Positions 1 through 64,000 of a stretch of DNA of 64,000 nucleotides are shown here, one piece after another. Under the pieces are notes generated by a model. It saw nothing but the letters and a program-made list of their open reading frames with translations, had not been told where the DNA came from and ran no database searches. Every line of letters begins with the position of its first letter. Position 1 is the first letter of the stretch. The DNA lies in the IMG/VR virus record IMGVR_UViG_3300025073_000039, positions 1-64,000 of that record; one strand, given 5' to 3'. Source of the DNA: a virus. The translations under genes and the position numbers were made by a program.

Positions 1-73
1 AATGGAACCCGTATCAGCGAAAATCCGCAACCAGGACTTTACCAGTCTTGACGTTGCTCTCAGTCAATTATAA
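1..73 (+). CDS. C-terminal end of an unidentified gene (5' partial)
   Basis: An open frame runs in from the window edge and ends with TAA at 71-73. Its tail reads ...NQDFTSLDVALSQL. There is an ATG at 2-4, but because the frame is open to the edge this is more likely the last 23 codons of a longer gene than a complete tiny one. The next gene starts 13 bases later on the same strand, so the two are probably co-transcribed. Nothing in the visible residues suggests a function. Confidence 0.45.
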   Translation, partial: MEPVSAKIRNQDFTSLDVALSQL

Positions 74-86
74 TTTATTCAAACTT

Positions 87-530
87 ATGTCCAAAACATA
101 CAACCAGTTAGTCGACATCGCGCGCGAAAATGCCCGTGACCTTCTCCGGATGGAAATGGTAAACGGCGTCCGCTCTGAATTGAACGACTTTAACAAAGCT
201 CTCGCTCAAGTAGAAAAGGAAGTCACCGCCGTCAATCACAAAATCGCCGTAGTCGAATTTAAGAAAACCCAAGTACAAGACGCCGACCCGGAAAAGGCCG
301 ACAAATTGAAACGCTATGATGAAGATCTGGCTTATCACGCAAAATCCTTGGAGAACCTCAACAAAGAAGCCGAACGCTACAACAAAGAAGTTGACGCAGC
401 GAACGCTCAAATCACCAAAATCTCCAGTGGAGAGGTGCTCGTGTCCGCACAAGCATTAGACGAGTTGTCACAAGAGTTGTTAAAGAATATCGTAACAGCC
501 GCAACCGTAGATCAGTCAAAAGAAGAGTAG
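87..530 (+). CDS. Coiled-coil protein of unknown function
   Basis: The product is 147 residues from the chosen start (MSKTYNQL). An upstream in-frame ATG at 48 would overlap the preceding gene and has no better context, so 87 is preferred. The protein is highly charged and almost entirely helical by composition, with heptad-like spacing through LNDFNKALAQVEKEV and the Lys/Glu/Asn-rich centre, and it has no cysteines, signal peptide or membrane segment. A long coiled coil that could be a scaffold or a small structural component is plausible, but I do not recognise the family. A strong terminator follows directly, so it is the last gene of its transcript. Confidence 0.7.
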   Translation: MSKTYNQLVDIARENARDLLRMEMVNGVRSELNDFNKALAQVEKEVTAVNHKIAVVEFKKTQVQDADPEKADKLKRYDEDLAYHAKSLENLNKEAERYNKEVDAANAQITKISSGEVLVSAQALDELSQELLKNIVTAATVDQSKEE

Positions 531-542
531 AATTTCTCTTTA

Positions 543-585
543 GGCGTAGTAACCCCTTCCAAAAGGGCTACTACGCCTTTTTTTT
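543..585 (+). terminator. Rho-independent terminator
   Basis: GGCGTAGTA-a-CCC pairs with GGG-c-TACTACGCC around a short loop and is followed by an eight-T run. It ends the gene at 87-530. The stem sequence (aggcgtag) recurs in the degenerate repeats at 912-1146. Confidence 0.85.
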
Positions 586-878
586 CTTCGAATTAACTCG
601 AAGTTTTTCACAAATGTTCGAATTAATTCGAGTAGAAGCACATTTAAACCAGACACATCATCGTTGGTGGGCTGTCATTTTGAATACGCCAATAGCCCAT
701 TTCCAGTAGCTTTAGCTATAATAAGCTGGCTTTTTAGCCGTTTTTTAGACGTTTATATACTTACCCAGTCAACATCTTGGCTATAGTAGGCATAAATAAT
801 GACGCTTAAGCTATAATCTTAGTAGGATGAAGATAATCTTAGTAGAGTGGATAAGACAAATGTTCGAATTAATTCGAA
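586..878. repeat. Three TTCGAATTAATTCGAA-type palindromes in a non-coding zone
   Basis: Inverted repeats lie at 586-603 (CTTCGA...TCGAAG), 617-631 and 863-878 (perfect 16-base TTCGAATTAATTCGAA). The second and third share a 21-base identical stretch (611-631 and 857-877). Between them a 13-base motif ataatcttagtag occurs twice near 820-850. No convincing gene lies here. Palindromes this regular look like protein-binding sites (operator, replication or maintenance site), but no partner protein can be named. Confidence 0.6.
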
Positions 879-911
879 GTTTTTTCCCGCCCCCCTTTGT
901 TTTACCCCCTT

Positions 912-1146
912 TAGGCGTTTGCAGAGATTGGCGTCAGGCGTAGCAGCCTCTTAACCCCACTGCGTCAGGCGTAGCAGCCGCTCGCCCGTAGCCCAGCTGC
1001 GTCAGGCGTCAGGCGTAGAGCCCGTGGCGCCACTGCGTTAAGCGCAACAGCCTTAGGCGTCAGGCGTTAAGCGCAACAGCCTTAGGCGTCAAGCGCGTGC
1101 CTTAAGCTTTACAGCTTTACAGCCTTAAGCTCAACACCTTATGCTT
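912..1146. repeat. Degenerate GGCGTCAGGCGTAGCAGCC-type repeat block
   Basis: The stretch is built almost entirely of variants of ggcgtcaggcg, gtagcagcc, ttaagcgcaacagcc and ttacagc in direct orientation, about 10 partial copies. It contains no credible open frame. It lies between two convergent transcription units. It may be an iteron-like replication or maintenance region, or a remnant of repeated terminator stems, since the terminator at 543 uses the same ggcgtag core. Confidence 0.55.
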
Positions 1147-1452
1147 TATACTTTATAGTATTATATATACGATCATAGCCTATGTGCCTATGTGTGTGGG
1201 ACTCCTCTTCCCCTTATATCCCCCCTCTCCTCTTTTTTTCTTTTTTTTTCGCTAAGATTAGGGAAGAAGTGCTTTATCAAAAAAGAGCCGTTAAAACGAC
1301 TCCTTTCGGTAAAAGGTGTTTGCCTTTTACGCTCTTTCGCTTCCAGCGTAACCCCAGAAATTAAACCGAGATTGGTTGGGCCCAGAGCATGCTTTTGAAG
1401 TATGAATTAATGCCTCATGCACATCAAAACACTCTTCTTCAAGCGCCCCTCC
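1147..1452. other. Non-coding intergenic stretch downstream of the minus-strand operon
   Basis: Two short open frames on the plus strand are proline/phenylalanine/arginine-rich composition artefacts and are not called. The stretch holds the minus-strand terminator at 1279-1302 and an 8-base-pair hairpin at 1309-1330 (GTAAAAGG/CCTTTTAC). The rest, to 1452, shows nothing I can assign. Confidence 0.5.
1279..1302 (-). terminator. Rho-independent terminator of the minus-strand operon
   Basis: Read on the minus strand, GAGTCGTT-TT-AACGGCTC forms an 8-base-pair stem (one G-U pair) followed by TTTTTT. It lies downstream of the operon running from 5650 to 1453. Confidence 0.75.
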
Positions 1453-1845
1453 CTAAGAGATCTTAAAGCTCTTAGAGAAAAGCCCTTGGACTTCAACTAA
1501 AGCGCTTTGCATTTCCTTGAGCGACTTCTTGTCTTTTGCTTGCTTCTTCATTTGTCTTAACATCTTAAACGACTTGTTTGAAAGCTCATCAATCTTAAAA
1601 TGAACGCGCTTCCGAAACTTAGCCGGATCATAATCAAGCACATCGATAAACGCAGATAAGAGTGGCGACTCTTCAGTAAAAACATGCCTATCTTGCATTT
1701 TCTTAGCGAGAACTTCCTCACTCATCTCATGCACAATATGAATTCGAGTAGCTAAGTGCTCAATTAAAGCGCATGAGAAGACAACAGCGCCACGCTCGTT
1801 GATACTTTTAAATACTACTGGTATATCCCAATTTATTTTTTCCAT
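1453..1845 (-). CDS. Hypothetical protein, last gene of the minus-strand operon
   Basis: The product is 130 residues with no recognised domain. The N-terminal half (INWDIPVVFKS, GAVVFSCALIEHLATRIHIV) reads as a mixed alpha/beta fold and the C-terminal half is a lysine-rich helical tail. There is one base between this start and the end of the upstream gene, typical of a tightly packed operon. The gene is probably co-transcribed with the helicase and HD hydrolase genes and terminated at 1279-1302. Its role is unknown. Confidence 0.65.
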   Translation of the reverse strand: MEKINWDIPVVFKSINERGAVVFSCALIEHLATRIHIVHEMSEEVLAKKMQDRHVFTEESPLLSAFIDVLDYDPAKFRKRVHFKIDELSNKSFKMLRQMKKQAKDKKSLKEMQSALVEVQGLFSKSFKIS

Positions 1846-1846
1846 A

Positions 1847-2122
1847 TTAGTCGATTACGGGTAAATTATGTAGAAAACGACTTACGTCCCAAATATAAGG
1901 CCCATGCATAGAGACAGTTTGACCGGACATCCATTTTGAAAATAATTTATAATCGCGTTTTGTCATCTGTTCTTCAAGGAGCCCCCAAGGGACTACATAA
2001 CTAAAATCTTCAATTTTAAGTGGCTTCTTAGTAAAACTGTGGAGAAAAACTTTCCGCTTCGGAGGTTTTACTTTTGACATTTTGGCGCTTCGGAGCACGG
2101 CTCTTGTGATTTCTTTTTTCAT
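1847..2122 (-). CDS. Hypothetical basic protein
   Basis: The start is taken at MKKEITRAVL. A longer version beginning six residues earlier would overlap the preceding gene more deeply, while the chosen ATG overlaps its end by nothing. The product is 91 residues, strongly basic at the N-terminus (KVKPPKRKVFLHSF) and rich in aromatic residues toward the end. No family is recognised. The basic N-terminus could bind nucleic acid, but that is only a guess from charge. Confidence 0.6.
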   Translation of the reverse strand: MKKEITRAVLRSAKMSKVKPPKRKVFLHSFTKKPLKIEDFSYVVPWGLLEEQMTKRDYKLFSKWMSGQTVSMHGPYIWDVSRFLHNLPVID

Positions 2123-2123
2123 A

Positions 2124-2390
2124 TTATTCCCATTTAACAAAGTAGTTACCGCACTTACACTTCACGTCGTGAAGTGGGAACTCTTCTTTTTTAAAACCTT
2201 TCACGTCTTTACAACATGGCATGACGATTGTGACGGGCCAAACAGCGTTTGGTTTTATCATAGCGCCCTCTGCGAACATTTCTTCCAAATTGGCGAGCGA
2301 TTCCGGAACTGGTTTAACATCGCGGATAAGAATCCCAATATTTTTTTCCCACTTCTCCTGCGGCCGCCGCTTAACAACAATATTTGACAT
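2124..2390 (-). CDS. Small protein with a C-terminal zinc-ribbon-like motif
   Basis: The product is 88 residues. The C-terminus has cysteines arranged as MPCCKDVKGF...HDVKCKCGNYF, which resembles a zinc ribbon (two cysteine pairs separated by a short loop). The N-terminal part (ILIRDVKPVPESL) has no clear homology. It belongs to a packed operon, with one base to the next upstream gene. Such short zinc-ribbon proteins are frequent in this genome; function unknown. Confidence 0.6.
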   Translation of the reverse strand: MSNIVVKRRPQEKWEKNIGILIRDVKPVPESLANLEEMFAEGAMIKPNAVWPVTIVMPCCKDVKGFKKEEFPLHDVKCKCGNYFVKWE

Positions 2391-2391
2391 A

Positions 2392-2697
2392 CTATTTATC
2401 CTTTAAAGCGATTTGTAAAATCACCAAGTAATTAATTGCGTCATTGATTGTGTCCGACATTTTTTCGTCTTCAACGGTTGGTGCTTTATCCAGTAAAACG
2501 CCGATGCGGGAAATCTTATCAGAAAGACGAACGAAGACACCCTTTTCTACTGTAATATTAGCCAAAATCTGACATAGGCGAAAGTTCTTTAACGGATCTT
2601 CGGCGGTCGCGTAATCGGCGTTTTTGGCATTTAAAATTTTATAACATGCGTCATAAACTTCCGCGGCCTGATTAGTAAATTGTTCTTTTGTGATCAT
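2392..2697 (-). CDS. Nucleotide-modification-associated (DUF1599/Nmad1-like) protein
   Basis: The product is 101 residues. The segment CYKILNAKNADYATAEDP followed by ..KNFR and later SDTINDAINYLVIL matches the pattern I know from phage proteins of the DUF1599 or Nmad1 type (Kn.DYg....p..NF, then D...YlvL). These are predicted to act in nucleotide or DNA-base modification, or in a MazG-like way on nucleotides. Its neighbour is an HD-family hydrolase whose start overlaps this gene's region by four bases, so the two may act together on nucleotides. Family assignment is by eye. Confidence 0.55.
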   Translation of the reverse strand: MITKEQFTNQAAEVYDACYKILNAKNADYATAEDPLKNFRLCQILANITVEKGVFVRLSDKISRIGVLLDKAPTVEDEKMSDTINDAINYLVILQIALKDK

Positions 2698-3266
2698 ACA
2701 GTTTTTTCCACAACGTAACTTGCTTCATAATCAGCCGTCTGCAGTAGCGTCACTAATTTATGTTTAGAAGCCGTTTGATACGCCATTCCGGACGGATAAT
2801 TAAAGTGTGTGCCGGGGTCGCACATACCCATGTGCCAACGAATCGCGAGGACTTCTTCATCAGTCAACTGCATAAATCTTTGCAGAATAAAAACTGATTT
2901 TTCGCCATGGCCGGTTGGGAAACTGTCTTCTACTTTCCAACCTTGTTTATTCTTCCAAGGACCCAGCCCGTCGTCTTTATACCAAACCTGCCCCTCTTTA
3001 TAAAAATCTATTTTACAAACGTCATGGAGTAGCGCGCAAATTATTATTGACTGATCAGGCACGTCTAGTTTAAAACGTTTCACTTTTTCATCCAGTAACT
3101 CATACACGTTTAGGCTGTGTTCGGCGAGACCGCCGGTATAATTACAATGGTATTTGGTTGACGCCGGCGCTGTAAAAAAGTCCGACTCATTCAAATACGC
3201 AATTACGTTTTCCATGCCGTGGCGGTTAACCGTCTCAAGCAAAGATAATATTTTAGCTTTAATCAT
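2694..3266 (-). CDS. HD-superfamily phosphohydrolase
   Basis: The product is 190 residues. The metal-binding histidines and the HD pair are visible: TGGLAEHSLNVYELL, then IICALLHDVCKIDFYK, then TGHGEKSVFILQRF and IRWHMG. This H...HD...H...H order is that of HD-domain hydrolases acting on phosphomonoesters or phosphodiesters, often nucleotides. It overlaps both neighbours by four bases (ATGA type), showing translational coupling with the helicase gene upstream and the nucleotide-modification-like gene downstream. The natural substrate cannot be deduced. Confidence 0.75.
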   Translation of the reverse strand: MIKAKILSLLETVNRHGMENVIAYLNESDFFTAPASTKYHCNYTGGLAEHSLNVYELLDEKVKRFKLDVPDQSIIICALLHDVCKIDFYKEGQVWYKDDGLGPWKNKQGWKVEDSFPTGHGEKSVFILQRFMQLTDEEVLAIRWHMGMCDPGTHFNYPSGMAYQTASKHKLVTLLQTADYEASYVVEKTV

Positions 3267-4954
3267 ACCTTACTTTGAATTTTCGCGAACACCTTATTAA
3301 ATAACTCGCTCTCCAGAGAAACGCCGTTGTCGATTACTTGCGTAATGATTGCGTGCTTTTCTGTTAATATCTCATTCATCTGGCTATCTATCGTGTCGTT
3401 CGCGACCAACTGATAGATAGTGACAGATTTGGCCGTTTGGCCGGGACGGTGGACGCGGTCAGAAGCCTGAATATGATCAGCCGGTGTCCAACTGTAATCC
3501 AGAAACAAGACGCTTGAGGCGGCCGTGAGCGTAATCCCTACGCCCGCACTCTTAATCCCACCGAAAAATATCTTCTTGCTGGGGTCATTTTGGAACTTTT
3601 CGATCATTATTCGGCGTAACTCTTCGTCTGTTTTGCCCGTCAGGAGGTACGAGGATGCCCCGTAGTGCTCGTTTAGCTTCTCCAGTGGCGCATTATAGCA
3701 AGAGAAGACCAAAAGCTTCTCTCCGCCGTCAATTATTTCGTCTATTATCTCTTTAGCGTAATCCAGTTTAGCAAGAGTAGTGATTTCGCGCAACTCATTT
3801 AACTTAACAATTTTCTCCGCGGCCATGCTACTTTCAATTTGCGCTTCGCTTTTCTTTTTGTATTCACGAAGGTAATCTTCAAATGAGTCTAACGCTAAGT
3901 CGTATTTGAACCGTGTGTCGTTATCCAGATCGACAAAACGGTTAACATATTGCTTCTTTGGAAGCTCAGACAACACATCATCTTTAGTCCGGCGGATAAA
4001 ATAATGACTGATTTTCTGAGTCAGCTCAGGAATATTGGTCGCACCACGCGTATTCCAGCCCCACCTATCCATAAATCCTCCGCAATAGCGCTCAGTATAA
4101 GCGCGCCAGTCAGTCCAGTTATGTGGATCAACCAGTTGAAGCGAGGTGAACAGCTCAACAGGGCGTGAAAGCATCGGCGTACCAGAGAGTAAAAGTATTT
4201 TTGGAACTCTCTCCGCAATTTTCTTTACGTTCTTTGTGCGGATACTGGTAGGCGTCTTACAATAATGGCTCTCATCAAGAATCATCAGAGAGAACTCAAG
4301 GCTAGACAGTATTTTAATAAATTTATTTAAGATATCATAGTTGATGACAACAACATCATTTTCTACAATCGCTTGAATAACTTCAGCGTCTTTATTTTTA
4401 CTACTTAACACCGCCGGCTTTAAATGAGTCCACTTCAGCACTTCGCTATGCCACGAATATTTTACAGATGCTGGACAAACTATTAATGTCTTTTTTATTT
4501 TCTCGTGAACCACATATCCTAACGCTTGTGCCGATTTACCACAGCCGGGAGAATCAGCGAGTAAAGCCCGACCATTGTTATTTACGAAGAACTCAACCCC
4601 GATTTTCTGGTATTCGTACAATGGCAGTTTAAGGCCATCGATACGAATACCAGATTCTTTTTTTGTCTTAATCACCTGAGCCGACTGTGCGACAGCCTGC
4701 TCGTTTGCTTTTCTTTGTTTGTATTCTTCAACCAACACTTCAACTTCAGGTGTAAACTGCGTATCAGGGAATTCTTTCTTGATTAGAACAGCGAATCCCA
4801 AATCATTAAAGCGCCATCTACCGGTATTGAACATAAAATTTCTCCACCCGTAAGTAGTTTTTAGCTTACGGCAGTACTCCAGTAGTCCGAATGAAAATGG
4901 GAACACAAAGGCGTAAGCGTGGTACTTGCTTTTCTCTTTAATAATTTGGAACAT
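3263..4954 (-). CDS. SNF2-type DEAD/DEAH-box helicase
   Basis: The start is placed at MFQIIKEKSK because an upstream ATG at 5032 would run through the preceding gene; length is then 563 residues. Two RecA-like ATPase lobes are clear. Lobe 1 has Walker A (LADSPGCGKSAQALGY), motif Ia (TLIVCPASV), DESH (LMILDESHYCKTP) and motif III (LLLSGTPM). Lobe 2 has LVFSCYNAPLEKL, FFGGIKSAGVGITLTAAS and motif VI (ASDRVHRPGQ). This is the SMARCAL1-like/SNF2 group found in many phages. It probably remodels or anneals DNA during replication or recombination. It shares an operon with a MerR-like regulator and an HD hydrolase. Confidence 0.88.
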   Translation of the reverse strand: MFQIIKEKSKYHAYAFVFPFSFGLLEYCRKLKTTYGWRNFMFNTGRWRFNDLGFAVLIKKEFPDTQFTPEVEVLVEEYKQRKANEQAVAQSAQVIKTKKESGIRIDGLKLPLYEYQKIGVEFFVNNNGRALLADSPGCGKSAQALGYVVHEKIKKTLIVCPASVKYSWHSEVLKWTHLKPAVLSSKNKDAEVIQAIVENDVVVINYDILNKFIKILSSLEFSLMILDESHYCKTPTSIRTKNVKKIAERVPKILLLSGTPMLSRPVELFTSLQLVDPHNWTDWRAYTERYCGGFMDRWGWNTRGATNIPELTQKISHYFIRRTKDDVLSELPKKQYVNRFVDLDNDTRFKYDLALDSFEDYLREYKKKSEAQIESSMAAEKIVKLNELREITTLAKLDYAKEIIDEIIDGGEKLLVFSCYNAPLEKLNEHYGASSYLLTGKTDEELRRIMIEKFQNDPSKKIFFGGIKSAGVGITLTAASSVLFLDYSWTPADHIQASDRVHRPGQTAKSVTIYQLVANDTIDSQMNEILTEKHAIITQVIDNGVSLESELFNKVFAKIQSKV

Positions 4955-4958
4955 GATT

Positions 4959-5204
4959 TTATTTTTTATTTTCGAGCTGGACTTTAATCTTCGGCAGTGA
5001 CATGTGTTTTTTGCGCAGTTGCAAAATAGCATTCACTCTCGCGGTAGTTTCTGTCGGCTCATACAACTTGATTTTTTTCTTGCCGACCACCGCGGACGAT
5101 TTAATTAAGCCGAGCTGTTCATAATACACTAACTTTGATTTGTTTACCCCGACCGCCAACGCAATCTCACTCAACAAAACCAAATCTTTCTTTTTTTCTA
5201 CCAT
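4959..5204 (-). CDS. MerR-like helix-turn-helix protein
   Basis: The product is 81 residues. The pattern LLSEIALAVGVNKSKLVYYEQLGLI, with VYYEQLGLI matching the classic VRYYEKxGLI of MerR, is followed by ...RVNAILQLRKKHMSLPKIK, the second wing/helix region. It lacks an effector-binding domain, so it is a small MerR/excisionase-like DNA-binding protein. It lies second in the operon driven by the divergent promoter at 5717-5763 and could be an autoregulator of that operon or of the divergent plus-strand genes. Confidence 0.7.
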   Translation of the reverse strand: MVEKKKDLVLLSEIALAVGVNKSKLVYYEQLGLIKSSAVVGKKKIKLYEPTETTARVNAILQLRKKHMSLPKIKVQLENKK

Positions 5205-5266
5205 AACTAATATAAATTAACTCACCCGACCGCGCCTCTCTCAAAAACGCGGCCGAGTTTTATTTC

Positions 5267-5650
5267 TTATGTTTGGGGAACAGAGTTAACTTCTACCACT
5301 TTGACCAAGCGCCCTTCTCGGCGAGCGAACTCAGTGAATCTTTTTCCCATCGTTTCTGTATCACCGATACACAACGCTCGATAGCGCAAATATAATGCGC
5401 CATGAGAATGGGCCGCGAGCGCGCGATGTCTCTTCACTAAAGAGAATGGTGTGCGAGCTAACGCTAATTCGATCAAGACATTAAATTCTTCTTCGGTCCA
5501 ACCGCCGCGTCTCCCTTTTTTAGAAGCTGAAGCGGTATTTCCCGAATCTTCTTTACCCTCCGCTGTTTTGCCGAACAAAGCCGACACAACCAACTGTGAT
5601 TCCTCCAAAGAGGAACATTCGAAAGTAACTCCGTCTTTTGTAATCTTCAT
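5267..5650 (-). CDS. Putative DNA-binding protein with Myb/SANT-like segment
   Basis: The product is 127 residues and is the first gene of the minus-strand operon. The central part, KKGRRGGWTEEEFNVLIELA followed by ALYLRYRAL, has the tryptophan plus acidic helix start typical of SANT/Myb or gpW-type helix bundles, preceded by a basic linker KKGRRGG. This suggests DNA binding, but the family is not secure. The promoter with a DnaA-box-like site lies just upstream at 5717-5763. Confidence 0.5.
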   Translation of the reverse strand: MKITKDGVTFECSSLEESQLVVSALFGKTAEGKEDSGNTASASKKGRRGGWTEEEFNVLIELALARTPFSLVKRHRALAAHSHGALYLRYRALCIGDTETMGKRFTEFARREGRLVKVVEVNSVPQT

Positions 5651-5716
5651 ATATGGATATAATTTTAAAATTTATTTTGAGATCGACCTTTAAATAAATG
5701 ATTTTCTAACACATAT

Positions 5717-5763
5717 ATTATATCATATTTTTCTTTACTTGTCAAGTGGTGAGCTGTGGATAA
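5717..5763 (-). promoter_or_regulatory. Module promoter: DnaA-box-like site, palindromic -35, TATAAT (minus strand)
   Basis: On the minus strand TTATCCACAG begins at 5763, TTGACA occupies 5745-5740 and TATAAT 5722-5717 with a 17-base spacer. The -35 lies in cACTTGaCAAGTa. This is one of five copies of the same module. It drives the operon from 5650 down to 1453. Confidence 0.85.
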
Positions 5764-5764
5764 G

Positions 5765-5794
5765 TTGCCAAGCGCCACGTACTTATGATATAGT
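5765..5794 (+). promoter_or_regulatory. Possible weak sigma70-type promoter
   Basis: TTGCCA at 5765-5770 and TATAGT at 5789-5794 are separated by 18 bases and point toward the gene at 5823. It would be back-to-back with the module promoter on the other strand, sharing the DnaA-box-like site between them. Confidence 0.4.
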
Positions 5795-5822
5795 AGGTAA
5801 AACTTAAATTTAAATTATCAAT

Positions 5823-6128
5823 ATGAACATCAATACACCAATGTCAAGCGAAGCCAATTTTTCGACCAAAGACATCACGCTCGCAGCGACACTTAACACT
5901 TTGCTTTTTAAAATCTCCGGGATTAAATATCAGTATGAGGGCACGCGCCCTAAACCAGTCGGTTATTTTGAATTCCCGAACAGCGAGAATCTTCAGAAAG
6001 CGATCACCGGATTTCTACGCGGAGAATTAGCGGTTGAACCAAGAAGTTTTATGATGCATTTACGCGCGCTAAAAGCTGAAGTTTCAAACATCTATAAGAA
6101 CCCAGACAGCCCCCTGCAACCGAAATAA
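5823..6128 (+). CDS. DUF5659-like small protein
   Basis: The product is 101 residues. The core (FSTKDITLAATLNTLLFKIS, then YFEFPNSENLQKAITGFLRG and RSFMMHLRALKAEV) matches the layout I associate with DUF5659 domains: an N-terminal D.xLAaxL, a central F.F and a C-terminal helix around a conserved aromatic. These small proteins occur in phages and many uncultured bacteria and have no proven role. The gene is monocistronic, with a terminator right after it. Family assignment is by eye. Confidence 0.6.
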   Translation: MNINTPMSSEANFSTKDITLAATLNTLLFKISGIKYQYEGTRPKPVGYFEFPNSENLQKAITGFLRGELAVEPRSFMMHLRALKAEVSNIYKNPDSPLQPK

Positions 6129-6135
6129 AACCATT

Positions 6136-6165
6136 AAAAAAGCGCCTTAAACGGCGTTTTTTTGT
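6136..6165 (+). terminator. Rho-independent terminator
   Basis: CGCC-ttaaac-GGCG stem flanked by an A run on the left and a seven-T run on the right, directly after the gene ending at 6128. Confidence 0.75.
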
Positions 6166-6261
6166 TGTTTTTTTAGGGGGTAAAAAGTCGTTTTCTTGGC
6201 TAAGATAAGCAATAAAACAAAGGCGTTTTTGTCGTTACAAAATGTAAGCGTAGCTTACCAC

Positions 6262-6309
6262 TTATCCACAGGGGGCATGCTTGACAAGTGAACGAAACTG
6301 TGTTATAAT
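6262..6309 (+). promoter_or_regulatory. Module promoter: DnaA-box-like site, -35, TATAAT
   Basis: TTATCCACAG begins at 6262, TTGACA is at 6281-6286 and TATAAT at 6304-6309 with a 17-base spacer. The palindrome around the -35 is partial here (gCTTGaCAAGTG), and the box-to-minus-35 gap is 10 bases rather than 9. It drives the structured RNA at 6381-6482 and the replication genes beyond. Confidence 0.85.
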
Positions 6310-6380
6310 AGATGCATCATATGAAATAAAAAGTACAATTTATGCCCAAAAATCCTCATCAAAACATTGAACAAAGAACC

Positions 6381-6482
6381 ACACGCGTAAAGCGTCTCTC
6401 ATCCGTGAAATCGGGTGGTAGTGTTTTGTCCCTTTATGGGGTGAGGAGCTACTGGGCGAGATAATTTACGCGTGTTTTTTTT
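6381..6482 (+). ncRNA. Structured leader or small RNA with terminator-like closing stem
   Basis: ACACGCGTAAA (6381-6391) pairs perfectly over 11 bases with TTTACGCGTGT (6465-6475), which runs into an eight-T tract. The 73 bases enclosed are themselves foldable: TCTC/GAGA extends the closing stem, with CATCC/GGGTG and GTAGT/ACTAC hairpins making a three-way junction. Most transcripts from the module promoter could end here, giving a small RNA of about 165 nt, or the element could be an attenuator for the replication genes at 6503 and 6918. A 40-codon frame (ATG 6342 to TAA 6464) also fits inside and might be a leader peptide; the stem argues that RNA structure is what is selected. Confidence 0.6.
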
Positions 6483-6502
6483 GTTTAATTAATATATACA
6501 TT

Positions 6503-6907
6503 ATGGATAAGACACATATTTTACTCGGAGTAAACTCTCTTATAGACTGGAAAATAAAGCATTTAATATACGAATTCGGGTTAACAGGATATGGCGCTTT
6601 TAGAATGATAATTGAAATAATGGCCGTCCAGAAAAACCATAAAATCAATCTAAAAGGACTGTCGGAAATTCTTTTACCTTTTTTCCAAGGGCAAGAAATC
6701 ACTTATTCAGCAGAAGATGGGATAGGTGGATATAAAAACGAAAGTGGACAATTTATCAGCATAGAAGATGTTGGCTGCTATGAAGTAAGTAAATTTAAAA
6801 TAGAAGAAATGATCGATTTTATGATAGAAATTGGCTTATTTAACAGTAAAAACGGACGAATCTGGATCGACTCTTTAAGCGAGCAACTTAACAAAAAAAC
6901 AAATTAA
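6503..6907 (+). CDS. Phage replisome organiser N-terminal-like (DUF4373-type) protein
   Basis: The product is 134 residues. The segment LIYEFGLTGYGAFRMIIEIMAVQ matches the YG..GYG.y..iiE.i pattern of the Lin1244/Lin1753-like domain (DUF4373), a winged-helix domain at the N-terminus of phage replisome organisers. A second helix-turn-helix-like segment (EEMIDFMIEIGLFNSKNGRIW) follows, as in that family. No separate C-terminal domain is present, so the protein is essentially the DNA-binding domain alone. Its neighbour at 6918 has a related design, and both follow the module promoter, so a role in starting phage replication is likely. Confidence 0.65.
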   Translation: MDKTHILLGVNSLIDWKIKHLIYEFGLTGYGAFRMIIEIMAVQKNHKINLKGLSEILLPFFQGQEITYSAEDGIGGYKNESGQFISIEDVGCYEVSKFKIEEMIDFMIEIGLFNSKNGRIWIDSLSEQLNKKTN

Positions 6908-6917
6908 CCACAAATAT

Positions 6918-8117
6918 ATGGCGCAAAAACGCATGATAGATAAACGGATATCCACGTCTGACACAGTGTCAGGATTAGATATAAAAGCACAGTTAATTTT
7001 CACGTGGTCTATACCGCACGCTGACGACTTTGGACTACTACCTTTCAACCAAAAAAGACTCAAAGCGGAGATAGTTCCACTGCTAGATTTAAGTCTGGAA
7101 GACTTTGGAATCCAAGTGGAATCCATCTTGGAGGCGAAATTGTGGGAGGTCTTCGAATGGCAAAATGAGAAGTTTTTTCGCATCCCAAATTTTACAAAAT
7201 ATCAAACACTAAAAAACGACAGAAAACCTGTTACGTTAGCCAAAAATATCACTAGCTGGAAAGATTGGAATCCAACTGGATTCCAATCGGAATCCCAAGA
7301 GAAGCTAAGAGAAGCTAAGACAAGTAAAGCTAAAACTACCTTCTCTACATCGTCTGCAACCGCTAACGCGGTTGCATCCAATTCCGAGAAGGGTGAAATT
7401 CCGCCCCTTCGGGTCGGAACCTCACCCGTCCCTACCCCTCCGGGGGGGTTTTCTAAAACTTTAACCATCCAGGACGTGAAGACAGAAACTGATAGCGATG
7501 GGCCTTACGCGTCAGCGCCCAAAGCAAAGTCAAACAAAAATCCTGACGGCAGTTATGGCGACCCCGAAGTCAGCGCCATGATAAACGCTATTCGCGCCAA
7601 GACCGGCGCCGACCGTCTTAACGACTCGGTTAAGTTCACGCGCAACATCGGGCAAAATCTAGTAAGCCTAAAAAACAAACTCGGCGCCGGGCAGTTCTGG
7701 TTTAGGTTCGATAAGCTTTACGCTGATGAGTTCCATCGCAAAAATTTTACAAAGCCGGAATATATCTACCGCGAGATCGGAGCGTACGCCCCAAGCGACC
7801 CCCTCGAAGAAATCTGCCTTCGCCTAAAACGCATCATCTCTGGCTTCTGCTCTAACACCCCTGACGATGGCTTAAGTAAAATCATCTCAGACAATGTGGG
7901 GGAAGCCAGAATAAAAAAACACAATTTGGAGAGCGTGATTAACTGCTACCGGTCGGCCAGCAATGGCATCGAATTCGAAGTGGAAAAATTACGCACACTC
8001 GCCACGCCTGAGTTCATAAAAAAACTAGACGACATTCTGGCAGAAGACGGCATCACAATTTACAACACAGATGTCGCTCCGCTTGGGAGAGGGTGCCTTA
8101 TCAAAAAAAACACCTAA
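6918..8117 (+). CDS. Putative replication initiation/replisome organiser protein
   Basis: The product is 399 residues. The N-terminus (KRMIDKRISTSDTVSGLDIKAQ, WSIPHADDFGLLPFNQKRLK, then ..LWEVFEWQNEKFFRIPNFTKYQ) has the winged-helix arrangement seen in phage replication proteins whose middle carries a low-complexity linker. Here the linker (residues about 125-200) is Ser/Thr/Ala/Pro-rich and contains short tandem repeats at the DNA level (agagaagcta twice near 7300). The C-terminal 170 residues are globular with no motif I recognise. It likely binds the origin and helps load the helicase at 19490; this is inferred from N-terminal pattern and position. Confidence 0.6.
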   Translation: MAQKRMIDKRISTSDTVSGLDIKAQLIFTWSIPHADDFGLLPFNQKRLKAEIVPLLDLSLEDFGIQVESILEAKLWEVFEWQNEKFFRIPNFTKYQTLKNDRKPVTLAKNITSWKDWNPTGFQSESQEKLREAKTSKAKTTFSTSSATANAVASNSEKGEIPPLRVGTSPVPTPPGGFSKTLTIQDVKTETDSDGPYASAPKAKSNKNPDGSYGDPEVSAMINAIRAKTGADRLNDSVKFTRNIGQNLVSLKNKLGAGQFWFRFDKLYADEFHRKNFTKPEYIYREIGAYAPSDPLEEICLRLKRIISGFCSNTPDDGLSKIISDNVGEARIKKHNLESVINCYRSASNGIEFEVEKLRTLATPEFIKKLDDILAEDGITIYNTDVAPLGRGCLIKKNT

Positions 8118-8313
8118 AAAAACGGCTTTTTTTTTCTTGGCTAATCTTAGCCAAATAAAAAATGGGTGGCTATGGTATGACCTGCCGAGGCCTAAACCCC
8201 TCTTAAAAAGTATACCGCAAGGCAAAAAATGACGTCCTGGAGGTGTTTTGAGACGCCCCAAGACCTTTCTGCCAAAAAAGGCAAAAAAAGCGAAATTTTA
8301 AGAATTCATTTTT

Positions 8314-8568
8314 ATGACACAAAAAGTTGTAAAAAAAATGTCCGAAGAGGCAAAAAAAAGATTGGCAAAAATCCCCAAACCAAGGTGCTCATTTTGCCGT
8401 GCTCCAAAGTCGTATGGAAACCCCATCGAAGCGTGCCAAAATTGTCACCAAAATTTTTGTTACGATCACATCTTCGGCGGACAAATTTCTCAGAACAAAT
8501 TTGATAACAAAATTTACAACGTTTGCGCTTCTTGTAAAAAGAAATTTGGGTATATTAGTTTGGATTAA
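8314..8568 (+). CDS. Small zinc-finger protein
   Basis: The product is 84 residues. Cysteines occur as CSFC, CQNCHQNFCYDH and CASC, enough for two interleaved zinc sites of FYVE/RING or treble-clef type. A lysine-rich N-terminus precedes them. It stands alone between the replication gene and the module promoter at 8573. The 196 bases upstream (8118-8313) hold an 8-base-pair hairpin at 8137-8154 and no gene that I can support. The role is unknown, perhaps RNA or protein binding. Confidence 0.6.
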   Translation: MTQKVVKKMSEEAKKRLAKIPKPRCSFCRAPKSYGNPIEACQNCHQNFCYDHIFGGQISQNKFDNKIYNVCASCKKKFGYISLD

Positions 8569-8572
8569 AAAC

Positions 8573-8619
8573 TTATCCACAGCTTGACACTTGACAAGTG
8601 AACGAAAGTGTGATATAAT
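8573..8619 (+). promoter_or_regulatory. Module promoter: DnaA-box-like site, palindromic -35, TATAAT
   Basis: TTATCCACAG starts at 8573, the palindrome CACTTGaCAAGTG spans 8588-8600 with TTGACA at 8591-8596, and TATAAT is at 8614-8619 (17-base spacer). Transcription should begin near 8626, almost on the ATG at 8628. Confidence 0.9.
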
Positions 8620-8627
8620 ATATGCGT

Positions 8628-9161
8628 ATGAAAAAAGGAATGCGCTTCAAAATCCAAATCCGCTCCAACTGCCTTATATGTAATGGCGTTATTACGGTAA
8701 ATCGCTTTCGCACGTTCTGTAGTAAGAAGTGCCGCGATCGCGCCAGCAACATCAAATACGCTGATATGCATGCCGAGTGGCAGCGCAAAAGAAATGACGC
8801 TGTTAATTCTAAGCCATCCAAGAACAAAGTGAAGTGCCTTGATTGTGGAAGATATTATGTACAAGTCGGATCGCACGTGATCGCTCGCCACGGCTATGAA
8901 ACAGCGCGTGAGTATCGCGAACAGAATGGTTTAGATGTAAAGAAGGGCACAGTGCCGACTTGGTATCGCAAGATGAAGGGTGAACAAGCCATTGAGAACG
9001 AGACATATAAGAATATCATTTTCTCCGGCGCTCCGTTCCGATTTAAAAAAGGGCAGTTTGGCCCTGGTCAGTACAATCGCAGTGAAGAGACAATCGCGCG
9101 GTTAAAAAACTTAAGCCGTGTCCACAAAAAGAATATCTGCTATCGCGGTGATAAAAAATAA
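8628..9161 (+). CDS. Ros/MucR-like zinc-finger transcription regulator
   Basis: The product is 177 residues from MKKGMRFK. An ATG two codons upstream would sit too close to the -10 box. An N-terminal zinc finger (CLICN...FCSKKC) is followed by a segment strongly like the Ros/MucR domain: VKCLDCGRYYVQVGSHVIAR, then HGYETAREYREQNGL, matching C..C.k....L..H...HG.t..eYr..wgL. The C-terminal third is basic. The expected start of transcription is within two bases of this ATG, so the mRNA is probably leaderless. As first gene of the operon it may regulate the shared promoter modules, although this is inference. Confidence 0.72.
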   Translation: MKKGMRFKIQIRSNCLICNGVITVNRFRTFCSKKCRDRASNIKYADMHAEWQRKRNDAVNSKPSKNKVKCLDCGRYYVQVGSHVIARHGYETAREYREQNGLDVKKGTVPTWYRKMKGEQAIENETYKNIIFSGAPFRFKKGQFGPGQYNRSEETIARLKNLSRVHKKNICYRGDKK

Positions 9162-9163
9162 TT

Positions 9164-9373
9164 ATGCGTTTCAACGGTAAAGAGACAAATTCAAACGGCG
9201 TGGAAATATTTTCTTTCTCACTCGGCATAGAAGAATTGAAACTATTGCGCGGAATATTGCGTGATAGCCACGAGCGCATGCCGAAGATAACCGAAACCAT
9301 GCAGGTGCGCAGTCGTTTAAGCAACATGCGCTCTAATGTAGAAAAAACATTATCATCTTATGAAAAAATTTGA
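9164..9373 (+). CDS. Hypothetical small protein
   Basis: The product is 69 residues, mostly helical, with a hydrophobic beta start (VEIFSFSLGIEELKLLRGIL) and a basic helical tail. It lies two bases after the regulator gene and its end overlaps the next start by 14 bases, so it is part of the same operon. No family is recognised. Confidence 0.55.
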   Translation: MRFNGKETNSNGVEIFSFSLGIEELKLLRGILRDSHERMPKITETMQVRSRLSNMRSNVEKTLSSYEKI

Positions 9374-9878
9374 AAAGTATACTACCACACTGGGGATGAA
9401 CTGTGTCGTAAACGTGCTGGTCGACGATGAGGACGCTTGGATACTAGAACAAAAACCATGGCATTTTGCTTACGGTCAGAAGAAGCTACCTTTCATAACC
9501 GTGATGGTTGATCCTGTAAAACAGCATAGGAGAATGCTCCATCATATAGTTCTTTGCGGTGAGAACAAGTGCTCTACCGCATGTGGTATAATCCACATTA
9601 ATGGCGACACCACCGACAATCGTAAATCAAATTTAAAAAAAATTAGTTTCGCGTTTAGCCAAACGATGCGCGCTAATAGAACTGACACAAAGAGTGGATA
9701 CCGCGGGGTATATTATAGAGCTGACAACAAAAATCTTCCTTGGATTGCGGTTGTGAAATGTGAAGGAAAGAGGCAGCACCTTGGCGCTTATGCTACAAAA
9801 GAGGAAGCGGCGCAGATAGTGGATGATTTCAGGCGCGAAATATACGGTGATAAAATCCCTTTAAATTTAAAAAAATAA
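9360..9878 (+). CDS. HNH endonuclease with AP2-like DNA-binding domain
   Basis: The product is 172 residues. The N-terminal part has the HNH core in the form LHHIVLCG..., CGIIHINGDTTDNRKSNLKK (His, then the D.R..NL signature). The C-terminal part (SGYRGVYYRADNKNLPWIAV ... HLGAYATKEEAAQIVDDF) is a textbook AP2-type DNA-binding domain. Such HNH-AP2 proteins are free-standing homing endonucleases common in phages, which cut a specific site and spread their own gene. It sits within an operon without breaking another gene, so there is no evidence of recent intron association. Confidence 0.85.
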   Translation: MKKFEKYTTTLGMNCVVNVLVDDEDAWILEQKPWHFAYGQKKLPFITVMVDPVKQHRRMLHHIVLCGENKCSTACGIIHINGDTTDNRKSNLKKISFAFSQTMRANRTDTKSGYRGVYYRADNKNLPWIAVVKCEGKRQHLGAYATKEEAAQIVDDFRREIYGDKIPLNLKK

Positions 9879-9881
9879 TAT

Positions 9882-10046
9882 ATGAACGAAAAAGAATACA
9901 AATTGGCGTTAGAGTTAATCGAAGTTCTGATGCTACGTGACCCGGAGCCAGGTGAGTATGACGGTCAAGTCCTTGGCCTCTTGGCTGACTTGGCAACGCG
10001 CTATGAAAACAAACACCCGAAAGTTTTAAAGCGTAATAAAAAATAA
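9882..10046 (+). CDS. Hypothetical 54-residue protein
   Basis: The frame begins at an ATG three bases after the endonuclease gene and ends at TAA. It reads MNEKEYKLALELIEVL..., an acidic amphipathic helix, then DPEPGEYDGQVLGLLADL and a basic tail. The regular spacing and operon position support it as a gene. No function can be suggested. Confidence 0.55.
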   Translation: MNEKEYKLALELIEVLMLRDPEPGEYDGQVLGLLADLATRYENKHPKVLKRNKK

Positions 10047-10050
10047 TTTT

Positions 10051-10440
10051 ATGCCGAAGAAAACTAAACTACGTGATGAGCGGTTGGGCAAGCAGCAGAG
10101 CGACAAGACCATTATTGTAAAACCAAAATTTGCCTATGATGATAAGCCGTGGTTTGTTAACAATGATGACAAAAAGATAGAGCGATTGGATATATATCAA
10201 TATGATATAGGATACGGCGCGGGGTGCGGAGAAAATTGTTGTGAAGAGTGTGAGAGAAAAAATGGATGTTGGATAATAATTCGCTACCATGGTGTGAATA
10301 AGCGGGGAGACGAACAAGATCTAGATGAATGCGAACTGTTCTCTACTAAAGAAGAGGCGATTGAGTCAATAAGAAAATCATTCACGAGAGACGCTGAGTA
10401 TAAAATCGCGGAATACCTAAGTTCTAAAAAGGAAAAATAA
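10051..10440 (+). CDS. Hypothetical protein with a cysteine cluster
   Basis: The product is 129 residues. A tight central cluster, CGENCCEECERKNGC, provides five cysteines and could bind zinc. It is flanked by an N-terminal basic region and by a C-terminal domain (WIIIRYHGVNKRG, ELFSTKEEAIESIRKSF) that resembles small phage alpha/beta folds. It is co-directional with its neighbours, four bases from each. No family is recognised. Confidence 0.6.
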   Translation: MPKKTKLRDERLGKQQSDKTIIVKPKFAYDDKPWFVNNDDKKIERLDIYQYDIGYGAGCGENCCEECERKNGCWIIIRYHGVNKRGDEQDLDECELFSTKEEAIESIRKSFTRDAEYKIAEYLSSKKEK

Positions 10441-10444
10441 TTTT

Positions 10445-10594
10445 ATGCCAAAACTCACATGGGCTGATCTCGCTAAAGGCGGAAAAGCGTTGACGCTAAA
10501 ACAAATTAACGAATTGATAAAATTGTGTGACGCTGAGTCGGAAGAATGGTCTCACTTTAAAAAAGTTTTACTGAAATTAAAAAAGAAAAAATAA
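10445..10594 (+). CDS. Hypothetical 49-residue protein
   Basis: ATG at 10445, TAA at 10592-10594. It reads MPKLTWADLAKGGKALTLKQ... and ends in a lysine run. It is packed between two genes with short spacers and the usual A/T-rich start context. The role is unknown. Confidence 0.5.
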   Translation: MPKLTWADLAKGGKALTLKQINELIKLCDAESEEWSHFKKVLLKLKKKK

Positions 10595-10596
10595 TT

Positions 10597-11109
10597 ATGC
10601 GTGCTGATCTCGAAAAGAAATTAATTTTTATTGACTGTGAGGCTAACGGCAGATGTCCGGGGCGTGGGCTCATGACTGAGTTCGGCGCAGTGGCATACTC
10701 CACGCGCGAAACTTTCCATGGGAGTTTGGTAGAATGCGACAACACGTCCGCTCAAGTAGAATTCCCTTACGATAAATTGTTCGATCTGGTTAAAACAAAA
10801 AAGGTAATGGAAGATTTCGCGGCGTGGCTCATTACAATTGTTGGGACTGAAAAGCCGGTTTTCGTTTCTGACAATCCGGCATTCGATTGGCAGTGGATAA
10901 ATTATTATTTTTGGAACTACACTGAAATCGGAAATCCATTCGGACATTCGGCGCGAAGAATTTCAGACTTCTACGCTGGGCTTAAAAATGATTTCGCTGA
11001 TAGCCAGCGCTGGAAGAAATTAAGAAAAACAAATCACGACCATAATCCAGTACATGACGCTCTTGGCAATGTCGAAGCCTTTGAGCGCATGCTAAATGGG
11101 GAAAGATAA
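10597..11109 (+). CDS. DEDD-family 3'-5' exonuclease
   Basis: The product is 170 residues. Exo I is FIDCEANGRCPGRGLMTEFG (D and E two apart, then the conserved E.G), Exo II is FVSDNPAFDWQWI and Exo III is HNPVHDALGNVEAF, with the D and the upstream His of the DEDDh type. The chain is about the length of a stand-alone RNase T/DnaQ-like exonuclease. It likely trims 3' ends of DNA or RNA during replication or nucleotide recycling. The neighbourhood has small accessory genes and offers no further hint. Confidence 0.85.
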   Translation: MRADLEKKLIFIDCEANGRCPGRGLMTEFGAVAYSTRETFHGSLVECDNTSAQVEFPYDKLFDLVKTKKVMEDFAAWLITIVGTEKPVFVSDNPAFDWQWINYYFWNYTEIGNPFGHSARRISDFYAGLKNDFADSQRWKKLRKTNHDHNPVHDALGNVEAFERMLNGER

Positions 11110-11121
11110 TTAAATAAAAAT

Positions 11122-11397
11122 ATGATGCCAAAATATACCGCAGTAGTTTTAAGAGCCATGTGTAGGGCTGTTAAAGCCAGTTACAAAAAAATTGATTTCA
11201 AAAAACCGGATTGGTTTCACGAATTCAGTTGGACTGTTGAGAAAGAAAATAATTTTATCAAATGGTTGACAAACTATCTGATGGGCACAAAAGAAGCGCG
11301 CAAAGAAATGATGCGCTTTCCGTCTAAAGACCCGAAGAACGTGAAGAGAACGGCGGAAGAGTTTGTCTTCAACTACGGTTGGAAACTTAAAGATTAA
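11122..11397 (+). CDS. Hypothetical protein
   Basis: The product is 91 residues. The start is MMPKYTAVV, and the second Met at 11125 is equally possible. The sequence is helical, with aromatic patches (KPDWFHEFSWTV, EEFVFNYGWKL) and a conserved-looking segment NNFIKWLTNYLM. No motif is recognised. It is probably co-transcribed with the exonuclease gene. Confidence 0.55.
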   Translation: MMPKYTAVVLRAMCRAVKASYKKIDFKKPDWFHEFSWTVEKENNFIKWLTNYLMGTKEARKEMMRFPSKDPKNVKRTAEEFVFNYGWKLKD

Positions 11398-11400
11398 ATT

Positions 11401-11496
11401 ATGAGAGTATTATTTGAACTTACGCTTGTCGCATTGGTCGTAGCGACGGGTTGGAAAATTTTAACTTACTTATTTAGATCTAAATCTAAAAAATAA
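11401..11496 (+). CDS. Single-span membrane micropeptide
   Basis: A 31-codon frame (MRVLFELTLVALVVATGWKI...) forms one hydrophobic helix with a basic tail LFRSKSKK, so it should insert in the membrane with its C-terminus inside. It directly precedes the prohibitin gene with four bases between, and both are membrane proteins, so a functional link is possible. Confidence 0.55.
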   Translation: MRVLFELTLVALVVATGWKILTYLFRSKSKK

Positions 11497-11500
11497 ATCT

Positions 11501-12340
11501 ATGGACGAATCAAACAAAACAAAATTAGTAATTTCCGGAATCGTATTAGTTGTCGCGTTAGTCGTTCTCGCGATTGTGAATCCATTTGTAGTCATCGCTG
11601 CCGGTTATAAAGGCGTGGTGCTCCACTGGGGTGCAGCGCAAGATAAGTCCCTTGACGCTGGCATTCATTGGGTGACCCCAATTTCGGAGAGTGTGGTTAA
11701 AATGGATATTCGTATCCAAAAAGAAGAAGTGGAAGCGTCAGCCGCATCAAAAGATTTACAAGTCGTAACATCAAAGGTGGCGATGAATTTCCATCTCGAT
11801 AGTGATAAAGTTAACCAACTCTATAAGAACATCGGTAAGGACTATAAGGAGCGCGTGATTGATCCTTCAATCCAAGAAGCGGTGAAATCAGCGACAGCAA
11901 AGTACACTGCCGAAGAGCTTGTCACTAAACGAGAGTTGGTTAAAGAAGACATCAAAACGTCTCTTAAAAGCCGATTGGCCACTGACTACATTATAGTGGA
12001 CGAGCTAAACATAATTAACTTTGACTTCTCGCCATCGTTTAACGCGGCGATTGAAGCGAAAGTGACGGCTGAGCAGAATGCCCTTGCTTCTAAAAATAAA
12101 TTGGAGCAAGTGAAGTATGAAGCGGAACAGCGAATCGCGACTGCTGAAGCGGAAGCTAAATCAATTCGTCTTCAGTCAGATGCCGCGAACAATGAAAAAT
12201 TTATTTCATTAAAAGCGCTTGAAGTGCAGTTGGAATTTGCCAAGCACTACAAGGGTGATATGCCTCAGACGTTATATATCGTGGCAGGAGCGAATGGGAC
12301 TTTGCCTGGGCCGTTAGGGATATTGAACCTTAATAAATAA
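11501..12340 (+). CDS. Prohibitin/stomatin-like SPFH-domain membrane protein
   Basis: The product is 279 residues. An N-terminal transmembrane helix (about 9-31) is followed by the SPFH domain: AGYKGVVLHWGAAQDKSLDA, GIHWVTPISESVVKMDIRIQ, then VVTSKVAMNFHLDSDKVNQL and DPSIQEAVKSATAKYTAEEL. The C-terminal coiled coil (EQNALASKNKLEQVKYEAEQ and on) ends in LYIVAGANGTLP. This is a full-length prohibitin homologue. In bacteria these form large membrane rings that modulate FtsH-type proteases and membrane organisation. A phage copy could protect or remodel the host membrane or protease, as an inference. Confidence 0.88.
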   Translation: MDESNKTKLVISGIVLVVALVVLAIVNPFVVIAAGYKGVVLHWGAAQDKSLDAGIHWVTPISESVVKMDIRIQKEEVEASAASKDLQVVTSKVAMNFHLDSDKVNQLYKNIGKDYKERVIDPSIQEAVKSATAKYTAEELVTKRELVKEDIKTSLKSRLATDYIIVDELNIINFDFSPSFNAAIEAKVTAEQNALASKNKLEQVKYEAEQRIATAEAEAKSIRLQSDAANNEKFISLKALEVQLEFAKHYKGDMPQTLYIVAGANGTLPGPLGILNLNK

Positions 12341-12343
12341 AAT

Positions 12344-12841
12344 ATGACACAAGCAGAATTTGATAATTTAAAAATCGGAGACATTATTAATGTGCTTCAG
12401 CATCTAGAGAATTGCTGTGCGTCTAGAGAGGCTCATAATTTTAATGGCTGTGATACTGTGACGGAGCAGGCTGTGGTGAATAAAATCGAAAATAAGGTGG
12501 TATATTTTACTTGTTTTGATACGCTTGGTAACGGTAAAGGCGCTTACGGGTGTAGCCATCCTTATGATGGTGTACGCGAACAAGTAAATACGCAAATTTT
12601 ATCAATTAATAAAACTAATTCTAAAAAATCTATGAGCTCAAATGTATTAGACTTTTTCCGCAACATGGCCGCCAGCGCGGAAGAAAAATTGTTAAAAGAA
12701 TTTGGCGTTGAAGATCCTATCGGCACACCAACCGAAGCCGGATTAAAATTAGCGCAGGAGATTCAGTACAAAACTGTGCGCCCACAAATCGTCGAAGTGG
12801 TTAAAAAGATGAAAGAAGAGCAAGAAAAAAATAAAGAATAA
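12344..12841 (+). CDS. Hypothetical two-part protein, possibly two fused genes
   Basis: The product is 165 residues. The first 95 residues form a small beta-rich cysteine/histidine-containing domain (LKIGDIINVLQHLENCCASR, CSHPYDGV). At 12632 an internal ATG (MSSNVLDFFRNMAAS) follows an A/T-rich stretch exactly like the start context of other genes here, and the C-terminal 69 residues look like an independent helical protein. Either a lost stop fused two genes or the second part is also made from its own start. The gene at 14440 shows the same design. Confidence 0.6.
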   Translation: MTQAEFDNLKIGDIINVLQHLENCCASREAHNFNGCDTVTEQAVVNKIENKVVYFTCFDTLGNGKGAYGCSHPYDGVREQVNTQILSINKTNSKKSMSSNVLDFFRNMAASAEEKLLKEFGVEDPIGTPTEAGLKLAQEIQYKTVRPQIVEVVKKMKEEQEKNKE

Positions 12842-12844
12842 ATT

Positions 12845-13234
12845 ATGTTTAAAAAAATCTTTAGCGTAGTCTGCGCTTGGATAGCGGCGATAGTCGGAAC
12901 GCCGATTGTGCTGATAGCGCTTGGCTATTTGTATAAGTTAGATCAGTTTATCTTTGGGCGGGTATTCCCCACTATGAGAGACGATGATAAGGGGATAGCG
13001 GCTGTGATGACCGTAGTGATTACTTTGGGTGTCGGCTTGTTCTTTACTGCCATCGTGATTGATAACGATTCTAACGCTGTGTACACGACTCATAAATGTA
13101 ATATTTGTAAAGAAAGATTAAAGATCGGTGAGGGGGCTCATCGGAGTTTAGAGGATGGAAGTTGCTTCTGTGTCTGTGATAAATGTAAGCCGACTGTCGT
13201 TTTTTACGATGGAGACGTAAAACCAAAAAGTTAA
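12845..13234 (+). CDS. Membrane protein with cytoplasmic zinc-ribbon tail
   Basis: The product is 129 residues. Two hydrophobic segments are clear (about 7-30 and 50-72). After the second, a C-terminal soluble tail carries HKCNICKERLKIGEGAHRSL and CFCVCDKCKP, a plausible zinc-binding module. It follows the prohibitin operon with three bases to the preceding gene. It may act with the other membrane proteins in this stretch, but no function is known. Confidence 0.6.
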   Translation: MFKKIFSVVCAWIAAIVGTPIVLIALGYLYKLDQFIFGRVFPTMRDDDKGIAAVMTVVITLGVGLFFTAIVIDNDSNAVYTTHKCNICKERLKIGEGAHRSLEDGSCFCVCDKCKPTVVFYDGDVKPKS

Positions 13235-13252
13235 TTAATTAATTTAAAAAAT

Positions 13253-13723
13253 ATGTTCGGACTATCAAAAAATAATGAATTATCTGAGAGGGTAAATTTC
13301 TTAGAGGAAGAACTCAAGCGTGTACGCGAAGAGCGTAACACAGCGCTTGATCATCTTCAAAGTATAAAATCTTTTACACTTAACGGCTGCACGCTAGACG
13401 AATGGTTGAAACAAAGGACGGATAATTTAAATCTGTTTCTTGATGAAGAATATAAAGCTAAAATGGCTGCGCAAGCGAACGAATTACAAGAGGGATTTTT
13501 AAGACAAACTGAAGCGATACGGCTTGCGCGAGAAAATGATAAAATCCAAATCGCGCAACTGACTACCAAAGTCGAAATGCTCGAAAAAGTAATCGATGTT
13601 GGCGGTGAAGTGGTGGACATCAAAGATTTGGTTAACAAACTAATCGCGAAGATGCCGGAGATCAAACTGGATAACATCTCAGTGAACGTTAACGCTAAGC
13701 CAGAGGCGAATATTAATAACTAA
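13253..13723 (+). CDS. Coiled-coil protein
   Basis: The product is 156 residues. The N-terminal 45 residues are heptad-like (ELSERVNFLEEELKRVREER), a middle helical stretch repeats the pattern, and the end (INVNVNAKPEANINN-like) is asparagine-rich. No catalytic motif or membrane segment is present. It is co-directional with its neighbours. Function unknown. Confidence 0.55.
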   Translation: MFGLSKNNELSERVNFLEEELKRVREERNTALDHLQSIKSFTLNGCTLDEWLKQRTDNLNLFLDEEYKAKMAAQANELQEGFLRQTEAIRLARENDKIQIAQLTTKVEMLEKVIDVGGEVVDIKDLVNKLIAKMPEIKLDNISVNVNAKPEANINN

Positions 13724-13728
13724 ATCGT

Positions 13729-14286
13729 ATGGCTCTTGCCGGACTTACCCCTTTCTGGGGTTCATGGGGCGACAAGTACGGACAATCTACTTATACTACC
13801 GCTGGGTCAGTAACAGCCAGCGGTAGTGGCGGTGGTATGAGCGCGGGAAGCGTCTACGCGCTTCAGCAGCAACTTGAAAAAGAGATGCGTGAAGCTATTT
13901 CGTCTCGAAAGATGATGCCGCCAATGTTATCGCAAAAAATGATGGTATCACCCAAAATGTTTGAAAATTTGGATTTTAAAATTGGTGTTGATGTGGCGCG
14001 TGATACTAGGACTTGTCCGAACTGCTCTTATGTAGAGACCATGACCTGCGTGTATAGCAGACGTAATCCTGATATCTGCCCTAAATGTGGTTGGGACCAT
14101 CGGAGAAGTTATCAAGAAGACATGGAGCAACGCCATCGCCAACAGACTGAGGAGATGTTGTATATAACTCGTGACGGTGAGCTGACTGTCAGATCCGCGA
14201 AAGTCAGAGGCGAAATAAAATTACCGCCAAGTAAAAATGCTTCTTACAAGAAATTGTATTTGCGAGCGTTAAAATTAAGAAAATAA
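13729..14286 (+). CDS. Zinc-ribbon protein of unknown function
   Basis: The product is 185 residues. The N-terminal 35 residues are glycine/serine-rich, a methionine-rich stretch (SRKMMPPMLSQKMMV) follows, and a four-cysteine zinc ribbon is visible as TCPNCSYVETMTC and ICPKCGWDHRRSY. A mixed helix/strand tail ends in lysines. No family is recognised. Confidence 0.6.
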   Translation: MALAGLTPFWGSWGDKYGQSTYTTAGSVTASGSGGGMSAGSVYALQQQLEKEMREAISSRKMMPPMLSQKMMVSPKMFENLDFKIGVDVARDTRTCPNCSYVETMTCVYSRRNPDICPKCGWDHRRSYQEDMEQRHRQQTEEMLYITRDGELTVRSAKVRGEIKLPPSKNASYKKLYLRALKLRK

Positions 14287-14290
14287 TTTT

Positions 14291-14425
14291 ATGTCAGGAA
14301 AAAAAAGTAAAAATAGGAAATCAAAATATGAGCGTCAGAAAAAGCGCACGGATGTCAACCGCGCCAATCGGCGCGCTCGGCATGAGAAGCGACTGGCAAA
14401 AAAGGTCGAAGAAAAATCTGTGTAA
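14291..14425 (+). CDS. Very basic 44-residue protein
   Basis: ATG at 14291, TAA at 14423-14425. More than a third of the residues are Lys or Arg (GKKSKNRKSKYERQKKRTD and so on). It resembles a nucleic-acid-coating peptide or a ribosomal-protein-like basic tail. The start is preceded by aattttATG as in real genes here. The role is only suggested by charge. Confidence 0.5.
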   Translation: MSGKKSKNRKSKYERQKKRTDVNRANRRARHEKRLAKKVEEKSV

Positions 14426-14439
14426 TATAATTACTCATT

Positions 14440-14904
14440 ATGAAAATTAGTGAATCAAAGGGTAAGTTACGTGTCGGCGACTGGGTCAGGACAAATGGTA
14501 GCGACTGCGCTAGCAGCACTAGCTGTTTTGAAGGGGAGGTCGGTGAAATAATAGGTGACGGATTCTATGTTTTTCAAAACGAAAAACAAGGCGATAAAGG
14601 AACTATCCAGCCGTCTTCTCTTGGATATAAATACAGCTGGGCAATTAAGTTTGAAAATCCAAATGAAATTGAAATTATTAAATCTAAAAATAATAATATG
14701 AGTTTAACAGAAAAATTAGCGTTAACATTAACTCCGGAGCCGTTTAAGACTTTCCGGAAACTTGGTATCACGAATGGTGATAACATTTTGACTGATGATG
14801 GCGTAAAAGTGTATCTCTCTTGGCGCTTGGGTAAGGATGCGGGTGAATTTAAAAAAGACGTTTGCGATGAGATGTTGGCTGAGCAGGAGAAAGAAAAGAA
14901 ATAA
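14440..14904 (+). CDS. Hypothetical two-part protein, possibly two fused genes
   Basis: The product is 154 residues. The first 85 residues include a small beta-barrel-like part (KLRVGDWVRTNGSD, EGEVGEIIGDGFYVFQN). An internal ATG at about 14698 (MSLTEKLALTLTPEPFK) follows an asparagine/lysine run and an A/T-rich context, and begins a separate 69-residue helical module. The arrangement mirrors the gene at 12344, which also ends in a glutamate/lysine-rich helix. A hairpin follows at 14911-14930. Confidence 0.6.
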   Translation: MKISESKGKLRVGDWVRTNGSDCASSTSCFEGEVGEIIGDGFYVFQNEKQGDKGTIQPSSLGYKYSWAIKFENPNEIEIIKSKNNNMSLTEKLALTLTPEPFKTFRKLGITNGDNILTDDGVKVYLSWRLGKDAGEFKKDVCDEMLAEQEKEKK

Positions 14905-14910
14905 TTACAT

Positions 14911-14930
14911 TCTCCGCTTAAACGCGGAGA
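14911..14930 (+). other. Perfect hairpin after the operon
   Basis: TCTCCGC-ttaaac-GCGGAGA forms a 7-base-pair stem 7 bases after a stop codon. It has no T tract, so termination there would be weak; it may instead protect the 3' end of the transcript. Confidence 0.45.
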
Positions 14931-14962
14931 CACGTGAGGATAGTGTAACGATTAGCACGATA

Positions 14963-14991
14963 TTTACAAAATTACACATCTGTGTTATAAT
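14963..14991 (+). promoter_or_regulatory. Sigma70-type promoter without DnaA-box-like site
   Basis: TTTACA (14963-14968) and TATAAT (14986-14991) are 17 bases apart and point to the HNH-like gene at 15023. The upstream TTATCCACAG and the palindrome are absent, so it is distinct from the five module promoters. Confidence 0.65.
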
Positions 14992-15022
14992 AACAATATA
15001 AAATAAATAATTTTTATATTGT

Positions 15023-15445
15023 ATGAAAGATAGAAGTAAATATTTCGCTAATTATTATAAAAAAGTCAGAGTACCAAAATTTGGTTTTAAGCCAAGAGTA
15101 TGTGTTATACGGACTGGCTTAAAAGCGACTGACCCACTGTATAATACAACGCGGCATCGTTTGATGCGTTTAAAGGCGTTACAAATGGTTAGTGGCGAAG
15201 AGACGCCGCGTTGTATAAATTGTGGTTGTAGCGAGTTTGGTTTATTACAAATAAACCATAAGAACGGTGGCGGGAGAAAAGAGTCCATGAATTTAAAAGG
15301 AGAAAACATGTATGCAGTAATCATGAGGGGAAAAAGAAAAGTTGATGATTTAGATATAAGATGTTCGGTTTGTAATATCCTGCACTACGTTGGTTTAAAA
15401 TTTGGGTTAGAAATGGAAAGAAGATTTACTATTAAATGGGAGTAG
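15023..15445 (+). CDS. HNH-type nuclease-like protein
   Basis: The product is 140 residues. A zinc site is formed by RCINCGC and RCSVCN, enclosing the catalytic-looking INHKNGGGRKESMN. That order (C..C, then NH.., then C..CN) is the HNH arrangement of many small phage nucleases. The N-terminus is basic and aromatic (YFANYYKKVRVPKFGFKPR). It has its own promoter at 14963. It could be a homing endonuclease or a packaging-type HNH nuclease; the stand-alone position favours the first. Confidence 0.7.
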   Translation: MKDRSKYFANYYKKVRVPKFGFKPRVCVIRTGLKATDPLYNTTRHRLMRLKALQMVSGEETPRCINCGCSEFGLLQINHKNGGGRKESMNLKGENMYAVIMRGKRKVDDLDIRCSVCNILHYVGLKFGLEMERRFTIKWE

Positions 15446-15498
15446 AGAGCCGTGAAATAATCAGACACAGTTTGATTCTGTGACCTCACTCAAGATTG

Positions 15499-15647
15499 AA
15501 TATTTACTAAGCGGATGGCAGAAAATAATTGCGGGATAACGCGAGTGGTGCTCGCGGACACCTTACCCAAACTGCAAGGTGAGTGTAAAATGGGTCTGAA
15601 GGGCCCGATGGATCTGACACAATTCCTTGCTCCGCTTACTAAGTATT
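15499..15647 (+). ncRNA. Structured 5' leader RNA upstream of the HAD phosphatase gene
   Basis: Bases 15499-15515 pair with 15631-15647 over 17 positions with only one mismatch (C/C) and one G-U. About 115 bases are enclosed: a perfect CGCGAG-tggtg-CTCGCG hairpin, a CACCTT/AAGGTG hairpin whose loop ACCCA can pair with the downstream TGGGT (possible pseudoknot), and GGGTC/GGCCC pairing. The closing helix ends 8 bases before the ATG at 15656. The position and pseudoknot suggest a cis-regulatory RNA; an open frame running through it is not preferred. Confidence 0.55.
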
Positions 15648-15655
15648 TAATTATT

Positions 15656-15997
15656 ATGAAAATTTTAAAAGTAGCATTCGACGTGGACGATTGCATTTTG
15701 ATACCAAGCGTCGCAGCCCGTGGCTTAGACGTCCCAAACTATGAAACGATCGCAATGTTCAGTTGGTTTAAAAAACAGGGCTGTGATATGATTATTTGGT
15801 CAGGCAGTGGCATTGACTGGGCGACGCGATGGGCCGAAAAACTGGGCTTAGAAGCACGGATAATCGCCAAAGGTAGCGAAGAGGTGGATTTAGCCTTCGA
15901 CGATTGCGATGTGGATTTAGGCAAAGTAAATGTAAAAGTAAAGCGCGTTAATAACCAAATTTCGCGCGCGGAGTGGAATAAAAAAGATAAAAATTAA
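15656..15997 (+). CDS. HAD-superfamily phosphatase-like protein
   Basis: The product is 113 residues. The start at MKILKVAFDVDDCIL is preferred to an ATG 47 codons upstream, which lies in the structured leader. Motif I is FDVDDCI (D.D), motif II is MIIWSGSGIDWA and the acidic motif is VDLAFDDCDVDL, with a lysine between them in the expected region. This is a compact HAD fold without a cap, probably hydrolysing a phosphate from a small molecule or nucleotide. The structured RNA just upstream hints at regulated translation. Confidence 0.7.
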   Translation: MKILKVAFDVDDCILIPSVAARGLDVPNYETIAMFSWFKKQGCDMIIWSGSGIDWATRWAEKLGLEARIIAKGSEEVDLAFDDCDVDLGKVNVKVKRVNNQISRAEWNKKDKN

Positions 15998-16001
15998 TTA
16001 T

Positions 16002-16229
16002 ATGTTCCCAGAACAAAAAATAAAAAAGAGTTGGTTCGGTAAGAAAACGGAAAATTTTGGTTGGGAGGACCTTGGTGAAGTCGGCATTGAGCTTAGTGTA
16101 GAAGGTGGCAAGACTATTAGATCGCAAGACAGTCATACTTACTGTAGCTTACCGCTGCATATCGGTAAAGAAAATGGCGAGCTGTTTAAATTCTGTCCAC
16201 GGTGTATGATAAAAACGAAAAGTAAGTAG
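16002..16229 (+). CDS. Hypothetical small protein
   Basis: The product is 75 residues with a pair of cysteines near the end (FCPRCM) and one at SHTYCSLPLH, a possible zinc site. It begins four bases after the phosphatase gene, so it is probably in the same transcript. No family is recognised. Confidence 0.5.
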   Translation: MFPEQKIKKSWFGKKTENFGWEDLGEVGIELSVEGGKTIRSQDSHTYCSLPLHIGKENGELFKFCPRCMIKTKSK

Positions 16230-16268
16230 TTGTTCCATCTCGTCATTAGGCGGGGGAAATAAAAGTAT

Positions 16269-16820
16269 ATGAAGAAACCAATTTTAGTGGCAGTATTATT
16301 CACAATATCCTTACTACTTGTCTCGGTACTGGTGGCATTTTTACTAGTAGATAATGTTAACGCTGCACTACCATTCCGCCCGACCGGCGCAATCACCGCG
16401 CCAAGAACAACCGCGACTTACGACAGTTATTTCGGAGAATTAAAAACCGACAATCAGTATATTACGCTCGCCGGACTGGAAACTTACGCCAAATTGCCGG
16501 CCGTTTTGGGCCAAGCCGTTAATTTTTCTTACGGCGACAACGAATTGGTGGCCAATTTAGGCGCGAATGGCAAATATCACGCTTTGGTGGCCGGTTCAAT
16601 TTCTGCCTATTCTTCGGCAACATACCAAGTGGCCGTTATGAAAAATGGTACGGTGGCTTGCGAAACTGCGGTAAAATTATCAGCCAATGAAATTAAACCT
16701 TTTCCAGTGTCTTGCGTGCTGACGATCACAGCCGGCGATTTGATTTCTGTTTCGGTGAAAAGCAGTACTGGTATTGTTAACCCAACTGTGAGCAGTAATT
16801 TAGTTTTAAAGAGAATTTAA
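16269..16820 (+). CDS. Secreted beta-rich protein
   Basis: The product is 183 residues. A signal peptide is clear: MKK, a hydrophobic core LVAVLFTISLLLVSVLVAFL, then a likely cleavage after VNA. The mature part is beta-strand rich (QYITLAGLETYAKLPA, KYHALVAGSISAYSSATYQV, VSCVLTITAGDLISVSVKSS) and ends in VLKRI, resembling C1q/TNF-like jelly rolls in phage surface proteins. It could be exported to the host surface or periplasm. I cannot name a family. Confidence 0.6.
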   Translation: MKKPILVAVLFTISLLLVSVLVAFLLVDNVNAALPFRPTGAITAPRTTATYDSYFGELKTDNQYITLAGLETYAKLPAVLGQAVNFSYGDNELVANLGANGKYHALVAGSISAYSSATYQVAVMKNGTVACETAVKLSANEIKPFPVSCVLTITAGDLISVSVKSSTGIVNPTVSSNLVLKRI

Positions 16821-16821
16821 T

Positions 16822-17220
16822 ATGCGTGAAATTAAATTTAGAGTTTGGTGCCATATTGCGAAGAAAATGGGTTATTCCTTAAATATAAGGACTAAGGCGA
16901 AAAGTTTTTGGCATTGGATAGAACGTGATGTGATGGGGAGTTCTGCTTATGAGATAATGCAATTCACCGGTTTATTTGATAAAAACGGCAAGGAAATTTT
17001 TGAAGGTGATATTATAGAATGTTGGCACGAGGGCGATTTTAATGCCACAAGACAGACTTGTCATGTTAGTTATGGTGATGGATTTTGGCAATTAGATTTT
17101 GGCTCGCAAACATTTCCATTCGGCGATGAAAAATTTAGTGAGTTCGAAGTCATCGGCAACATCTACGAAAACCCAGAACTTCTTAATTCTGCATATGAAA
17201 ATGACAAAACGGGAGCGTAG
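16822..17220 (+). CDS. YopX-family protein
   Basis: The product is 132 residues. The opening REIKFRVWCHIAKKMGY, the core MQFTGLFDKNGKEIFEGDII and the ending EFEVIGNIYENPELL are the standard YopX (PF09643) pattern, seen in many Gram-positive and other phages. The family is structurally related to small beta domains and has no firm biochemical role. It overlaps the next gene by 26 bases. Confidence 0.85.
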   Translation: MREIKFRVWCHIAKKMGYSLNIRTKAKSFWHWIERDVMGSSAYEIMQFTGLFDKNGKEIFEGDIIECWHEGDFNATRQTCHVSYGDGFWQLDFGSQTFPFGDEKFSEFEVIGNIYENPELLNSAYENDKTGA

Positions 17221-17326
17221 AGGCCAAAAAGAATACGGCAAAATTTTTGAAAAGCGAAAAAGATGTGGCCACAAATTTGCCTTTCAAAGTTGTGTGCGGT
17301 GTGATAAAAAATTAAATAAACTATGA
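17195..17326 (+). CDS. Small zinc-finger-like protein
   Basis: The start is at MKMTKRERRGQ inside the end of the YopX gene (26-base overlap). The product is 43 residues and ends in RCGHKFAFQSCVRCDKKLN, with C..H....C..C. Its stop overlaps the next ATG by four bases, a translational-coupling arrangement. Function unknown. Confidence 0.5.
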   Translation: MKMTKRERRGQKEYGKIFEKRKRCGHKFAFQSCVRCDKKLNKL

Positions 17327-17580
17327 AACCTTCTCTCCAAAAACAAATAGACAATCTTAAAAAAGATATCAAAGCGATGAAAATTGAAATCGCTGTTCTA
17401 CAAGCATTGGCCACTGGCGGTGCGAAGAGTAATGTTATTTATGCTTTACCAACTCCTTTTCATCCGACGGTAACCGGAAACCAAGGCGGTCAAGTAGCAG
17501 TTATAAGCACTCGCCCTCGTCGCCTTGACACGAGTATCTACGGCTCCGCAGGTGGAAACGGGGTAAACACTAAAGTATGA
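17323..17580 (+). CDS. Hypothetical protein with N-terminal coiled coil
   Basis: The product is 85 residues. Residues 3-32 form a short coiled coil (LQKQIDNLKKDIKAMKIEIA); the rest is Gly/Thr/Pro-rich and probably disordered. It overlaps both neighbours by four bases. It is a possible oligomerising accessory protein. Confidence 0.5.
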   Translation: MKPSLQKQIDNLKKDIKAMKIEIAVLQALATGGAKSNVIYALPTPFHPTVTGNQGGQVAVISTRPRRLDTSIYGSAGGNGVNTKV

Positions 17581-17786
17581 TATACAAAATCATCTACAAA
17601 TTATTAAAATTCTTTAAGATAATTTATGTCCCAGCGAGAACGATTCTCGAATTGGAACAGGATTTGAATTGTAATTGGCTTTTTAATGACGGGGTGATAG
17701 ACGCCAATGGCCACAGGATAACGGTTAAATTTACGCTGTTAAACAGTGGCACAATTTACCAAGACCAATATGGCTCTAAAGTATAA
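17577..17786 (+). CDS. Hypothetical small protein
   Basis: The product is 69 residues with a basic/hydrophobic N-terminus (MIYKIIYKLLKFFKIIY) and a beta-rich remainder (NGHRITVKFTLLNSGTIYQD). It overlaps the upstream gene by four bases and the downstream one by 17. No family is recognised. Confidence 0.5.
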   Translation: MIYKIIYKLLKFFKIIYVPARTILELEQDLNCNWLFNDGVIDANGHRITVKFTLLNSGTIYQDQYGSKV

Positions 17787-18093
17787 AAAATTAAAATGTA
17801 AATGTGGTAAGCTGATGCCAAAATTACCGGAGAACTGCGCGAAATGCGGTCAGTCTAATATCGGCAACAGAAAGGTTGAGGTTGTGTGGTTGAATACAAT
17901 GGTCTGCCACGGCGATACTACACATCCGCTTGGCGCGAAATGCTCATTCTGCGACCGCGTTAAGAAGGAATTTGATGACTCTGTATCCGTTCACGGCACA
18001 ATCGCTCACGGCACAATCGGTGGCTGGAAAATTTGTAAATGTAAAAAAGGTAAATGCCCATATGACTCCAATGCTACAAAAATTCGTGAATGA
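17770..18093 (+). CDS. Multi-zinc-ribbon protein
   Basis: The start is taken at MALKYKKLKCKCG. An ATG 24 bases upstream is possible but less well placed. The product is 107 residues and holds about ten cysteines in pairs: CKCGKL, CAKCGQ, AKCSFC, and KCKKGKCPYD. That allows two or three zinc sites. It is probably a small nucleic-acid- or protein-binding zinc-ribbon protein, like several in this genome. Confidence 0.55.
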   Translation: MALKYKKLKCKCGKLMPKLPENCAKCGQSNIGNRKVEVVWLNTMVCHGDTTHPLGAKCSFCDRVKKEFDDSVSVHGTIAHGTIGGWKICKCKKGKCPYDSNATKIRE

Positions 18094-18271
18094 ACTTTAT
18101 CAACACTCACGCTTGCTGCGCTTTTACGCGCGCTTAAAAAACCAATTCCGAATCCACGGCAGTTGGGCCCCAGCGCATTTTATAATCAAGATGGCTTGGC
18201 AACAGTCGAAGTGGAAGTACGGCGAAAAAGTGTTTAAAGATATCGAAGTAGTTAATATAAAAGATTTATAA
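18062..18271 (+). CDS. Hypothetical small basic protein
   Basis: The start MTPMLQKFVNEL overlaps the preceding gene by 32 bases. The product is 69 residues, aromatic and basic (LLRFYARLKNQFRIHGSW, MAWQQSKWKYGEKVF). The start is preceded by catATG and the frame is intact. A longer frame from further upstream reads through the previous gene and is not credible. Function unknown. Confidence 0.5.
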   Translation: MTPMLQKFVNELYQHSRLLRFYARLKNQFRIHGSWAPAHFIIKMAWQQSKWKYGEKVFKDIEVVNIKDL

Positions 18272-18275
18272 ACAT

Positions 18276-18458
18276 ATGCAAATTACACAAAAAATGAAGA
18301 CGGTTTACGAGTTTGAAGAACACGAATACAGAGCGCTTAAAAAATGCGTTGAGTACGCGTACCACAGGATGACCACTGAGCCGGAAAGCGGAATAAATTA
18401 CGCGTTTAAAGACAAGAGAGATTTAGAGAGGCTTAACAAGGAGTTTAAAAAAAGCTAG
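18276..18458 (+). CDS. Hypothetical small helical protein
   Basis: The product is 60 residues, acidic and lysine-rich, with a helical layout (YEFEEHEYRALKKCVEYAYH). It is spaced four bases from the upstream gene and eight bases before the deformylase gene. No family is recognised. Confidence 0.5.
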   Translation: MQITQKMKTVYEFEEHEYRALKKCVEYAYHRMTTEPESGINYAFKDKRDLERLNKEFKKS

Positions 18459-18465
18459 TTAATTT

Positions 18466-18900
18466 ATGCCATTAATTGCTCCACACCAAATAAAAAGCCG
18501 AAAATGCACTGAAGCTGATATAGACCGTATTAAAAAAGATGCGCGCGAAATGATTTCGCTTTGCCATCAAAAACACGGAATGTATCCTGGAGGCGAGGCG
18601 GTAGCCCACTCTCAGATCACGAACGAAGACCCTCTGCGTTTCTTCGTGACAAAAGCCGGGGATATAATTATTAATCCACGGATTATAAATCACGGTGAAG
18701 CCGTTGCTAATAGTCCGGAAGGATGTTTATCTATGACACACATGCCGCCGCGGTTAATGAAGAGGTGGAAGAAGTGTACAGTGCGTTTCCAAGTGATTGA
18801 CGGCAGTAAGTTTAAAGATGTGGAAGAAGAAGTGTCGGGGCATCTCGCTAACATTTTTCAGCACGAAATCCAACACTTTTTCGGAAAGTACGTCTACTAA
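18466..18900 (+). CDS. def: Peptide deformylase-like metalloenzyme
   Basis: The product is 144 residues. Motif 2 is EGCLS (85-89, with the metal-ligand cysteine) and motif 3 is QHEIQHFFG (H133, E134, H137). Motif 1, normally GxGLAAxQ, is degenerate as PGGEAVAHSQ. Length and order match phage-type deformylases, which remove the formyl group from nascent N-terminal methionine using a Cys-His-His bound metal. Phage copies have been proposed to sustain processing of abundant phage or photosystem proteins. The weakened motif 1 leaves activity uncertain. Confidence 0.8.
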   Translation: MPLIAPHQIKSRKCTEADIDRIKKDAREMISLCHQKHGMYPGGEAVAHSQITNEDPLRFFVTKAGDIIINPRIINHGEAVANSPEGCLSMTHMPPRLMKRWKKCTVRFQVIDGSKFKDVEEEVSGHLANIFQHEIQHFFGKYVY

Positions 18901-18904
18901 TTTT

Positions 18905-19135
18905 ATGCCAAGTGTAAAAAATAAAGCATTAAAAATAAATTGCGACTGCGCGGGTGGCCCAAAGTTTTGCGGCTATATTAGAATTTACAATTTCGGCGAC
19001 AATGATTTAGACATCGCAGTCTTTGATAAGCAGGATAAGAAATGGCATGGCGTTTATTTAGAAGAAAAATCCGTTAAGAAACTAAAAACATGGCTCAAAA
19101 CAAATCCGTCTAATTATAGAAATTTTAAAAAATAA
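18905..19135 (+). CDS. Hypothetical small protein
   Basis: The start MPSVKNKALKIN follows the deformylase stop by four bases; a longer upstream frame inside the previous gene is rejected. The product is 76 residues: CDCAGGPKFCGYIRIYNFGD, then LDIAVFDKQDKKWHGVYL and a lysine-rich tail, a compact beta-rich fold with three cysteines. Unknown role. Confidence 0.5.
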   Translation: MPSVKNKALKINCDCAGGPKFCGYIRIYNFGDNDLDIAVFDKQDKKWHGVYLEEKSVKKLKTWLKTNPSNYRNFKK

Positions 19136-19139
19136 TTAT

Positions 19140-19487
19140 ATGATTCATTTTGAACGCATAATGGTTAAAGAAATAGTGGTAGATGTAACGCCGGAAGACA
19201 TGGACGGCCAATTGTTATATAAAATGGTTTTTAAACATAAATTTCGCCCAGGGATAGGCGTATCTCCAGAAACAACAGAATTATACGTATCTAAAACGTC
19301 AAGGGATACGCCAATAAAATGGTTTTTAGCCGATGATAAAGATGTGTTTAAAATAAAATCAGCATTTAGCGCACGCGACACAGACAAAAATATACAGAGG
19401 GAGCTCCCTATATTTGATGTATGGCAGGGAACACTGAAAGTCGCGCTTAAAAATAATGGGATATTCGAAAGTATAAAATTAATTTAA
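19140..19487 (+). CDS. Hypothetical protein upstream of the primase-helicase
   Basis: The product is 115 residues. It begins MIHFERIMVKEIVVDVTPED and is mixed alpha/beta (PIKWFLADDKDVFKIKSAF). It lies two bases before the helicase gene, suggesting co-translation and perhaps a role in replication, but no motif supports a specific function. Confidence 0.55.
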   Translation: MIHFERIMVKEIVVDVTPEDMDGQLLYKMVFKHKFRPGIGVSPETTELYVSKTSRDTPIKWFLADDKDVFKIKSAFSARDTDKNIQRELPIFDVWQGTLKVALKNNGIFESIKLI

Positions 19488-19489
19488 TT

Positions 19490-21475
19490 ATGTTCGGCAC
19501 CGCAGACTTCCTCAAACAATTTAAAGATTTCTGCATTCAGACTTTTGATGACCGTGAATTCAATGAGAAGAAAGACCCTTCTCTTATTACGGTTGGGCCA
19601 CCGCGCAATTATGATTTGAATAAATTACAGAAACTGAATAGCGCTGGCGCCGGGATATTCTTCACGGTGAACCAATTCCCCGGTGGCAAGCGTTCTAAGG
19701 AACTATGCGCCGGTGTGAACGCCTGGTTTAGCGAATGCGACACGCTCTCAATCGAACAGCAAATGGATATGCTTCTAAAGTGCCCACTGATACCGTCCAT
19801 GATCGTGCGTAGTAAGAAAAGCTTACACGCCTATTGGATGGCCAAAGACGGTACTGAGAAAAACTTTGTGCGCATCCAACAGGGATTAATCAAATACTTC
19901 CAAGGCGATCCAGCGATGAAAGACATTTCGCGTGTTCTTAGAATCCCCGGATACTACCACAACAAAACAGCCGAGCCATTCATGGTTGAAATAATCCATG
20001 TTGCTGAAGGATTGGCGTATACTGAAAAAGAAATGATGGAAGCGTTTCCTTGGGAAGCGCCGGTTGACAGTGTACAGTCAACTGTCAACTCTAAACCATT
20101 CTCTAATGCCGGAGCGGATATTACTTTCTGGGACGCGATTAGTCGTGTCAGTAATAAAGAAGCGCTGACGCGTATGTCTGGTAGCGCGATTGTTAATAGC
20201 GACATCTTATCTTTCCGAAAACGCGCGACAGGCGGAGAGTATATTGATGTAAACGGTAAGCCGGCTGATGCTTGGCTTGACGGTAACGGTGCTATTGGTA
20301 GCGGTAAAGGCGGAGGCCCAACGTGGATACAGTGGCTGGGCTTTTACGGCTGGAATAAATCTGACATCGCAAAGTGGGCGAAAGACAATTTGGCTGACTT
20401 AATACCAACGCATTTAGTTGAAGATAGGCGCGCAGTGACATTCTCACGCTACCAGCCGCCACTAAAAAAAACTGAAAATGCGGTTGGGAACTTTAAGATT
20501 GATGTCACTACCGCCAAAGACCATGTTAAGAGTGTCACTGACTCCTTCTTAACTCCGCCTTCGCCATTTACTTGGGGCACAACTGAGTTGGATAAGATTA
20601 TGCCAGCGGTTGAAGAGGGGCATTATGCGATCATATTTGGTCAACAGGGAAGTGGCAAGACTACATTCGCTTTTAACATGGCGATGGAGAATGCAAAAAA
20701 GGTTCCGAATGTTTTTTTCTTAACGCTTGAAATGAGTAAAGATCAGTTGTTGCGCCGTTACGCGCGTGATCGCGCTGGTGTCACAAAAGAGCAATATCGT
20801 AATAGAAATTTTGATACCACCATTGCTGAACAGTTCTTAAAAGATTTAGGAGATTTAAAACTGGTCGGCATCGACAAAGGCGAACTTTACGACGTAAAGA
20901 AGTTGGAAGAAATGATTACTACGTTCGGCGTTAAGATGTTGTATATAGACAACTTAAATAAAGTCAAAGGAGCTGGCAAAAACGAATTAGAACAGACCCA
21001 AGGTGTTTCTGAAGGGATCTTAAATCTTACGAGACAATACAAGATACCGATTGTGCTAATCCATCACGCTAACAAACCGTTAAACGAACGAGCGAGTAAG
21101 GAAACAACCGAAGTGCCTAAACACGCGAAATTCCGTGGCATGTCTGGGATGCGCGGGACTAATAAAACTGCTGATGATGCTGATATAATCGTTGAGTGCG
21201 CGCGTAACATAGTAGAAAAATCACAAGCGCCGATTCTGATGGCGGATGACATGCGGCAATCAGCGATGACTTCATTGTCAGTTTATAAAGACCGTGAATT
21301 TGACTCGCGCTTTACTACTAATGTATTCTACTACCGTGGGAATTTCTACGATAATTGGGAGGTGCCGAAGATGATCGCGCATAAAGATATGATTAATAAA
21401 TCAAACCAAATCAACCAAGCGAACATCGACGCGCAGAAAATCGCGGATGAGTTTGGTGGGGAAGTTGTAAATTAA
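19490..21475 (+). CDS. Bifunctional primase-helicase (AEP-like primase plus DnaB-type helicase)
   Basis: The product is 661 residues. The N-terminal part (about 1-200) has features of archaeo-eukaryotic-type/RepB-like primases: GIFFTVNQFPGGKRSK, AWFSECDTLSIEQQ (acidic residues), MIVRSKKSLHAYWMAKDG and ISRVLRIPGYYHNK. The C-terminal part (about 360-600) is a DnaB/KaiC-type ATPase with Walker A GQQGSGKTT (about 383-391), TLEMSKDQLLRRYARDRAG, Walker B VKMLYIDNLN and IPIVLIHHANKP. It probably primes and unwinds the phage fork. It ends with IADEFGGEVV, a peptide shared with the SSB-like protein at 27462. Confidence 0.82.
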   Translation: MFGTADFLKQFKDFCIQTFDDREFNEKKDPSLITVGPPRNYDLNKLQKLNSAGAGIFFTVNQFPGGKRSKELCAGVNAWFSECDTLSIEQQMDMLLKCPLIPSMIVRSKKSLHAYWMAKDGTEKNFVRIQQGLIKYFQGDPAMKDISRVLRIPGYYHNKTAEPFMVEIIHVAEGLAYTEKEMMEAFPWEAPVDSVQSTVNSKPFSNAGADITFWDAISRVSNKEALTRMSGSAIVNSDILSFRKRATGGEYIDVNGKPADAWLDGNGAIGSGKGGGPTWIQWLGFYGWNKSDIAKWAKDNLADLIPTHLVEDRRAVTFSRYQPPLKKTENAVGNFKIDVTTAKDHVKSVTDSFLTPPSPFTWGTTELDKIMPAVEEGHYAIIFGQQGSGKTTFAFNMAMENAKKVPNVFFLTLEMSKDQLLRRYARDRAGVTKEQYRNRNFDTTIAEQFLKDLGDLKLVGIDKGELYDVKKLEEMITTFGVKMLYIDNLNKVKGAGKNELEQTQGVSEGILNLTRQYKIPIVLIHHANKPLNERASKETTEVPKHAKFRGMSGMRGTNKTADDADIIVECARNIVEKSQAPILMADDMRQSAMTSLSVYKDREFDSRFTTNVFYYRGNFYDNWEVPKMIAHKDMINKSNQINQANIDAQKIADEFGGEVVN

Positions 21476-21481
21476 AATTAT

Positions 21482-21616
21482 ATGCCACTTGACTATTCGT
21501 ATTGCGAAATTTGTTTTGCTAAAATCCAGATGAATCAGGGCCACGCTTCGTGGTGCAAATACTACACCCCGCCGGTGAGCTTCGAAGATTTATTCCCCGG
21601 CATAAACAAAAAATAA
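21482..21616 (+). CDS. Tiny zinc-finger-like protein
   Basis: ATG at 21482, TAA at 21614-21616; 44 residues. CEICFAKIQMNQGHASWC has the C..C...H...C spacing of a small zinc finger. The position is six bases after the helicase gene, with a typical start context. Function unknown. Confidence 0.5.
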   Translation: MPLDYSYCEICFAKIQMNQGHASWCKYYTPPVSFEDLFPGINKK

Positions 21617-21617
21617 T

Positions 21618-21983
21618 ATGTTAGAAACCATTTGCGTCTGGCTTTGCGCTACTACCTCTAGTATTCGGCTAGAGGCGGTGGCCGCGCCAGCACCGGTAGT
21701 GTTAGAAGAGCGCGTCATGCGTATCACTTACTACACTTGGACCGGTAACAAAACCGCCAGCGGCAAATGGCCGAAGTTAGGGATGGTGGCGTCAAGCGAC
21801 AGAAAGATAAAATTCGGCACAAAGATTTTGGTTGATGGGCTGGGTGAATTCACGGTTGAAGATAGAACAGCTAAGTGGGTGCACCGCGACCGAGGCGACA
21901 CTGTTGATATTTATGTCGACAACAGTGATAAGATTATGCCAGTGCTCGGTATGGTTTATAGAAATGTTAAAATATTAAAGTAG
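21618..21983 (+). CDS. 3D-domain (double-psi barrel) protein
   Basis: The product is 121 residues. From residue 34 on it matches the 3D domain: RITYYTWTGNKTASGKWPKL, GMVASSDRKIKFGTKILVDG, then FTVEDRTAKWVHRDRGDTVD, carrying the three aspartates. This fold is shared by MltA/RlpA-type lytic transglycosylases and often trims peptidoglycan. The N-terminal 25 residues are moderately hydrophobic and could target it to the envelope. It is located far from the late lysis genes, so it may act early, for example during entry or lysis timing. Confidence 0.75.
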   Translation: MLETICVWLCATTSSIRLEAVAAPAPVVLEERVMRITYYTWTGNKTASGKWPKLGMVASSDRKIKFGTKILVDGLGEFTVEDRTAKWVHRDRGDTVDIYVDNSDKIMPVLGMVYRNVKILK

Positions 21984-21984
21984 T

Positions 21985-22281
21985 ATGTTTGATAGACACT
22001 TCGACAAACACGCAGGGTGGCTAAGCTTTATTTCTGGTGCCGGGTTTGAAAGAGCTGTTGAAGTCATCGAGACGCTGAAAAGAGAGATGAGCCGTTCTTT
22101 AAGAAAGAGTGGTAAAGATAAAGCGTGGTTGATTAGAGCTATAAGATTGGAGCATCTGCAAATCAGAAAGCACCAAAAGATAGCGATGAAATACCTCCAA
22201 CAGTTGGAAGATAAATTACTTGACGATGAAGTAAAAGAAGAGTTGCGGAGAAACTTTAAAGACACTTATAAAGTAAAATGA
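21985..22281 (+). CDS. Hypothetical helical protein
   Basis: The product is 98 residues, nearly all helical and charged (MSRSLRKSGKDKAWLIRAIR, LEHLQIRKHQKIAMKYLQQL). It starts one base after the preceding stop. No motif is recognised. Confidence 0.5.
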   Translation: MFDRHFDKHAGWLSFISGAGFERAVEVIETLKREMSRSLRKSGKDKAWLIRAIRLEHLQIRKHQKIAMKYLQQLEDKLLDDEVKEELRRNFKDTYKVK

Positions 22282-22282
22282 T

Positions 22283-22519
22283 ATGGCTAATCAAGATAAC
22301 TTAAGAGCCGCAATGGAAGAAATGGGAATTGAACCTGCGAAAATTGATGAGATTCTGGCTTCTGTTTCTGACGAAGAAGCGGCCGCGAAAGCCAATCTTA
22401 ATCCGGATGATTATAAGGCGATGATAGAGACTTTACGCTTAGCTTCTTATAGAGAGACGGATTGGCGTAAAAAAGCCGCGATTGCCGCTCGAATTATTAG
22501 CCTTGGTTTGGACGAATAG
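22283..22519 (+). CDS. Hypothetical helical protein
   Basis: The product is 78 residues and acidic, with UBA-like three-helix appearance (LRAAMEEMGIEPAKIDEIL, DDYKAMIETLRLASYRETD). It ends just before the module promoter at 22520, its stop codon sharing a base with the DnaA-box-like site. Function unknown. Confidence 0.5.
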   Translation: MANQDNLRAAMEEMGIEPAKIDEILASVSDEEAAAKANLNPDDYKAMIETLRLASYRETDWRKKAAIAARIISLGLDE

Positions 22520-22566
22520 TTATCCACAGCTTGACACTTGACAAGTGAGCAAAAGTATGGTATAAT
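22520..22566 (+). promoter_or_regulatory. Module promoter: DnaA-box-like site, palindromic -35, TATAAT (recA)
   Basis: TTATCCACAG begins at 22520, CACTTGaCAAGTG spans 22535-22547 with TTGACA at 22538-22543, and TATAAT is at 22561-22566 with a 17-base spacer. It drives the structured leader and recA. Confidence 0.9.
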
Positions 22567-22583
22567 ATATGTACGCTAAAATA

Positions 22584-22690
22584 AGAAATTGAGAGAGGAT
22601 TTTTGGATAAATCCTTGAATAAATTAGTGGTGGGTTATTTTTGGGAGGATATCTGAGGAGATACGCCCTCGGACTCCTCTCTCAGTTTCT
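22584..22690 (+). ncRNA. Structured 5' leader RNA of recA
   Basis: Bases 22584-22599 pair with 22675-22690 over 16 contiguous positions including one T-G pair. The 75 enclosed bases contain TATCT-gagg-AGATA capped by GGG/CCC and a small GGATTT/AAATCC hairpin. The helix begins about 11 bases after the expected transcription start and ends nine bases before the recA ATG at 22700, the same relation to the start codon as the leader at 15499. It could block or expose the start region, or stabilise the mRNA. No known riboswitch class is recognised. Confidence 0.6.
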
Positions 22691-22699
22691 AATAAAATT

Positions 22700-23734
22700 A
22701 TGGTTGATACTAAAAAAGACAAGATTGAAGAGGCGGTTAAGCTCCTTAATAAAAAATACGGCGCTAAAACGATTATCAAGATGGCGAGTATTGATAAGAT
22801 TAAAGTTGAAGCGATTCCGACTGGTAGTTACTCTTTAGACAGAGTATTCGGCTGCGGGGGTATACCGCGAGGGCGGATAGTGGAAATGCACGGGAATGAG
22901 GGATCTGGCAAGAGCACGTTAGCGCTTTTCATCGCGAGTCAAGTCCAGAAGAAAGGCGGTAATGTTTGTTGGATTGACGCTGAACATGCCTTTGATGCTG
23001 ATTACGCTAAAAAGATTGGCGTAAATTCTAAACAGCTTTTCTTGTCTCAACCAGTCTATGGGGAAGAAGCGCTCGATATTGTGGATAAGATGGCTCTTTC
23101 GTCTGATATTGATTTAATTGTACTCGATTCGGTGGCGGCTTTAGTGCCAAAACGCGAGTTTGAGGGTAATCTGACTGACAATGAGATGGCGCAAGGCGCC
23201 AGGATGATGTCTAAAGCCATGAGGATGCTCTCTGGTAACATTTCGCGCACTAAAACGGCAGTTCTGTTTATCAACCAATTACGAGAGAAAATAGGGGTAT
23301 ATTGGGGCAATAAGAACACTACGCCGGGTGGAAAGGCTCTTAAATTCTTCGCTTCAGTGCGAATAGAGGTTAAGAAAGGCCGTTCGATCAAAGAGGGCGA
23401 AGAAGTAGTGGGTAATAAGATTATCTTTTGCGCTGTGAAGAACAAGGTAGGCATGCCGTTCCGGATGGGTCAATTAGACTTAATTTACGGAGTAGGTGTG
23501 GATATCTTTGGGGATATCTTGGACTCAGCTGTGGATATCGGTATTATTTCTTTGGAAAAGACCAATTATCTTTATGGAGTAGAGCCACTGGGGGCAAGCA
23601 GGCTAAAAGCAATTGAGCGCCTGCGCTCTGACTCAAAGATAATGTTAAAAATAATTGAAGAATTAAAGAACGCGCCATATGCCAAAAGTATTGAAACCGA
23701 AACCCAAGGAGAAGGTGAAAGCCCAGAAATTTAA
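22700..23734 (+). CDS. recA: RecA recombinase
   Basis: The product is 344 residues, close to the bacterial size (about 350). The N-terminal polymerisation segment is followed by PTGSYSLDRVFGCGGIPRGR, Walker A GNEGSGKST (65-73), WIDAEHAFDADYAKKIGV, Walker B DIDLIVLDSVAALVPK, loop 1 region QGARMMSKAMRML, and INQLREKIGV. The middle glycine-serine of Walker A differs slightly from the usual PESSGKT. It performs strand exchange in phage recombination or replication restart. It is preceded by a module promoter and a structured leader; the RuvC-like resolvase follows after two tiny genes. Confidence 0.95.
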   Translation: MVDTKKDKIEEAVKLLNKKYGAKTIIKMASIDKIKVEAIPTGSYSLDRVFGCGGIPRGRIVEMHGNEGSGKSTLALFIASQVQKKGGNVCWIDAEHAFDADYAKKIGVNSKQLFLSQPVYGEEALDIVDKMALSSDIDLIVLDSVAALVPKREFEGNLTDNEMAQGARMMSKAMRMLSGNISRTKTAVLFINQLREKIGVYWGNKNTTPGGKALKFFASVRIEVKKGRSIKEGEEVVGNKIIFCAVKNKVGMPFRMGQLDLIYGVGVDIFGDILDSAVDIGIISLEKTNYLYGVEPLGASRLKAIERLRSDSKIMLKIIEELKNAPYAKSIETETQGEGESPEI

Positions 23735-23765
23735 GTGTAGAGTATGCGGGAAAAATGGCAAGTAA
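23679..23765 (+). CDS. Possible overlapping 28-residue basic protein
   Basis: In another frame within the 3' end of recA an ATG with A/T-rich context (catATG) opens a 28-codon frame rich in Lys and ending KFKCRVCGKNGK. It overlaps recA by 56 bases and the next frame by 22. The K-rich, CxxC-bearing composition resembles the other small zinc proteins. It may be genuine, or the front part of the 23744 protein split by a frameshift. Confidence 0.35.
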   Translation: MPKVLKPKPKEKVKAQKFKCRVCGKNGK

Positions 23766-23929
23766 AAAATATTCATAAGAAATGTAAATTGTGCGGATTT
23801 AATATCTACGCAAAGTCTGGGAATAGAATATATTGCGATGACTGTCAGGCGGTGGCTTATAAAATAATACAACATTTCGCCGATCGAAGATATAAAACAT
23901 TACAAAAAGAAAAGAGGAAAAAGCATTAG
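23744..23929 (+). CDS. Small zinc-ribbon protein
   Basis: The product is 61 residues. KCKLCGFNIYAKSGNRIYCD followed by DC gives a C..C...C..C zinc ribbon; the rest is basic (RRYKTLQKEKRKKH). It lies between recA and the RuvC-like gene. It may bind DNA or RNA, although no family is recognised. Confidence 0.55.
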   Translation: MREKWQVKNIHKKCKLCGFNIYAKSGNRIYCDDCQAVAYKIIQHFADRRYKTLQKEKRKKH

Positions 23930-23936
23930 CGCAATT

Positions 23937-24425
23937 ATGATTTTCTGCGGAATAGATCCTGGTTTGTCCGGGGCCATCGCGATGATTACTGAGAGTAACG
24001 AAATTGTTGGCAAATTTAAGATGCCTACTATTAAGAACGTCAAAGGCAAGAACGAAATTGATTTAACTGAGGTTGTAAAGATTTTTCAAAATTACGAAAT
24101 AATGTTCGCCATATTGGAAAGAGTCCACGCCATGCCGAAAAACGGCGCTGTCTCCATGTTCACGTTCGGGCGTAGTTTCGGGATGATAGAAGGTGTTATC
24201 GCAGCGCTTAAGATCCCTTACGCGCTTGTGAGCCCACAGACTTGGCAGAAAGAGATTTTAAAAGACTTTAACAGAGACGACGATAGTAAACAAAGCAGTA
24301 TCCTCCATGCAAAAAGGATGTTCCCTAAGGATGATTTTAGACCAACAGAGAGAGCGAAGGTGGACGACAGTAATATCACTGACGCTGTGAACATTGCTTT
24401 ATACGCTAAACTAAAATTTAATTAA
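23937..24425 (+). CDS. RuvC-like Holliday-junction resolvase
   Basis: The product is 162 residues, the size of RuvC. The catalytic acidic residues of the RNase H-like fold are visible: D7 in FCGIDPGLSGAIA, E61 in ILERVHAM, and the C-terminal pair in DDSNITDAVNIALYAKL. The segment SMFTFGRSFGMIEGVIAAL matches the phage RuvC pattern. It should cut four-way junctions formed in recombination or packaging, consistent with recA upstream. The Y RNA-like element at 24431 begins five bases after its stop. Confidence 0.85.
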   Translation: MIFCGIDPGLSGAIAMITESNEIVGKFKMPTIKNVKGKNEIDLTEVVKIFQNYEIMFAILERVHAMPKNGAVSMFTFGRSFGMIEGVIAALKIPYALVSPQTWQKEILKDFNRDDDSKQSSILHAKRMFPKDDFRPTERAKVDDSNITDAVNIALYAKLKFN

Positions 24426-24430
24426 TATTT

Positions 24431-24494
24431 AAGGGAAGTTATAAGCAAGTTACTTCTTGGATGAAAAACACTTACTTAATTTTTCTCCCTTTTT
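24431..24494 (+). ncRNA. Short Y RNA-like stem-loop upstream of Ro60
   Basis: AAGGGA (24431-24436) pairs with TCCCTT (24486-24491), then an internal loop (6 nt AGTTAT opposite 8 nt AATTTTTC) and an inner helix AAGCAAGT (24443-24450) with ACTTACTT (24470-24477) are followed by a loop beginning TACTTC. The same order of outer stem, internal loop with ATTTT(T)CTCCC on the 3' side and inner helix recurs at 26222-26360, with shared sequence AAGTTACTTC. It lacks the tRNA-like module. It may be a second, minimal Y RNA or a leader bound by Ro60 itself; a T run follows. Confidence 0.5.
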
Positions 24495-24506
24495 AAAATA
24501 AAACAT

Positions 24507-25970
24507 ATGAAATTTCGATCGGGGAAATCAGTCGGTCAAAAAACTGTCAACTTAGCAGGCGGAGAAGCATTCAAGCAATCTCCTGAACTTGAATTGGTGT
24601 CTCTGCTTTTGACTTCGTTTGTAAAAGATAAATTTTACGAATCAGGCAATGACCAATTAGACAGATTGGCGTTGATCGTTAATAAATTAGCTGATAAGAA
24701 ATTCGCCGGTCAAGCCGCGATTTATGCGCGTAACGAATTTGGCATGCGCAGTATCACCCACGCTTTGATTGGCGAGATTGTCCATATTGTTAAAGGCCAA
24801 GAGTGGGTGAAGAACGCGGTAACGCGCACTGTGAAGCGCCCCGATGATATGCTTGAGATGTTGGGCTACTTTGGCTCAAAACATTCTGATAGTGCCATTC
24901 CGAATTCTTTAAAGAAAGGGCTGCGTTTGGCGGTAGGCAAATTCGATGCTTACCAGCTGACTAAATACAAAAGCTCCAGATCGGATGTAAAAATGGTAGA
25001 CTTGTTTAACCTCGTCCACCCTAAACCGGTGGATAGTAGGGCTGCTGATGTTTATTCCAAATTAATTAATGGCGAATTAAAAAACACTGAGACTTGGGAA
25101 GCTAAACTTTCCAGTGCCGGCCAAGAAGTAAAAGAAATGGCCGATGGTGCTGATAAGGAAGAGAAGCTGTCTGAGTTAAAAGAGAGTGCATGGCAAGAAT
25201 TGTTAGAGAGTAAAAAGTTGGGCTACTTCGCTTTATTGCGCAACTTGCGCAATATCAGTCAGCAAGCGCCTAAACTTATTCCGCTTGCGATTGAGCAACT
25301 CCTTAACAAAGAAGCCATTCAGAAATCCCTGGTAATGCCTTTCCGCTTCCAAACGGCTTACAAAGAACTGGATGAGGCCGGTGTAAGTCGAAAGTTATTG
25401 GATGCGCTAAACGATGCGACCGAACTGTCACTCTCTAATGTGCCGAAATTCGCTGGTAAGACTTTGATAGTCCTCGACACCAGCGGTTCGATGCAGGGCG
25501 ATCCGTTAGACATTGGTTCATTATTTGGCGCGGTGTTGTTTAAAGCAAACGCTGACGCAGATTTAATGACGTTTGATGACGACGCTCGGTATGAGAAAGG
25601 CATCAGCGGTAAAGATTCGCTCTTGACGATCGCTGAGAAGTTGCGCAAACACGACGGTGGCTCAACCAACTTCCACGATATATTCATTAAGGCTAAAGAG
25701 AAGTATGATCGGATCGTGATTCTGTCTGATATGCAAGGGTGGAGCGGTGGCTACGACAACCCTACTGGAGATTTGCAAACTTATAATAAAAAGTTTGGTG
25801 CCGATCCGTTCATTTATTCGTTTGATTTAGAAGGACACGGTACGCTCCAATTCCCTGAGAATAAGATTTTCTGTATTGCTGGTTGGTCTGATAAAATCTT
25901 AGGGGTAATGGCGCTTCTGGAAGAAGACAAAAACGCGTTAGTCAATAAAATAAAAGCAATAGTACTTTAA
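24507..25970 (+). CDS. rsr: Ro60/Rsr protein (TROVE and vWA domains)
   Basis: The product is 487 residues, a little shorter than human Ro60 (538). Residues 1-300 match the helical-repeat TROVE ring: FKQSPELELVSLLLTSFVKD, AAIYARNEFGMRSITHAL, RPDDMLEMLGYF, KYKSSRSDVKMVDLFNLVHP. Residues 318-487 are a von Willebrand A domain with a full MIDAS (DTSGS 324-328, T387 in GGSTNFHD, D408 in LSDMQGW). Ro60 rings bind misfolded RNAs in the central cavity and Y RNAs on the outer surface; Y RNAs gate access and tether partners such as PNPase. Here it is flanked by Y RNA-like elements, an arrangement typical of bacterial rsr loci. Confidence 0.92.
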   Translation: MKFRSGKSVGQKTVNLAGGEAFKQSPELELVSLLLTSFVKDKFYESGNDQLDRLALIVNKLADKKFAGQAAIYARNEFGMRSITHALIGEIVHIVKGQEWVKNAVTRTVKRPDDMLEMLGYFGSKHSDSAIPNSLKKGLRLAVGKFDAYQLTKYKSSRSDVKMVDLFNLVHPKPVDSRAADVYSKLINGELKNTETWEAKLSSAGQEVKEMADGADKEEKLSELKESAWQELLESKKLGYFALLRNLRNISQQAPKLIPLAIEQLLNKEAIQKSLVMPFRFQTAYKELDEAGVSRKLLDALNDATELSLSNVPKFAGKTLIVLDTSGSMQGDPLDIGSLFGAVLFKANADADLMTFDDDARYEKGISGKDSLLTIAEKLRKHDGGSTNFHDIFIKAKEKYDRIVILSDMQGWSGGYDNPTGDLQTYNKKFGADPFIYSFDLEGHGTLQFPENKIFCIAGWSDKILGVMALLEEDKNALVNKIKAIVL

Positions 25971-25972
25971 AA

Positions 25973-26216
25973 TTTACGGAGGCAGCTAAGCCAGGATTTC
26001 CTCGAATTACTTTCATAAAGTTATTCTAACGCTTCGGCGTAAGAACTCTTATTGTTCTATGGTAGGTATCAAAAGACCCCGATCGATTGATATCTCCTTA
26101 CCGGAAAGTCGCCCGAAAGGGTGACCGACCAAAGTGAAGCGTGCAGAGCAATCTGTATCGCTTCGAGCACAGGTAGCGCGATAGCTCCAGTCCTGACTGC
26201 CTTTCTCCTCCGTAAA
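25973..26216 (+). ncRNA. Structured RNA domain of about 245 nt between Ro60 and the Y RNA
   Basis: TTTACGGAGG (25973-25982) pairs perfectly with CCTCCGTAAA (26207-26216). Inside, several hairpins are compact and perfect: ACGC-TTCG-GCGT, AGAAC/GTTCT, TATCAA/TTGATA within GGTA/TACC, GTCGCCC-GAAA-GGGTGAC, and GAAGCG/CGCTTC. No open frame above a few codons fits. The tetraloop-rich design (TTCG, GAAA) marks a selected RNA. It may be part of one long Ro60-associated transcript with the Y RNA that follows, or a separate RNA. It matches no class I know. Confidence 0.6.
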
Positions 26217-26221
26217 AATCG

Positions 26222-26360
26222 ATTTTCTGGGTAGCGATAGAAAAGTTACTTCGACTTATAATCGAGTGGTCGCTTGTTCGAGTCAAGCCGGCGCCTTCGG
26301 GAGCCGTAGCTCAGTTGGTAGAGCACTTTTACTTTTCTAGATTTTCTCCCAGTTTAAAAA
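26222..26360 (+). ncRNA. Y RNA with circularly permuted tRNA mimic
   Basis: Stem: CTGGG (26227-26231) with CCCAG (26348-26352), internal loop, AGAAAAG (26239-26245) with CTTTTCT (26332-26338). Inside is a tRNA in permuted order: variable-arm-like TTCGA/TCGAG hairpin (26246-26271), T stem GCTTG, loop TTCGAGT and CAAGC (26272-26288), acceptor strand CGGCGCC, a TTCG loop, acceptor strand GGAGCCG (six of seven pairs match), TA, then D arm GCTC-AGTTGGTA-GAGC (26309-26324). The T- and D-loop contacts (GG with TTC) are intact. This is the tRNA-mimic design of bacterial Y RNA such as YrlA. Confidence 0.85.
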
Positions 26361-26366
26361 TAAATT

Positions 26367-26753
26367 ATGTTTAGACGAATTAAATATTTTATCCAGAGAG
26401 GGCGGCGCGGATATAGCGACGAAGATCTTTGGGATTTCGACAGTTATTTATCTAGTATGATTGCTCCGGCGCTTAGGCATCTCGCGAAGAAGTCATTCGG
26501 GTGCCCAAGCGACTTATATGATAAAGATAAGAAAAATGATGAGTGCCATCGGTGGAAGGAGATATTAGAAGAAATGGCACAAGGATTTGACGCCGTGCGT
26601 TCGTTAAAAGGGACAGGTATATTACATTATGAGAAGCAGGATAATGGCGCTTTAAAGATTACGGTAGATGAGAATCGCCAAAAAAACTTGTCTGATAAAT
26701 TTAATAAAGGGATGCAGTTATTTAGCCAATATTTTTTAGGACTTTGGGACTAA
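26367..26753 (+). CDS. Hypothetical phage protein
   Basis: The product is 128 residues. The opening (FQRGRRGYSDEDLWDFDSYL-like, then MIAPALRHLAKKS and FGCPSDLY) is a pattern I associate with uncharacterised phage proteins, W/D-rich and helical. It follows the Y RNA region closely (seven bases after its 3' end), so the RNA may be cut from or lie in the leader of this gene. No function is known. Confidence 0.6.
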   Translation: MFRRIKYFIQRGRRGYSDEDLWDFDSYLSSMIAPALRHLAKKSFGCPSDLYDKDKKNDECHRWKEILEEMAQGFDAVRSLKGTGILHYEKQDNGALKITVDENRQKNLSDKFNKGMQLFSQYFLGLWD

Positions 26754-26754
26754 T

Positions 26755-27021
26755 ATGGTAGTTGTTAACACAAAACAAGATCTAAAGGAAATTGATAGCG
26801 CCTACGCACAAGCAGTGGCGCATTTTAAACCCGTGTTTGGCAACACGCGGCACATCCAAATTGTCGAGTCGCTCAACGAACTGGGTAAATTAGAAAGAGA
26901 GCATGCTAATAAGAAAAAACAAGCTGAGGGTATCACGGCCTTAGAAAAGAAGATCGCCTTTCTCAAAAGCCAAATCACTTGGCTGAAGCAGGAAGACGAT
27001 AAAAACTTATCCACAGCTTAG
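26755..27021 (+). CDS. Coiled-coil protein ending in the module promoter
   Basis: The product is 88 residues, helical and lysine/glutamate-rich (ESLNELGKLEREHANKKKQA, EKKIAFLKSQITWLKQEDD). Its last codons, KNLSTA, lie within the DnaA-box-like site of the next promoter, so the promoter was fitted into the 3' end of the gene. It starts one base after the preceding stop. Function unknown. Confidence 0.5.
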   Translation: MVVVNTKQDLKEIDSAYAQAVAHFKPVFGNTRHIQIVESLNELGKLEREHANKKKQAEGITALEKKIAFLKSQITWLKQEDDKNLSTA

Positions 27022-27053
27022 CACTTGACAAGTAAAGAAAAATGTGATATAAT
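27007..27053 (+). promoter_or_regulatory. Module promoter: DnaA-box-like site, palindromic -35, TATAAT
   Basis: TTATCCACAG starts at 27007, TTGACA is at 27025-27030 inside cACTTGaCAAGTa, and TATAAT is at 27048-27053 with a 17-base spacer. The first gene starts at 27084. It drives the SSB-like and SbcCD genes. Confidence 0.9.
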
Positions 27054-27083
27054 ATACGTGTTAGAAATTAACTTATATAGCGT

Positions 27084-27458
27084 ATGTTTATAAAAAAAGG
27101 AACAGGCGAGGATCTAGTTGACCAAGTAAAAAGGTTAGCCGAAAATGCGACTCCAGAAGACATGAAGAAAATGGAGAAGGAGCTTGATAGTGAGTTCAGC
27201 GGAATGGGCTCTGTGGACAGGGTTAAAACATTAATGAGGATACTTAGGAGGATGGGCGTACCACCGCATGAATTATTGATTGTTGCTTACGGGATGGTAT
27301 TAGAATTATCATTATTAGACGATGTGGTAACGCCAAAAATAAAATTGTATCACTCTAAATTTATAGAGGGTAACAAATGTGTCATAGAGAACTTTAAAGA
27401 AAGTATAGAAAAAATTTATAAAAAATCTGCCGCCACCGGCAGGGAAAAGAAAAAATAA
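27084..27458 (+). CDS. Hypothetical protein
   Basis: The product is 124 residues and acidic, helical at the N-terminus (VDQVKRLAENATPEDMKKM), with LMRILRRMGVPPHELLIVAY in the middle and a lysine-rich tail. It is the first gene after the module promoter and precedes the SSB-like gene by three bases. No motif is recognised. Confidence 0.5.
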   Translation: MFIKKGTGEDLVDQVKRLAENATPEDMKKMEKELDSEFSGMGSVDRVKTLMRILRRMGVPPHELLIVAYGMVLELSLLDDVVTPKIKLYHSKFIEGNKCVIENFKESIEKIYKKSAATGREKKK

Positions 27459-27461
27459 TGT

Positions 27462-28181
27462 ATGTCATTACCAAATTTGTTCGATGACAAGTATAAGGTG
27501 AAGATGGGTATCTGGGACTATCGCAAACTCCCGGTCGGCTCACGGTTCACCGGTACGCTCGTTTGTAAGCGTACTGTGCCAGATAATTATCACCCTGGCC
27601 AAGACCAGATGGTCTACGACTTCAAAAGCGAAACAGGAGACGTTGTGTCAGTGTTCGGCAAACCTTTGATTGACATGCGCATGAAAACTGTCCGGTTGGG
27701 CCAAATAGTGGCTATGGAATATAAAGGAGAATCAACCAAGAAAAAGCCAGGCATGCAGCCGGCCAAGATCGTCGAGATTTATTCTGACCCAAAACTTGTC
27801 GATGAGGAGTGGTTAAAAGAACAAGAAGAAATCAACGGCGCTGAAGAAATCGCTGCTGAATTCGGCGGAGAAGTGGTACAGCCACAGACCCAATCCTTTA
27901 ATCCGCCAGGTCCTGAACCAGACTTTATGGCAGGGGTCGGGGCTAATAACCCGATGGCAGGTGTTAAAGTTACAGCCGGCGCTGGAACATTGTCGGGCCC
28001 AAGCGTAACCGCTTCTACAGCAACTGCCGCTGACCCTAAACTGGCTACAATCATAAAATTGGCAAAAGAGAAAATCCCCGGTACGACTGACGCAAATTAC
28101 AAAAAGCAAGTCATGGACGCTACTGGGATTGCTTTCTTAACTCAAAACCTGGACAAGATAATTGAAGTATTATCAGCCTAA
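27462..28181 (+). CDS. OB-fold single-strand-binding-like protein
   Basis: The product is 239 residues. Residues 15-110 show five-strand OB-like alternation (WDYRKLPVGSRFTGTLVCKR, QMVYDFKSETGDVVSVFGKP, LGQIVAMEYKGES, AKIVEIYSDPKLV). A Pro/Gly/Thr-rich linker follows. Residues 130-139 carry IAAEFGGEVV, the same peptide found at the C-terminus of the primase-helicase. A helical end (KLATIIKLAKEKIPGTTDAN) follows. It is a candidate SSB. The shared peptide could bind a common replication partner. Confidence 0.55.
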   Translation: MSLPNLFDDKYKVKMGIWDYRKLPVGSRFTGTLVCKRTVPDNYHPGQDQMVYDFKSETGDVVSVFGKPLIDMRMKTVRLGQIVAMEYKGESTKKKPGMQPAKIVEIYSDPKLVDEEWLKEQEEINGAEEIAAEFGGEVVQPQTQSFNPPGPEPDFMAGVGANNPMAGVKVTAGAGTLSGPSVTASTATAADPKLATIIKLAKEKIPGTTDANYKKQVMDATGIAFLTQNLDKIIEVLSA

Positions 28182-28208
28182 AAACACTACGGGCTCCGGG
28201 TCCACAAG

Positions 28209-28242
28209 ATATGGGGCGCGAGTAATTTCCGCCCCATATTTT
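28209..28242 (+). terminator. Rho-independent terminator
   Basis: ATATGGGGCG pairs with CGCCCCATAT around an 11-base loop, followed by TTTT. It lies between the SSB-like and SbcD genes, giving partial termination. Confidence 0.6.
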
Positions 28243-28253
28243 AAAAAATAGAT

Positions 28254-29297
28254 ATGTCAAATAAGGTATTAATTGTCGGAGATTTACATTTTAAGGACAG
28301 GCGCGGTTACGCCGATTACATAGAAGATGGCCGTGAATCAGAGCAAGCTCAGGTGCTGAGCGCGATTGTCGAAGCCGCTAATGATTGCGATAGAGTCGTA
28401 TTTCTTGGCGATCAATTAAATAGTTTGAATAACAGCTCATCCGTAATTAATAAATTCGTTAACTTCATAGAACGCTTCGGCAATAAAAGACTATTCATCC
28501 TACTCGGTAATCACGACAGAAAACCGGGTAAAGTATCTGCGTTGAATTTCCTTAGCGAAATAACCGGTAAGAATTGGAAATTGGTTATTGACGATGTCTA
28601 CTCAGAAGACGGATTAACGTTCTGCCCACATCTCTACCGCTCAGAACTCGGCACAAACGACAACGCGGAAGCAGCAAAGGCAATACTGGATAAATTACCA
28701 GACGGCGATGTCTTATTCGCCCACCATGCCATCTCTGATATTAATATGGCGTCAGGCGTATCGACGAGTCTCTTCGACGAACCTGTGCTGAATAAACAAG
28801 CCCTCAGTAAGAAATTCAAAGTCACCTTCGCCGGCCATATCCACTCTTCGCACTTTAAATATCCGCAAGATAATGTGATAATGACAGGCAGTATCTTTAA
28901 TGATGAATGTGGCGAACACGGGAAATTCGTTTATAAATTAGATACAAGCGACTTCTCCGTGGAACAAATCCTCTTGCCTGGGCGCGGCATCTACAAACTG
29001 GAAAACCCAATAGAAAAAGATTTTGTCGATTTGCCTCAGAAGTCTATTCTGAAAGTCGTGTTAACCCAACGCTTATCAGCGGAAGAAATGGAGGCGCTAA
29101 AGAAAAGATTACGCTCATTCGAGACGTTTATCCTGTTGGAACAGTACCCGACTGAACGCCGTAAAATTGAATTAAAAGAGGGGCAGAACATCTTAACGAT
29201 GGAGACGGAGGAATTATTAAATATTTATGCCAAGCAGAATAAGCTCGATCCGAGTTTACTGTTATCTGGCTGGAAATTAATTAACACATATGAATAA
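28254..29297 (+). CDS. sbcD: SbcD/Mre11-like nuclease subunit
   Basis: The product is 347 residues. The metallophosphoesterase motifs are present in order: GDLHF (9-13), FLGDQLN, ILLGNHDRKPG, FAHHAISD and FAGHIHSSHF. Length agrees with phage Mre11 homologues such as T4 gp47. It forms a nuclease complex with the SbcC-like ATPase encoded at 29800 and processes DNA ends and hairpins. A small gene overlaps its 3' end by eight bases, indicating translational coupling. Confidence 0.9.
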   Translation: MSNKVLIVGDLHFKDRRGYADYIEDGRESEQAQVLSAIVEAANDCDRVVFLGDQLNSLNNSSSVINKFVNFIERFGNKRLFILLGNHDRKPGKVSALNFLSEITGKNWKLVIDDVYSEDGLTFCPHLYRSELGTNDNAEAAKAILDKLPDGDVLFAHHAISDINMASGVSTSLFDEPVLNKQALSKKFKVTFAGHIHSSHFKYPQDNVIMTGSIFNDECGEHGKFVYKLDTSDFSVEQILLPGRGIYKLENPIEKDFVDLPQKSILKVVLTQRLSAEEMEALKKRLRSFETFILLEQYPTERRKIELKEGQNILTMETEELLNIYAKQNKLDPSLLLSGWKLINTYE

Positions 29298-29520
29298 AGC
29301 TAAAAAAACCACCGGCATGTCCAAATTTGATAAGGAAGTTGTCGCTTCAGTAATCCATAACGAATTGGTTGAATTAACCAGTCGTGTATTTGGTAAGGAC
29401 TCGGCTAAAGGCACGCTTAGTTCCACAATGTTCACCTTCGCGGAAGGGCTGGCGGAACGTATCGACAAGACGCTCATTATGAATCATAATGTCAGCAAAG
29501 TTAGATCTAAAACTAAATAG
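29290..29520 (+). CDS. Hypothetical protein between SbcD and SbcC
   Basis: The product is 76 residues, helical and lysine-rich, with no recognised domain. It overlaps the SbcD gene by eight bases and sits within the sbcD-sbcC transcript, so it may assist the complex. Function is unknown. Confidence 0.5.
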   Translation: MNKAKKTTGMSKFDKEVVASVIHNELVELTSRVFGKDSAKGTLSSTMFTFAEGLAERIDKTLIMNHNVSKVRSKTK

Positions 29521-29521
29521 T

Positions 29522-29803
29522 ATGGCCGATAACGTAATTAAAACAGTCCAGATGGTTAAATGCCCAAGTTGTGACGCTGAGTTCTTTGCTCAGAGTAAAT
29601 TCGGTATCTTCGGTATCGCAAGCGTGAAGACGAGAGAAGAGGTGGATAAATGTAAAATTGAACTACTTGAAAAAGTAAAGGGTGGCGAGATTTCCGGGAA
29701 AGTGTTGACACCCCAACAAAAAATTGATTTGGAGATGTGGCTGATTAACCCAGACAACATCTTACTACCGGAAGACGTAGATGATTTCATTGCTAATATA
29801 TGA
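29522..29803 (+). CDS. Small zinc-site protein in the SbcCD operon
   Basis: The start is at MADNVIKTVQMVK; the longer frame from 29489 would overlap the previous gene. The product is 93 residues, with KCPSCDAEFFAQSK as one half of a possible zinc site, and a helical end. Its stop overlaps the SbcC start (atATGATG), consistent with coupling. Confidence 0.5.
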   Translation: MADNVIKTVQMVKCPSCDAEFFAQSKFGIFGIASVKTREEVDKCKIELLEKVKGGEISGKVLTPQQKIDLEMWLINPDNILLPEDVDDFIANI

Positions 29804-31914
29804 TGATTATAGAGGAGGTAAAATTAAAGAACTTTTTGTCCCACGGTGATACTACCGTGTCTCTTCAGGATGGGCAAAAAGTGCTTATTGATGGCGCGTC
29901 AGGCGCAGGGAAATCGTCTATTGTAGACGCGCTCGTCTGGGGTCTTTACGGCGAAGGCCGCTCAGACAATCGCTCGCTGGTTAAAAAAGGTAAAAAGTCT
30001 TGTGAGGTACAAATCAACTTAAAGAACGGCGAAAGCCGCTTTCAGGTTAACCGCACAGCGTCCGCGGCTGGTAAGCATACTTTAGAAGTATACGAACATG
30101 ACGGCGCAGATTTTAAACCGGTGAAGGTGAGCGGTGTGCGCTATACTCAAGAGTATATTGAGAAGCATGTGACGAAGGCATCACACCTCCTTTTTATTAA
30201 TTCGGTCATCTGCCCACAAGAAAATACCCAGAGCTTCATCAAACAAACTGCGCAGAACCGTAAAGACATCATCTTGGAAATAATCCGCGCGTCTGATTAT
30301 GACGAATACCACGAGAAAGCCAAGAAGTTTTTGAAAGATAAAACTCAGGAAACTGAATTGCTTCGCGCTGAGTTGGTTGAAAAAGAATCATTTAAAAAAG
30401 ATAATGAGCAGTTGCTTAGTAGAAAAAGTAAACTGAGGGAAGATTTACCTGCTGCGACTGAAGCGTTGGAGTGTCTTTATAAAGAAAAACAGGCCATGCA
30501 AGAGGTACAAAAACAAGATAATGATAACCGTGTAGAGATTGCAAAGCTTGAAAGCTCAGTTAAAGTATATGAGTCGTCTATCAATAATACAAATACGCAG
30601 ATAAAAGGGTTAGAAGAGTATATTCTTGCGTCAGATTACTTCTTCCACCCGGCCAAAGTAGATCAATTGAAAGCTGACATCAAACTTCTAAGTGAAAAAG
30701 ATGCTATTTTAAAAGAGTTGGCCGACCAGAGAAACGCACTGGCAGAATGGTCAGCAGAAGAGGCGAAAATTAATTCCTTAAAACCATCTGAATGGCAAAC
30801 CTCGTCACTAGACAAAGAGATTTCTGAACTTAATACTACGATCATATCACTGATGAACGAAGCGGAAAAAATTTGCCCTCTTAATCATACCCATTGCCCA
30901 TCAGCTGTCGAACAGTCTCAAAAAAACATTGATTTTTGTGCAAAATCACTGGCTGGAAAAGAGGCACAGAAAAAGGAGTATGAAGCAGCTGCTATTAATT
31001 GGCAAAATAGAATGGTTGAGCTTGGGCACAAACCGGAATACGACAAAGAAAAATTCAAAGAAATTTCAGCTGATATTAGAAAATTATCTTTGGCCAGAGA
31101 AGAATTCGACGCTTTCGAGGCAAAACGATCTGAATACGATATAAAAAAATCTGAACTAGGATGTGCGAAAAGATTACTTGAGGATGCAAAATCCAAAATG
31201 GAAACAGACACAAAGAAGATGTCTGAATTGCGCAAATTATTACGTAAAGGAATTGATAATGAAATCGCGGCGATAGAAAATAGAATCTATCATTTTAATT
31301 CTCAATTATCTGCTGTCAAAAAAGAACTTGAAATCATCGCGCAAATTGAACCGGCTTACGACAAGGCAGTGGCGCGTATTGACGAGATAGGCAAACTTGT
31401 ATACACTATTAATGAAGACATCTCCGCAGTCGCAGCGGTGAAAGAGGCGTTCGGAAACAGCGGCATCAAATCTATCATGGTAGATTACGTGCTGCCTGAA
31501 TTGGAAGGCAGAATCAACGATGTGCTGGAGAAGATGTCTGATTTCAGAATTACAATAGAGACGCAGAAAGATAGCGCTGATGGCGAATCGCTAATAGATG
31601 GGTTATTCTTAACCATCACGAATGGGCAGGGTGAGACGTTCGACTTGGCTAATTACAGCGGTGGCGAGAAGATGAAGATTAACATGGCTATTTCTGAGGG
31701 CTTAGCGAGTTTGCAACAGGTGGGCTTCAGAGTGCTGGATGAAAGTATCACAGGGCTCGACAACTCTACTGTAGAGAGCTTTATGGAGATACTTGAGACC
31801 ATCCAGAGCCGTTTTAGCCAGTTGGTGTGTATCAGCCATCTCCCAGCTGTGAAAGACATGTTCCACGACAAAATCCATGTGGTAAAATTAAACGGGGATT
31901 CAGTGATAAAATAA
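29800..31914 (+). CDS. sbcC: SbcC/Rad50-like ATPase
   Basis: The product is 704 residues. Walker A is GASGAGKSS (about residues 30-40), long coiled coils run from about 170 to 560, and the C-terminal lobe has the signature SGGEKMKIN (about 618-630) and Walker B FRVLDESITGLD. The hinge, where a zinc-hook C..C is expected, reads CPLNHTHCP, a C-x6-C with two histidines rather than the usual CPxC. It works with the SbcD-like nuclease at 28254. MMII leaves the exact first Met open. Confidence 0.9.
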   Translation: MMIIEEVKLKNFLSHGDTTVSLQDGQKVLIDGASGAGKSSIVDALVWGLYGEGRSDNRSLVKKGKKSCEVQINLKNGESRFQVNRTASAAGKHTLEVYEHDGADFKPVKVSGVRYTQEYIEKHVTKASHLLFINSVICPQENTQSFIKQTAQNRKDIILEIIRASDYDEYHEKAKKFLKDKTQETELLRAELVEKESFKKDNEQLLSRKSKLREDLPAATEALECLYKEKQAMQEVQKQDNDNRVEIAKLESSVKVYESSINNTNTQIKGLEEYILASDYFFHPAKVDQLKADIKLLSEKDAILKELADQRNALAEWSAEEAKINSLKPSEWQTSSLDKEISELNTTIISLMNEAEKICPLNHTHCPSAVEQSQKNIDFCAKSLAGKEAQKKEYEAAAINWQNRMVELGHKPEYDKEKFKEISADIRKLSLAREEFDAFEAKRSEYDIKKSELGCAKRLLEDAKSKMETDTKKMSELRKLLRKGIDNEIAAIENRIYHFNSQLSAVKKELEIIAQIEPAYDKAVARIDEIGKLVYTINEDISAVAAVKEAFGNSGIKSIMVDYVLPELEGRINDVLEKMSDFRITIETQKDSADGESLIDGLFLTITNGQGETFDLANYSGGEKMKINMAISEGLASLQQVGFRVLDESITGLDNSTVESFMEILETIQSRFSQLVCISHLPAVKDMFHDKIHVVKLNGDSVIK

Positions 31915-31917
31915 TGT

Positions 31918-32337
31918 ATGCTTACCATTATCCAAAAAGTTATAAAAAAAGAAACTGAGCCGAAAGTTTACGCTATCGTTATTGAGAGCGAAATTGCTTC
32001 CGGCGTTTTGATGGTAGTAGACTATTGCTTAGAAGACGCAGCGAGACAGGCCAGAGAGATAGCCGGTGCCAAGTTCCAGCGCCATCCTGAGTCATTCCGG
32101 ATGGTCAATTACTCCTCCATGACTATCAGTGATTTAAAAAACAGCATTTTTAAAATGGAGATATCTGATTTAAAACCTGATACGGCTGAAAAAGGAAACA
32201 AGGTTGTCACTAACACGAATATGCTGATGCGCAAAATAATCGAAAATAAAGATGTTAAGCTCTTTGATAGAATCAAGGGTCGACTATCAGAATCAGAGCG
32301 ACTTTACATTCAAGAAAAATTATCATTATCTAAATAA
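31918..32337 (+). CDS. Hypothetical protein
   Basis: The product is 139 residues with a beta-rich N-terminus (VYAIVIESEIASGVLMVVDY) and helical C-terminus (ENKDVKLFDRIKGRLSESER). It starts three bases after the SbcC stop, so it is likely translated with it. No family is recognised. Confidence 0.5.
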   Translation: MLTIIQKVIKKETEPKVYAIVIESEIASGVLMVVDYCLEDAARQAREIAGAKFQRHPESFRMVNYSSMTISDLKNSIFKMEISDLKPDTAEKGNKVVTNTNMLMRKIIENKDVKLFDRIKGRLSESERLYIQEKLSLSK

Positions 32338-32345
32338 TAAATACT

Positions 32346-32843
32346 ATGGAAAAAATATCATTAAAAGTGGGCTTGGTCGCTGATCTAGCGGCACTCGTTG
32401 ATGGCCTTACCCCTAAAGATTTGGTTAACATGAAGGGCATTAGACTTTGCTCTAAGCTTACTAAGAGCTTGCGCGAAGTGGCTAAAGATTTAATCTCTAA
32501 ATCTGAAGCGATTAACGACGAACGCGATGAGATCATAGAATCTTACCGCAAAAGATTTGAAACTGAGAGCGCTGCTTTGAAAAACGAAGACGGTGGTGAA
32601 GCCACTGAAGCGCAAAAGAAAACATTAAGCGACACTCTGGCTGAAGAAATGAACAAAGAAATTCAGGCCAAGTTAAATGACAAAGTTAAAGAATATAACG
32701 AACAGGGCAAAACAGTTACAGAATTTGAATTGAGCCTGGATGAATATAAAAAACTGAAAGAATGGTTCGCTAATTTCTTAGTTGTCAAATACACTAACAA
32801 AGAAACTTGCGTCGAAGTAGCTGACGCTTTAAAAGTTGAATAA
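32346..32843 (+). CDS. Hypothetical acidic helical protein
   Basis: The product is 165 residues. The middle is highly charged (LKNEDGGEATEAQKKTL and so on) and the flanks are helical. No motif is recognised. It is spaced eight bases from the preceding gene and belongs to the same operon. Confidence 0.5.
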   Translation: MEKISLKVGLVADLAALVDGLTPKDLVNMKGIRLCSKLTKSLREVAKDLISKSEAINDERDEIIESYRKRFETESAALKNEDGGEATEAQKKTLSDTLAEEMNKEIQAKLNDKVKEYNEQGKTVTEFELSLDEYKKLKEWFANFLVVKYTNKETCVEVADALKVE

Positions 32844-32844
32844 T

Positions 32845-33204
32845 ATGGAAATGTACCAAGAAATTTACAAAGAGTTCCAGACAAAATGCGAAAACAACTC
32901 CGCTTCTGCGGTAGACGCAGGACAAGCGTATGTTAAGCTGACCAGTCTTTACGCGAATTACAACTTAGATTTGGCTTACGCTAAAAAAGCATTAAGCCGT
33001 GTTATCGCCGATACCCAAAGTAAAATGGACGATGCGACTGGTAAACCAGTCACGTCAGCGAAGGCTGAGATACTGTCGCGCGCAACACCTGAATCTGACT
33101 CGGTTGTCTTATCCGAGGCTCATGTAAATAACTTGAGTATGATGATCCAGACACTGAAAAAATATCAAGAGGGGTTAGCGCAAGAGTTCTCTCACAACAG
33201 CTAA
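32845..33204 (+). CDS. Hypothetical helical protein, last before the terminator
   Basis: The start MEMYQEIYKEFQ is preferred to an upstream TTG start (32836) overlapping the previous stop. The product is 119 residues and helical, ending LAQEFSHNS. A strong terminator follows at 33212. Function unknown. Confidence 0.5.
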   Translation: MEMYQEIYKEFQTKCENNSASAVDAGQAYVKLTSLYANYNLDLAYAKKALSRVIADTQSKMDDATGKPVTSAKAEILSRATPESDSVVLSEAHVNNLSMMIQTLKKYQEGLAQEFSHNS

Positions 33205-33211
33205 ATTATAA

Positions 33212-33239
33212 ACCCCGTCATTAAAGACGGGGTTTTTGT
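33212..33239 (+). terminator. Strong Rho-independent terminator
   Basis: AACCCCGTC-attaaa-GACGGGGTT, a perfect 9-base-pair stem followed by a T run. It ends the SbcCD operon and lies 9 bases before the start of a small zinc-ribbon gene. Confidence 0.9.
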
Positions 33240-33248
33240 ATACACGTT

Positions 33249-33497
33249 ATGGCGAATTGCCTTTCGTGCGGACAAGATTTTGAACCAAAGACTAAGAGAC
33301 ACGCCTATTGCAGCCGTAAATGCTTCCGGAAGACGTTTGACGCCAATAGGAGGGCTACGGGAAAACCAGATTATATTTGCTGGTCTTGCCGCACAATAAT
33401 TAAACTTACTTTCTCACCGAAACTTCAGTATAGCGCTTGGGTTGTATTTAAGTGCCCCCAGTGCGGGAAGGCGCACAATGAAGATCCTGAAGTTTGA
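33249..33497 (+). CDS. Small double zinc-ribbon protein
   Basis: The product is 82 residues with CLSCGQDF, YCSRKC, CWSCR and FKCPQCGKAH: eight cysteines in two zinc sites. It lies after the terminator and ends four bases before the convergent late operon ends at 33502. No promoter of its own is visible, so it may depend on read-through. Confidence 0.55.
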   Translation: MANCLSCGQDFEPKTKRHAYCSRKCFRKTFDANRRATGKPDYICWSCRTIIKLTFSPKLQYSAWVVFKCPQCGKAHNEDPEV

Positions 33498-33501
33498 AAT
33501 C

Positions 33502-36500
33502 TTATATCGGATTCGCTTCGTAATAAGGCTTGGCAACTTCTGGAGTATCGTTAAAGATGAATGAAAGTCGGACCTGAAAGGAAGTATGAGAGTCTTCGTA
33601 TCCACCCCAATTAGAAAGATTACTCTTCTTGGCGGTTAGAAGCCAAACAGCTATCGTCCTTTTCTGCTCTTCTGTCATATTTGGCGCGACACTGTAGTAA
33701 TAGTCAGTCACTTCGTCTTTTACTCCATCTTTAATCTTTTTTATGGCCGCTTTATTATCCTGCTTGACAGACATTATTTCTTTAGATCCTTCATCTTTTT
33801 TCTTAGAGAAGAAAGACAAATAGTCTTTTACGACTGGATCGCTTATCGGCGCACGTTGAATATTATTATCAGCGAAATATTTTTTTACATTATTCACTCT
33901 CGCGTCGTGGGTAAACTGTTGTTCCTTAGCTGATAAGCGCTCTGGAAATTCTGGTAAATTAGATACAAGTTTTGCAATAACATCAACAGGGCCCGGTTTC
34001 TGTCGTTTTGAACCGATATTCTTCCAATACACGGCGAACGCGTTCTTCATTTCATTGTACCTGTCTTGGCTGAATCCTTTACTACTATCAGCGTAGTCAT
34101 AAATAGCCTGCCGTTCAGAAAGGCTATCAAAGAAGTTTTTAGCTGCTATATTATGCGGCACTCCTTTAGGTGCATCAAAAAATTTATTTCTCAATAAATC
34201 AGACAACTTACTGACACCACCATTGGATAGTTCCTTATCAAGATTGGATTTCTTTACAGCGTCAGTGGAAGCATTGCTCATGTATTCGGTAAAGGCGTAT
34301 AGTTTTTGGTTACGCTGCTCCAGCGTTTCTCCCTGCGCTGGCTTTTTCAATTTCCATCCGCCGATGCTTTCGTCGTTGTCCATAATGCCTTGTATCACGC
34401 GCCTGAAAGTAGAATTCTCTCCGACAGATTGGCCGCCTTTTACTGCTTTCTCTGCTAAATCCATACTATTTTCGAACGTAATTGGGCCTTTCTCATAGTT
34501 AGTAAGAGTGGGTGCTTCTTTTCCTCCTTCTCTTTCGAATATGCCTTTCAACTTATTGGCGTATTCTTCTGGGATTTTGAAGTTGCCCCCTTCGGATTTA
34601 CCAACAGCGAAAAGCGGACCAGCGTCTCCATCAGTATCAAAATAAAATTCTCGGTACCCAACTTTATTGTTGACGATCATGCTCTCTCCCAGATCGGTGA
34701 TGCCACGCTCTTCAGCTGATATTACTTTAAAAGGCAGTAGGCCTGTCCTTTTTGTGTTAGGATGTCGCGTCGCCAACACAACTTCCGGGTTACCAAGCTT
34801 TTCAATTGTTTTGTTGGAAAGCATAATAGAATCCTCTGGCACTTCCGCCCATTTACCGTTAGGAGATTTGATAACACCAAAGTCTGGGTAGAATTTACCG
34901 TAGTGCGCCTTTAAGAATTGCCCGTTTAGCACATAATCACGCAGCGAATTATGAAGTGCTAATTCTAATTCGTAGCGGATATCACTTCCGTTCTTTCCCC
35001 AACCACCATTCTCTAAGATTTTTTTAGTTTTGCCATACATGTTCTCCCCTAACGCAGTCTTAAAGATATCCTGATATTCGCTCAGAACCGCGCGCGCTTC
35101 TTTAGCAGTTTTAGAACCATACACAAGTTCGGTAAACGCCTTTTTAAATCGTTCGACTGGTTGAGAGTACATCTCCTCTACAACTTTATTTAGTCCGTCG
35201 GCGTAACCAAACTTACTATTAAGATATGGGGAGAATTTATAATCTTGATCCGGCATCTTTGGGAGTTCATATTTAGCGCGAAAAGCAGACATCGGGAATT
35301 CCCCGACGTAGTAGTTTGGTTTGCCTTCGCCAAAGTTCTCTAGTATCTTTGTGCTGATTTTTACGTTGTTATGTGACGTAATATAGTCGCCTGGTTGAAA
35401 TTTATAATTTGGGATATACTGTCTTACGTATTCTTCTATCCGCTCTGCGGTCGCGCTGTCTGGCTTGACGCCGAATAATTCATTTTTTATAATGTTTGGT
35501 TTGCCGTCTTCGCCTTTAAACGTTATTACATTTTTATTAGTCAAGTACTCCTCTGGTTTATGGAGGTACCCGCCTTCTTTGTTAATTCGGATCATGTCAT
35601 CGGTGTGCACAAAGGAAGCGCCATCAACTATCTCATGTTTGTTGGCGTCTTTGCCAAAGTTAATGACGATTAATCTTTTTTTAACGTTACTATCGTTGAT
35701 CGGTTTAAATTCTGCGAAGTTGAACTCCTTCCAGCGCTTGTTCAACACTGCTTTGTCGTCAGTTTTGCTTAAATTAAGTACATTACTGATAATAAAATCA
35801 AAGAATTTATCTGTTCCTTCTTTAATATTCTTGCTACCGCCGATAATAGGGTCGTACTTAATTCCGAATAAAGTATCAGCAGAATTGCCGGTAGCCCCAA
35901 ATGGGACATATCCAGCTTCATATAATTTATTTTTTAAATCCGATATGCTCATTTTTTTACGCATCTTACTATCAACTTGAACCTTCATCACATCTAAATC
36001 AGTCCCGCGCTCTTTGTTGAATTGTGCTAACGATTCGTCTATAAAACTAGCCGGTTGAGGAGTGCGCTCGATCACGGAAGTTTTTGTAGGTGTGACCAGT
36101 ATCGCTTTATCCGGAACGCTTTGAGCGGTTCTCTTAAATAGCGATTTCAGAGCAGCTTTAGACTTTCGCCCAGTGATTGGCGTGTCTATGCCTAATTTTT
36201 GGTAGTTTGACTCTACGCTATTAATAAATTCATTAAACGCGTGGTCTTCGTTGCCATTGTATTTGTTAACCAGTTCTTTTGATTTAACATACATCTCTTC
36301 TGCCGACAGAGATTTTTTAATACCTTCCGCTACCTTTATTTGTTCTGGGGTGGCCTTAACTTCTGACAGTTTTTTATCGATATCGTCGCTTAAACCCTTA
36401 ATTACTCCTTTCTCGTCAAAGCGTCTGAAATCTCGGATGTTAACTTTTTCTGTTGCCGGAGCTGGCTGCGGATTTTTCATTGCCAGTTCTACTTTCGGTT

Positions 36501-39500
36501 CAGCGGTAGAGAACAGATCAAGTTGTTTTGTGTCGTAGAATTTGTTTTCTGTTGCTGGCGCGGTAACCTTAGGAGCGGTTTGAGGAGTAGTCTGCGTAGG
36601 GCGTGAGGCCAATAGCGTCTTCATTTCTTCAACAACAGCTTCTTTCGGTTTGGCTTGTGGCGCAATTTGAGGTGATTGCTGCACGGTCTCTTGCTTAGGT
36701 GCTATGGTCACGCTCGGTTTAACAGCCGACTTAGTCGGAGTAGTAAATGTCTTAACAGCGTTATTCGCTGCGTCAGACACACGTTGAGTTTTTTCTTCGG
36801 CGCTTACATTAATTATTTTGTCGCGCACCGGCTTACCTGGGTTAATAGTGTTTTCAGTTTTATTATAAATTGAAGAAAGCATGTCCATTTGGCCAGCAGC
36901 TTTTTTCTCTTTCATCATCTGCCTTACTTCCCTGGTCAAATCTTTCTCCGTCACCGGTTTATAAGATAGCACTCTTGATTCAGGTTTTTTTATTTCTGGC
37001 AAAGAAAGTTCTAACTGTTTGGCTTGCCGTATCGCTTTCATCGTATCTAAAATACGGTCTACCGTGATCGCTTCTTTGCTCGAAATTCCAATATTGCGCA
37101 ACACAGATTGAGCGTCCATGTTATTGCCGAGCGTGTCTGTGCCCATCTTAATAACTATAGCTGGTAGACCCGACTCCACGTTCTTGGCTTCAGCGAATGA
37201 AATCTGCACTATTCTAGCGCTGATCCCATTCTGTTTCATACTATCGTAAATAGTGTCTTTATTAACATCCGAATCGTACAATTCAGCTGGTAAATTTCTT
37301 TTCGCAGCTACACTAAGTTGTTTTTGGTTCATCTGCTCAGCGATATTCGTTTTACTCGGAGCATACCCAAGATTTAAAAATTCTCCATTTTTATACGCGA
37401 CAAGAGCAAGATGCTTTTCAGCACTTTCTCCTGCCAGTTTCCCGGCCTGTTTTACGGCATATGTAATTTCTGGGTTATCAACCAAAAATCCGTACTGAGG
37501 GTTGTTAGGATCATAAACAAAGTCAGAAGCAAATTTGATCTGGTTGTCTTTAATGATTCCGTCTTTACCCTGTGATGTAATTTGCAAATAAGACGGGCGC
37601 ACTGTGTTGCCCTCAGCATTAATATAATTATCTTTTGCGCCAACAAATTTCTTTTCAGAAGCATTTTTAAACGCGACTGGATCTGACTCAGCTGTTATTA
37701 AAGGCATTTTTCTTTCTCCAATATCAAATAAATCCTTGTTGCCTTCGATAAATCTAACGCCAGCGTCAGGTACAAGTTTAATGCGGTGCGTCGGTAAATC
37801 AATGCCATTGTCTTTATTAAGTTGCTCCCAGTTAACTTTTGATTCAGCATCTAAAGCAATTACCCTGTCAATTTTAGGGGATGTATTCGCAACGGCAATA
37901 TTTTCCAACCACCGAGAACCGGCAATTAGCTTGCCAATTTCTTGGTTCATTTTTACCTCATCAATTTCGCCATTGTGGTATGCTTTAATTATTTCTGATT
38001 GCGCACGTACATTATCGTTCATTAAATCGCTGCCGTATTTCATTCTTTGCTCTAAGGCAGACCCAATCGGAGGGGGCTCAGTAGCTCTTATTTTAGCTCT
38101 GCCTAACCACAAATTGCGCTGCCCAAGAACAGAATCGGTCGCTATCTTTTCTGCGTCTGTGGCGATACTTCCCTTAGCTTGAGTAGCGACACCGACTCCA
38201 TGAAGGCCGCCCATAATAGCACCGGATAAAAGAGCATTATCAACATCTCCTGAATTGATATACTCTATCATCATACCGGCGAACGCGGCACCGAATGCGC
38301 CTTTTACGCTCATAGGAAGGCCAGAGAGAGACAAGGCCATGGAAGTGTCAGTAAATACACGTCTTGCGCGGGACCCCTCTTCGTCTTGTTTACTTAACTG
38401 CCCGACAGTATTAAAAATTAAAGCATTTTTCGCTGCAGTCTTGCCATATCCCTTTAGCCCTGGCGCAAGCATTTTTGCTATTATCGGAACAGCTGTAGAA
38501 GTTCCTTTCGGCTGAACGTATTTAGCAGCGAGCGCCGGCTTAGATTCATACTCCATGATCTTGGCTAATTTTGTAGCGCCGGAAGTAACAAGCGGAATTT
38601 TCCTTGCTGAGGCGACATACTTAAAGCCATTCAGTAGTAATCCTTCTACGGCTTTAAATGACGCAATTGCGCCTGCGACATGGCCAGTGACATTCGCGAC
38701 GCTATTGGCTGTTTTTTCCCATTGTGCCTCCACTGTCCCTGGTTTAGGAGCGGCAGCCGGTAAATCAAAATAGCCGAATGTCATTCCGCTTAACACACCT
38801 TTTGTAAACGCCGAAGTCATCGGAGGCATTATGATATCCAAACTCTTAGCGGCATCGGCTTTAAACGATGTCCACGTCTTTTTAAAGGCTTCAGGGATAC
38901 CGGTTATGGCGTCTTTTATGCCGGTTGGTGTTACTGTTTCCCACTTCTTTTTATACTCTTCAGCAATCTTAGTTGGCAAAATAATTTGTTCATTACCAAA
39001 TTTGTCTTTTATGGTTTCTTTTTGGTCTAAGTTTACACCGGCGACGTCTTTGTCTTGCCAGTTAAGCGAGAGAGCCGTGGCTTCATTTTTACTGATTTTA
39101 CCGGCGGTATATAACGCGCGCGCGACTTCGCCTACTTTAGTTTTTTTATCGTGGTCAAAAATATTTAGGACTTGTTTATTTTCCAACGTATCTGATCCTT
39201 CTAACCAGATTGGGTAAATATGGTCTACTTGATATAGGGATGATGATCTACCGCCCAAGAGAATATTTTTTTCGATCTGCTGCTCTGGAGTTTCAAAGCG
39301 CCTTTCTGATTTTAAATACGCGCTTGGATTTGTTGGGTCATAAGCATACTGGCCCCCGCCGACAAACTTGCTTAAAGTGGCAAATTTAGCAGATACTGGC
39401 TGCTGCTTAACATAATTTGGATCAAAAGTATACCCAGGATAGTTTTCTTGGATATTTAAACTCGGAACAGATTTTTCAAATTGCACGCCAGCTACAGTTT

Positions 39501-39654
39501 TTTCCGGTAGAGCCGCGGGAATATTCTTGAATTTGCTAACATCTATCGGCTTAGCGCTTTTTAAATATGTGCCTGGGGCTTTTAGCACTTGCGCTGCTCT
39601 CTGCCCAACCGTTGCTTGATTGTAACTTGTGTTAAGCGGCAGTTGATTGGCCAT
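33502..39654 (-). CDS. Giant 2050-residue virion protein with two-barrel RNA polymerase motifs
   Basis: Layout: an HNH-like segment at residues 140-170 (YQVDHIYPIWLEG...N); hydrophobic helical stretches around 280-480; Pro/Thr-rich linkers near 950-1120; and a region with the motifs of two-DPBB RNA polymerases. Barrel 1 has DGASFVHTDDM (D1344) and FKGEDG (K1380). Barrel 2 has LATRHPNTKRTG (R1630) and the catalytic-like DTDGDAG (D1673, D1675, D1677). The 43-residue interval from the arginine to the acidic motif resembles QDE-1/YonO/crAss RNAPs. The size is like the virion RNAP of crAss-like phages. It is the last late gene, next to putative ejection proteins. Probably packaged and injected. 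Confidence 0.72.
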   Translation of the reverse strand: MANQLPLNTSYNQATVGQRAAQVLKAPGTYLKSAKPIDVSKFKNIPAALPEKTVAGVQFEKSVPSLNIQENYPGYTFDPNYVKQQPVSAKFATLSKFVGGGQYAYDPTNPSAYLKSERRFETPEQQIEKNILLGGRSSSLYQVDHIYPIWLEGSDTLENKQVLNIFDHDKKTKVGEVARALYTAGKISKNEATALSLNWQDKDVAGVNLDQKETIKDKFGNEQIILPTKIAEEYKKKWETVTPTGIKDAITGIPEAFKKTWTSFKADAAKSLDIIMPPMTSAFTKGVLSGMTFGYFDLPAAAPKPGTVEAQWEKTANSVANVTGHVAGAIASFKAVEGLLLNGFKYVASARKIPLVTSGATKLAKIMEYESKPALAAKYVQPKGTSTAVPIIAKMLAPGLKGYGKTAAKNALIFNTVGQLSKQDEEGSRARRVFTDTSMALSLSGLPMSVKGAFGAAFAGMMIEYINSGDVDNALLSGAIMGGLHGVGVATQAKGSIATDAEKIATDSVLGQRNLWLGRAKIRATEPPPIGSALEQRMKYGSDLMNDNVRAQSEIIKAYHNGEIDEVKMNQEIGKLIAGSRWLENIAVANTSPKIDRVIALDAESKVNWEQLNKDNGIDLPTHRIKLVPDAGVRFIEGNKDLFDIGERKMPLITAESDPVAFKNASEKKFVGAKDNYINAEGNTVRPSYLQITSQGKDGIIKDNQIKFASDFVYDPNNPQYGFLVDNPEITYAVKQAGKLAGESAEKHLALVAYKNGEFLNLGYAPSKTNIAEQMNQKQLSVAAKRNLPAELYDSDVNKDTIYDSMKQNGISARIVQISFAEAKNVESGLPAIVIKMGTDTLGNNMDAQSVLRNIGISSKEAITVDRILDTMKAIRQAKQLELSLPEIKKPESRVLSYKPVTEKDLTREVRQMMKEKKAAGQMDMLSSIYNKTENTINPGKPVRDKIINVSAEEKTQRVSDAANNAVKTFTTPTKSAVKPSVTIAPKQETVQQSPQIAPQAKPKEAVVEEMKTLLASRPTQTTPQTAPKVTAPATENKFYDTKQLDLFSTAEPKVELAMKNPQPAPATEKVNIRDFRRFDEKGVIKGLSDDIDKKLSEVKATPEQIKVAEGIKKSLSAEEMYVKSKELVNKYNGNEDHAFNEFINSVESNYQKLGIDTPITGRKSKAALKSLFKRTAQSVPDKAILVTPTKTSVIERTPQPASFIDESLAQFNKERGTDLDVMKVQVDSKMRKKMSISDLKNKLYEAGYVPFGATGNSADTLFGIKYDPIIGGSKNIKEGTDKFFDFIISNVLNLSKTDDKAVLNKRWKEFNFAEFKPINDSNVKKRLIVINFGKDANKHEIVDGASFVHTDDMIRINKEGGYLHKPEEYLTNKNVITFKGEDGKPNIIKNELFGVKPDSATAERIEEYVRQYIPNYKFQPGDYITSHNNVKISTKILENFGEGKPNYYVGEFPMSAFRAKYELPKMPDQDYKFSPYLNSKFGYADGLNKVVEEMYSQPVERFKKAFTELVYGSKTAKEARAVLSEYQDIFKTALGENMYGKTKKILENGGWGKNGSDIRYELELALHNSLRDYVLNGQFLKAHYGKFYPDFGVIKSPNGKWAEVPEDSIMLSNKTIEKLGNPEVVLATRHPNTKRTGLLPFKVISAEERGITDLGESMIVNNKVGYREFYFDTDGDAGPLFAVGKSEGGNFKIPEEYANKLKGIFEREGGKEAPTLTNYEKGPITFENSMDLAEKAVKGGQSVGENSTFRRVIQGIMDNDESIGGWKLKKPAQGETLEQRNQKLYAFTEYMSNASTDAVKKSNLDKELSNGGVSKLSDLLRNKFFDAPKGVPHNIAAKNFFDSLSERQAIYDYADSSKGFSQDRYNEMKNAFAVYWKNIGSKRQKPGPVDVIAKLVSNLPEFPERLSAKEQQFTHDARVNNVKKYFADNNIQRAPISDPVVKDYLSFFSKKKDEGSKEIMSVKQDNKAAIKKIKDGVKDEVTDYYYSVAPNMTEEQKRTIAVWLLTAKKSNLSNWGGYEDSHTSFQVRLSFIFNDTPEVAKPYYEANPI

Positions 39655-39655
39655 A

Positions 39656-42142
39656 TTAGATTAGAATTTTATTAGGTTGGAATTGGTCCATGATGATAAA
39701 GAGCATATCGTCTGGGCTAAAGTCGGCCACTTTATTTTTCTTCCATTCGGGATTATTCACGTATTGTGAATTTGCAGCGCCGGATAATACACTATCAACA
39801 GTTATTTTGTCTTGGCCCGCCAGAGGGTTACTCTTAACGAAGCTCACAACAGAGTCTAAAACCCCCTCGTTAACTGATCCAGAAAAACGATTCTTCCAGT
39901 CTGAAAGAAATTTGTCATCGCTGACTTCGCCCCAAGTCCGCGGCTTATTTAGACCGGATGTTTTTAATGATAGATCCTTTAACGCGGATAAAACATTATT
40001 AGAAGCGTTCTGGTCGCTCCACAATTGGCTTTTCAGTTTATTGTATATACCGGATTGTAAGGAGCTCAGAAGCTGTTGCGTATTCGCTTTAACAATTTCA
40101 TTAATACTACCCCGCTCATCGCGTCCAGCTTCATTCCAAAATTCTTTAATACGGTTAAGGTAAACATCAACCATCTGTTTAAATGTGGTAGAGCCGGCTG
40201 ATGCGGTCGCTAGTTGTTGCGCGTTATTTCTTATCTCGGTACCGTAGGCCTCAAGAACCCCGTTTGGATCGAGTGACCTTGCGCTATCGCCTTCGGTTAC
40301 TTTAGATTGGGCGGCAAAATCAACTAACGCGGCAAGATTGCTGTCGCTAATCGCTATCTTTTTTTGATAGTCCGCCGGATCAGGTACTTGGACTTGGTTG
40401 CTGACAGGGCTATTGCTTAATATTTGTTCGTATTTGTCCCAGTCTTTTTGGATGTAATTACCAGTGTAAGTTCCAAGCGTAGTTTGACCAAGCTCGGCTG
40501 ATTTTTTCATTACATCAAGATAGAGGGACTGCTTCTCAAGTTCGATCGAATCTCGGTTCGCCATGTTAGTATAAAGGTCTTGGAGCATCGCGTCTAAGCG
40601 GCTGTAAACTGCCTGCGCTTGCGTCTGGTCATTCTTAAATCTGTCTAATTCATCTTGGAATTTAGTCCAGTTGGTGTCGTATAAGCTTTTTAGTTGCTCG
40701 GTCTGTGTATTATAAAGATTAATAGATTGGTTCGCGAAATCAATATAACGCTTCTGTTGGCGCCCCTTTAGAATGGTCAAATAATTCATGTAATTTGACA
40801 CGTCTTTTTGTCTTGAAGGATCAGCCATGTCCATGCCTTTCATCTGCTCTTTGGCTTTATCCATCATGCCGTTGATACCATTAACCACTTCGTCACGCGT
40901 AGCAATATAAGTTTTCAGGTCTTCCCCAAGGGTGTTCCCAGCGGTAATACGCGCCAAAAGTTGGTTCTGAATTTCGTTGATTTTGTATTCTTTTTTGTAT
41001 TTATCGATTACGTCGTTCGCGTTACCGAACAATAAATTGCTATCCGGTAGAGAGTTTTCTGGGATACCAAGATACTTCGCTAATTCACTTTTACGCGCTG
41101 GCGAAAGCATACCCTGAGAGAATGTAACAGGGCCAACGCCTGCTTCAAGCGACTGGTCTAAGAAGCTAAGACCGGTATCATAAGACGCTGGCGCGGCAGG
41201 CGTAGCGCCACTGAAATCCATTTTTGTACCAGCAGAGAACGACTGAGAACCTGTAGGGGCTCCGGTTTGTCCTCCCGATAATCCCGGTACAAAATAATCT
41301 CCGGTTTCGCCAGATGGGAGAGGTTGGTATTGAGACGGTTGTGCTCCAGTTGCTCCCGGCGCCACGGTTGATGTAGCCGCGGCCGGTTGCGCAGTCGTTT
41401 GTTTTGATTTTTTTAGAGTATTAATAGCGCTAAGTAATTGCTGATTGACCGTAGCCTCAGACGCGCCGGGAAATTTACTGCGGAGTTGTTGGGCGGCATC
41501 GCTTGCTTTAAATCCATCTTCGACAATCGCTTTAGCCGCTATTTGAATACCGCTATTAAATTGCTGCGGCACAAGATTCGGAAGAATTGGGCCGCTGAAA
41601 AATTTCTTTAATGCTTCAGTCGCCAAAGTTGTTTTTGGCATAGTGACGAATTGGCTACCTAATCCTGGTTGCGTACGCGCGATATCAACAAGTTTTTTTG
41701 CGCCAGTGTCCAAAGCACCGGCAGTCGCAACCGCCAAATTCCCAGCTGTCTGCGTTATCGGTTTATAAATATTTTCAGGAATCCATTGGAAACCTTTGCC
41801 GATGGCTTTGCCGATAGATGTGATACCACTTTTTACTGCGCTTCCGACTGTTGGAGACATTACAGGATTGGGAATTAATAAAGTATTTCTGGACAGTTGA
41901 GCAGGCGCTGGTTGCGGCGCTATCGGCGCTGTTGTCGTAGGATATTCAATCGCTGCACCTTGTCCGTCATCAATATCATGGCCAAATTTATTACTGGCGG
42001 ATGTATTCATAGATTTCAAAATCAACGCAGCTTTTTTACGCTTTGTGCTTCCTGCCGGAGCGTCAAAAGCGTCTCTCAATTCTTTTAGTAGCTGAGGATT
42101 CTTCATTACCGCTTCCATTGTAATAGATTTAGCTTGAGCCAT
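39656..42142 (-). CDS. Large putative ejection/internal virion protein
   Basis: The start MAQAKSITMEA, 10 codons after an upstream ATG that lies in the previous gene, is preferred by context; product 828 residues. The N-terminal 280 residues mix hydrophobic stretches (GNLAVATAGALDTG, SGITSIGKAIGKGF) with Ala/Pro/Thr-rich linkers. The rest is helical and Gln/Asn-rich (LKTYIATRDEVVNGINGMMD, KRYIDFANQSINLYNTQTEQ). Size, helicity and position between the 2050-residue protein and an M23 peptidase are like podovirus internal core/ejection proteins. No sequence family is recognised. Confidence 0.6.
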   Translation of the reverse strand: MAQAKSITMEAVMKNPQLLKELRDAFDAPAGSTKRKKAALILKSMNTSASNKFGHDIDDGQGAAIEYPTTTAPIAPQPAPAQLSRNTLLIPNPVMSPTVGSAVKSGITSIGKAIGKGFQWIPENIYKPITQTAGNLAVATAGALDTGAKKLVDIARTQPGLGSQFVTMPKTTLATEALKKFFSGPILPNLVPQQFNSGIQIAAKAIVEDGFKASDAAQQLRSKFPGASEATVNQQLLSAINTLKKSKQTTAQPAAATSTVAPGATGAQPSQYQPLPSGETGDYFVPGLSGGQTGAPTGSQSFSAGTKMDFSGATPAAPASYDTGLSFLDQSLEAGVGPVTFSQGMLSPARKSELAKYLGIPENSLPDSNLLFGNANDVIDKYKKEYKINEIQNQLLARITAGNTLGEDLKTYIATRDEVVNGINGMMDKAKEQMKGMDMADPSRQKDVSNYMNYLTILKGRQQKRYIDFANQSINLYNTQTEQLKSLYDTNWTKFQDELDRFKNDQTQAQAVYSRLDAMLQDLYTNMANRDSIELEKQSLYLDVMKKSAELGQTTLGTYTGNYIQKDWDKYEQILSNSPVSNQVQVPDPADYQKKIAISDSNLAALVDFAAQSKVTEGDSARSLDPNGVLEAYGTEIRNNAQQLATASAGSTTFKQMVDVYLNRIKEFWNEAGRDERGSINEIVKANTQQLLSSLQSGIYNKLKSQLWSDQNASNNVLSALKDLSLKTSGLNKPRTWGEVSDDKFLSDWKNRFSGSVNEGVLDSVVSFVKSNPLAGQDKITVDSVLSGAANSQYVNNPEWKKNKVADFSPDDMLFIIMDQFQPNKILI

Positions 42143-42146
42143 ATAA

Positions 42147-42728
42147 TTATGAAACTTTCTTATAGAAATCAAATGGGTTAATATATTTGTTGTAAGCGTT
42201 TGTGATTCTGTAATCCAAGTGTGAGCCGGTTCCTCCGTGGAGGCTGTAAGTATTTCCTGTATTGCCCATTCCTCCGATCAAAGTTCCGGGATTAACCGTT
42301 TGCCCAACTTTAACCCAGACATTATTTAAATGGCTATAGCGATGTTTATTGCCTTGCGCGTCTTCGACCAAAACGTAATTACCAGCATTTTTTTCCCCTT
42401 GCGCTCTGCCGGTTTTTAAGTCGATCACTTTACCACCGACAAATGATGGAATGGGTGTACCAATTTTATTGGCGATATCAAGTCCCGGATGAAATTTTTC
42501 TATTCTAGTGCCTTCTCCATAATCAGTCGTTAACGTTCCAAGATTAGAAAATTTACCGCCATATTGCGGAGTAGATGATTTCTGTTGTGCAGGAGCATTT
42601 TGTGTAGGCTGCTGGCCCAAATTAACAAAACGGTTAGTATTAATAGATTTTAATTTAGGCATTCTGCTGCTCGCACTAAATGCCATGCTTGTTGCTCCTT
42701 GAAATATTTTATTTGGGTCAAGTGCCAT
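42147..42728 (-). CDS. M23-family peptidase (LytM-type)
   Basis: The product is 193 residues. The M23 core is clear: HPGLD (H80, D84) with FVGGKVIDLKTG, HRYSHLNNVWVKVGQTV (H133), GTLIGGMGNTG and SHLDYRI (H170, D172). The last motif reads HLD where many family members have HLH; similar HxD variants exist, so activity is uncertain. It likely cuts peptidoglycan cross-links during DNA entry, since it lies among large virion proteins and not with a holin. There is no signal peptide. Confidence 0.82.
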   Translation of the reverse strand: MALDPNKIFQGATSMAFSASSRMPKLKSINTNRFVNLGQQPTQNAPAQQKSSTPQYGGKFSNLGTLTTDYGEGTRIEKFHPGLDIANKIGTPIPSFVGGKVIDLKTGRAQGEKNAGNYVLVEDAQGNKHRYSHLNNVWVKVGQTVNPGTLIGGMGNTGNTYSLHGGTGSHLDYRITNAYNKYINPFDFYKKVS

Positions 42729-42736
42729 ATAATTAA

Positions 42737-45700
42737 TTAGAATCCGCGCATCGCTTTTAAGAGCGCCGTGTTGCCAGTTCCTGAAACATAATCATAATTT
42801 TTTATTCCGTAATTTGATGCTAGTTTTTGTCTGTTAGTAAGCGAAGAGTCATATCCGATACCTTTCAAATAATCTACAACAGACGGGCCGGAATAATTTT
42901 TAGGATTATAATTTTTAACTAAATCTGCTGCCGCCTGCGCAGTCTGAGCAGCCGGGGCAGTATAGTCCTGCGTGTTTGGGATAAAGGGATCAATATTTGT
43001 AGTTGTGACTGTTGGCGCAGTAGTCCTCGCAGCGGTCTGAGCTGCTGTTTGCTGTGCAGTCAATTGCTGTTGTAATGTGCTTGCTACGCTTTGCGCGGGG
43101 TTAGTGCCAGCGACCGGTTGCGCCGGTTGTGCGGCCGGTGCGGTATACCCGCTGCTGGCTGGTAAAATTTCGCTTAGAGAAGTCGCTCTTTCACCAATTT
43201 GGCCTTCTGTAAATGGCCGTGCGGCGGCTTCTTCGGCGTCTAAAGAGTTTTGCAAAGCGGTTGCTGTTTGATAAGATGTCTTATCTTTAAGTGTCGTAAG
43301 CCTATTATTCATTAGTGTAGCATTAGTTTCGCTTCTATACAACGGCGTTCCACTACTGGTATCGATATTGGCATCAATTATCGCTTGCAGATAAGCGTCT
43401 GACTCGTTTGGGGCTAGTGATCTGAGGTTTTCCAAAGTAAAAAAATTTAAATCTTCTTGAGAAGGCACAAGAGCCCAAGACTGTAATTCGCTTTGGCTAG
43501 GCGCTGAATAAATTAATTGTCCGTTTTGGTCATAAACGCCATTTTTCATTTCAGTCGCAGTAGCATATTTAAGGAAGTACTCCCTGCGCTTAGCAGTTTC
43601 GTCATCAGTCCTTGTTTGTCTCAGAAGGTCGTCTTGTTTTCTTACGCGCTGGAGCATTTTATCTCTGGCTTCTTGGTGGATGCCGCTCTCATAAATATTA
43701 GCTCCAGACATTGTAGTGCCAAGCGTATTAATTTGATCCCAAGCGTTAAGAGCATTGTCTGCCAGTTTAATTTTGTATTTACTTTCTATCTGCTGCTTCA
43801 ACATGCGCCACTGTTCTTGCGCCAGAGCATGAGTTCTCTCATTATTAGATTCAAGATTTTGCAAAATAACATCATGGTATAATGATTTTATCTTGTCGAC
43901 TTCAGCTTTAAATTCAGGAGAAGTAACATCTAAAAGCGGCGTTAAGAAATTGAACGCTTCTTTTGGTAATTGGAATATTGGTAAATTAAAAACAGAAGAA
44001 TCTTGTTCCGCGTATTGCGCTGGGACAGTAAGAGACGGTATTGAATTTGCAGCTTGACCACCAACAGTATTAGCGTATTCAGTCTTAGATAAGTTAGGAT
44101 TTATGATCATTACGTTAGATACGGAAGGATCGCCGCTCGCTGATAATTCTCGGCGTTTTAAATCTTTAAATACATCATTAAAAGAGTACCCACCATAAGC
44201 CACAGCGTTTAAGTAGAATGCGTAAAGATTAGGATTATTTCTGATGTTGCTAATTGTAGAAGGAGTAACCCCGGCTTGCTGCGCAACAGTTAAGAATCCG
44301 TCTAACATCAGATGCGCATCAGAATTTTTTTGCACAGTTGGCGTCTGATTATAATAATGCGCAAAAGTAATTGAAGCGTCCTGCTTAGCTTGAAACATCG
44401 GGTCTGTACCATCGCTTTGGATTGTGCCACTGGCGTCAGGCGGCTGAGTGAACCCCTTATTCAATAATAGACTAATAGAGATTGTCGGAATTCTACCGGC
44501 AGCGTCTAACTGCTCAACCGTTGCGCCATTAAGAGGTTGGTAATTAGCCACCGCTTCTGGAGAAGCAAATTTCTGAATAGTCTTTGTAGCCGCGTCGATT
44601 AAATATAGATCATTGGGTCGAGTTGGATCTAAGCGCACTACGCCCATTGCCCCACCGTCAAATGTAAAATCATCCCAGTTACCAATATCGGTATAAGAAG
44701 GCGTTTGTGCCGCGGGTGTAGTTGGCTCTTCTACTGGTTCAGGTTCTACATACATTTCTGGGGTTGTACCAGACACGTCTTGTTTGTAGCGTTTTCCATT
44801 AAGATAAACAGCGGCTCCATCAAGATATTTTTCTATCGTCCACTTGCGCCGCGCTTCGTCTGTAATAGTAGAAAAATCAGGTGGCACTAAAGACCAGCCG
44901 TTTGTATCGGTTGTGTTATCTACTGGCGCTGGTGGAATTGTCAATTCTTTTTCAGCTTCCGGGATAGTATTAACACGATCGCCCAGAAGTTCGTTGACTG
45001 CATTCACGGCTTGAGAAGGAGTGTAATTAGCCGCAATGTATTTATCAAGATACTGCTGATATTCACCTGGCTTTAAAGCATTATTTTCTGGCGTCGTCGC
45101 CGGTACAGTGCCATCTGGTGAACCCATTGTCTGCCATTGCTCCCACATTAATGCTTTGTTGGCTTCTGACTTTTCAAATGTCGGTTGTACGTTGCCCCAG
45201 TAAGTTTCAAAGGCGGTGGAGTAGTTTGTGTTAGTTGGAATATTAGTTGTTTGTGGCGCTGCTGGTTGCGTTGAAGTTGATGGAGTCGTAGTCGCGGGCG
45301 CTGGAGTTAAAGAAACACCAGGTACATACACACCGGGCTGGACATACACTACCGCGTAATTATTAGTAGTGTCATAAGCTTTTAAAGTGTTCGTAGCGGT
45401 TGGAGCGGATGTCTTAGCTTGGTTGTTAGTTGTTGTTGTTGGTTGTGTCGCCGAAGACGACTGAGTAGCGGCGGCGATAGATCTTGGGCCCCAATACCCT
45501 GGGCCAGTAGAATTATCTACGCCATTTGCTTCTTGCCATGCTTTTACAGCGGCAGTTGTTTGTGGCCCATAAGTTCCGTAGCCGGTGTTAACTTGCGCCT
45601 GAGTCATGTGGCCTTGGGCGACAAGAAAATCTTGCAATTGTTTTACAGCTGCGCCAGTACTGCCGGGTTGCAGATTAGTTGTTGGGAAATTTACCGTATT

Positions 45701-46390
45701 AACTGTTGATTGCGATTGCGCTGGCGCGTTTCCAAATGAAGCGAGTTGTAAGTCGCTTTCGTGTTTTGCGTCCGACGCAAGTTTATCAAATGGATCTTGA
45801 TAAGTATTCTCCAGATTTGAGATTTGCTTAAAAACTTCAGGCGCGCCTTGAGAAAGAGGTTTTGTAAATTCATCAGTTATTCTCGTGTAAGCTTCTTGCA
45901 TCTGGGTGATATCACCGGCAAGATTGGAGAGGTCTTTACCAGTCGCCAAACGCTCCTCTGCGTTCTTCTGAGCTTGCTGTAAGTCAATCAAATACTGATT
46001 AAAATCACGAGTTCCATCTGGTGTAAAATACTCACTTAATCTCTTTTGCCATTTACCACCAGCGCTCGAACTGCCGCGTGGTTGCCCGTTGCCCAACATA
46101 AAAGTTGATCCGTCAACATTTAAGCCCATATTCAAAGCAGCGTCTGAAGCAAAATTAGGATTAACACGGTTAACAATAGCCAGCTGCTCTGGTATAGAAA
46201 GTGATTTGAACTTACTCATAAAACCAGCGACATCAGGTGGTTTGTACGCTATTAGTTTTTGGGCAAGAGCGATTTGTTCAGGCGTAGCGCCAGCAGCTGC
46301 TTGTGCATCGATTAGAGCTTGAATAGCCGCTCTTTGTTCAGGTGTTAATTGGCTTGATGGCGTATAAGTTCCGAGTGCTTCGTTGGGCAT
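42737..46390 (-). CDS. Large structural/ejection protein with peptidoglycan-binding domain
   Basis: The product is 1217 residues. A peptidoglycan-binding domain 1 lies at about 240-310 (LQPGSTGAAVKQLQDFLVAQ ... GTYGPQTTAAVKAWQEANGV, YWGPRS). Linkers are Thr/Ser/Pro/Gln-rich (residues 310-390, 530-570). Long helical parts follow (residues 800-1000), and the C-terminus is Ala/Gln-rich. This suggests a large virion protein acting at the cell wall during injection or as part of the internal core, together with the adjacent M23 peptidase. Confidence 0.65.
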   Translation of the reverse strand: MPNEALGTYTPSSQLTPEQRAAIQALIDAQAAAGATPEQIALAQKLIAYKPPDVAGFMSKFKSLSIPEQLAIVNRVNPNFASDAALNMGLNVDGSTFMLGNGQPRGSSSAGGKWQKRLSEYFTPDGTRDFNQYLIDLQQAQKNAEERLATGKDLSNLAGDITQMQEAYTRITDEFTKPLSQGAPEVFKQISNLENTYQDPFDKLASDAKHESDLQLASFGNAPAQSQSTVNTVNFPTTNLQPGSTGAAVKQLQDFLVAQGHMTQAQVNTGYGTYGPQTTAAVKAWQEANGVDNSTGPGYWGPRSIAAATQSSSATQPTTTTNNQAKTSAPTATNTLKAYDTTNNYAVVYVQPGVYVPGVSLTPAPATTTPSTSTQPAAPQTTNIPTNTNYSTAFETYWGNVQPTFEKSEANKALMWEQWQTMGSPDGTVPATTPENNALKPGEYQQYLDKYIAANYTPSQAVNAVNELLGDRVNTIPEAEKELTIPPAPVDNTTDTNGWSLVPPDFSTITDEARRKWTIEKYLDGAAVYLNGKRYKQDVSGTTPEMYVEPEPVEEPTTPAAQTPSYTDIGNWDDFTFDGGAMGVVRLDPTRPNDLYLIDAATKTIQKFASPEAVANYQPLNGATVEQLDAAGRIPTISISLLLNKGFTQPPDASGTIQSDGTDPMFQAKQDASITFAHYYNQTPTVQKNSDAHLMLDGFLTVAQQAGVTPSTISNIRNNPNLYAFYLNAVAYGGYSFNDVFKDLKRRELSASGDPSVSNVMIINPNLSKTEYANTVGGQAANSIPSLTVPAQYAEQDSSVFNLPIFQLPKEAFNFLTPLLDVTSPEFKAEVDKIKSLYHDVILQNLESNNERTHALAQEQWRMLKQQIESKYKIKLADNALNAWDQINTLGTTMSGANIYESGIHQEARDKMLQRVRKQDDLLRQTRTDDETAKRREYFLKYATATEMKNGVYDQNGQLIYSAPSQSELQSWALVPSQEDLNFFTLENLRSLAPNESDAYLQAIIDANIDTSSGTPLYRSETNATLMNNRLTTLKDKTSYQTATALQNSLDAEEAAARPFTEGQIGERATSLSEILPASSGYTAPAAQPAQPVAGTNPAQSVASTLQQQLTAQQTAAQTAARTTAPTVTTTNIDPFIPNTQDYTAPAAQTAQAAADLVKNYNPKNYSGPSVVDYLKGIGYDSSLTNRQKLASNYGIKNYDYVSGTGNTALLKAMRGF

Positions 46391-46391
46391 A

Positions 46392-46607
46392 TTATTGTAT
46401 TATATTTGTAAGTTCAAGTGTGATGTTTGGGCCAAATTTAGTTTTAAGTTTTTGTTCGCATTTAGTTTTAATCGTTTCAATTTTTTCATCCGTCAATTTT
46501 TCTTTTGTCTCAACATAAAGATTATTTAGCATCATCGTAATCTCAAAATCACCGACTTCGTCCGTTTCTTTCTTAAAGTTAATCTTGGGTTGGAAAATAT
46601 AATACAT
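46392..46607 (-). CDS. Small hypothetical virion-region protein
   Basis: The product is 71 residues, lysine/glutamate-rich and helical, with a beta start (YIFQPKINFKKETDE). It is one base from each large neighbour. It may be a chaperone or small structural component. Confidence 0.5.
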   Translation of the reverse strand: MYYIFQPKINFKKETDEVGDFEITMMLNNLYVETKEKLTDEKIETIKTKCEQKLKTKFGPNITLELTNIIQ

Positions 46608-46608
46608 A

Positions 46609-49600
46609 TTATACGACTAATTCGATTGCTTTGCCAGCGTTGCCAGCATTAGCAGCGCTACCGTTATTACCTGGTGAACCATTTGCAGATATTAAACCGA
46701 TGCCCCCCGCACCACCAGTCCCAGTTGTGCCAGCGGCACCGCCTGAAGCGGTAATTGTGCCAGAGCCACTCTTTGTAGAATAAACAACTATGGTAACACC
46801 GCCAGCGCCTCCGCCTCCAGCGCCCCCTCCGCCGCCACCACCGCCTCCATAACCTGAAGCGTGGCTGGGGTGCCCATCACCTCCATCGCCGCCATCGCCG
46901 CCATTACCACCTGCGCCACCGTCTGCAGAAATAGCTCCGTTATTGACAATTGTTTTAGCGAATACTATGACAATACCACCTGTTGAGCCAGAACCACCAC
47001 CACCGCCACCGCCACCGCCAAAACCTTCAACAGAAGACAATCTCCCAACACCTCCACCCGCACCGCCCCCACTTCCTGAACCAGCTGATGAACGAATAGA
47101 ATCAGCAGATGGTAAATCATCCGCCATTCTCATCGCATGTTGCGAATTGCGCGGTGTGTTATAAACAGTGCCTGATTTAGCCCCTCCACCGCCGCCGCTT
47201 CCGCCAGATTGTGTCCCCGAACCTGGGTTACCTGATGCTCCACCTGTTCCGCCATTTGAACCATCAGCCCCGTTCGCAGCGAATCCTTTAACGCTGCCAT
47301 CGCCTGCGGTCCCTGGGTCGCCTGGGTCACTACCTGTCCCTCTACCGTTTTTACCAGCTCCGCCGGTCTTACCATCTTCTCCGCCTGAAATTGATCCGCT
47401 TGTTTTTGCTGCCCCGCCTGAACCACCAGCGCCACCAGCGCCGTGGCTCGATCCTGTGTAATCATCACCATCGCCCCCGGCAGTGCCGGCAGTGCCCGCA
47501 AGCCCATCTCTGTGCACTTTATAAGTGCTATTAATTGTTAAAATACCCTTAACGAATAATCTGTATCCGCCACAATCTAAGCTACCGCCTGATAAAGTTA
47601 AATCATCAAAGTAAGCATCTCGTGTTAAAATATTTGAAGTGATTGGGCCAGAAGAAAATGAACCTGAATTTATATCAACATCACCGTCTGAGCCATCACC
47701 GAATTGGTTTTGGTTGCTTAACGCAGATCCATTAATCGTCGCAGACTGAGCGACTAAATCGCCAGCGGCAGTCACATAAAACAAAGCTCCTGTTCCGGCA
47801 TTATCGGTAGCACCCGCGAAGAACGATTTTGTTGTCCCAGTCCCTTGGATTGAGCCAGAAAAAGCAGAACCTGAACCACCGTACCATTTACCAGAAGCAA
47901 TCGTCCAGCCAGAACCAGCGCCGCCGATATAACCTGTGTCAGCTGTTACTGTGCCGGTGATGGTTGCGCTTGACGCAGTTAAAGCGCCAGCTTCAGTAAC
48001 TCTAAATTCTGCACTGCCCGGCGTTGCATCTCCTGCCCAAAAACGAATATCGTCTCCGCCTGTGACTGCAGAAGAGAGGCCGACTACTCCTGCCGCGTCC
48101 TTAATGGCATCCGAAGTGACCACCCAACCGCCGATTGCGCCAGAAGTAGCAGTTATCGCCCCTGTTATTGTAGCAGAAGTTGCTGTAAGTGCGCCAGACT
48201 CCGTGACTCTAAACTCAGCGCTTCCTGGCGTAGCGTCTCCTGCCCAGAAGCGAATATCATCGCCTCCGGTTACAGCTGAAGATAATCCGACTACCCCGGC
48301 AGCGTCCTTAATTGCGTCTGAAGTAACAACCCATCCGCCGATTGCGCCAGATGTAGCAGTTATTGCTCCGGTGATGGTTGCGCTTGTAGCAGTCAATGCA
48401 CCAGCTTCAGTGACTCTAAATTCAGCGCTTCCTGGCGTAGCATCTCCCGCCCAGAAGCGAATGTCATCGCCTCCAGTTACAGCGGATGATAAACCGACTA
48501 CTCCGGCAGCGTCAGTAATTGAAGTAGAATTTATTGTCCACCCTCCGATTGTCCCAGAGGTCGCTGTTATTGACCCTGTGATAGTCGCGCTTGTAGCGGT
48601 AAGGGCCCCCGCGTGAGATACTCTAAATTCGGCAGAACCTGGGGTATCGTTGCCTGCCCAAAAAGCGTAAGTAGCATCTCCGGTAGTAGTTGCTAACCCA
48701 ATTCCAGTAGAAGTAATCTTGCCAGCTGCGATAACCCAGCCACTTGTGCCACCGATATAGCCAGTATTAGCAACAATTACGCCTTTTAAGTAGGCATTAT
48801 CAGTATATAAACCCCAAACATCTGTCGAACTTAAACCAACGTCAGCGTCAACGATACCTTGTAGCCATCCGAATCTGCCGTGGATTGTGTAATCACTATA
48901 AGTATTTGAGTTACGACCGTAAATATCAATATAAGGGCTGCTGGCAGAAGAGCTGTCAAGTAAGACAAAGCCTGTCTTCGTCCCAGTGCCCACGCCCATT
49001 GATACTACAGCAGTGCCTGTCGTCCAGACAGGGTTATTATCAGCAGTATACGAACCAGCCAAGTCGCGAGTTACGACATAAGTCGGAGCACCTGATGCGT
49101 CAGTTACTAGCATCCATTCGTCGTCTGTGCCGTCTTTTATTCTAATAACTTCATTGTTTACAAATGTTGTTTCGCCTGTTATGACGACATTTGACGCGTC
49201 TAAAGCAGTCATATCAGAATCAAGCACATCAGCTTTTGAAACTAACACAATACCATTGACAGCAGAAATTGTGTCTTTTTCGAAAACAGATGTTCTAATA
49301 GTGCCGCGCACAGTAACGTTTTGAAATTCGGCCTCGCCAGTACTCATTATGCGCCAGCCAGAACCCAATGGGCCAGAAACAAATGAACTAGAGCTAATAA
49401 AGTTAGACCCCAAAGTGTTTCCTCCGATTGTACCTGAAGTCGCCGAGATGACTCCAGCTTCTGTGACACGGAATGGAGCAGATCCTGGCGTTACGTGCCC
49501 AGCCCAGAATCTGATATCATCTCCACCAGTCACAGCCGAAGATAAACCAAAAGTAGCGGCAGTATCTGTTATGGTTGTCGCGTTAATTGTAAATCCACCG

Positions 49601-52600
49601 ATAGCGCCAGAAGTAGCAGTGATCGCGCCAGAGATAGAAACTCCTGTAGCGGATAAAGCCCCAGCATGGGTTACGCTAAATTCAGCAGATGCGGGTGTGT
49701 CATTGCCTGCCCAGAAAGCATAAGTGGCGTCTCCAGCGGAGGTCGCTACTCCGATCCCAGTGGAAGTAATTTTACCTGTAGCGATTACCCAGCCAGTTAC
49801 TCCACCAATATACCCTGTATTCGCTGTTATAACACCAGTGATTGTCGCTGACGAAGCAGTCAATGCACCAGCTTCAGTGACTCTAAATTCCGCGCTTCCT
49901 GGTGTAGCGTCTCCAGCCCAAAATCTAATATCATCGCCTCCAGTTACAGCTGAAGATAATCCGACTACTCCGGCAGCGTCTTGAATATAATCAGCTCCAA
50001 TTACCCACCCACCAATAGTACCGGTCGTGGCTGTGATACTGCCTGTGATTGTGGCTGAAGTCGCGACTAATGCGCCTGCTTCGGTAACACGGAAAGGCGC
50101 TGATGCTGGTGTAGCATTACCAGCAAAAAAGCGGATATCATCGCCTCCGGTTACAGTCGATAACATGCCGACTACCCCAGCCGCGTCTTTAATTGAATCA
50201 GCGCCGATAGCCCAGCCGCCAATAGTCGCAGTCCCAGCGCCGATACTGCCAGCTGTGATCGTGCCTAAATCAGCGGTGATGGCTGATAGTTGAGAAACAC
50301 TAAGTAACCCAGCTGTGATGGAATTTGCGACGATAGAATCAGTGCCAAGCAAAAATGTTCCTCCGATACCTCCGAATACTTGGAAAGTGGCAGCCGCTGC
50401 GCCATTAATTGCTGTCGCAACGATTATCTTACCAGTACCAACAGCGGTAGTCGCGGTCGTTGTTACTTGAAAAGCTATAGTAGATACTGCGATATCTAAG
50501 TAAATGTAAGTGCGTGCGACCATGTTGCCCGTGTTACCGGCTCCAATACTATAAGATGTGCCGCCAGTTACAGTCAAAGTACCTGCTCCCCAAGAAACAG
50601 TATCAGCATCAGTAGAAGAAAATGCGCAAGTTAAATTCCATCCTTGGTTGGCAATATTTAAGTTTGTTTGTGCGACAGTGCCGCTTAAGTAGTCTGTCGC
50701 TATAACTGAGCCGACTGCCGCAGTTAAAGCGCCGGTTATAGTTGCGGTTGAGGCGGTCAATGCGCCAGCTTCTGTTACTCTAAATGGTGCTGACGCCGGT
50801 GTCGCGTTCCCCGCGAAAAAGCGTATGTCATCACCGCCAGTAACAGTCGAGAGCATGCCCACAACCCCGGCTGCGTCCTTAATAGCGTCTGATGTCACCA
50901 CCCAACCTCCGATCGCTCCTGTGGTAGCCGTTATAGCGCCTGTGATAGTCGCGCTTGTGGCGACTAAAGCACCAGCTTCAGTAACGCGGAAGGGGGCACT
51001 CCCAGGTGTAGCATTTCCAGCAAAAAATCTAATATCGTCACCGCCTGTTACTGTTGAGAGCATCCCTACTACGCCCGCCGCGTCTTTGATAGCGTCAGAC
51101 GTCACGACCCAGCCACCAATAGCGCCAGAAGTAGCAGTGATAGCACCTGTAATAGTTGCTGAAGTCGCGACAATCGCGCCTGATTCATATACTCTGAACT
51201 CAGCGCTCGCAGGTGTTGCGTCACCCGCCCAAAAGCGAATATCGTCTCCACCTGTTACAACAGCTGAAAGTCCGACTGTTCCGGCTGCGTCTTTTAAATA
51301 CCCGGCAGATATTACCCAACCTGAAGTACCGCCGATGTAACCAGTATTAGCGACGATTACACCCTTGATGTAAGCGTTATCAGTGTATAAGCCCCAGACA
51401 TCAGTAGATGATAATCCAACGTCGCTATCAACAATACCTTGAAGCCAGCCAAAGCGTCCATGAATAGTATAATCAGAATAAGTATTGGAATTTCTGCCAT
51501 AGATATCGATATATGGCGAAGAAGCGCTTGAACTGTCAAGAAGGACAAACCCAGTTTTAGTCCCTGTGCCTACGCCCATAGATACTACAGCCGTCCCTAT
51601 CTTCCACACCGGGTTATTATTTGCTGTGTAAGTCGCTGCTAAATCGCGAGTCACGACATAAGTAGGCGCGCCAGAAGCATCAGTGACCAACATCCATTCG
51701 TCATCAGTCCCGTCTTTAATGCGGATTACTTCATTATTAACAAAAGTAGTCTCACCTGTAATAGTAACTGTCGAAGCGTCAAGCGCCGTCATGTCAGCGT
51801 CAAGCACATCAGCTTTTGAAACCAAAACTATACCATTCACCGCTGAGATAGTATCTTTTTCAAAAACAGATGTTCTGATTACGCCGCGCACCGTTACATT
51901 CTGAAATTCAGCTTCACCCGTGCTCATTAATCTCCACCCCGTACCAAGTGGCCCGGACACGAACGAACTTGAACTGATAAAGTTAGTGCCAAGAGTGTTT
52001 CCACCAATTGTACCGCTTGTTGCTTTGATAACACCAGCTTCAGTGACATAGAACGGCGCAGAAGCAGGTGTCGCGTTGCCAGCCCAAAAGCGAATATCAT
52101 CGCCCCCTGTTACAGCTGAAGATAATCCGACTACAGCAGCAGTGTCAGTAATACTAGTCGCGTTTATCGTCCAACCTCCGATTGTACCGGACGTGGATGT
52201 GATAGACCCTGTAATTGTAGCTGAGCTGGCGACAAGAGCGCCTGATTCAGTAACATAGAACGGCGCTGATGCTGGTGTTGCGTGGCCGGCCCAGAAGCGA
52301 ATGTCATCGCCTCCAGTTACAGCAGCGGATAAGCCAACCACACCTGCAGCGTCTTTAATATAATTCGTAGAAACTACCCATCCTGTTGCCCCTCCAAGGT
52401 ATCCGGAATTCGCCGTAATCACACCAGTCACTGTCGCAGAAGTAAATGAAGCTGCGCCGGTGTTAAGAACATAAGCAGGAGCAGTCGCATATCCGGTTGC
52501 TTCATTTGTCCCCCACCACGTATTACCGGTAGTATCAACGTGCATTGAATTAGCGGTGGTTGTATCAGGTATGTCTAATTTACCGACGGAGATAGCCGTT

Positions 52601-53394
52601 GCTGTAACACTGCCGTCTTCGTATACACGATAAGGAGCAGTGGCTCTATTAGCGAAGGTGGAACCAGCCCAAATTCTTACGTCATTTCCACCTGTGACAG
52701 TAGAAGCAAAACCAAAACTATCAGCCGCGTCCCTGATATAATCTGAACCGATACTAAAGCCGCCGATAGCGCCAGTTGTAGCAGTGATCGAACCGGTGAT
52801 ATTTAATGCCGCGCCAGTCCAGTGGATAAAATCGCCAGCAGGGTCTCCGGCCCTAAATTCATAATCAGATCCGTCTTTGCCGATAAATATACCAACTCCA
52901 GTTAGAGGTGCAGTCGCCAAACCGAATAATATTTGCTCATTAGTAGAGTTGATGTGAACACTCCCACTGGATAATTCATTGGCAGATATTGTCCATCCGC
53001 CGATAGCGCCAGCTGTGGCAGTAATAGTGCCTTCGATAGTAGCATTTTTAGCAAAGAAGTTTAAGCATTCAATATATCCACTTGGCCCGTCAATCCAAAA
53101 ACCGCGCTCTTTAGGGGCGTAGTTAGTTGATTTAATCCACGTGTCTATCCAGACATCGGCCATTTGTGACCCTTCTACTGTGCCAGGTCTAACTTGAGCC
53201 GGTGAGGATACTTGTGTGCCGCCTGATGTCGCCGCCAAATCATCTGACTGCGCGACGTTTCCCATGTTGTAATTAGCTCCACTTAGTAAATTCTCACCGC
53301 TTTCAACCTTCACCATGTCTCCATCCGCTCTCCGCATCAAGTTATCGTATGGCAAGTCGATTGTCTGATAATCCATTTTATCGCCTTGCGCCAT
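46609..53394 (-). CDS. Giant repetitive tail-fibre-like protein (2261 residues)
   Basis: Residues 130-1900 consist of about 20 repeats of roughly 60-70 residues with the core ITGAITATSGAIGGW, ...AAGVVGLSSAVTGGDDIRFW, AGDATPGSAEFRVTEAGAL. Two copies of a unique block (ADVLDADMTALDAS ... YIDIYGRNSN) lie about 850 residues apart. The C-terminal 250 residues are extremely glycine-rich (GGGGGGAG patches) and end IELVV. This is a receptor-binding or adhesive fibre, with a Gly-rich tip likely forming a polyglycine-type lattice. Repeats would allow length variation by recombination. Confidence 0.75.
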   Translation of the reverse strand: MAQGDKMDYQTIDLPYDNLMRRADGDMVKVESGENLLSGANYNMGNVAQSDDLAATSGGTQVSSPAQVRPGTVEGSQMADVWIDTWIKSTNYAPKERGFWIDGPSGYIECLNFFAKNATIEGTITATAGAIGGWTISANELSSGSVHINSTNEQILFGLATAPLTGVGIFIGKDGSDYEFRAGDPAGDFIHWTGAALNITGSITATTGAIGGFSIGSDYIRDAADSFGFASTVTGGNDVRIWAGSTFANRATAPYRVYEDGSVTATAISVGKLDIPDTTTANSMHVDTTGNTWWGTNEATGYATAPAYVLNTGAASFTSATVTGVITANSGYLGGATGWVVSTNYIKDAAGVVGLSAAVTGGDDIRFWAGHATPASAPFYVTESGALVASSATITGSITSTSGTIGGWTINATSITDTAAVVGLSSAVTGGDDIRFWAGNATPASAPFYVTEAGVIKATSGTIGGNTLGTNFISSSSFVSGPLGTGWRLMSTGEAEFQNVTVRGVIRTSVFEKDTISAVNGIVLVSKADVLDADMTALDASTVTITGETTFVNNEVIRIKDGTDDEWMLVTDASGAPTYVVTRDLAATYTANNNPVWKIGTAVVSMGVGTGTKTGFVLLDSSSASSPYIDIYGRNSNTYSDYTIHGRFGWLQGIVDSDVGLSSTDVWGLYTDNAYIKGVIVANTGYIGGTSGWVISAGYLKDAAGTVGLSAVVTGGDDIRFWAGDATPASAEFRVYESGAIVATSATITGAITATSGAIGGWVVTSDAIKDAAGVVGMLSTVTGGDDIRFFAGNATPGSAPFRVTEAGALVATSATITGAITATTGAIGGWVVTSDAIKDAAGVVGMLSTVTGGDDIRFFAGNATPASAPFRVTEAGALTASTATITGALTAAVGSVIATDYLSGTVAQTNLNIANQGWNLTCAFSSTDADTVSWGAGTLTVTGGTSYSIGAGNTGNMVARTYIYLDIAVSTIAFQVTTTATTAVGTGKIIVATAINGAAAATFQVFGGIGGTFLLGTDSIVANSITAGLLSVSQLSAITADLGTITAGSIGAGTATIGGWAIGADSIKDAAGVVGMLSTVTGGDDIRFFAGNATPASAPFRVTEAGALVATSATITGSITATTGTIGGWVIGADYIQDAAGVVGLSSAVTGGDDIRFWAGDATPGSAEFRVTEAGALTASSATITGVITANTGYIGGVTGWVIATGKITSTGIGVATSAGDATYAFWAGNDTPASAEFSVTHAGALSATGVSISGAITATSGAIGGFTINATTITDTAATFGLSSAVTGGDDIRFWAGHVTPGSAPFRVTEAGVISATSGTIGGNTLGSNFISSSSFVSGPLGSGWRIMSTGEAEFQNVTVRGTIRTSVFEKDTISAVNGIVLVSKADVLDSDMTALDASNVVITGETTFVNNEVIRIKDGTDDEWMLVTDASGAPTYVVTRDLAGSYTADNNPVWTTGTAVVSMGVGTGTKTGFVLLDSSSASSPYIDIYGRNSNTYSDYTIHGRFGWLQGIVDADVGLSSTDVWGLYTDNAYLKGVIVANTGYIGGTSGWVIAAGKITSTGIGLATTTGDATYAFWAGNDTPGSAEFRVSHAGALTATSATITGSITATSGTIGGWTINSTSITDAAGVVGLSSAVTGGDDIRFWAGDATPGSAEFRVTEAGALTATSATITGAITATSGAIGGWVVTSDAIKDAAGVVGLSSAVTGGDDIRFWAGDATPGSAEFRVTESGALTATSATITGAITATSGAIGGWVVTSDAIKDAAGVVGLSSAVTGGDDIRFWAGDATPGSAEFRVTEAGALTASSATITGTVTADTGYIGGAGSGWTIASGKWYGGSGSAFSGSIQGTGTTKSFFAGATDNAGTGALFYVTAAGDLVAQSATINGSALSNQNQFGDGSDGDVDINSGSFSSGPITSNILTRDAYFDDLTLSGGSLDCGGYRLFVKGILTINSTYKVHRDGLAGTAGTAGGDGDDYTGSSHGAGGAGGSGGAAKTSGSISGGEDGKTGGAGKNGRGTGSDPGDPGTAGDGSVKGFAANGADGSNGGTGGASGNPGSGTQSGGSGGGGGAKSGTVYNTPRNSQHAMRMADDLPSADSIRSSAGSGSGGGAGGGVGRLSSVEGFGGGGGGGGGSGSTGGIVIVFAKTIVNNGAISADGGAGGNGGDGGDGGDGHPSHASGYGGGGGGGGGAGGGGAGGVTIVVYSTKSGSGTITASGGAAGTTGTGGAGGIGLISANGSPGNNGSAANAGNAGKAIELVV

Positions 53395-53400
53395 ATATTT

Positions 53401-55152
53401 TTAACTTTTTTGTACTTCTTGTTCTGCCGTGTCTGAGTATTCAAGCGCTACACGGCTAATTTTTACATATCCTTTTGAACTTTCTTTAAGACACAGCCTT
53501 ATCTTTCGGCAGCGAGCGTATTTATCATTGGCTTCTTGCGGAACAACCGGGATAACAGCGCACCCTTTATTAGCAGTTAAATTCAAACCGTACAGTTGAC
53601 CGCGATCAAGCGATACGAATGGTAAAATAGTATTTCCGCTTTCAGTTTCTACAATAAATCGCTTGGGGTAACTAATCAACTCAAAATCTTTATTCAACGT
53701 GATATCAGACGACATGATCATAAACGGGATTTCAGCGTTATTATCAGATGTGCCAGTGAGAAAGTCATAAACCGCGTAGTCCACACTGCTAGTGAAGACA
53801 ATTTTATCAGGGTCAGTGCTCGTGATATAATTTTCAAATCTTGAAGCTGGGACATTGATATGGACGAACCAGTTTTCTTGTCTGATATTATATTCCAAAA
53901 CGACATTGCTTAAAGTTTTATAAGTTGAGCCATCAGTGTTATAAAGCGTTACAGTCCCGATTGAGAAGAATAAGTACAGACCTTTCTTGCCAACGGCGCA
54001 CGCTTCCAAACCGGCTTGAGTAGCGCCATCAAAATAATCTTGGACTTTAGAAGAAATAAGTTTTGGTTCTCCGCCGGTTGTAGCATAAACCCCTGTATAG
54101 TGAGTAAAGAACAAAATATTATTTACCTTTATAAATCCATCAGGAGAAACGCAACCAATCTTGGAATCAAAACCAGTAAGGTTGCTCCCATTCCAGACCA
54201 TGAAAGAATCTTTATGTGAAACCGCCATCACATCGCCGATGTTAGTAAGAAGATTAATCTGGTTGTTGCTGCCGCCGGTCATCTTAAAGGAGTCATAGCG
54301 CTTGACACTCGTGCCATTAGCAACATCAGCCCATCTAAATACCATGCCGTTTGTGCCATCGTAGGTATTTGCAACCCAAAGTTCGTCTGAGCTTAGGATA
54401 TTCGCGCTTAAAGAACTGGCTGTAATAGTAGTTTCAGTCTTAGCGGTGATAGCGATTGTAGCAATTTTAGTCCCACCGCGCACGACGTCAAGCGAATCAG
54501 TCGCATAAATATATTTTGTATCGGTGACGTCAATCGTGACAGGCGACCCACTCAAAGTAACATCAGCACTCGTGAGGGCCACTATCCCAACCGGTTTCGA
54601 AGAAAACATAACGCCATTCTTTATACGGCTAGAGCCCAAATAATAATCTGCCACGTAGAGCCTGTCTTTATAATAATTTATCTTAAAAGCCTTCGGCGAT
54701 CTGAAAACATGATTAGTGGTAGCGAAAGATGCTGAAGTTGTTACAGTAGTGCCATCAGCGGCGATAAAGCGGTTCACGTCCGTACCGTTAACGAGGAAGC
54801 AACAGTTCTCGGCGACAGTAGCACTTACTCGCGCTGCTGAAAGTCCTGTGCCAGCACCCGTTAATGCTGTCCAGACACTAGAGTTATTTAAATAGTAAAC
54901 AGTTATGGATGCTCCGACTGTTGTAATCCGATACAAAAATTTGTTAGAAGTAGTGCTCTCAAAATAAAACAAGCCGTAGTTTGCCAACGGCGTAATGCCA
55001 GTACCGAGAGAAGAATAGCCTCGGCGTTTTTCAATACTCCCAATTTTTAATGACCGGACATTTTCAGCATATTCCAACTCAACCTTCTTTGAAAGGTTAT
55101 GTTCAACGATGGTGTTAACACCCTCAAAGTATGGAATATTTATCCGAGCCAT
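53401..55152 (-). CDS. Putative tail nozzle/tubular protein (beta-propeller-like)
   Basis: The product is 583 residues and almost entirely beta strand. It starts RINIPYFEGVNTIVEHNLSK and has propeller-like repeats (FLVNGTDVNRFIAADGTTV, YKDRLYVADYYLGSSRIKNG, FMVWNGSNLTGFDSKIGCVS). The opening and layout resemble T7 gp12-like/P22 gp10-like nozzle proteins of short-tailed phages. It lies beside an adaptor-like gene and the fibre gene, as in podoviruses. The assignment rests on pattern and order. Confidence 0.62.
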   Translation of the reverse strand: MARINIPYFEGVNTIVEHNLSKKVELEYAENVRSLKIGSIEKRRGYSSLGTGITPLANYGLFYFESTTSNKFLYRITTVGASITVYYLNNSSVWTALTGAGTGLSAARVSATVAENCCFLVNGTDVNRFIAADGTTVTTSASFATTNHVFRSPKAFKINYYKDRLYVADYYLGSSRIKNGVMFSSKPVGIVALTSADVTLSGSPVTIDVTDTKYIYATDSLDVVRGGTKIATIAITAKTETTITASSLSANILSSDELWVANTYDGTNGMVFRWADVANGTSVKRYDSFKMTGGSNNQINLLTNIGDVMAVSHKDSFMVWNGSNLTGFDSKIGCVSPDGFIKVNNILFFTHYTGVYATTGGEPKLISSKVQDYFDGATQAGLEACAVGKKGLYLFFSIGTVTLYNTDGSTYKTLSNVVLEYNIRQENWFVHINVPASRFENYITSTDPDKIVFTSSVDYAVYDFLTGTSDNNAEIPFMIMSSDITLNKDFELISYPKRFIVETESGNTILPFVSLDRGQLYGLNLTANKGCAVIPVVPQEANDKYARCRKIRLCLKESSKGYVKISRVALEYSDTAEQEVQKS

Positions 55153-55157
55153 AAATT

Positions 55158-56543
55158 TTAAACATTAGTTTCCGCGGCCGGTTCCCACGAATCTAAATGG
55201 TCGCTCTGCTTCACGGACGTAACTTTCATAAGCGATACTCCGGCAGTATAAGCAGTAATATAAACTTGCGTTTCATTTTGGCTCCGCCCTAATTTAGGAC
55301 AAGCGCGGTACATCATATAATCCAGTAAGAAATAGAAGTTATTATCAGGGAAATCCACTGTCGAATACATACTGCTAAGCACTGACGACTTAGATTTATA
55401 ATACATGTAATAAACATCAGCCGCTGTTGGGGTTGGGACAAAGCCGATTTTTGTTCCGCGTAAATAGTACTTTGTTAAGCTTATCGCGTAAGTGTCGTAC
55501 CGGTAGCCGAGCACTTCTGAAATTGGAATATTATCTATCTTTACACCTTGAGTATCAGTGATTGATACCACATCACCGAAATCAGTGATAGACAAATCTG
55601 TTTCAAGATCATACTCCGTAGTCCCAGACACCGTAGTGATTGTCGCCTGCGACGCGACGCTATATTCATTGTTAACCAAATTTAATTCGTTCTTAGCTCT
55701 GGCGTACCCTTCGTTTAACCAACGCAGAGCATCAGTGTCCGAAATCAGAGAGCGCTCTTTGTTATTTAGCATGCTGTAGAATGAGTCCAATATTTTCTTA
55801 ACTGAATTTTCGGCGAAATCAGCATATGGGATTGCATTAGAGTTGCTGGAAGTAATATTTACCGTTAGTGTACCAGTGCCAAGGGTGACATTGTTCTCCG
55901 CCACACCAGAAGCGTTAGTGACTTCAAAATAATTAGTGCCTACCGCAGTGACAGTAAACGTTCCGTTGTTAGCGACATTAAAATTTTGGCCGTTTGTCAC
56001 CACTGAAGACCCAACGTAAACTCTATTGATAATATTAGGGTCTGTCCCAGTCGTGTCATAAGTATACCGATAAGTCGTACCACTTGTGTTAGTAATGTCG
56101 AATTGAGTGGTGGAACCGCCGAGAGAAAGAGACTTATAATAAACAAACCAGCCGAACCCTGTGCTATTGCTGCCATCATTATAGACAGTATAAAGCGCAT
56201 CGGCTTGGATATTAGAAGTCGCGAGAAGTGTAGTCGTAGCGTAAGTAGCGGTTGAAGTCCAGTAAAATTTAACTTGGTTATAAGGTAAAATGTATACTTT
56301 CGTGCTCTCCGGATGAGCGAATAACGTTGTCGCGACAGTGAGAGTATTAGTCGATACCGCGCTGACTTGCACAATTTCACTTGTTTCTGAACCAAACTCA
56401 CCGAGCAATAAAGAGTCGCCAATTTGAAAACCGCTGCCGTTAGTTACAACCAAAGATGTGACGCCTGAAGCGTAGTTCGCCGTTAGATAAGATGATTTAA
56501 CGCCGTTTAACAGCGCGCTATTATTTGCTTTTAAGATAACCAT
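55158..56543 (-). CDS. Putative head-tail adaptor / tubular protein A-like
   Basis: The product is 461 residues. Residues 1-240 are beta-rich (VTSLVVTNGSGFQIGDSLLL). From about 255 the pattern ISDTDALRWLNEGYARAKNE ... YDLETDLSITDFGDVVSITD, IGFVPTPTAADVYYMYYKSK and FLLDYMMYRACPKLGR matches the P22 gp4/T7 gp11-type adaptor family. The first half looks like an added decoration-type domain. It would sit between portal and nozzle. Confidence 0.62.
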   Translation of the reverse strand: MVILKANNSALLNGVKSSYLTANYASGVTSLVVTNGSGFQIGDSLLLGEFGSETSEIVQVSAVSTNTLTVATTLFAHPESTKVYILPYNQVKFYWTSTATYATTTLLATSNIQADALYTVYNDGSNSTGFGWFVYYKSLSLGGSTTQFDITNTSGTTYRYTYDTTGTDPNIINRVYVGSSVVTNGQNFNVANNGTFTVTAVGTNYFEVTNASGVAENNVTLGTGTLTVNITSSNSNAIPYADFAENSVKKILDSFYSMLNNKERSLISDTDALRWLNEGYARAKNELNLVNNEYSVASQATITTVSGTTEYDLETDLSITDFGDVVSITDTQGVKIDNIPISEVLGYRYDTYAISLTKYYLRGTKIGFVPTPTAADVYYMYYKSKSSVLSSMYSTVDFPDNNFYFLLDYMMYRACPKLGRSQNETQVYITAYTAGVSLMKVTSVKQSDHLDSWEPAAETNV

Positions 56544-56568
56544 ATTAATTGAATTCTATTACACCAAC

Positions 56569-56715
56569 TAACGACGTTTTTTCTATAACCCCATCCATAT
56601 CCGGCAAATCTGCGTCAGCGTATATTGGGGCTCTTTCGCTTCTGCCCTCAAACGAAACAATGGCGCAACCGGCGCTAACAAATATCGAATCAATTGTACC
56701 GGGAGCGTTTATCAT
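56569..56715 (-). CDS. Small hypothetical protein in a gap of the late operon
   Basis: ATG at 56715 to TAG at 56569-56571; 48 residues beginning MINAPGTIDSIFVSAGCAIV. The frame was corrected by counting a run of five T (not six), which sets the stop. It fills the gap between the adaptor and holin-like genes with two bases upstream. It could be a small virion protein. Confidence 0.5.
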
Positions 56716-56716
56716 T

Positions 56717-57013
56717 TTATTTTTTTGATATTTTTACATTCTTAGCAGCGTTAGCCACTTTGCGCGTTATGACCGCTAATTTTTCAGTGATAATTGGCAA
56801 TAAATACTGGGCACCTTCGAATGCCGCTTTGAGCACTAACCTGCCGACTAAAACAACCGCACCTATCCATCCTGACGCTTCAAGATTTTCATAAGTAAAA
56901 GTCTGAACAGCCATGGTAAATGATACCATGAACCCAGTTAAAAATGTTAAGAAAGAGCTCCACGCATAACGTTTCCAATTCTTTTTTAATACTGAGAGTG
57001 TGAAATTTGCCAT
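56717..57013 (-). CDS. Holin-like small membrane protein
   Basis: The product is 98 residues with a hydrophobic segment at about 18-37 (AWSSFLTFLTGFMVSFTMAV) and a second at 47-63 (GWIGAVVLVGRLVLKAA), and a lysine-rich tail (ANAAKNVKISKK). Two membrane spans with a basic C-terminus fit a holin. It stands next to the papain-like lysin gene, as lysis genes do. It is not matched to a named holin family. Confidence 0.55.
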   Translation of the reverse strand: MANFTLSVLKKNWKRYAWSSFLTFLTGFMVSFTMAVQTFTYENLEASGWIGAVVLVGRLVLKAAFEGAQYLLPIITEKLAVITRKVANAAKNVKISKK

Positions 57014-57019
57014 ATTTTT

Positions 57020-58117
57020 TTATTTAGAAAATAAAGAATTTAACTTAAACCGAGTCGCGGGACCAACTTTTTTACCGTTAACAATGTTTAGCTCCCACCA
57101 AGACGCAACTTTATACTTGACTTGGAATGCCTTAACCGCCTTTTGCGTAATCACACCATAGTAACCGGTCTCTTTCTGGCGCACTGGGAACACTCCGTCA
57201 ATTTTAAGAGCAGTTTGTAATTTCTTTACGTCATCATTATTTTGGCCGAACTTCAAATCGTAATAAAAGTGATGTTTAAATTCCTGCTCGCTCGGCAAAT
57301 TATGAACTTCATCCAACAGCTCGTTTGGCAAGTCAATCGCAGTAATCGCTTCGTCGATGAATGGTTTGTATTGTTCATAAAAGAAAAACCCAGTTCCATT
57401 ATCAGCCCAATCTTTAGACCACGAATTTAAGAAATAAAATTTTGTAAAACCGCCTTCTTCGCTTGTACGATATCCGTAAAGCCAAATCTCATGACCGCTC
57501 ACAATTTGCGCCGGTGGTCTAATTGGTAAAATATCAGATGCTTTCCATGAATTTTTACCGTTCTTATCAGTCCACCACTCTCTACCTACGCGTACAAGAA
57601 GCATACAACCCTGTCCGGCGATAATAGCCTGTTTGAGTTCATCACAGCTTAATCCAGCAGTAGCGTAACTCTTAATTTTGTACTTCGCCGCTTCTTTTAT
57701 CGCAGCGCTTGGTATGTTTTCAAGTTTACGATTAAAAACGTATTCTTCGTGGGAAAGATCGCAATTATTTGGCACAGTCTTTTCTGTCGCACAGCCATAA
57801 TCTTTCGCCGCCTTCATTAAAATCCGCGGATATGTGCCTTCGCCCGGATAATTATCAAAGCATTTTGCTAACGCGTAAAGAAAGCGCGGGCTTAAATTTA
57901 AAATACTTTTTGTTTCAGTCTCTTCCTGTTTTTGGCGATATTTTGCACCCGCGTGACCGACACAAGAGCCAATCGATTTTTGATTCCAGATCGGTAAATT
58001 TTTTATATCGACAAAATATTCCTTCGGTAAATTCTGCGGCGCGCCTAAAACAGCCGTTAATTTGATATCGCGGTAATCTTTAGGACTAGGGATACCACCA
58101 AAAGAAATTGGTTGCAT
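57020..58117 (-). CDS. Papain-like cysteine peptidase with peptidoglycan-binding domain (putative endolysin)
   Basis: The product is 365 residues. The N-terminal C1A peptidase has Q46...C52 in NQKSIGSCVGHA, H209 in SGHEIWLYGY and N231 in FLNSWSKDW, the complete papain catalytic set. Residues 290-360 form a peptidoglycan-binding domain (KFGQNNDDVKKLQTALKIDG, TQKAVKAFQVKYK). No signal peptide is visible. The position next to a holin-like gene suggests it degrades the cell wall or surface protein in lysis. Papain-fold lysins are uncommon in well-known phages. Confidence 0.8.
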   Translation of the reverse strand: MQPISFGGIPSPKDYRDIKLTAVLGAPQNLPKEYFVDIKNLPIWNQKSIGSCVGHAGAKYRQKQEETETKSILNLSPRFLYALAKCFDNYPGEGTYPRILMKAAKDYGCATEKTVPNNCDLSHEEYVFNRKLENIPSAAIKEAAKYKIKSYATAGLSCDELKQAIIAGQGCMLLVRVGREWWTDKNGKNSWKASDILPIRPPAQIVSGHEIWLYGYRTSEEGGFTKFYFLNSWSKDWADNGTGFFFYEQYKPFIDEAITAIDLPNELLDEVHNLPSEQEFKHHFYYDLKFGQNNDDVKKLQTALKIDGVFPVRQKETGYYGVITQKAVKAFQVKYKVASWWELNIVNGKKVGPATRFKLNSLFSK

Positions 58118-58186
58118 ATAAAATTATTAAAATTGGGTTGGGGTCTTTTGTTATTCCGGTAGACCCCAAACCGGAAATCGGAGGGG

Positions 58187-58357
58187 CTACTGAACGGTGG
58201 GGTGGGGTTCGTGCGTGGGGTGGGGCGGGTAGGGCGCGCGGTAGTCCTCGGCTTCCATTCCGCAGTTGTCGCAGATGTAGAAGTGGCGGGCATAGTGTTT
58301 CCACTTTCCCCGCGAGCCGAGGTAGCGCATTTTCGCGTCGCATTTCACGCAATTCAT
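58187..58357 (-). CDS. Small zinc-ribbon protein in a GC-rich patch
   Basis: ATG 58357 to TAG 58187-58189, 56 residues. CVKCDAKMRYLGSRGKWKHY and YICDNCGMEAEDY give a four-cysteine zinc ribbon, and the tail is Pro/His-rich. A purine-rich stretch precedes the ATG. Codons end in G or C far more often than in neighbouring genes. It and the next gene look acquired together. Confidence 0.65.
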   Translation of the reverse strand: MNCVKCDAKMRYLGSRGKWKHYARHFYICDNCGMEAEDYRAPYPPHPTHEPHPTVQ

Positions 58358-58360
58358 CTT

Positions 58361-58558
58361 TCACCCTTTCTGTTCGTGGGCGTAGTTGTCGCGGTTCAAG
58401 TATTCCCACTCCTTGATACCGAGAGAAACGACGCGCTGTTGTCCACACTTCAAGCACTCAATGGTCGCCTGCGCCTTGTAATCGCCCAAGAGGGCTTTCA
58501 CGAAGCGATGTTCGCGCCAGTTGAGGCACTTGGAGCAAACGAACTTCCTGCCTTTCAT
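58361..58558 (-). CDS. Zinc-ribbon protein in a GC-rich patch
   Basis: The start at MKGRKFVCSKCLNW is preferred to an ATG 17 codons upstream because taAGGAGGcagagc precedes it, a genuine Shine-Dalgarno, unlike almost every other gene here. The product is 65 residues with VCSKCLNWREH and IECLKCGQQ, a zinc ribbon. It is separated by three bases from the next GC-rich gene. Confidence 0.65.
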   Translation of the reverse strand: MKGRKFVCSKCLNWREHRFVKALLGDYKAQATIECLKCGQQRVVSLGIKEWEYLNRDNYAHEQKG

Positions 58559-58747
58559 GCTCTGCCTCCTTATGCTAATCAGCACACCGCCAATCCCGTT
58601 GAGCCACACTCCTGATGTAGCCCAACAGCTTAGCGGAAACTGTTCATATCAATCTTACGATTGACGATGTGCCGATTAGTAATTTTAAAGAACTGTTGAC
58701 AACTTTTTTAGAAATATCGTTTTTAGAAGTTGTCTACCGGTTGTAAA

Positions 58748-59116
58748 CTATTTATTTTTCACAGTATCATAAACTATTTTTAAAGTGGTATCCAATGCGG
58801 TTATTCGGTTACTCATCTCGCCCATCATCGCAGACAGATTGTCAATTTTAGTATCCAGTGTATGTATGTGATTCTGTGCCAAAGCGGTGGCTTCGGATTG
58901 TGATTTGCTTAATTCAAGGAACCGTCTTTCGTTTGACTCTTTTTCCCATTGAACTTGTCTGGCTAAAACATCAGCAGTATTCTGAGCCTCCTTTTCTGCC
59001 AAAGCTTGCCGCTTGTCAATTTCTTCTTGTGGCTTGTGGAAGTAAAAAAATATCGAAAATATTACACCGAGCAATCCGATTACGAACATTATATTTGATG
59101 GCGTTAGCAAGTCCAT
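58748..59116 (-). CDS. Membrane-anchored coiled-coil protein (spanin- or Rz-like)
   Basis: The product is 122 residues. A single transmembrane helix (MFVIGLLGVIFSIFFYF) is followed by a long helical, heptad-rich region (IDKRQALAEKEAQNTADVLA ... LSKSQSEATALAQNHIHTLD). This is the design of an i-spanin or a tail-associated membrane anchor. The location, between lysis-type genes and virion genes, fits a lysis role. An inverted repeat (GACAACTT/AAGTTGTC) lies in the 130 bases downstream of it, before the GC-rich genes. Confidence 0.5.
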   Translation of the reverse strand: MDLLTPSNIMFVIGLLGVIFSIFFYFHKPQEEIDKRQALAEKEAQNTADVLARQVQWEKESNERRFLELSKSQSEATALAQNHIHTLDTKIDNLSAMMGEMSNRITALDTTLKIVYDTVKNK

Positions 59117-59121
59117 ACTAA

Positions 59122-59538
59122 TTAAGCATCTAATAAGTAACCAAACAATTCAAAGGCGCCAGTCTCAGAATCAGCCGTAGCACCAACCTGCACCTTTATA
59201 CCAAGCACGTCAGCAGCCGCAAAGTATTGAGTGTTGGCGTTTGTAGATGTTAATATCATCATTTCTGGTGATGTGTCTACAGTCGTTAGGGCCGTTGTCC
59301 CTTTCCATTCTGTGTACCCAGCTGATTTGCCAACTGAAACCTGGGCTACAACCGTCGGGTTGGTCGATGCTGTTATGCGGACTATGGCGTGGGTGATAAT
59401 AGCAATCTTACCTGTTGGTACGGTGAATAAATTGGTTCCGGCGATTGTTTTCATATCCACACCTGTCGCCGATCCTAATAGATTTATAACTGAGGGGACG
59501 GTGCTGTTATCGGTGTATGTTACATTTCCTTTGGACAT
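59122..59538 (-). CDS. Small beta-rich virion protein
   Basis: The product is 138 residues, mainly beta strand (FTVPTGKIAIITHAIVRITA, TVVAQVSVGKSAGYTEWKGT), without cysteine. It resembles capsid-decoration or small tail proteins. It lies between the repetitive fibre-like proteins and the lysis-type genes. No family is recognised. Confidence 0.5.
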   Translation of the reverse strand: MSKGNVTYTDNSTVPSVINLLGSATGVDMKTIAGTNLFTVPTGKIAIITHAIVRITASTNPTVVAQVSVGKSAGYTEWKGTTALTTVDTSPEMMILTSTNANTQYFAAADVLGIKVQVGATADSETGAFELFGYLLDA

Positions 59539-59560
59539 ATAATAATTTTAAAATTTATTG

Positions 59561-61903
59561 CTATATAGCGGTTCTTGCTAATTCTCTCCAAGCCTGCCCA
59601 CCAGCAGTAGTAGTAGTAAGAGCCAGTGTCAGGGTATCGTTAGCTGTCATTGAAAAATTAGACGCTCCCGCTAAAAGCACCGTGATATCACTACCACTCG
59701 TGGCAGTACCGTGATTTATGGTTACACTTTCATTAGCAATCAAAGTAATCTCATGCCCATCTTGATAACCAGTTTTAGTAATCAGGTTGACCGCAGTTGT
59801 ACCGGTTAACTCAAACTTATTTCCATCAGTTGGGATAACAATCGTACTTGCCGAAGCAATATCAGTCCCTTGGTTGCCGATAATAGCTCCATCAAAACGT
59901 GAGGCGCCAGCATCTACAAAGATTGAGTATGGACCATTAGCAGGAGTGGTTCCTGCGACCGGTGCAGCCTCGATGTAAAGCGCGGCAAGGTTCGTTACCA
60001 CTTCTGAACCTGCTCCATCAGTGATGGTTAATGTATCAATCGAAAGTCCCGCAATTGTGCTATGGGTCCCACTCGATGCTTCTGTGATTCCACCACCGAG
60101 ATTCAAATGAGCGATCGCGTTTCCTGCTGCCCCTGTGAACGCGCGGTTAATCTGCAGTGTAAAGTCTGTATCCGGTGTAGTCACCCCACCACCGATAACC
60201 CCGACACCTCTTAAGACATAATTTCCAGCTAAATCAAGAACGCCTGCAGGAGTTAGCGTCATCTTTGTAGTGAGCGACGCTCCGCCGCCCGCCATGGTCT
60301 GCCATACAAATTCTGTACCAACATCCCCAGTTGTCGGGGTAGGATCGTCCACTTGCGCATAAAAACGTGCCGAAAGTGTCGCAAGGTTCGTGCCGTCAGC
60401 GGCATAAAATCCAAGAACACCAAGCTTGTCATTATCTTGCACGACAGTGCTACTGCCTATAGTCGCATTGCGTGATTTTATAAATTGAAGTTCAGACGCA
60501 AAAGCATCAGCACTAAAGCGACCAAACAAACCAGATGAATCAGGCCCAGCAGTACCAAGCACCTGAAATTCAGGAGCCATGTCTGTTGTAATTTGTGCCG
60601 TATGCCCAATCACTACACCTGTCCCATTCGCGAACAGGGTGTCAGTGTTTGGGGTAAGAGTAATCGAACCTGCGGGAGCAGATATATTTTGCGTGATGAC
60701 AGTGCCATCAAAACGAGAATCGCCAGAGCCGACCCAAAGAGCGTAATTATTTGTAAGCGTCACCGAGGCCCCTGCTGTCATCGCGCCTTCAATAAATACA
60801 GTAGCGGCATCCGTAACAACCACAGCACCACCCGATTGATTGATTGTTTTACCCATCAAAACCGCCGTTCCGATAAGGCCTGTGGTGATATTGGTGGTCT
60901 TTCCGAGCGTTACGACATTCCCACCTGCCAATAAATCACCGATAGTAGCATCAGCCGAAGACTGATAAATAGTATTATCTTCTGTTCCCAAAGTGAGTGA
61001 AACCAAAGTACCAAACTCAACCAAATTGCTTGCGGCGGTCGGTGCATTTATGCTTGCACCCGAAGCATTGGTAATCGTGCGGACAAGGGTTGTGGAGGTA
61101 AGTGAATGGTTGTCGATAACCAAGGAAACAAAATTATCAAGCGTAGCCGTCTGATTGCCAAGATTCAAATTTCCATTTGTCCCATCACCACTGATAAGCA
61201 AACCAAATCTGTATGTAGCCGCACCGATTCCGTTCGCAATGCCGGGCATAAAAATCTGTTGCTGTTGTGCGGTGAGGTGGCTGGACTCATTGGAATCCTG
61301 TGTACTGCCGAGTGTTAAAGCAGCGTGACCCGTACCGTTTGCGCTACGCACCGCAATAAATTGCCCTGCAGATGTCTGTAAAGTCCCAACTCCGTTGGTA
61401 ATCGAAACATCACTTAAATTGACATAAGCTCCAAAAAATCCAGAGGCTCCTGAGGAAGGTCCAGTAAGAGTAAAGGTTCCGTCAAGAGACAAAAATGCCG
61501 ATTGGGAATTGCCTGTCGCCGTATAGTCGTTAGAATGGTCAACCATCAATATAGCCTCATTAGGTTGTATCGTGGAGATAGACGTAAGAAACAAATTTCC
61601 CTGAGTCGTAACCCTGAAAACCTCCGTCGTTCCAAGCGTTCCACCATACGCACTAATAAAATCTGTATTATTCCATCCTGTAACATTGGTTTCCGTAACA
61701 ACCATCTTAATACCACGGAAATAATCTGAACCACCTGCAGCACCTGCGTCATTGAGAGTTGCGGCAAGGCTAAGAATTTTATCATTTGTACCGCCAGAGG
61801 TAAATGTTGACGATAAAACAAGAGTATCATTCGCGATTCTCTGAGTAATGTTTGTCCCAGACCTCTTAAAAGGAGGCCACATTGTTACGACAGGAAGTCC
61901 CAT
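59561..61903 (-). CDS. Large beta-rich structural protein (tail or appendage)
   Basis: The product is 780 residues with many short beta-type repeats (such as GTTEVFRVTTQGNLFL, FVSLVIDNHSLTSTTLVRTI, NAIAHLNLGGGITEASSGTH) typical of tail fibres or intramolecular-chaperone-bearing appendages. No signal peptide or cysteines. The C-terminus (ILLAGASNFSMTANDTL, ...TTTAGGQAWRELAR) resembles the region near the end of fibre-type proteins in phages. A 20-base tandem repeat precedes its start. Confidence 0.55.
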   Translation of the reverse strand: MGLPVVTMWPPFKRSGTNITQRIANDTLVLSSTFTSGGTNDKILSLAATLNDAGAAGGSDYFRGIKMVVTETNVTGWNNTDFISAYGGTLGTTEVFRVTTQGNLFLTSISTIQPNEAILMVDHSNDYTATGNSQSAFLSLDGTFTLTGPSSGASGFFGAYVNLSDVSITNGVGTLQTSAGQFIAVRSANGTGHAALTLGSTQDSNESSHLTAQQQQIFMPGIANGIGAATYRFGLLISGDGTNGNLNLGNQTATLDNFVSLVIDNHSLTSTTLVRTITNASGASINAPTAASNLVEFGTLVSLTLGTEDNTIYQSSADATIGDLLAGGNVVTLGKTTNITTGLIGTAVLMGKTINQSGGAVVVTDAATVFIEGAMTAGASVTLTNNYALWVGSGDSRFDGTVITQNISAPAGSITLTPNTDTLFANGTGVVIGHTAQITTDMAPEFQVLGTAGPDSSGLFGRFSADAFASELQFIKSRNATIGSSTVVQDNDKLGVLGFYAADGTNLATLSARFYAQVDDPTPTTGDVGTEFVWQTMAGGGASLTTKMTLTPAGVLDLAGNYVLRGVGVIGGGVTTPDTDFTLQINRAFTGAAGNAIAHLNLGGGITEASSGTHSTIAGLSIDTLTITDGAGSEVVTNLAALYIEAAPVAGTTPANGPYSIFVDAGASRFDGAIIGNQGTDIASASTIVIPTDGNKFELTGTTAVNLITKTGYQDGHEITLIANESVTINHGTATSGSDITVLLAGASNFSMTANDTLTLALTTTTAGGQAWRELARTAI

Positions 61904-61917
61904 ATAATTTTTAGTAT

Positions 61918-61957
61918 TACCGGAATGGTTACCGTATAACCGGGATGGATACCGTAT
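61918..61957 (-). repeat. Two tandem 20-base repeats upstream of a late gene
   Basis: Two adjacent 20-base units at 61918-61937 and 61938-61957 differ at only a few positions and share the core taccgtat/ggatgg. They lie 15 bases before the start of the gene at 61903. They may be an operator or translation-related element. Confidence 0.45.
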
Positions 61958-61966
61958 TAATTAAAA

Positions 61967-64000
61967 TTATGAGCCACAGAGAAAATCTGCGCCTTCGCCG
62001 TTAGTATCTACGTCTAAGTAGACAGTCGCGCGGTTAGTTACAGATAATATCACAGCGTCACCAGCTGCTAATATCAGTTGTTTATTAGTGGCAGCGTCTA
62101 CAGAGCTATCGCCAACATATAAATTATTTGTGTTAGTAGATTTAGCACGAACATATACCCACTTAGTAACCAAGCTAGCGCCTAATGCTTCACCAGTGCC
62201 TGAAGTCGCGACAGTTTTACTACCACCAGTCAAGGTGGCTGCGCTATCGTTGACATTAAGCTCGCCGGCTGTCGTCACAAGCGCAGTATCAGTGCCGTCA
62301 GTTAATTTAGTAAACGGAGCATTGCCAACAGCTTCACCGGCCGGAGCAACTTTACCAGAAGCGTCAACATTTTGGGTGGCGACAACTATAGTCGCAGTCG
62401 TACGCGCAGTGTTGGCGGCTAAGATATTGGCGCGAGTGTCAGTCCCAGCGTCTTTTAATTCAACAGCGCCAATTTCTATGTCGCCAGTGCTTAAAGTTAC
62501 TGACGAAGTTTGAAAAGTGGTGTCTTCCTTTTCTACTGATTTAAAAGCGATAAAAGAGAGATCAAGATTGTCAGCGTCTCCGTTGCTAATATATACTGAT
62601 AAAGCCGCAGTTTCAGGAAAAGAAGTATTCAACTCCGCAACCTGAATATCGCTCACAAAGAATTTTACACGATCTTTATACCAGCTGATGCGATATTTTG
62701 TGGCGGTAGCTGTCCAAGCGGCCAACCACGTAACAGTATCATATTCAGTATTACCATCCTTATCGTAACCACGACAAATTAATTTGTCACCAGTGACTTG
62801 AAACAAAATGGCGTTTTGGTTTCCGTACGAAGCTGATTTTAAACCAAACTGTTTATTGGAAGCGGTCGTAACCGTCCCAGTGCCAGTTAAGCCGTTCATA
62901 TAACCAGCGCCTGAAATATCAGTGCCAGCACCACCAGACACAGCAGACAGTACAGTTATAGAACTAACACCGCTAATTGTGTCAGAAGTTAACACGAAAT
63001 GGTCTGTGCTCCAGACAACAGTATCGGCGTCTCCTGTTAACGCTACCACGGCGTCTTCGATCACTTGCGCTACGAAATCCATCTGATCTGCCATCGCTCG
63101 GTTAGTTACTGTGCCACGCCCTGTTTCCGCGTCCATAAACGCTGTTCCTCCAGCGCCAGAGATATCAGTGCCGGCACCCGGTGCGGAGGTAACAGTCATT
63201 GCGCTGATTGAAGTTGTGTTAACAGACGAGACGATAAACTTATTTGTAGACCAGACAACAGTTTCGGTAGAAGAAGTCAATGCGCGGATAGCAGTCTGGA
63301 TTTCTGAAGCAACATCAGTCATCGTCTTAGCTGTCGTGTGATTAGTCACAGTACCGTTGCCCGTGTCTGAATCCATAAACGCTGTGCCACCTGCACCAGA
63401 GATATCAGTACCAGCGCCTGTCGCAGAAGCAACAGTTATTGCGCTATCTACAGTCGTATTAACAGACGAAACTACAAAGTGGTTAGTTGACCAAACTACA
63501 GTTTCAGTAGAAGAGGTAGCAGCGCGGACCGCAGTTTGTATGGAAGACGCGACATCGGTCATCGTCTTAGTCGTAGTATGATTTGTGACAGTGCCATTAC
63601 CAGTGTCTGAATCCATAAACGCTGTACCGCCTGCGCCAGAGATATCTGTGCCACCGCCAGTGGCGGAAGCAACAGTGATTGCGCTGTCTACAGTCGTGTT
63701 CACAGAAGAAACTATGAAATGGTCGGTAGACCAAGTTACAGTCTCTAATGCACTAGTAGCAGCTCTCAATGCTGTTTGTATAGTAGTTGCGACTTGAGAC
63801 ATCGTCATTAAAGACGCTTTATTAGTCACAGTTCCTCTACCGGTTTCAGAATCCAAGAACGCAGTCACACCAGCACCTGAGATATCAGTACCAGCGGGAG
63901 CCGCGACAGCAGCTGTAACAGTAATCGCACTCGATGACGTAGTAAGAACAGACGAAATAACAAAGTGGTTAGTAGACCACACCACAGTTTCTGTGGATGA
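61967..64000 (-). CDS. Repetitive structural protein (partial, runs off the window)
   Basis: The visible part holds four to five repeats of about 76 residues (ETVVWSTNHFVVSSVNTTVD, SAITVASATGAGTDISGAGG, TAFMDSDTGNGTVTNHTT) followed by a C-terminal unique region (about 300 residues, TVTTASNKQFGLKSASYGNQ, WYKDRVKFFVSDIQVAELNT). The frame continues past 64000, so the true start is outside. A fibre or tail-surface protein is likely. Confidence 0.6.
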   Translation of the reverse strand, partial: SSTETVVWSTNHFVISSVLTTSSSAITVTAAVAAPAGTDISGAGVTAFLDSETGRGTVTNKASLMTMSQVATTIQTALRAATSALETVTWSTDHFIVSSVNTTVDSAITVASATGGGTDISGAGGTAFMDSDTGNGTVTNHTTTKTMTDVASSIQTAVRAATSSTETVVWSTNHFVVSSVNTTVDSAITVASATGAGTDISGAGGTAFMDSDTGNGTVTNHTTAKTMTDVASEIQTAIRALTSSTETVVWSTNKFIVSSVNTTSISAMTVTSAPGAGTDISGAGGTAFMDAETGRGTVTNRAMADQMDFVAQVIEDAVVALTGDADTVVWSTDHFVLTSDTISGVSSITVLSAVSGGAGTDISGAGYMNGLTGTGTVTTASNKQFGLKSASYGNQNAILFQVTGDKLICRGYDKDGNTEYDTVTWLAAWTATATKYRISWYKDRVKFFVSDIQVAELNTSFPETAALSVYISNGDADNLDLSFIAFKSVEKEDTTFQTSSVTLSTGDIEIGAVELKDAGTDTRANILAANTARTTATIVVATQNVDASGKVAPAGEAVGNAPFTKLTDGTDTALVTTAGELNVNDSAATLTGGSKTVATSGTGEALGASLVTKWVYVRAKSTNTNNLYVGDSSVDAATNKQLILAAGDAVILSVTNRATVYLDVDTNGEGADFLCGS

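Follow-up and report, generated by a model that had tools for sequence, protein, structure and literature searches.

The 64,000-nt window analyzed here (positions 1 to 64,000 of the 89-kb viral record IMGVR_UViG_3300025073_000039) contains a gene for a Ro60 protein together with three predicted Y RNAs on the same strand, in the order mini Y RNA, Ro60, 244-nt RNA, and tRNA-like YrlA (Table 1). The predicted protein matched the Pfam TROVE domain (64 bits) and PHROG 850 (RNA-binding protein) and has PDB relatives 9l5y/9kop and 2nvo; its vWA_Ro60 match in Pfam, at 21 bits, was under the 27.7-bit cut-off of that model. The mini Y RNA (AAGG-GAAGUUA-UAAGCAAGU-UACUUCU..ACUUACUUA-AUUUUUCUC-CC) lies between an open reading frame at 23937-24425 and the Ro60 gene and was absent from the preliminary description of this DNA. 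The YrlA-type RNA matched its Rfam model at 43.2 bits (E value, 2e-8), a score below the gathering cut-off of 69. ARAGORN placed a tRNA-Ile(UAU) at 26229-26298, inside YrlA and overlapping its tRNA-like module; this tRNA is most likely false, a misreading of the YrlA module that is to be expected also at the Ro60 loci of other phages.

TABLE 1 Features of the Ro60 locus and predicted parts of the 244-nt RNA
Feature	Position	Strand	Description
Minimal Y RNA	24431..24491	+	61 nt; directly upstream of Ro60; P1/P2 stem, 19-nt loop; Ro-stem 38.9 bits
Ro60 (TROVE + vWA)	24507..25970	+	487 aa; Pfam, PHROG, and PDB relatives
Large Y RNA (candidate)	25973..26216	+	244 nt; Ro-stem scan 35.5 bits; fold z -6.5
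P1, 5' strand	25973..25982	+	UUUACGGAGG; pairs with 26207-26216 as closing stem
5' internal-loop element	25983..25988	+	CAGCUA; family consensus UAGYGA
P2, 5' strand	25989..25997	+	AGCCAGGAU; pairs with 26190-26198; one C.A mismatch
Junction element	25998..26004	+	UUCCUCG; family consensus UACUUCG
Large multi-hairpin module	26005..26189	+	Without tRNA-like T-loop or D-loop motifs; z -4.9 computed over 25998-26189
P2, 3' strand	26190..26198	+	GUCCUGACU; partner of 25989..25997
3' internal-loop element	26199..26206	+	GCCUUUCU; family consensus AAUUUUCU
P1, 3' strand	26207..26216	+	CCUCCGUAAA; partner of 25973..25982
YrlA-type Y RNA	26226..26356	+	tRNA-like module; Rfam YrlA 43.2 bits; Ro-stem 57.7 bits

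Two nucleotides separate the stop codon of Ro60 from the 244-nt RNA. The preliminary description had delimited the RNA as 25973-26216 and had noted that it is closed by a perfect stem of 10 bp and contains tight hairpins capped by UUCG and GAAA; a direct reading of the sequence bears out the limits to the base, the stem with zero mismatches, and both hairpins (ACGC-UUCG-GCGU and GCCC-GAAA-GGGU). That description missed the very parts that identify the RNA, the internal loop and the second helix that the closing stem contains: an asymmetric internal loop (CAGCUA / GCCUUUCU) lies between P1 and P2. The minimum free energy of the whole RNA is -89.6 kcal/mol, compared with -61.2 +/- 4.4 kcal/mol for 200 dinucleotide shuffles, none of which was as low. 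Because the inner 192-nt module folded alone also has a z score of -4.9, this signal does not come from the closing stem only. Forcing the fold to adopt the Ro-stem gave -89.3 kcal/mol, a cost of 0.3 kcal/mol. The module is compact and contains many stable hairpins, and the predicted 3' end of the RNA is closed in the 10-bp stem, with no 3' tail predicted. Prediction on the window found no terminator or promoter defining transcript ends near the 244-nt RNA.

Searches with the Rfam 15 covariance models returned no match to the 244-nt RNA at the gathering threshold and nothing sensible at E ≤ 10, in line with its having been called unrecognised. Group I and II introns, RNase P, tmRNA, GOLLD, ROOL, and the other Rfam 15 classes were set aside, as no covariance model matched 25973-26216; YrlA (RF02553) was likewise set aside, with no match at E ≤ 10 and with T-loop and D-loop motifs absent from the 192-nt module. 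ARAGORN found no tRNA at 25973-26216. Two degenerate DNA patterns made from the RNA gave zero matches when scanned on IMG/VR, and nhmmer and blastn comparisons against all fetched loci (described below) returned nothing meaningful. At the DNA level, a comparison with 50,697 phage records covered, among the matches listed, only the tRNA-like part of YrlA, and the use of the SbcC-like protein of the window as bait yielded no near relatives.

The class to which the RNA probably belongs emerged from its ends. Ro60 loci were fetched from IMG/VR and from bacterial genomes using the Ro60 of the window as the query. Arrays of Y RNAs with one common docking stem were found there in the intergenic DNA preceding Ro60; the stem is built as P1, UAGYGA, P2, UUACUUCG, a variable module, P2', AUUUUCU, and P1'. 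The phage-type loop (UAGYGA / UUUUCU) departs from the Rfam YrlA consensus, which is why phage tRNA-like Y RNAs score below the Rfam gathering cut-off. The ends of the 244-nt RNA match the docking-stem plan, with P1, CAGCUA, P2, the UUCCUCG junction, and GCCUUUCU on the 3' side, and its innermost P1 pair (25982-26207) corresponds to columns 8/48 of the family, which covary between G-C and A-U. Its 5' motifs are individually weak, as CAGCUA is off UAGYGA and UUCCUCG is off UACUUCG, and together with the C.A mismatch in P2 they make this the most divergent of the three stems of the phage.

A scoring model that combined the loop motifs with P1 and P2 pairing was trained on 25 Y RNA stems, taken from other phages only. 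When both strands of the window were scanned, the top two sites, both on the plus strand, were YrlA and the 244-nt RNA; permitting shorter loops added one site, at 24435, directly upstream of Ro60. The score of the 244-nt RNA (35.5 bits) compares with a maximum of 26.6 bits on the reverse strand of the window and with 30.3 bits as the best of 30 dinucleotide-shuffled 64-kb windows. A null set of 728 kb of phage strands without Ro60, fetched with the RecA of the window as bait, contained no Ro-stems: its maximum was 28.7 bits, and no site reached 30. Across 68 Ro60 loci, 109 sites scoring 33 bits or more were found on the Ro60 strand (at most 25 of them training examples) versus none on the opposite strand. 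The inner part of the stem was tested separately because the closing stem had already been spotted in the preliminary description; given that closing stem, none of 40,000 shuffles reached the inner score of 25.1, the highest being 17.4; taken by themselves in fixed register, the three loop motifs have a P value of about 2e-6. The 89-kb record, read as two stretches, contains exactly three Ro-stems (mini, 244 nt, and YrlA), all of which flank Ro60, with none in the remainder. The placement of the RNA in the Ro60 cluster stands.

Covariation in the stem was assessed on a gap-free alignment of 50 stems with a 9-bp P2. Compensatory changes were found in all 17 stem pairs, and 85.3% of cells were paired, compared with 56.8% when partners were shuffled and at most 52% when the strands were slid. 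The sites had been selected partly by P2 pairing, and a further test of P1 hence ignored it in choosing the 3' strand: its three innermost counted pairs were formed in 98, 96, and 96% of sites. What this covariation supports is the family's docking stem and not the pairs of the 244-nt RNA's own module, which are without such support because no alignable homolog was found. The earlier view that the RNA is a selected one is upheld. The statement that it fits no class does not hold for its terminal stem, which is the predicted Ro60-binding stem, with the conserved internal loop, of the adjacent Y RNA and of about 110 others beside related Ro60 genes; like them, the 244-nt RNA has a Ro60/TROVE gene next to it in the same orientation.

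Y RNAs with large modules occur at other Ro60 loci. In 48 of the 69 scanned Ro60 records, 112 distinct Y RNAs were found (score of at least 33), with modules of less than 60 nt in 59, of 60 to 110 nt in 42, and longer in 11. T or D motifs resembling those of tRNA were present in 34 of the 42 modules of intermediate size and absent from 9 of the 11 longer than 110 nt. One of these 11 (L134) looks like two adjacent Y RNAs merged by the scanner, and another (L125) contains a T-like motif and has a fold no better than shuffles. Other large-module Y RNAs were found at L010, L018 (whose listed 3' end is probably the wrong partner), L026, L065, L073, L088, and L117.

The Ro60 closest to that of the window among those found for this comparison, at 55% identity, is encoded by IMGVR_UViG_3300036885_000228 (L058), where the order is mini Y RNA, Ro60, a 247-nt Y RNA, a 63-nt Y RNA, and a tRNA-like Y RNA. 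The 247-nt Y RNA (L058:5449-5702) lies immediately behind the Ro60 stop codon, has the same stem architecture and a multi-hairpin module, folds better than shuffles (z -4.3), and is similar in length to the RNA of the window (247 versus 236 nt as measured by the scanner), whereas the module sequences align only at background. A MAFFT/RNAalifold comparison of the two RNAs was likewise at background in sequence, and its consensus of -13 kcal/mol was not interpretable. By tree-edit distance, the modules of the window and of L058 are 109 apart compared with 160 +/- 24 for shuffles, which puts L058 among the closest; other large modules are also closer in shape than shuffles, to a lesser degree, so that predicted structure is only suggestive of homology between the two modules. 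An open reading frame of this locus that resembles an HNH endonuclease by eye (L058:3406-3903) overlaps the beginning of the mini Y RNA that precedes Ro60 and is possibly a homing-endonuclease insertion beside a Y RNA.

Known bacterial Y RNAs are about 80 to 150 nt long and mostly contain a tRNA-like module, although YrlB illustrates that not all of them do; their modular nature is an established idea, and the work on bacterial Ro60 and Y RNAs is built on few systems. The Y RNAs of bacterial Rsr/Ro60, including YrlA, have a two-helix terminal stem with an asymmetric internal loop and are encoded beside Ro60, as is the 244-nt RNA, but the module of YrlA is tRNA-like and about 85 nt long, in contrast to the 192-nt multi-hairpin module here. 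We consider it likely that the 244-nt RNA serves the Ro60 of this phage as a second Y RNA, with the docking stem at its ends and a large non-tRNA module acting as an adaptor. The RNA is probably transcribed together with Ro60 and YrlA. Ro60 would hold the docking stem (P1, internal loop, P2, and UUCCUCG junction), and the 192-nt module would take the place of the tRNA-like module of the neighboring YrlA and offer a partner-binding surface unlike that of YrlA. The phage would then have one mini, one tRNA-like, and one large adaptor RNA for its Ro60. According to a review of the Deinococcus system, Rsr is bound by the stem of the Y RNA, while polynucleotide phosphorylase (PNPase) is tethered, and its substrates are gated, by the remaining part (PMC4726728). 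By analogy with this D. radiodurans complex (Rsr / Y RNA / PNPase, or RYPER), in which a Ro60 orthologue and a stem-docked Y RNA are combined as predicted for the phage, the module of the 244-nt RNA may tether or gate a target RNA or another partner, such as a nuclease or a ribosomal or tRNA-handling factor. The docking on Ro60 is well supported by sequence; for the phage, the likeness to RYPER is drawn from the Ro60 and RNA sequences, and an adaptor or scaffold role of the module and its outcome are inferred from what the far part does in that complex. In Listeria phage CKA15, noncoding RNAs that are transcribed at very high levels close to a homolog of Rsr were proposed by the authors to be Y RNAs (PMC12282133), a likeness to the present locus in placement, by description rather than by sequence. 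A literature search from which most subscription papers were excluded found neither a Y RNA of about 244 nt with a multi-hairpin module nor arrays mixing three module kinds around a phage Ro60.

The alternative that survives best accepts the stem as that of a Y RNA and takes the module to be a decoy that occupies or titrates a host factor, such as an RNase or a tRNA-targeting defense nuclease, while Ro60 merely stabilizes the RNA. A compact module rich in stable hairpins would suit this role, as would the dependence of Y RNA accumulation on Ro60 (PMC4726728) and the suggestion that the tRNA-like domain of the Salmonella Y RNA (YrlA) is a competitive inhibitor of a tRNA-cutting nuclease (PMC7790460), and mini Y RNAs without a sizeable module are common (59 of 112); tethering, however, is the role that has been demonstrated for a bacterial Y RNA (PMC4726728), and we regard a decoy as a serious but rather unlikely explanation. 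It is improbable that the sequence belongs to the Ro60 mRNA as a structured element, such as a 3'-end protection or processing signal, rather than a separate Ro60-bound RNA. Its start directly behind the stop codon and the lack of a predicted terminator nearby are compatible with such an element, but the Ro-stem motifs would be left unexplained, Y RNAs with the same stem lie upstream of Ro60 in most relatives, and one locus (L129) has four upstream and none behind Ro60. An unrelated structured RNA that resembles a Y RNA stem by chance would account for the missing Rfam match and the imperfect individual motifs; this is strongly disfavored, being given a very low probability by the shuffle, non-Ro60 phage, and conditional tests, and the corresponding site of L058 is occupied by a large Y RNA. 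Least probable of all is a Ro60 client, in which case the RNA would be misfolded or under surveillance and its single-stranded 3' tail would pass through the ring of Ro60: this would fit the location in the Ro60 cluster and the binding of misfolded RNAs by Ro60 (PMC4726728), but the ends as predicted are closed by the perfect 10-bp stem, no 3' tail is predicted, and the stem is of the partner type. The preliminary description had left the choice between client and partner open; the 244-nt RNA is most likely a partner of Ro60, as its partner-type stem suggests.

If the 244-nt RNA is indeed a Y RNA, many Ro60-bearing phages would have several Y RNAs, some longer than 200 nt, that differ in the module carried on one docking stem, and a comparison of the modules of a single phage would give a direct test of what Y RNA modules recruit. 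The stem definition used here finds Y RNAs that Rfam and tRNA finders miss or misname. More tentatively, and somewhat against the odds, phage Ro60 could be a hub for interchangeable adaptor RNAs that share a docking stem, with the large modules bringing in partners other than PNPase and retargeting Ro60 during infection; the RNA of the window and several unrelated-looking designs in other phages would be examples of such large modules.

Several further observations were made at these loci. Large Y RNAs at L010:5585-5840, L012:5648-5910, L013:5610-5850, L018:5689-5920, and L028:5648-5905 form a separate family whose modules contain tandem units that resemble H-type pseudoknots by eye; one such unit (CCGAU AAACC ACAAA AUCGG GGUU) recalls the pseudoknots of tmRNA. 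A 283-nt Y RNA (L125:2592-2869) was found just upstream of Ro60 in a 634,780-bp uncultured phage (LR745206.1), and because its module folds no better than shuffles, it may rely on pseudoknots or partners. The phage-collection contig IMGVR_UViG_3300032156_002402 contains a class A RNase P RNA (L065:174-442; 136 bits) surrounded by some 30 tRNAs in an array that precedes the Y RNAs and Ro60; it could be a true phage RNase P RNA or a sign of a misassigned host contig. In the window itself, a perfect sigma-70 promoter (TTGACA-17-TATAAT, 12/12, with an extended -10 TG) is present at 27025-27053, just before the open reading frame at 27084.

Follow-up and report, generated by a model that had tools for sequence, protein, structure and literature searches.

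A predicted two-barrel RNA polymerase fused to an ejection-type protein at the end of the late operon of an uncultivated phage

Introduction

A 2050-aa protein encoded among the late genes of an uncultivated phage raises the question of whether it carries an RNA polymerase of the single-chain two-barrel type into the infected cell and, if so, what that enzyme would transcribe. A sequence-only reading had proposed that the protein bears the catalytic motifs of such polymerases, lies among ejection-type proteins, and is injected to transcribe the early genes. The window analysed here, a stretch of 64,000 nucleotides, comes from a virus record of 89,432 bases (IMGVR_UViG_3300025073_000039). The two ends of that record have ~127 identical bases in common, so that it probably represents a complete phage genome, either circular or circularly permuted.

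Gene and domain layout

The gene (P0001) was recovered as a 2050-residue open reading frame at 33502–39654, as claimed; it lies on the minus strand and has an ATG start. It closes the minus-strand late (structural) operon, and the early plus-strand genes converge on it. Four parts can be distinguished along the protein, all encoded on the minus strand: an HNH nuclease motif (residues 141–180; 39115–39234), a glycine-rich, weakly hydrophobic segment delimited by hydropathy and alignment (residues 280–490; 38185–38817), a poorly conserved linker rich in Pro, Lys and Ala (residues about 880–1130; 36265–37017), and a predicted RNA polymerase region delimited by comparison with homologues and found in three related phages only (residues 1139–2050; 33505–36240), which ends in a PEVAK tail conserved in the three-protein alignment (residues 2038–2042; 33529–33543).

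Homology and motifs of the C-terminal region

The four motifs on which the polymerase proposal was built start at residues 1344 (DGASF), 1379 (FKG), 1630 (RHPNTKR) and 1673 (DTDGD), and both their order and the 43-residue spacing between the last two agree with the original description. RHPNTKR, which contains the RxP motif (residues 1630–1636; 34747–34767), and the predicted catalytic motif DTDGD (residues 1673–1677; 34624–34638) fall within a candidate DPBB-A (beta'-like) barrel located by profile and shuffle comparisons (residues 1600–1690; 34585–34857), preceded by candidate DPBB-B (beta-like) motifs, DGASF...FKG (residues 1343–1381; 35512–35628).

As far as sequence comparison goes, it was confirmed that this motif set is more than chance. 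Among ~650 ORFs of at least 100 aa in the genomes of six related phages, DxDGD is confined to the proteins P0001, P0002 and P0003, which are homologues of one another. Residues 1139–1764 of P0001 align to P0003 with E=4e-10, the P0002 and P0003 cores align to each other with E=5e-20, and shuffling gave z scores of 21.6 for P0001-P0003, 50.7 for P0001-P0002 and 11.4 for P0002-P0003, alignments by which the C-terminal region is one homologous domain in three phages. Invariant in the three-protein alignment are R1630, P1632, K1643, G1651, L1655, G1656, D1673, D1675, G1676 and D1677. The DxDxD metal-binding motif reads DTDGD in P0001 and P0002 and DQDGD in P0003, and all three have RxP upstream of it, the 43-residue distance in P0001 lying within the family expectation of about 40–55.

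The DPBB-B motifs are less firm than those of DPBB-A, judging from the same alignments. Alignment by eye puts the DG pair in all three proteins (VDGASF, NDGSQY and IDGKII), and FKG is replaced by FKA or HKG in the homologues, in a stretch where the automatic alignments disagree.

Relationship to verified two-barrel RNA polymerases

The connection between P0001 and known enzymes runs only through its homologues P0002 and P0003. Residues 1717–1853 of P0003 matched PF05183 (RdRP, the QDE-1 family) with E=1.2e-4 in a genome search in which Bacillus subtilis, the home of YonO, was the sole control that gave a match. PF05183 was also the best Pfam match of the barrel segment of P0003 (E=0.0032, profile positions 378–514), at a score below the curated cut-off. 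Neither P0001 nor P0002 matched this family; the verified enzymes YonO, gp66, gp96 and gp64 missed it in the same scan.

Comparison with individual enzymes pointed the same way. A DPBB-A profile built from the three phage proteins scored P23-45 gp96 at 27.9 and the YonO-like protein of PMBT24 at 27.6, whereas none of the 123 decoys scored more than 23.8. Over the DPBB-A region P0003 matched gp96 with z=7.0, exceeding 200 of 200 shuffles, and the series IVLGKEF...IKEGD...RNP...DQDGD in P0003 parallels IVIGKEM...LKEGD...RNP...DFDGD in gp96. In the reverse direction, a profile of known enzymes placed P0001 at rank 262 of 740, and P0002 and P0003 dropped to ranks 6 and 9 once DxDGD was masked. The hhalign probabilities stayed below 10 percent, a level at which established family pairs often fell in the same test.

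Taken together, the C-terminal region of P0001 is very probably a single-chain two-barrel RNA polymerase. The proposed catalytic core is supported for DPBB-A by homologue conservation and the PF05183, gp96 and YonO-like matches and is weak for DPBB-B, the fold of both barrels being a prediction.

N-terminal half, neighbouring genes and packaging

The N-terminal half of P0001 is predicted to bear an HNH nuclease. The active-site residues of the DH...N...H pattern, D144, H145, N159 and H168, are invariant in the six aligned members and the motif is also present in a seventh, L097; P0002 matches the HNH family phrog_6050 with E=4.2e-7, and P0001 itself reaches only E=0.21. The glycine-rich segment is kept in all homologues, with hydropathy peaks of only 1.2–1.3, and is possibly a membrane or conduit part.

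Upstream of P0001 on the minus strand lie a gene for an 838-aa protein (39656–42172), probably a second virion or ejection-type protein, whose conserved position is occupied by proteins of 704–861 aa in relatives; a gene for a 193-aa M23 peptidase (42147–42728; Pfam E=3.5e-20), probably a virion cell-wall hydrolase; and a gene for a 1217-aa protein with a peptidoglycan-binding domain (42737–46390; PG_binding_1, E=3.2e-7). The order of M23 peptidase, ~700–860-aa protein and P0001-type gene recurs in most relatives examined, as does the convergence of the P0001-type gene with a Rad50-like early gene in relatives; in one polymerase-bearing relative, G005, an HNH/NUMOD3 endonuclease takes the place of the peptidase. 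This conserved synteny upholds the late position among ejection-type proteins. Provided that P0001 is a polymerase, its position and the analogy with packaged enzymes make it likely to be packaged and ejected.

Promoters and what the enzyme may transcribe

The proposal that P0001 transcribes the early genes fared worse. By analogy with virion RNA polymerases, phage-specific promoters would be expected before the early genes in place of host ones, an expectation that does not strictly define the class. Perfect sigma-70 consensus promoters, TTGACA-17-TATAAT, are found in the early region on the plus strand at 6281–6309, 8591–8619, 22538–22566 and 27025–27053 and, directed leftward, on the minus strand at 5717–5745. 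These five are near-identical, have 17-base spacing and overlap the palindrome CACTTGACAAGTG; they are called host-type by their consensus. Sites with at most two mismatches were in total not clearly above shuffled sequence, and the near-identical perfect sites are the informative part. The same early promoter class occurs in polymerase-bearing and polymerase-lacking relatives. Given these promoters and the relatives that lack the polymerase, transcription of the early genes by P0001 has no sequence support, and an essential role in it is argued against; a first-minutes or conditional role is possible. Motif discovery revealed neither a promoter class that marks polymerase-bearing phages nor a second early motif, in a comparison that would miss promoters too short or too concealed to be recognised, such as two-barrel enzymes may have.

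If host-type promoters serve the early genes, the enzyme is left with another task, and a second candidate promoter class, ATGCGTACTTGTGnTAT, precedes late genes and is distinct from the early type. Both observations would suit a two-barrel RNA polymerase that is made late, acts on late or middle genes in the producing cell and stays unpackaged, like P23-45 gp64 or YonO. Similar extended -10 late promoters, however, occur in polymerase-lacking relatives too, and the last gene of a late operon, encoding an HNH/ejection-type fusion near an M23 peptidase, has the arrangement of virion cargo, which makes a producing-cell role rather unlikely.

Distribution of the polymerase half among relatives

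Single-protein scans of viral contigs yielded no direct relatives of P0001, and relatives were instead reached through portal and terminase searches, which returned many related phage contigs. A P0001 homologue was present in 6 of the 31 records searched, two of which (G006 and G007) apparently hold the same protein, and a later search added the 1547-aa protein of L097. The other distinct homologues are P0002 (2027 aa), P0003 (2330 aa), P0004 (1798 aa), P0005 (1363 aa) and P0006 (1682 aa). No P0001-type protein was found in the genome contigs searched; one genome-bin contig bears a related terminase.

The N-terminal half is common to all seven phages, and the C-terminal region with DxDGD is present in three of them only, those of P0001, P0002 and P0003. 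The records of the four other homologues gave no core-profile match, nor did scans with the core alignment and with single homologues detect further core homologues. As only some close relatives have it, the polymerase half appears, from these comparisons, to be an optional module and not a fixed part of the protein. The portal tree nests polymerase-lacking G006 among two carriers, G005 and G003, in a clade whose support is 99, with 69 for its inner branch; the trees of other genes are weakly resolved. On the simplest reading, based on six genomes, the polymerase half may have been gained or lost more than once.

Several relatives without the region, and its identity of about 25 percent across carriers versus 70–80 percent for the group's major head proteins, two of which are encoded by split genes, would also be compatible with a decayed polymerase that diverges very fast and is retained as a structural component of the ejection machinery. 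Decay would not be expected to keep the three aspartates, the glycine and RxP in three such divergent proteins, and this explanation is considered quite unlikely.

Comparison with known systems

Two further explanations deny that the C-terminal region is an RNA polymerase at all. Direct comparison of P0001 with Pfam, PHROGs, PDB (phmmer and profile searches) and phages (tblastn) gave nothing beyond noise, and two AlphaFold models from three-sequence alignments had pLDDT values of only 38 and 35, the first of which returned only noise in Foldseek, as expected from a poor model. These results would suit an unrelated, fast-evolving virion domain with coincidental motifs; as the homologues conserve the motifs and the matches to PF05183, gp96 and the YonO-like enzyme all share one register, coincidence is nevertheless very unlikely. 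Least probable of all is a DPBB-like core that makes primers or another nucleotide product, as a primase or PolD-like enzyme would: DPBB pairs occur in archaeal PolD as well (PMC10770324) and the phages compared show no promoter class specific to the enzyme, but RNA polymerases give the strongest family matches, a replicative helicase-type protein (recognised by eye) is already encoded among the early genes of the phage, and the P0001 gene stands in the late operon.

The closest counterpart of the predicted polymerase fusion is P23-45 gp96, in which a virion RNA polymerase of proven activity is joined to a tape measure protein (PMC10770324). Both proteins would place a single-chain two-barrel RNA polymerase inside a giant virion protein, the activity of P0001 being predicted only; for both, some relatives have the polymerase part and others lack it; and the DPBB-A series GKE...KEGD...RNP...DxDGD of gp96 is matched by the homologue P0003. 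Unlike in P0001, where the polymerase is C-terminal to an HNH-bearing ejection-type half, the gp96 polymerase is N-terminal of the tape measure. In addition, gp96 contains its own metallopeptidase, whereas the phage of P0001 has a separate peptidase gene, and that phage differs in its P22/SU10-type portal.

A second parallel is offered by the crAss-like phages. Gp66 (g066) of phi14:2, a virion protein detected by MS, is encoded at a corresponding place, towards the far end of a late operon that converges on early genes. This enzyme and that of crAss001 have about 2000–2200 aa, lie beside other large cargo proteins and possess the RxP...DxDxD motif. Virions of crAss001 hold three polymerase-associated proteins (PMC10172136), and its gp47/49/50 provide a parallel for the injection of P0001. 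Similarity between gp66 and P0001 is not significant, however; the crAss-like enzyme has DFDID instead of DxDGD, and no HNH half has been noted in it. Membership of the phage in Crassvirales was considered and rejected, its terminase matching other lineages at about 30 percent and its portal being of the P22/SU10 type, both of different lineage from those of crAss-like phages.

YonO is likewise a single-chain two-barrel enzyme with DxDGD (PMC5467207), differing as a free 839-aa enzyme that is not fused to a structural protein. The QDE-1 family (PF05183) is matched by P0003 and not by P0001 or P0002. The N4 virion RNA polymerase is T7-like, not two-barrel, and a search with PF00940 (T7-type polymerase) gave no match, but control genomes gave none either. 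Passages on coliphage N4 in PMC12633501 describe a giant ejected polymerase among ejection proteins, which has a functional analogy with P0001 only.

Proposed role and implications

The reading preferred here, and judged reasonably probable, is that P0001 is a virion cargo fusion combining an ejection-type N-terminal half with an injected two-barrel RNA polymerase for RNA synthesis in the first minutes. The N-terminal half, with its HNH nuclease, glycine-rich segment and middle domain, would represent an ejection-type protein common to the phage group, and the C-terminal 900 residues would form a single-chain two-barrel RNA polymerase with DPBB-B before DPBB-A, the latter carrying the metal-binding DTDGD. 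P0001 would be made late and loaded into the virion alongside the M23 peptidase and the products of the 838-aa and 1217-aa genes; it would enter the cell before or with the phage DNA and there make RNA from the incoming phage DNA in the first minutes. Most or all later early transcription would then be carried out by host RNA polymerase at the sigma-70 promoters.

More tentatively, the polymerase could be a detachable module on an HNH ejection protein, dispensable for early transcription and used conditionally, a suggestion that builds on its presence in three of seven phages, the nested polymerase-lacking phage and the consensus host promoters that are kept. Conditional use, if true, might mean that the enzyme transcribes in the first minute if no host polymerase can be had, or that its transcription drives the entry of the DNA. 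The protein resembles P23-45 gp96 in concept, as far as sequences allow comparison, and differs in architecture and patchy distribution. If the assignment is right, the single-chain two-barrel RNA polymerases would gain a highly divergent branch, separate from the crAss-like, SPbeta and P23-45 groups, and a new architecture in which an HNH nuclease, an ejection-type half and a polymerase are joined. Since the major head proteins of carriers and non-carriers are 70–80 percent identical and their early promoters belong to one class, a comparison within this group could help to show what purpose a virion RNA polymerase serves.

Accessory genes and a YrlA-type Y RNA

The phage encodes a TROVE/Ro60-like protein on the plus strand (window 24507-25970; TROVE E=1.6e-17), and directly 3' of its gene stands a YrlA-type Y RNA on the same strand (window 26226-26356). 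Its match to Rfam RF02553 scored 43.2 bits (E=2.6e-8), short of that family's gathering threshold of 69. ARAGORN called a 'tRNA-Ile(tat)' at window 26229-26298, which is probably the tRNA-mimic portion of the Y RNA. An SPFH/Band 7 (stomatin/prohibitin-like) membrane protein is also encoded by the phage (window 11501-12340, plus strand; E=2.4e-32). At locus L003 (7831-9054, plus strand), a protein starting with MCGIIAAFNNEKQPV resembles, by eye, a class II glutamine amidotransferase.

Split and probably interrupted genes in related phages

In G005, a polymerase-bearing relative, an HNH/NUMOD3 homing endonuclease (L090:3026-3742, plus strand) occupies the position of the M23 peptidase in relatives. 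The major head protein gene is split in the relative G002 (L109:7106-9092) and in the polymerase-lacking G006 (L114:4273-8074), and the G006 terminase (L113:14790-17564) is larger than usual at 924 aa; introns or inteins in these conserved genes are the probable cause. A large protein is encoded upstream of the terminase (L002:13481-14974; G002 L109:18180-19997), and the N-terminus of the G002 ORF in this region, CRTVDTEILTKRGWKHYTEL, appears intein-like by eye.

Candidate promoters

A candidate late promoter class, ATGCGTACTTGTGnTAT, occurs on the minus strand at record coordinates 71201 and 80468 of the phage under study, beyond the window, and the late regions of the relatives G001 and G002 contain ACTTATGCTATAAT. 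Five near-identical, perfect sigma-70 promoters were located in the window, one on the minus strand (5717-5745) and four on the plus strand (6281, 8591, 22538 and 27025). The same promoter/palindrome motif is carried again by relatives, and in G002 it is joined to TTATCCAC, a DnaA-box-like sequence. All five promoters of the window overlap the palindrome CACTTGACAAGTG, which may serve there as an operator for a phage regulator.
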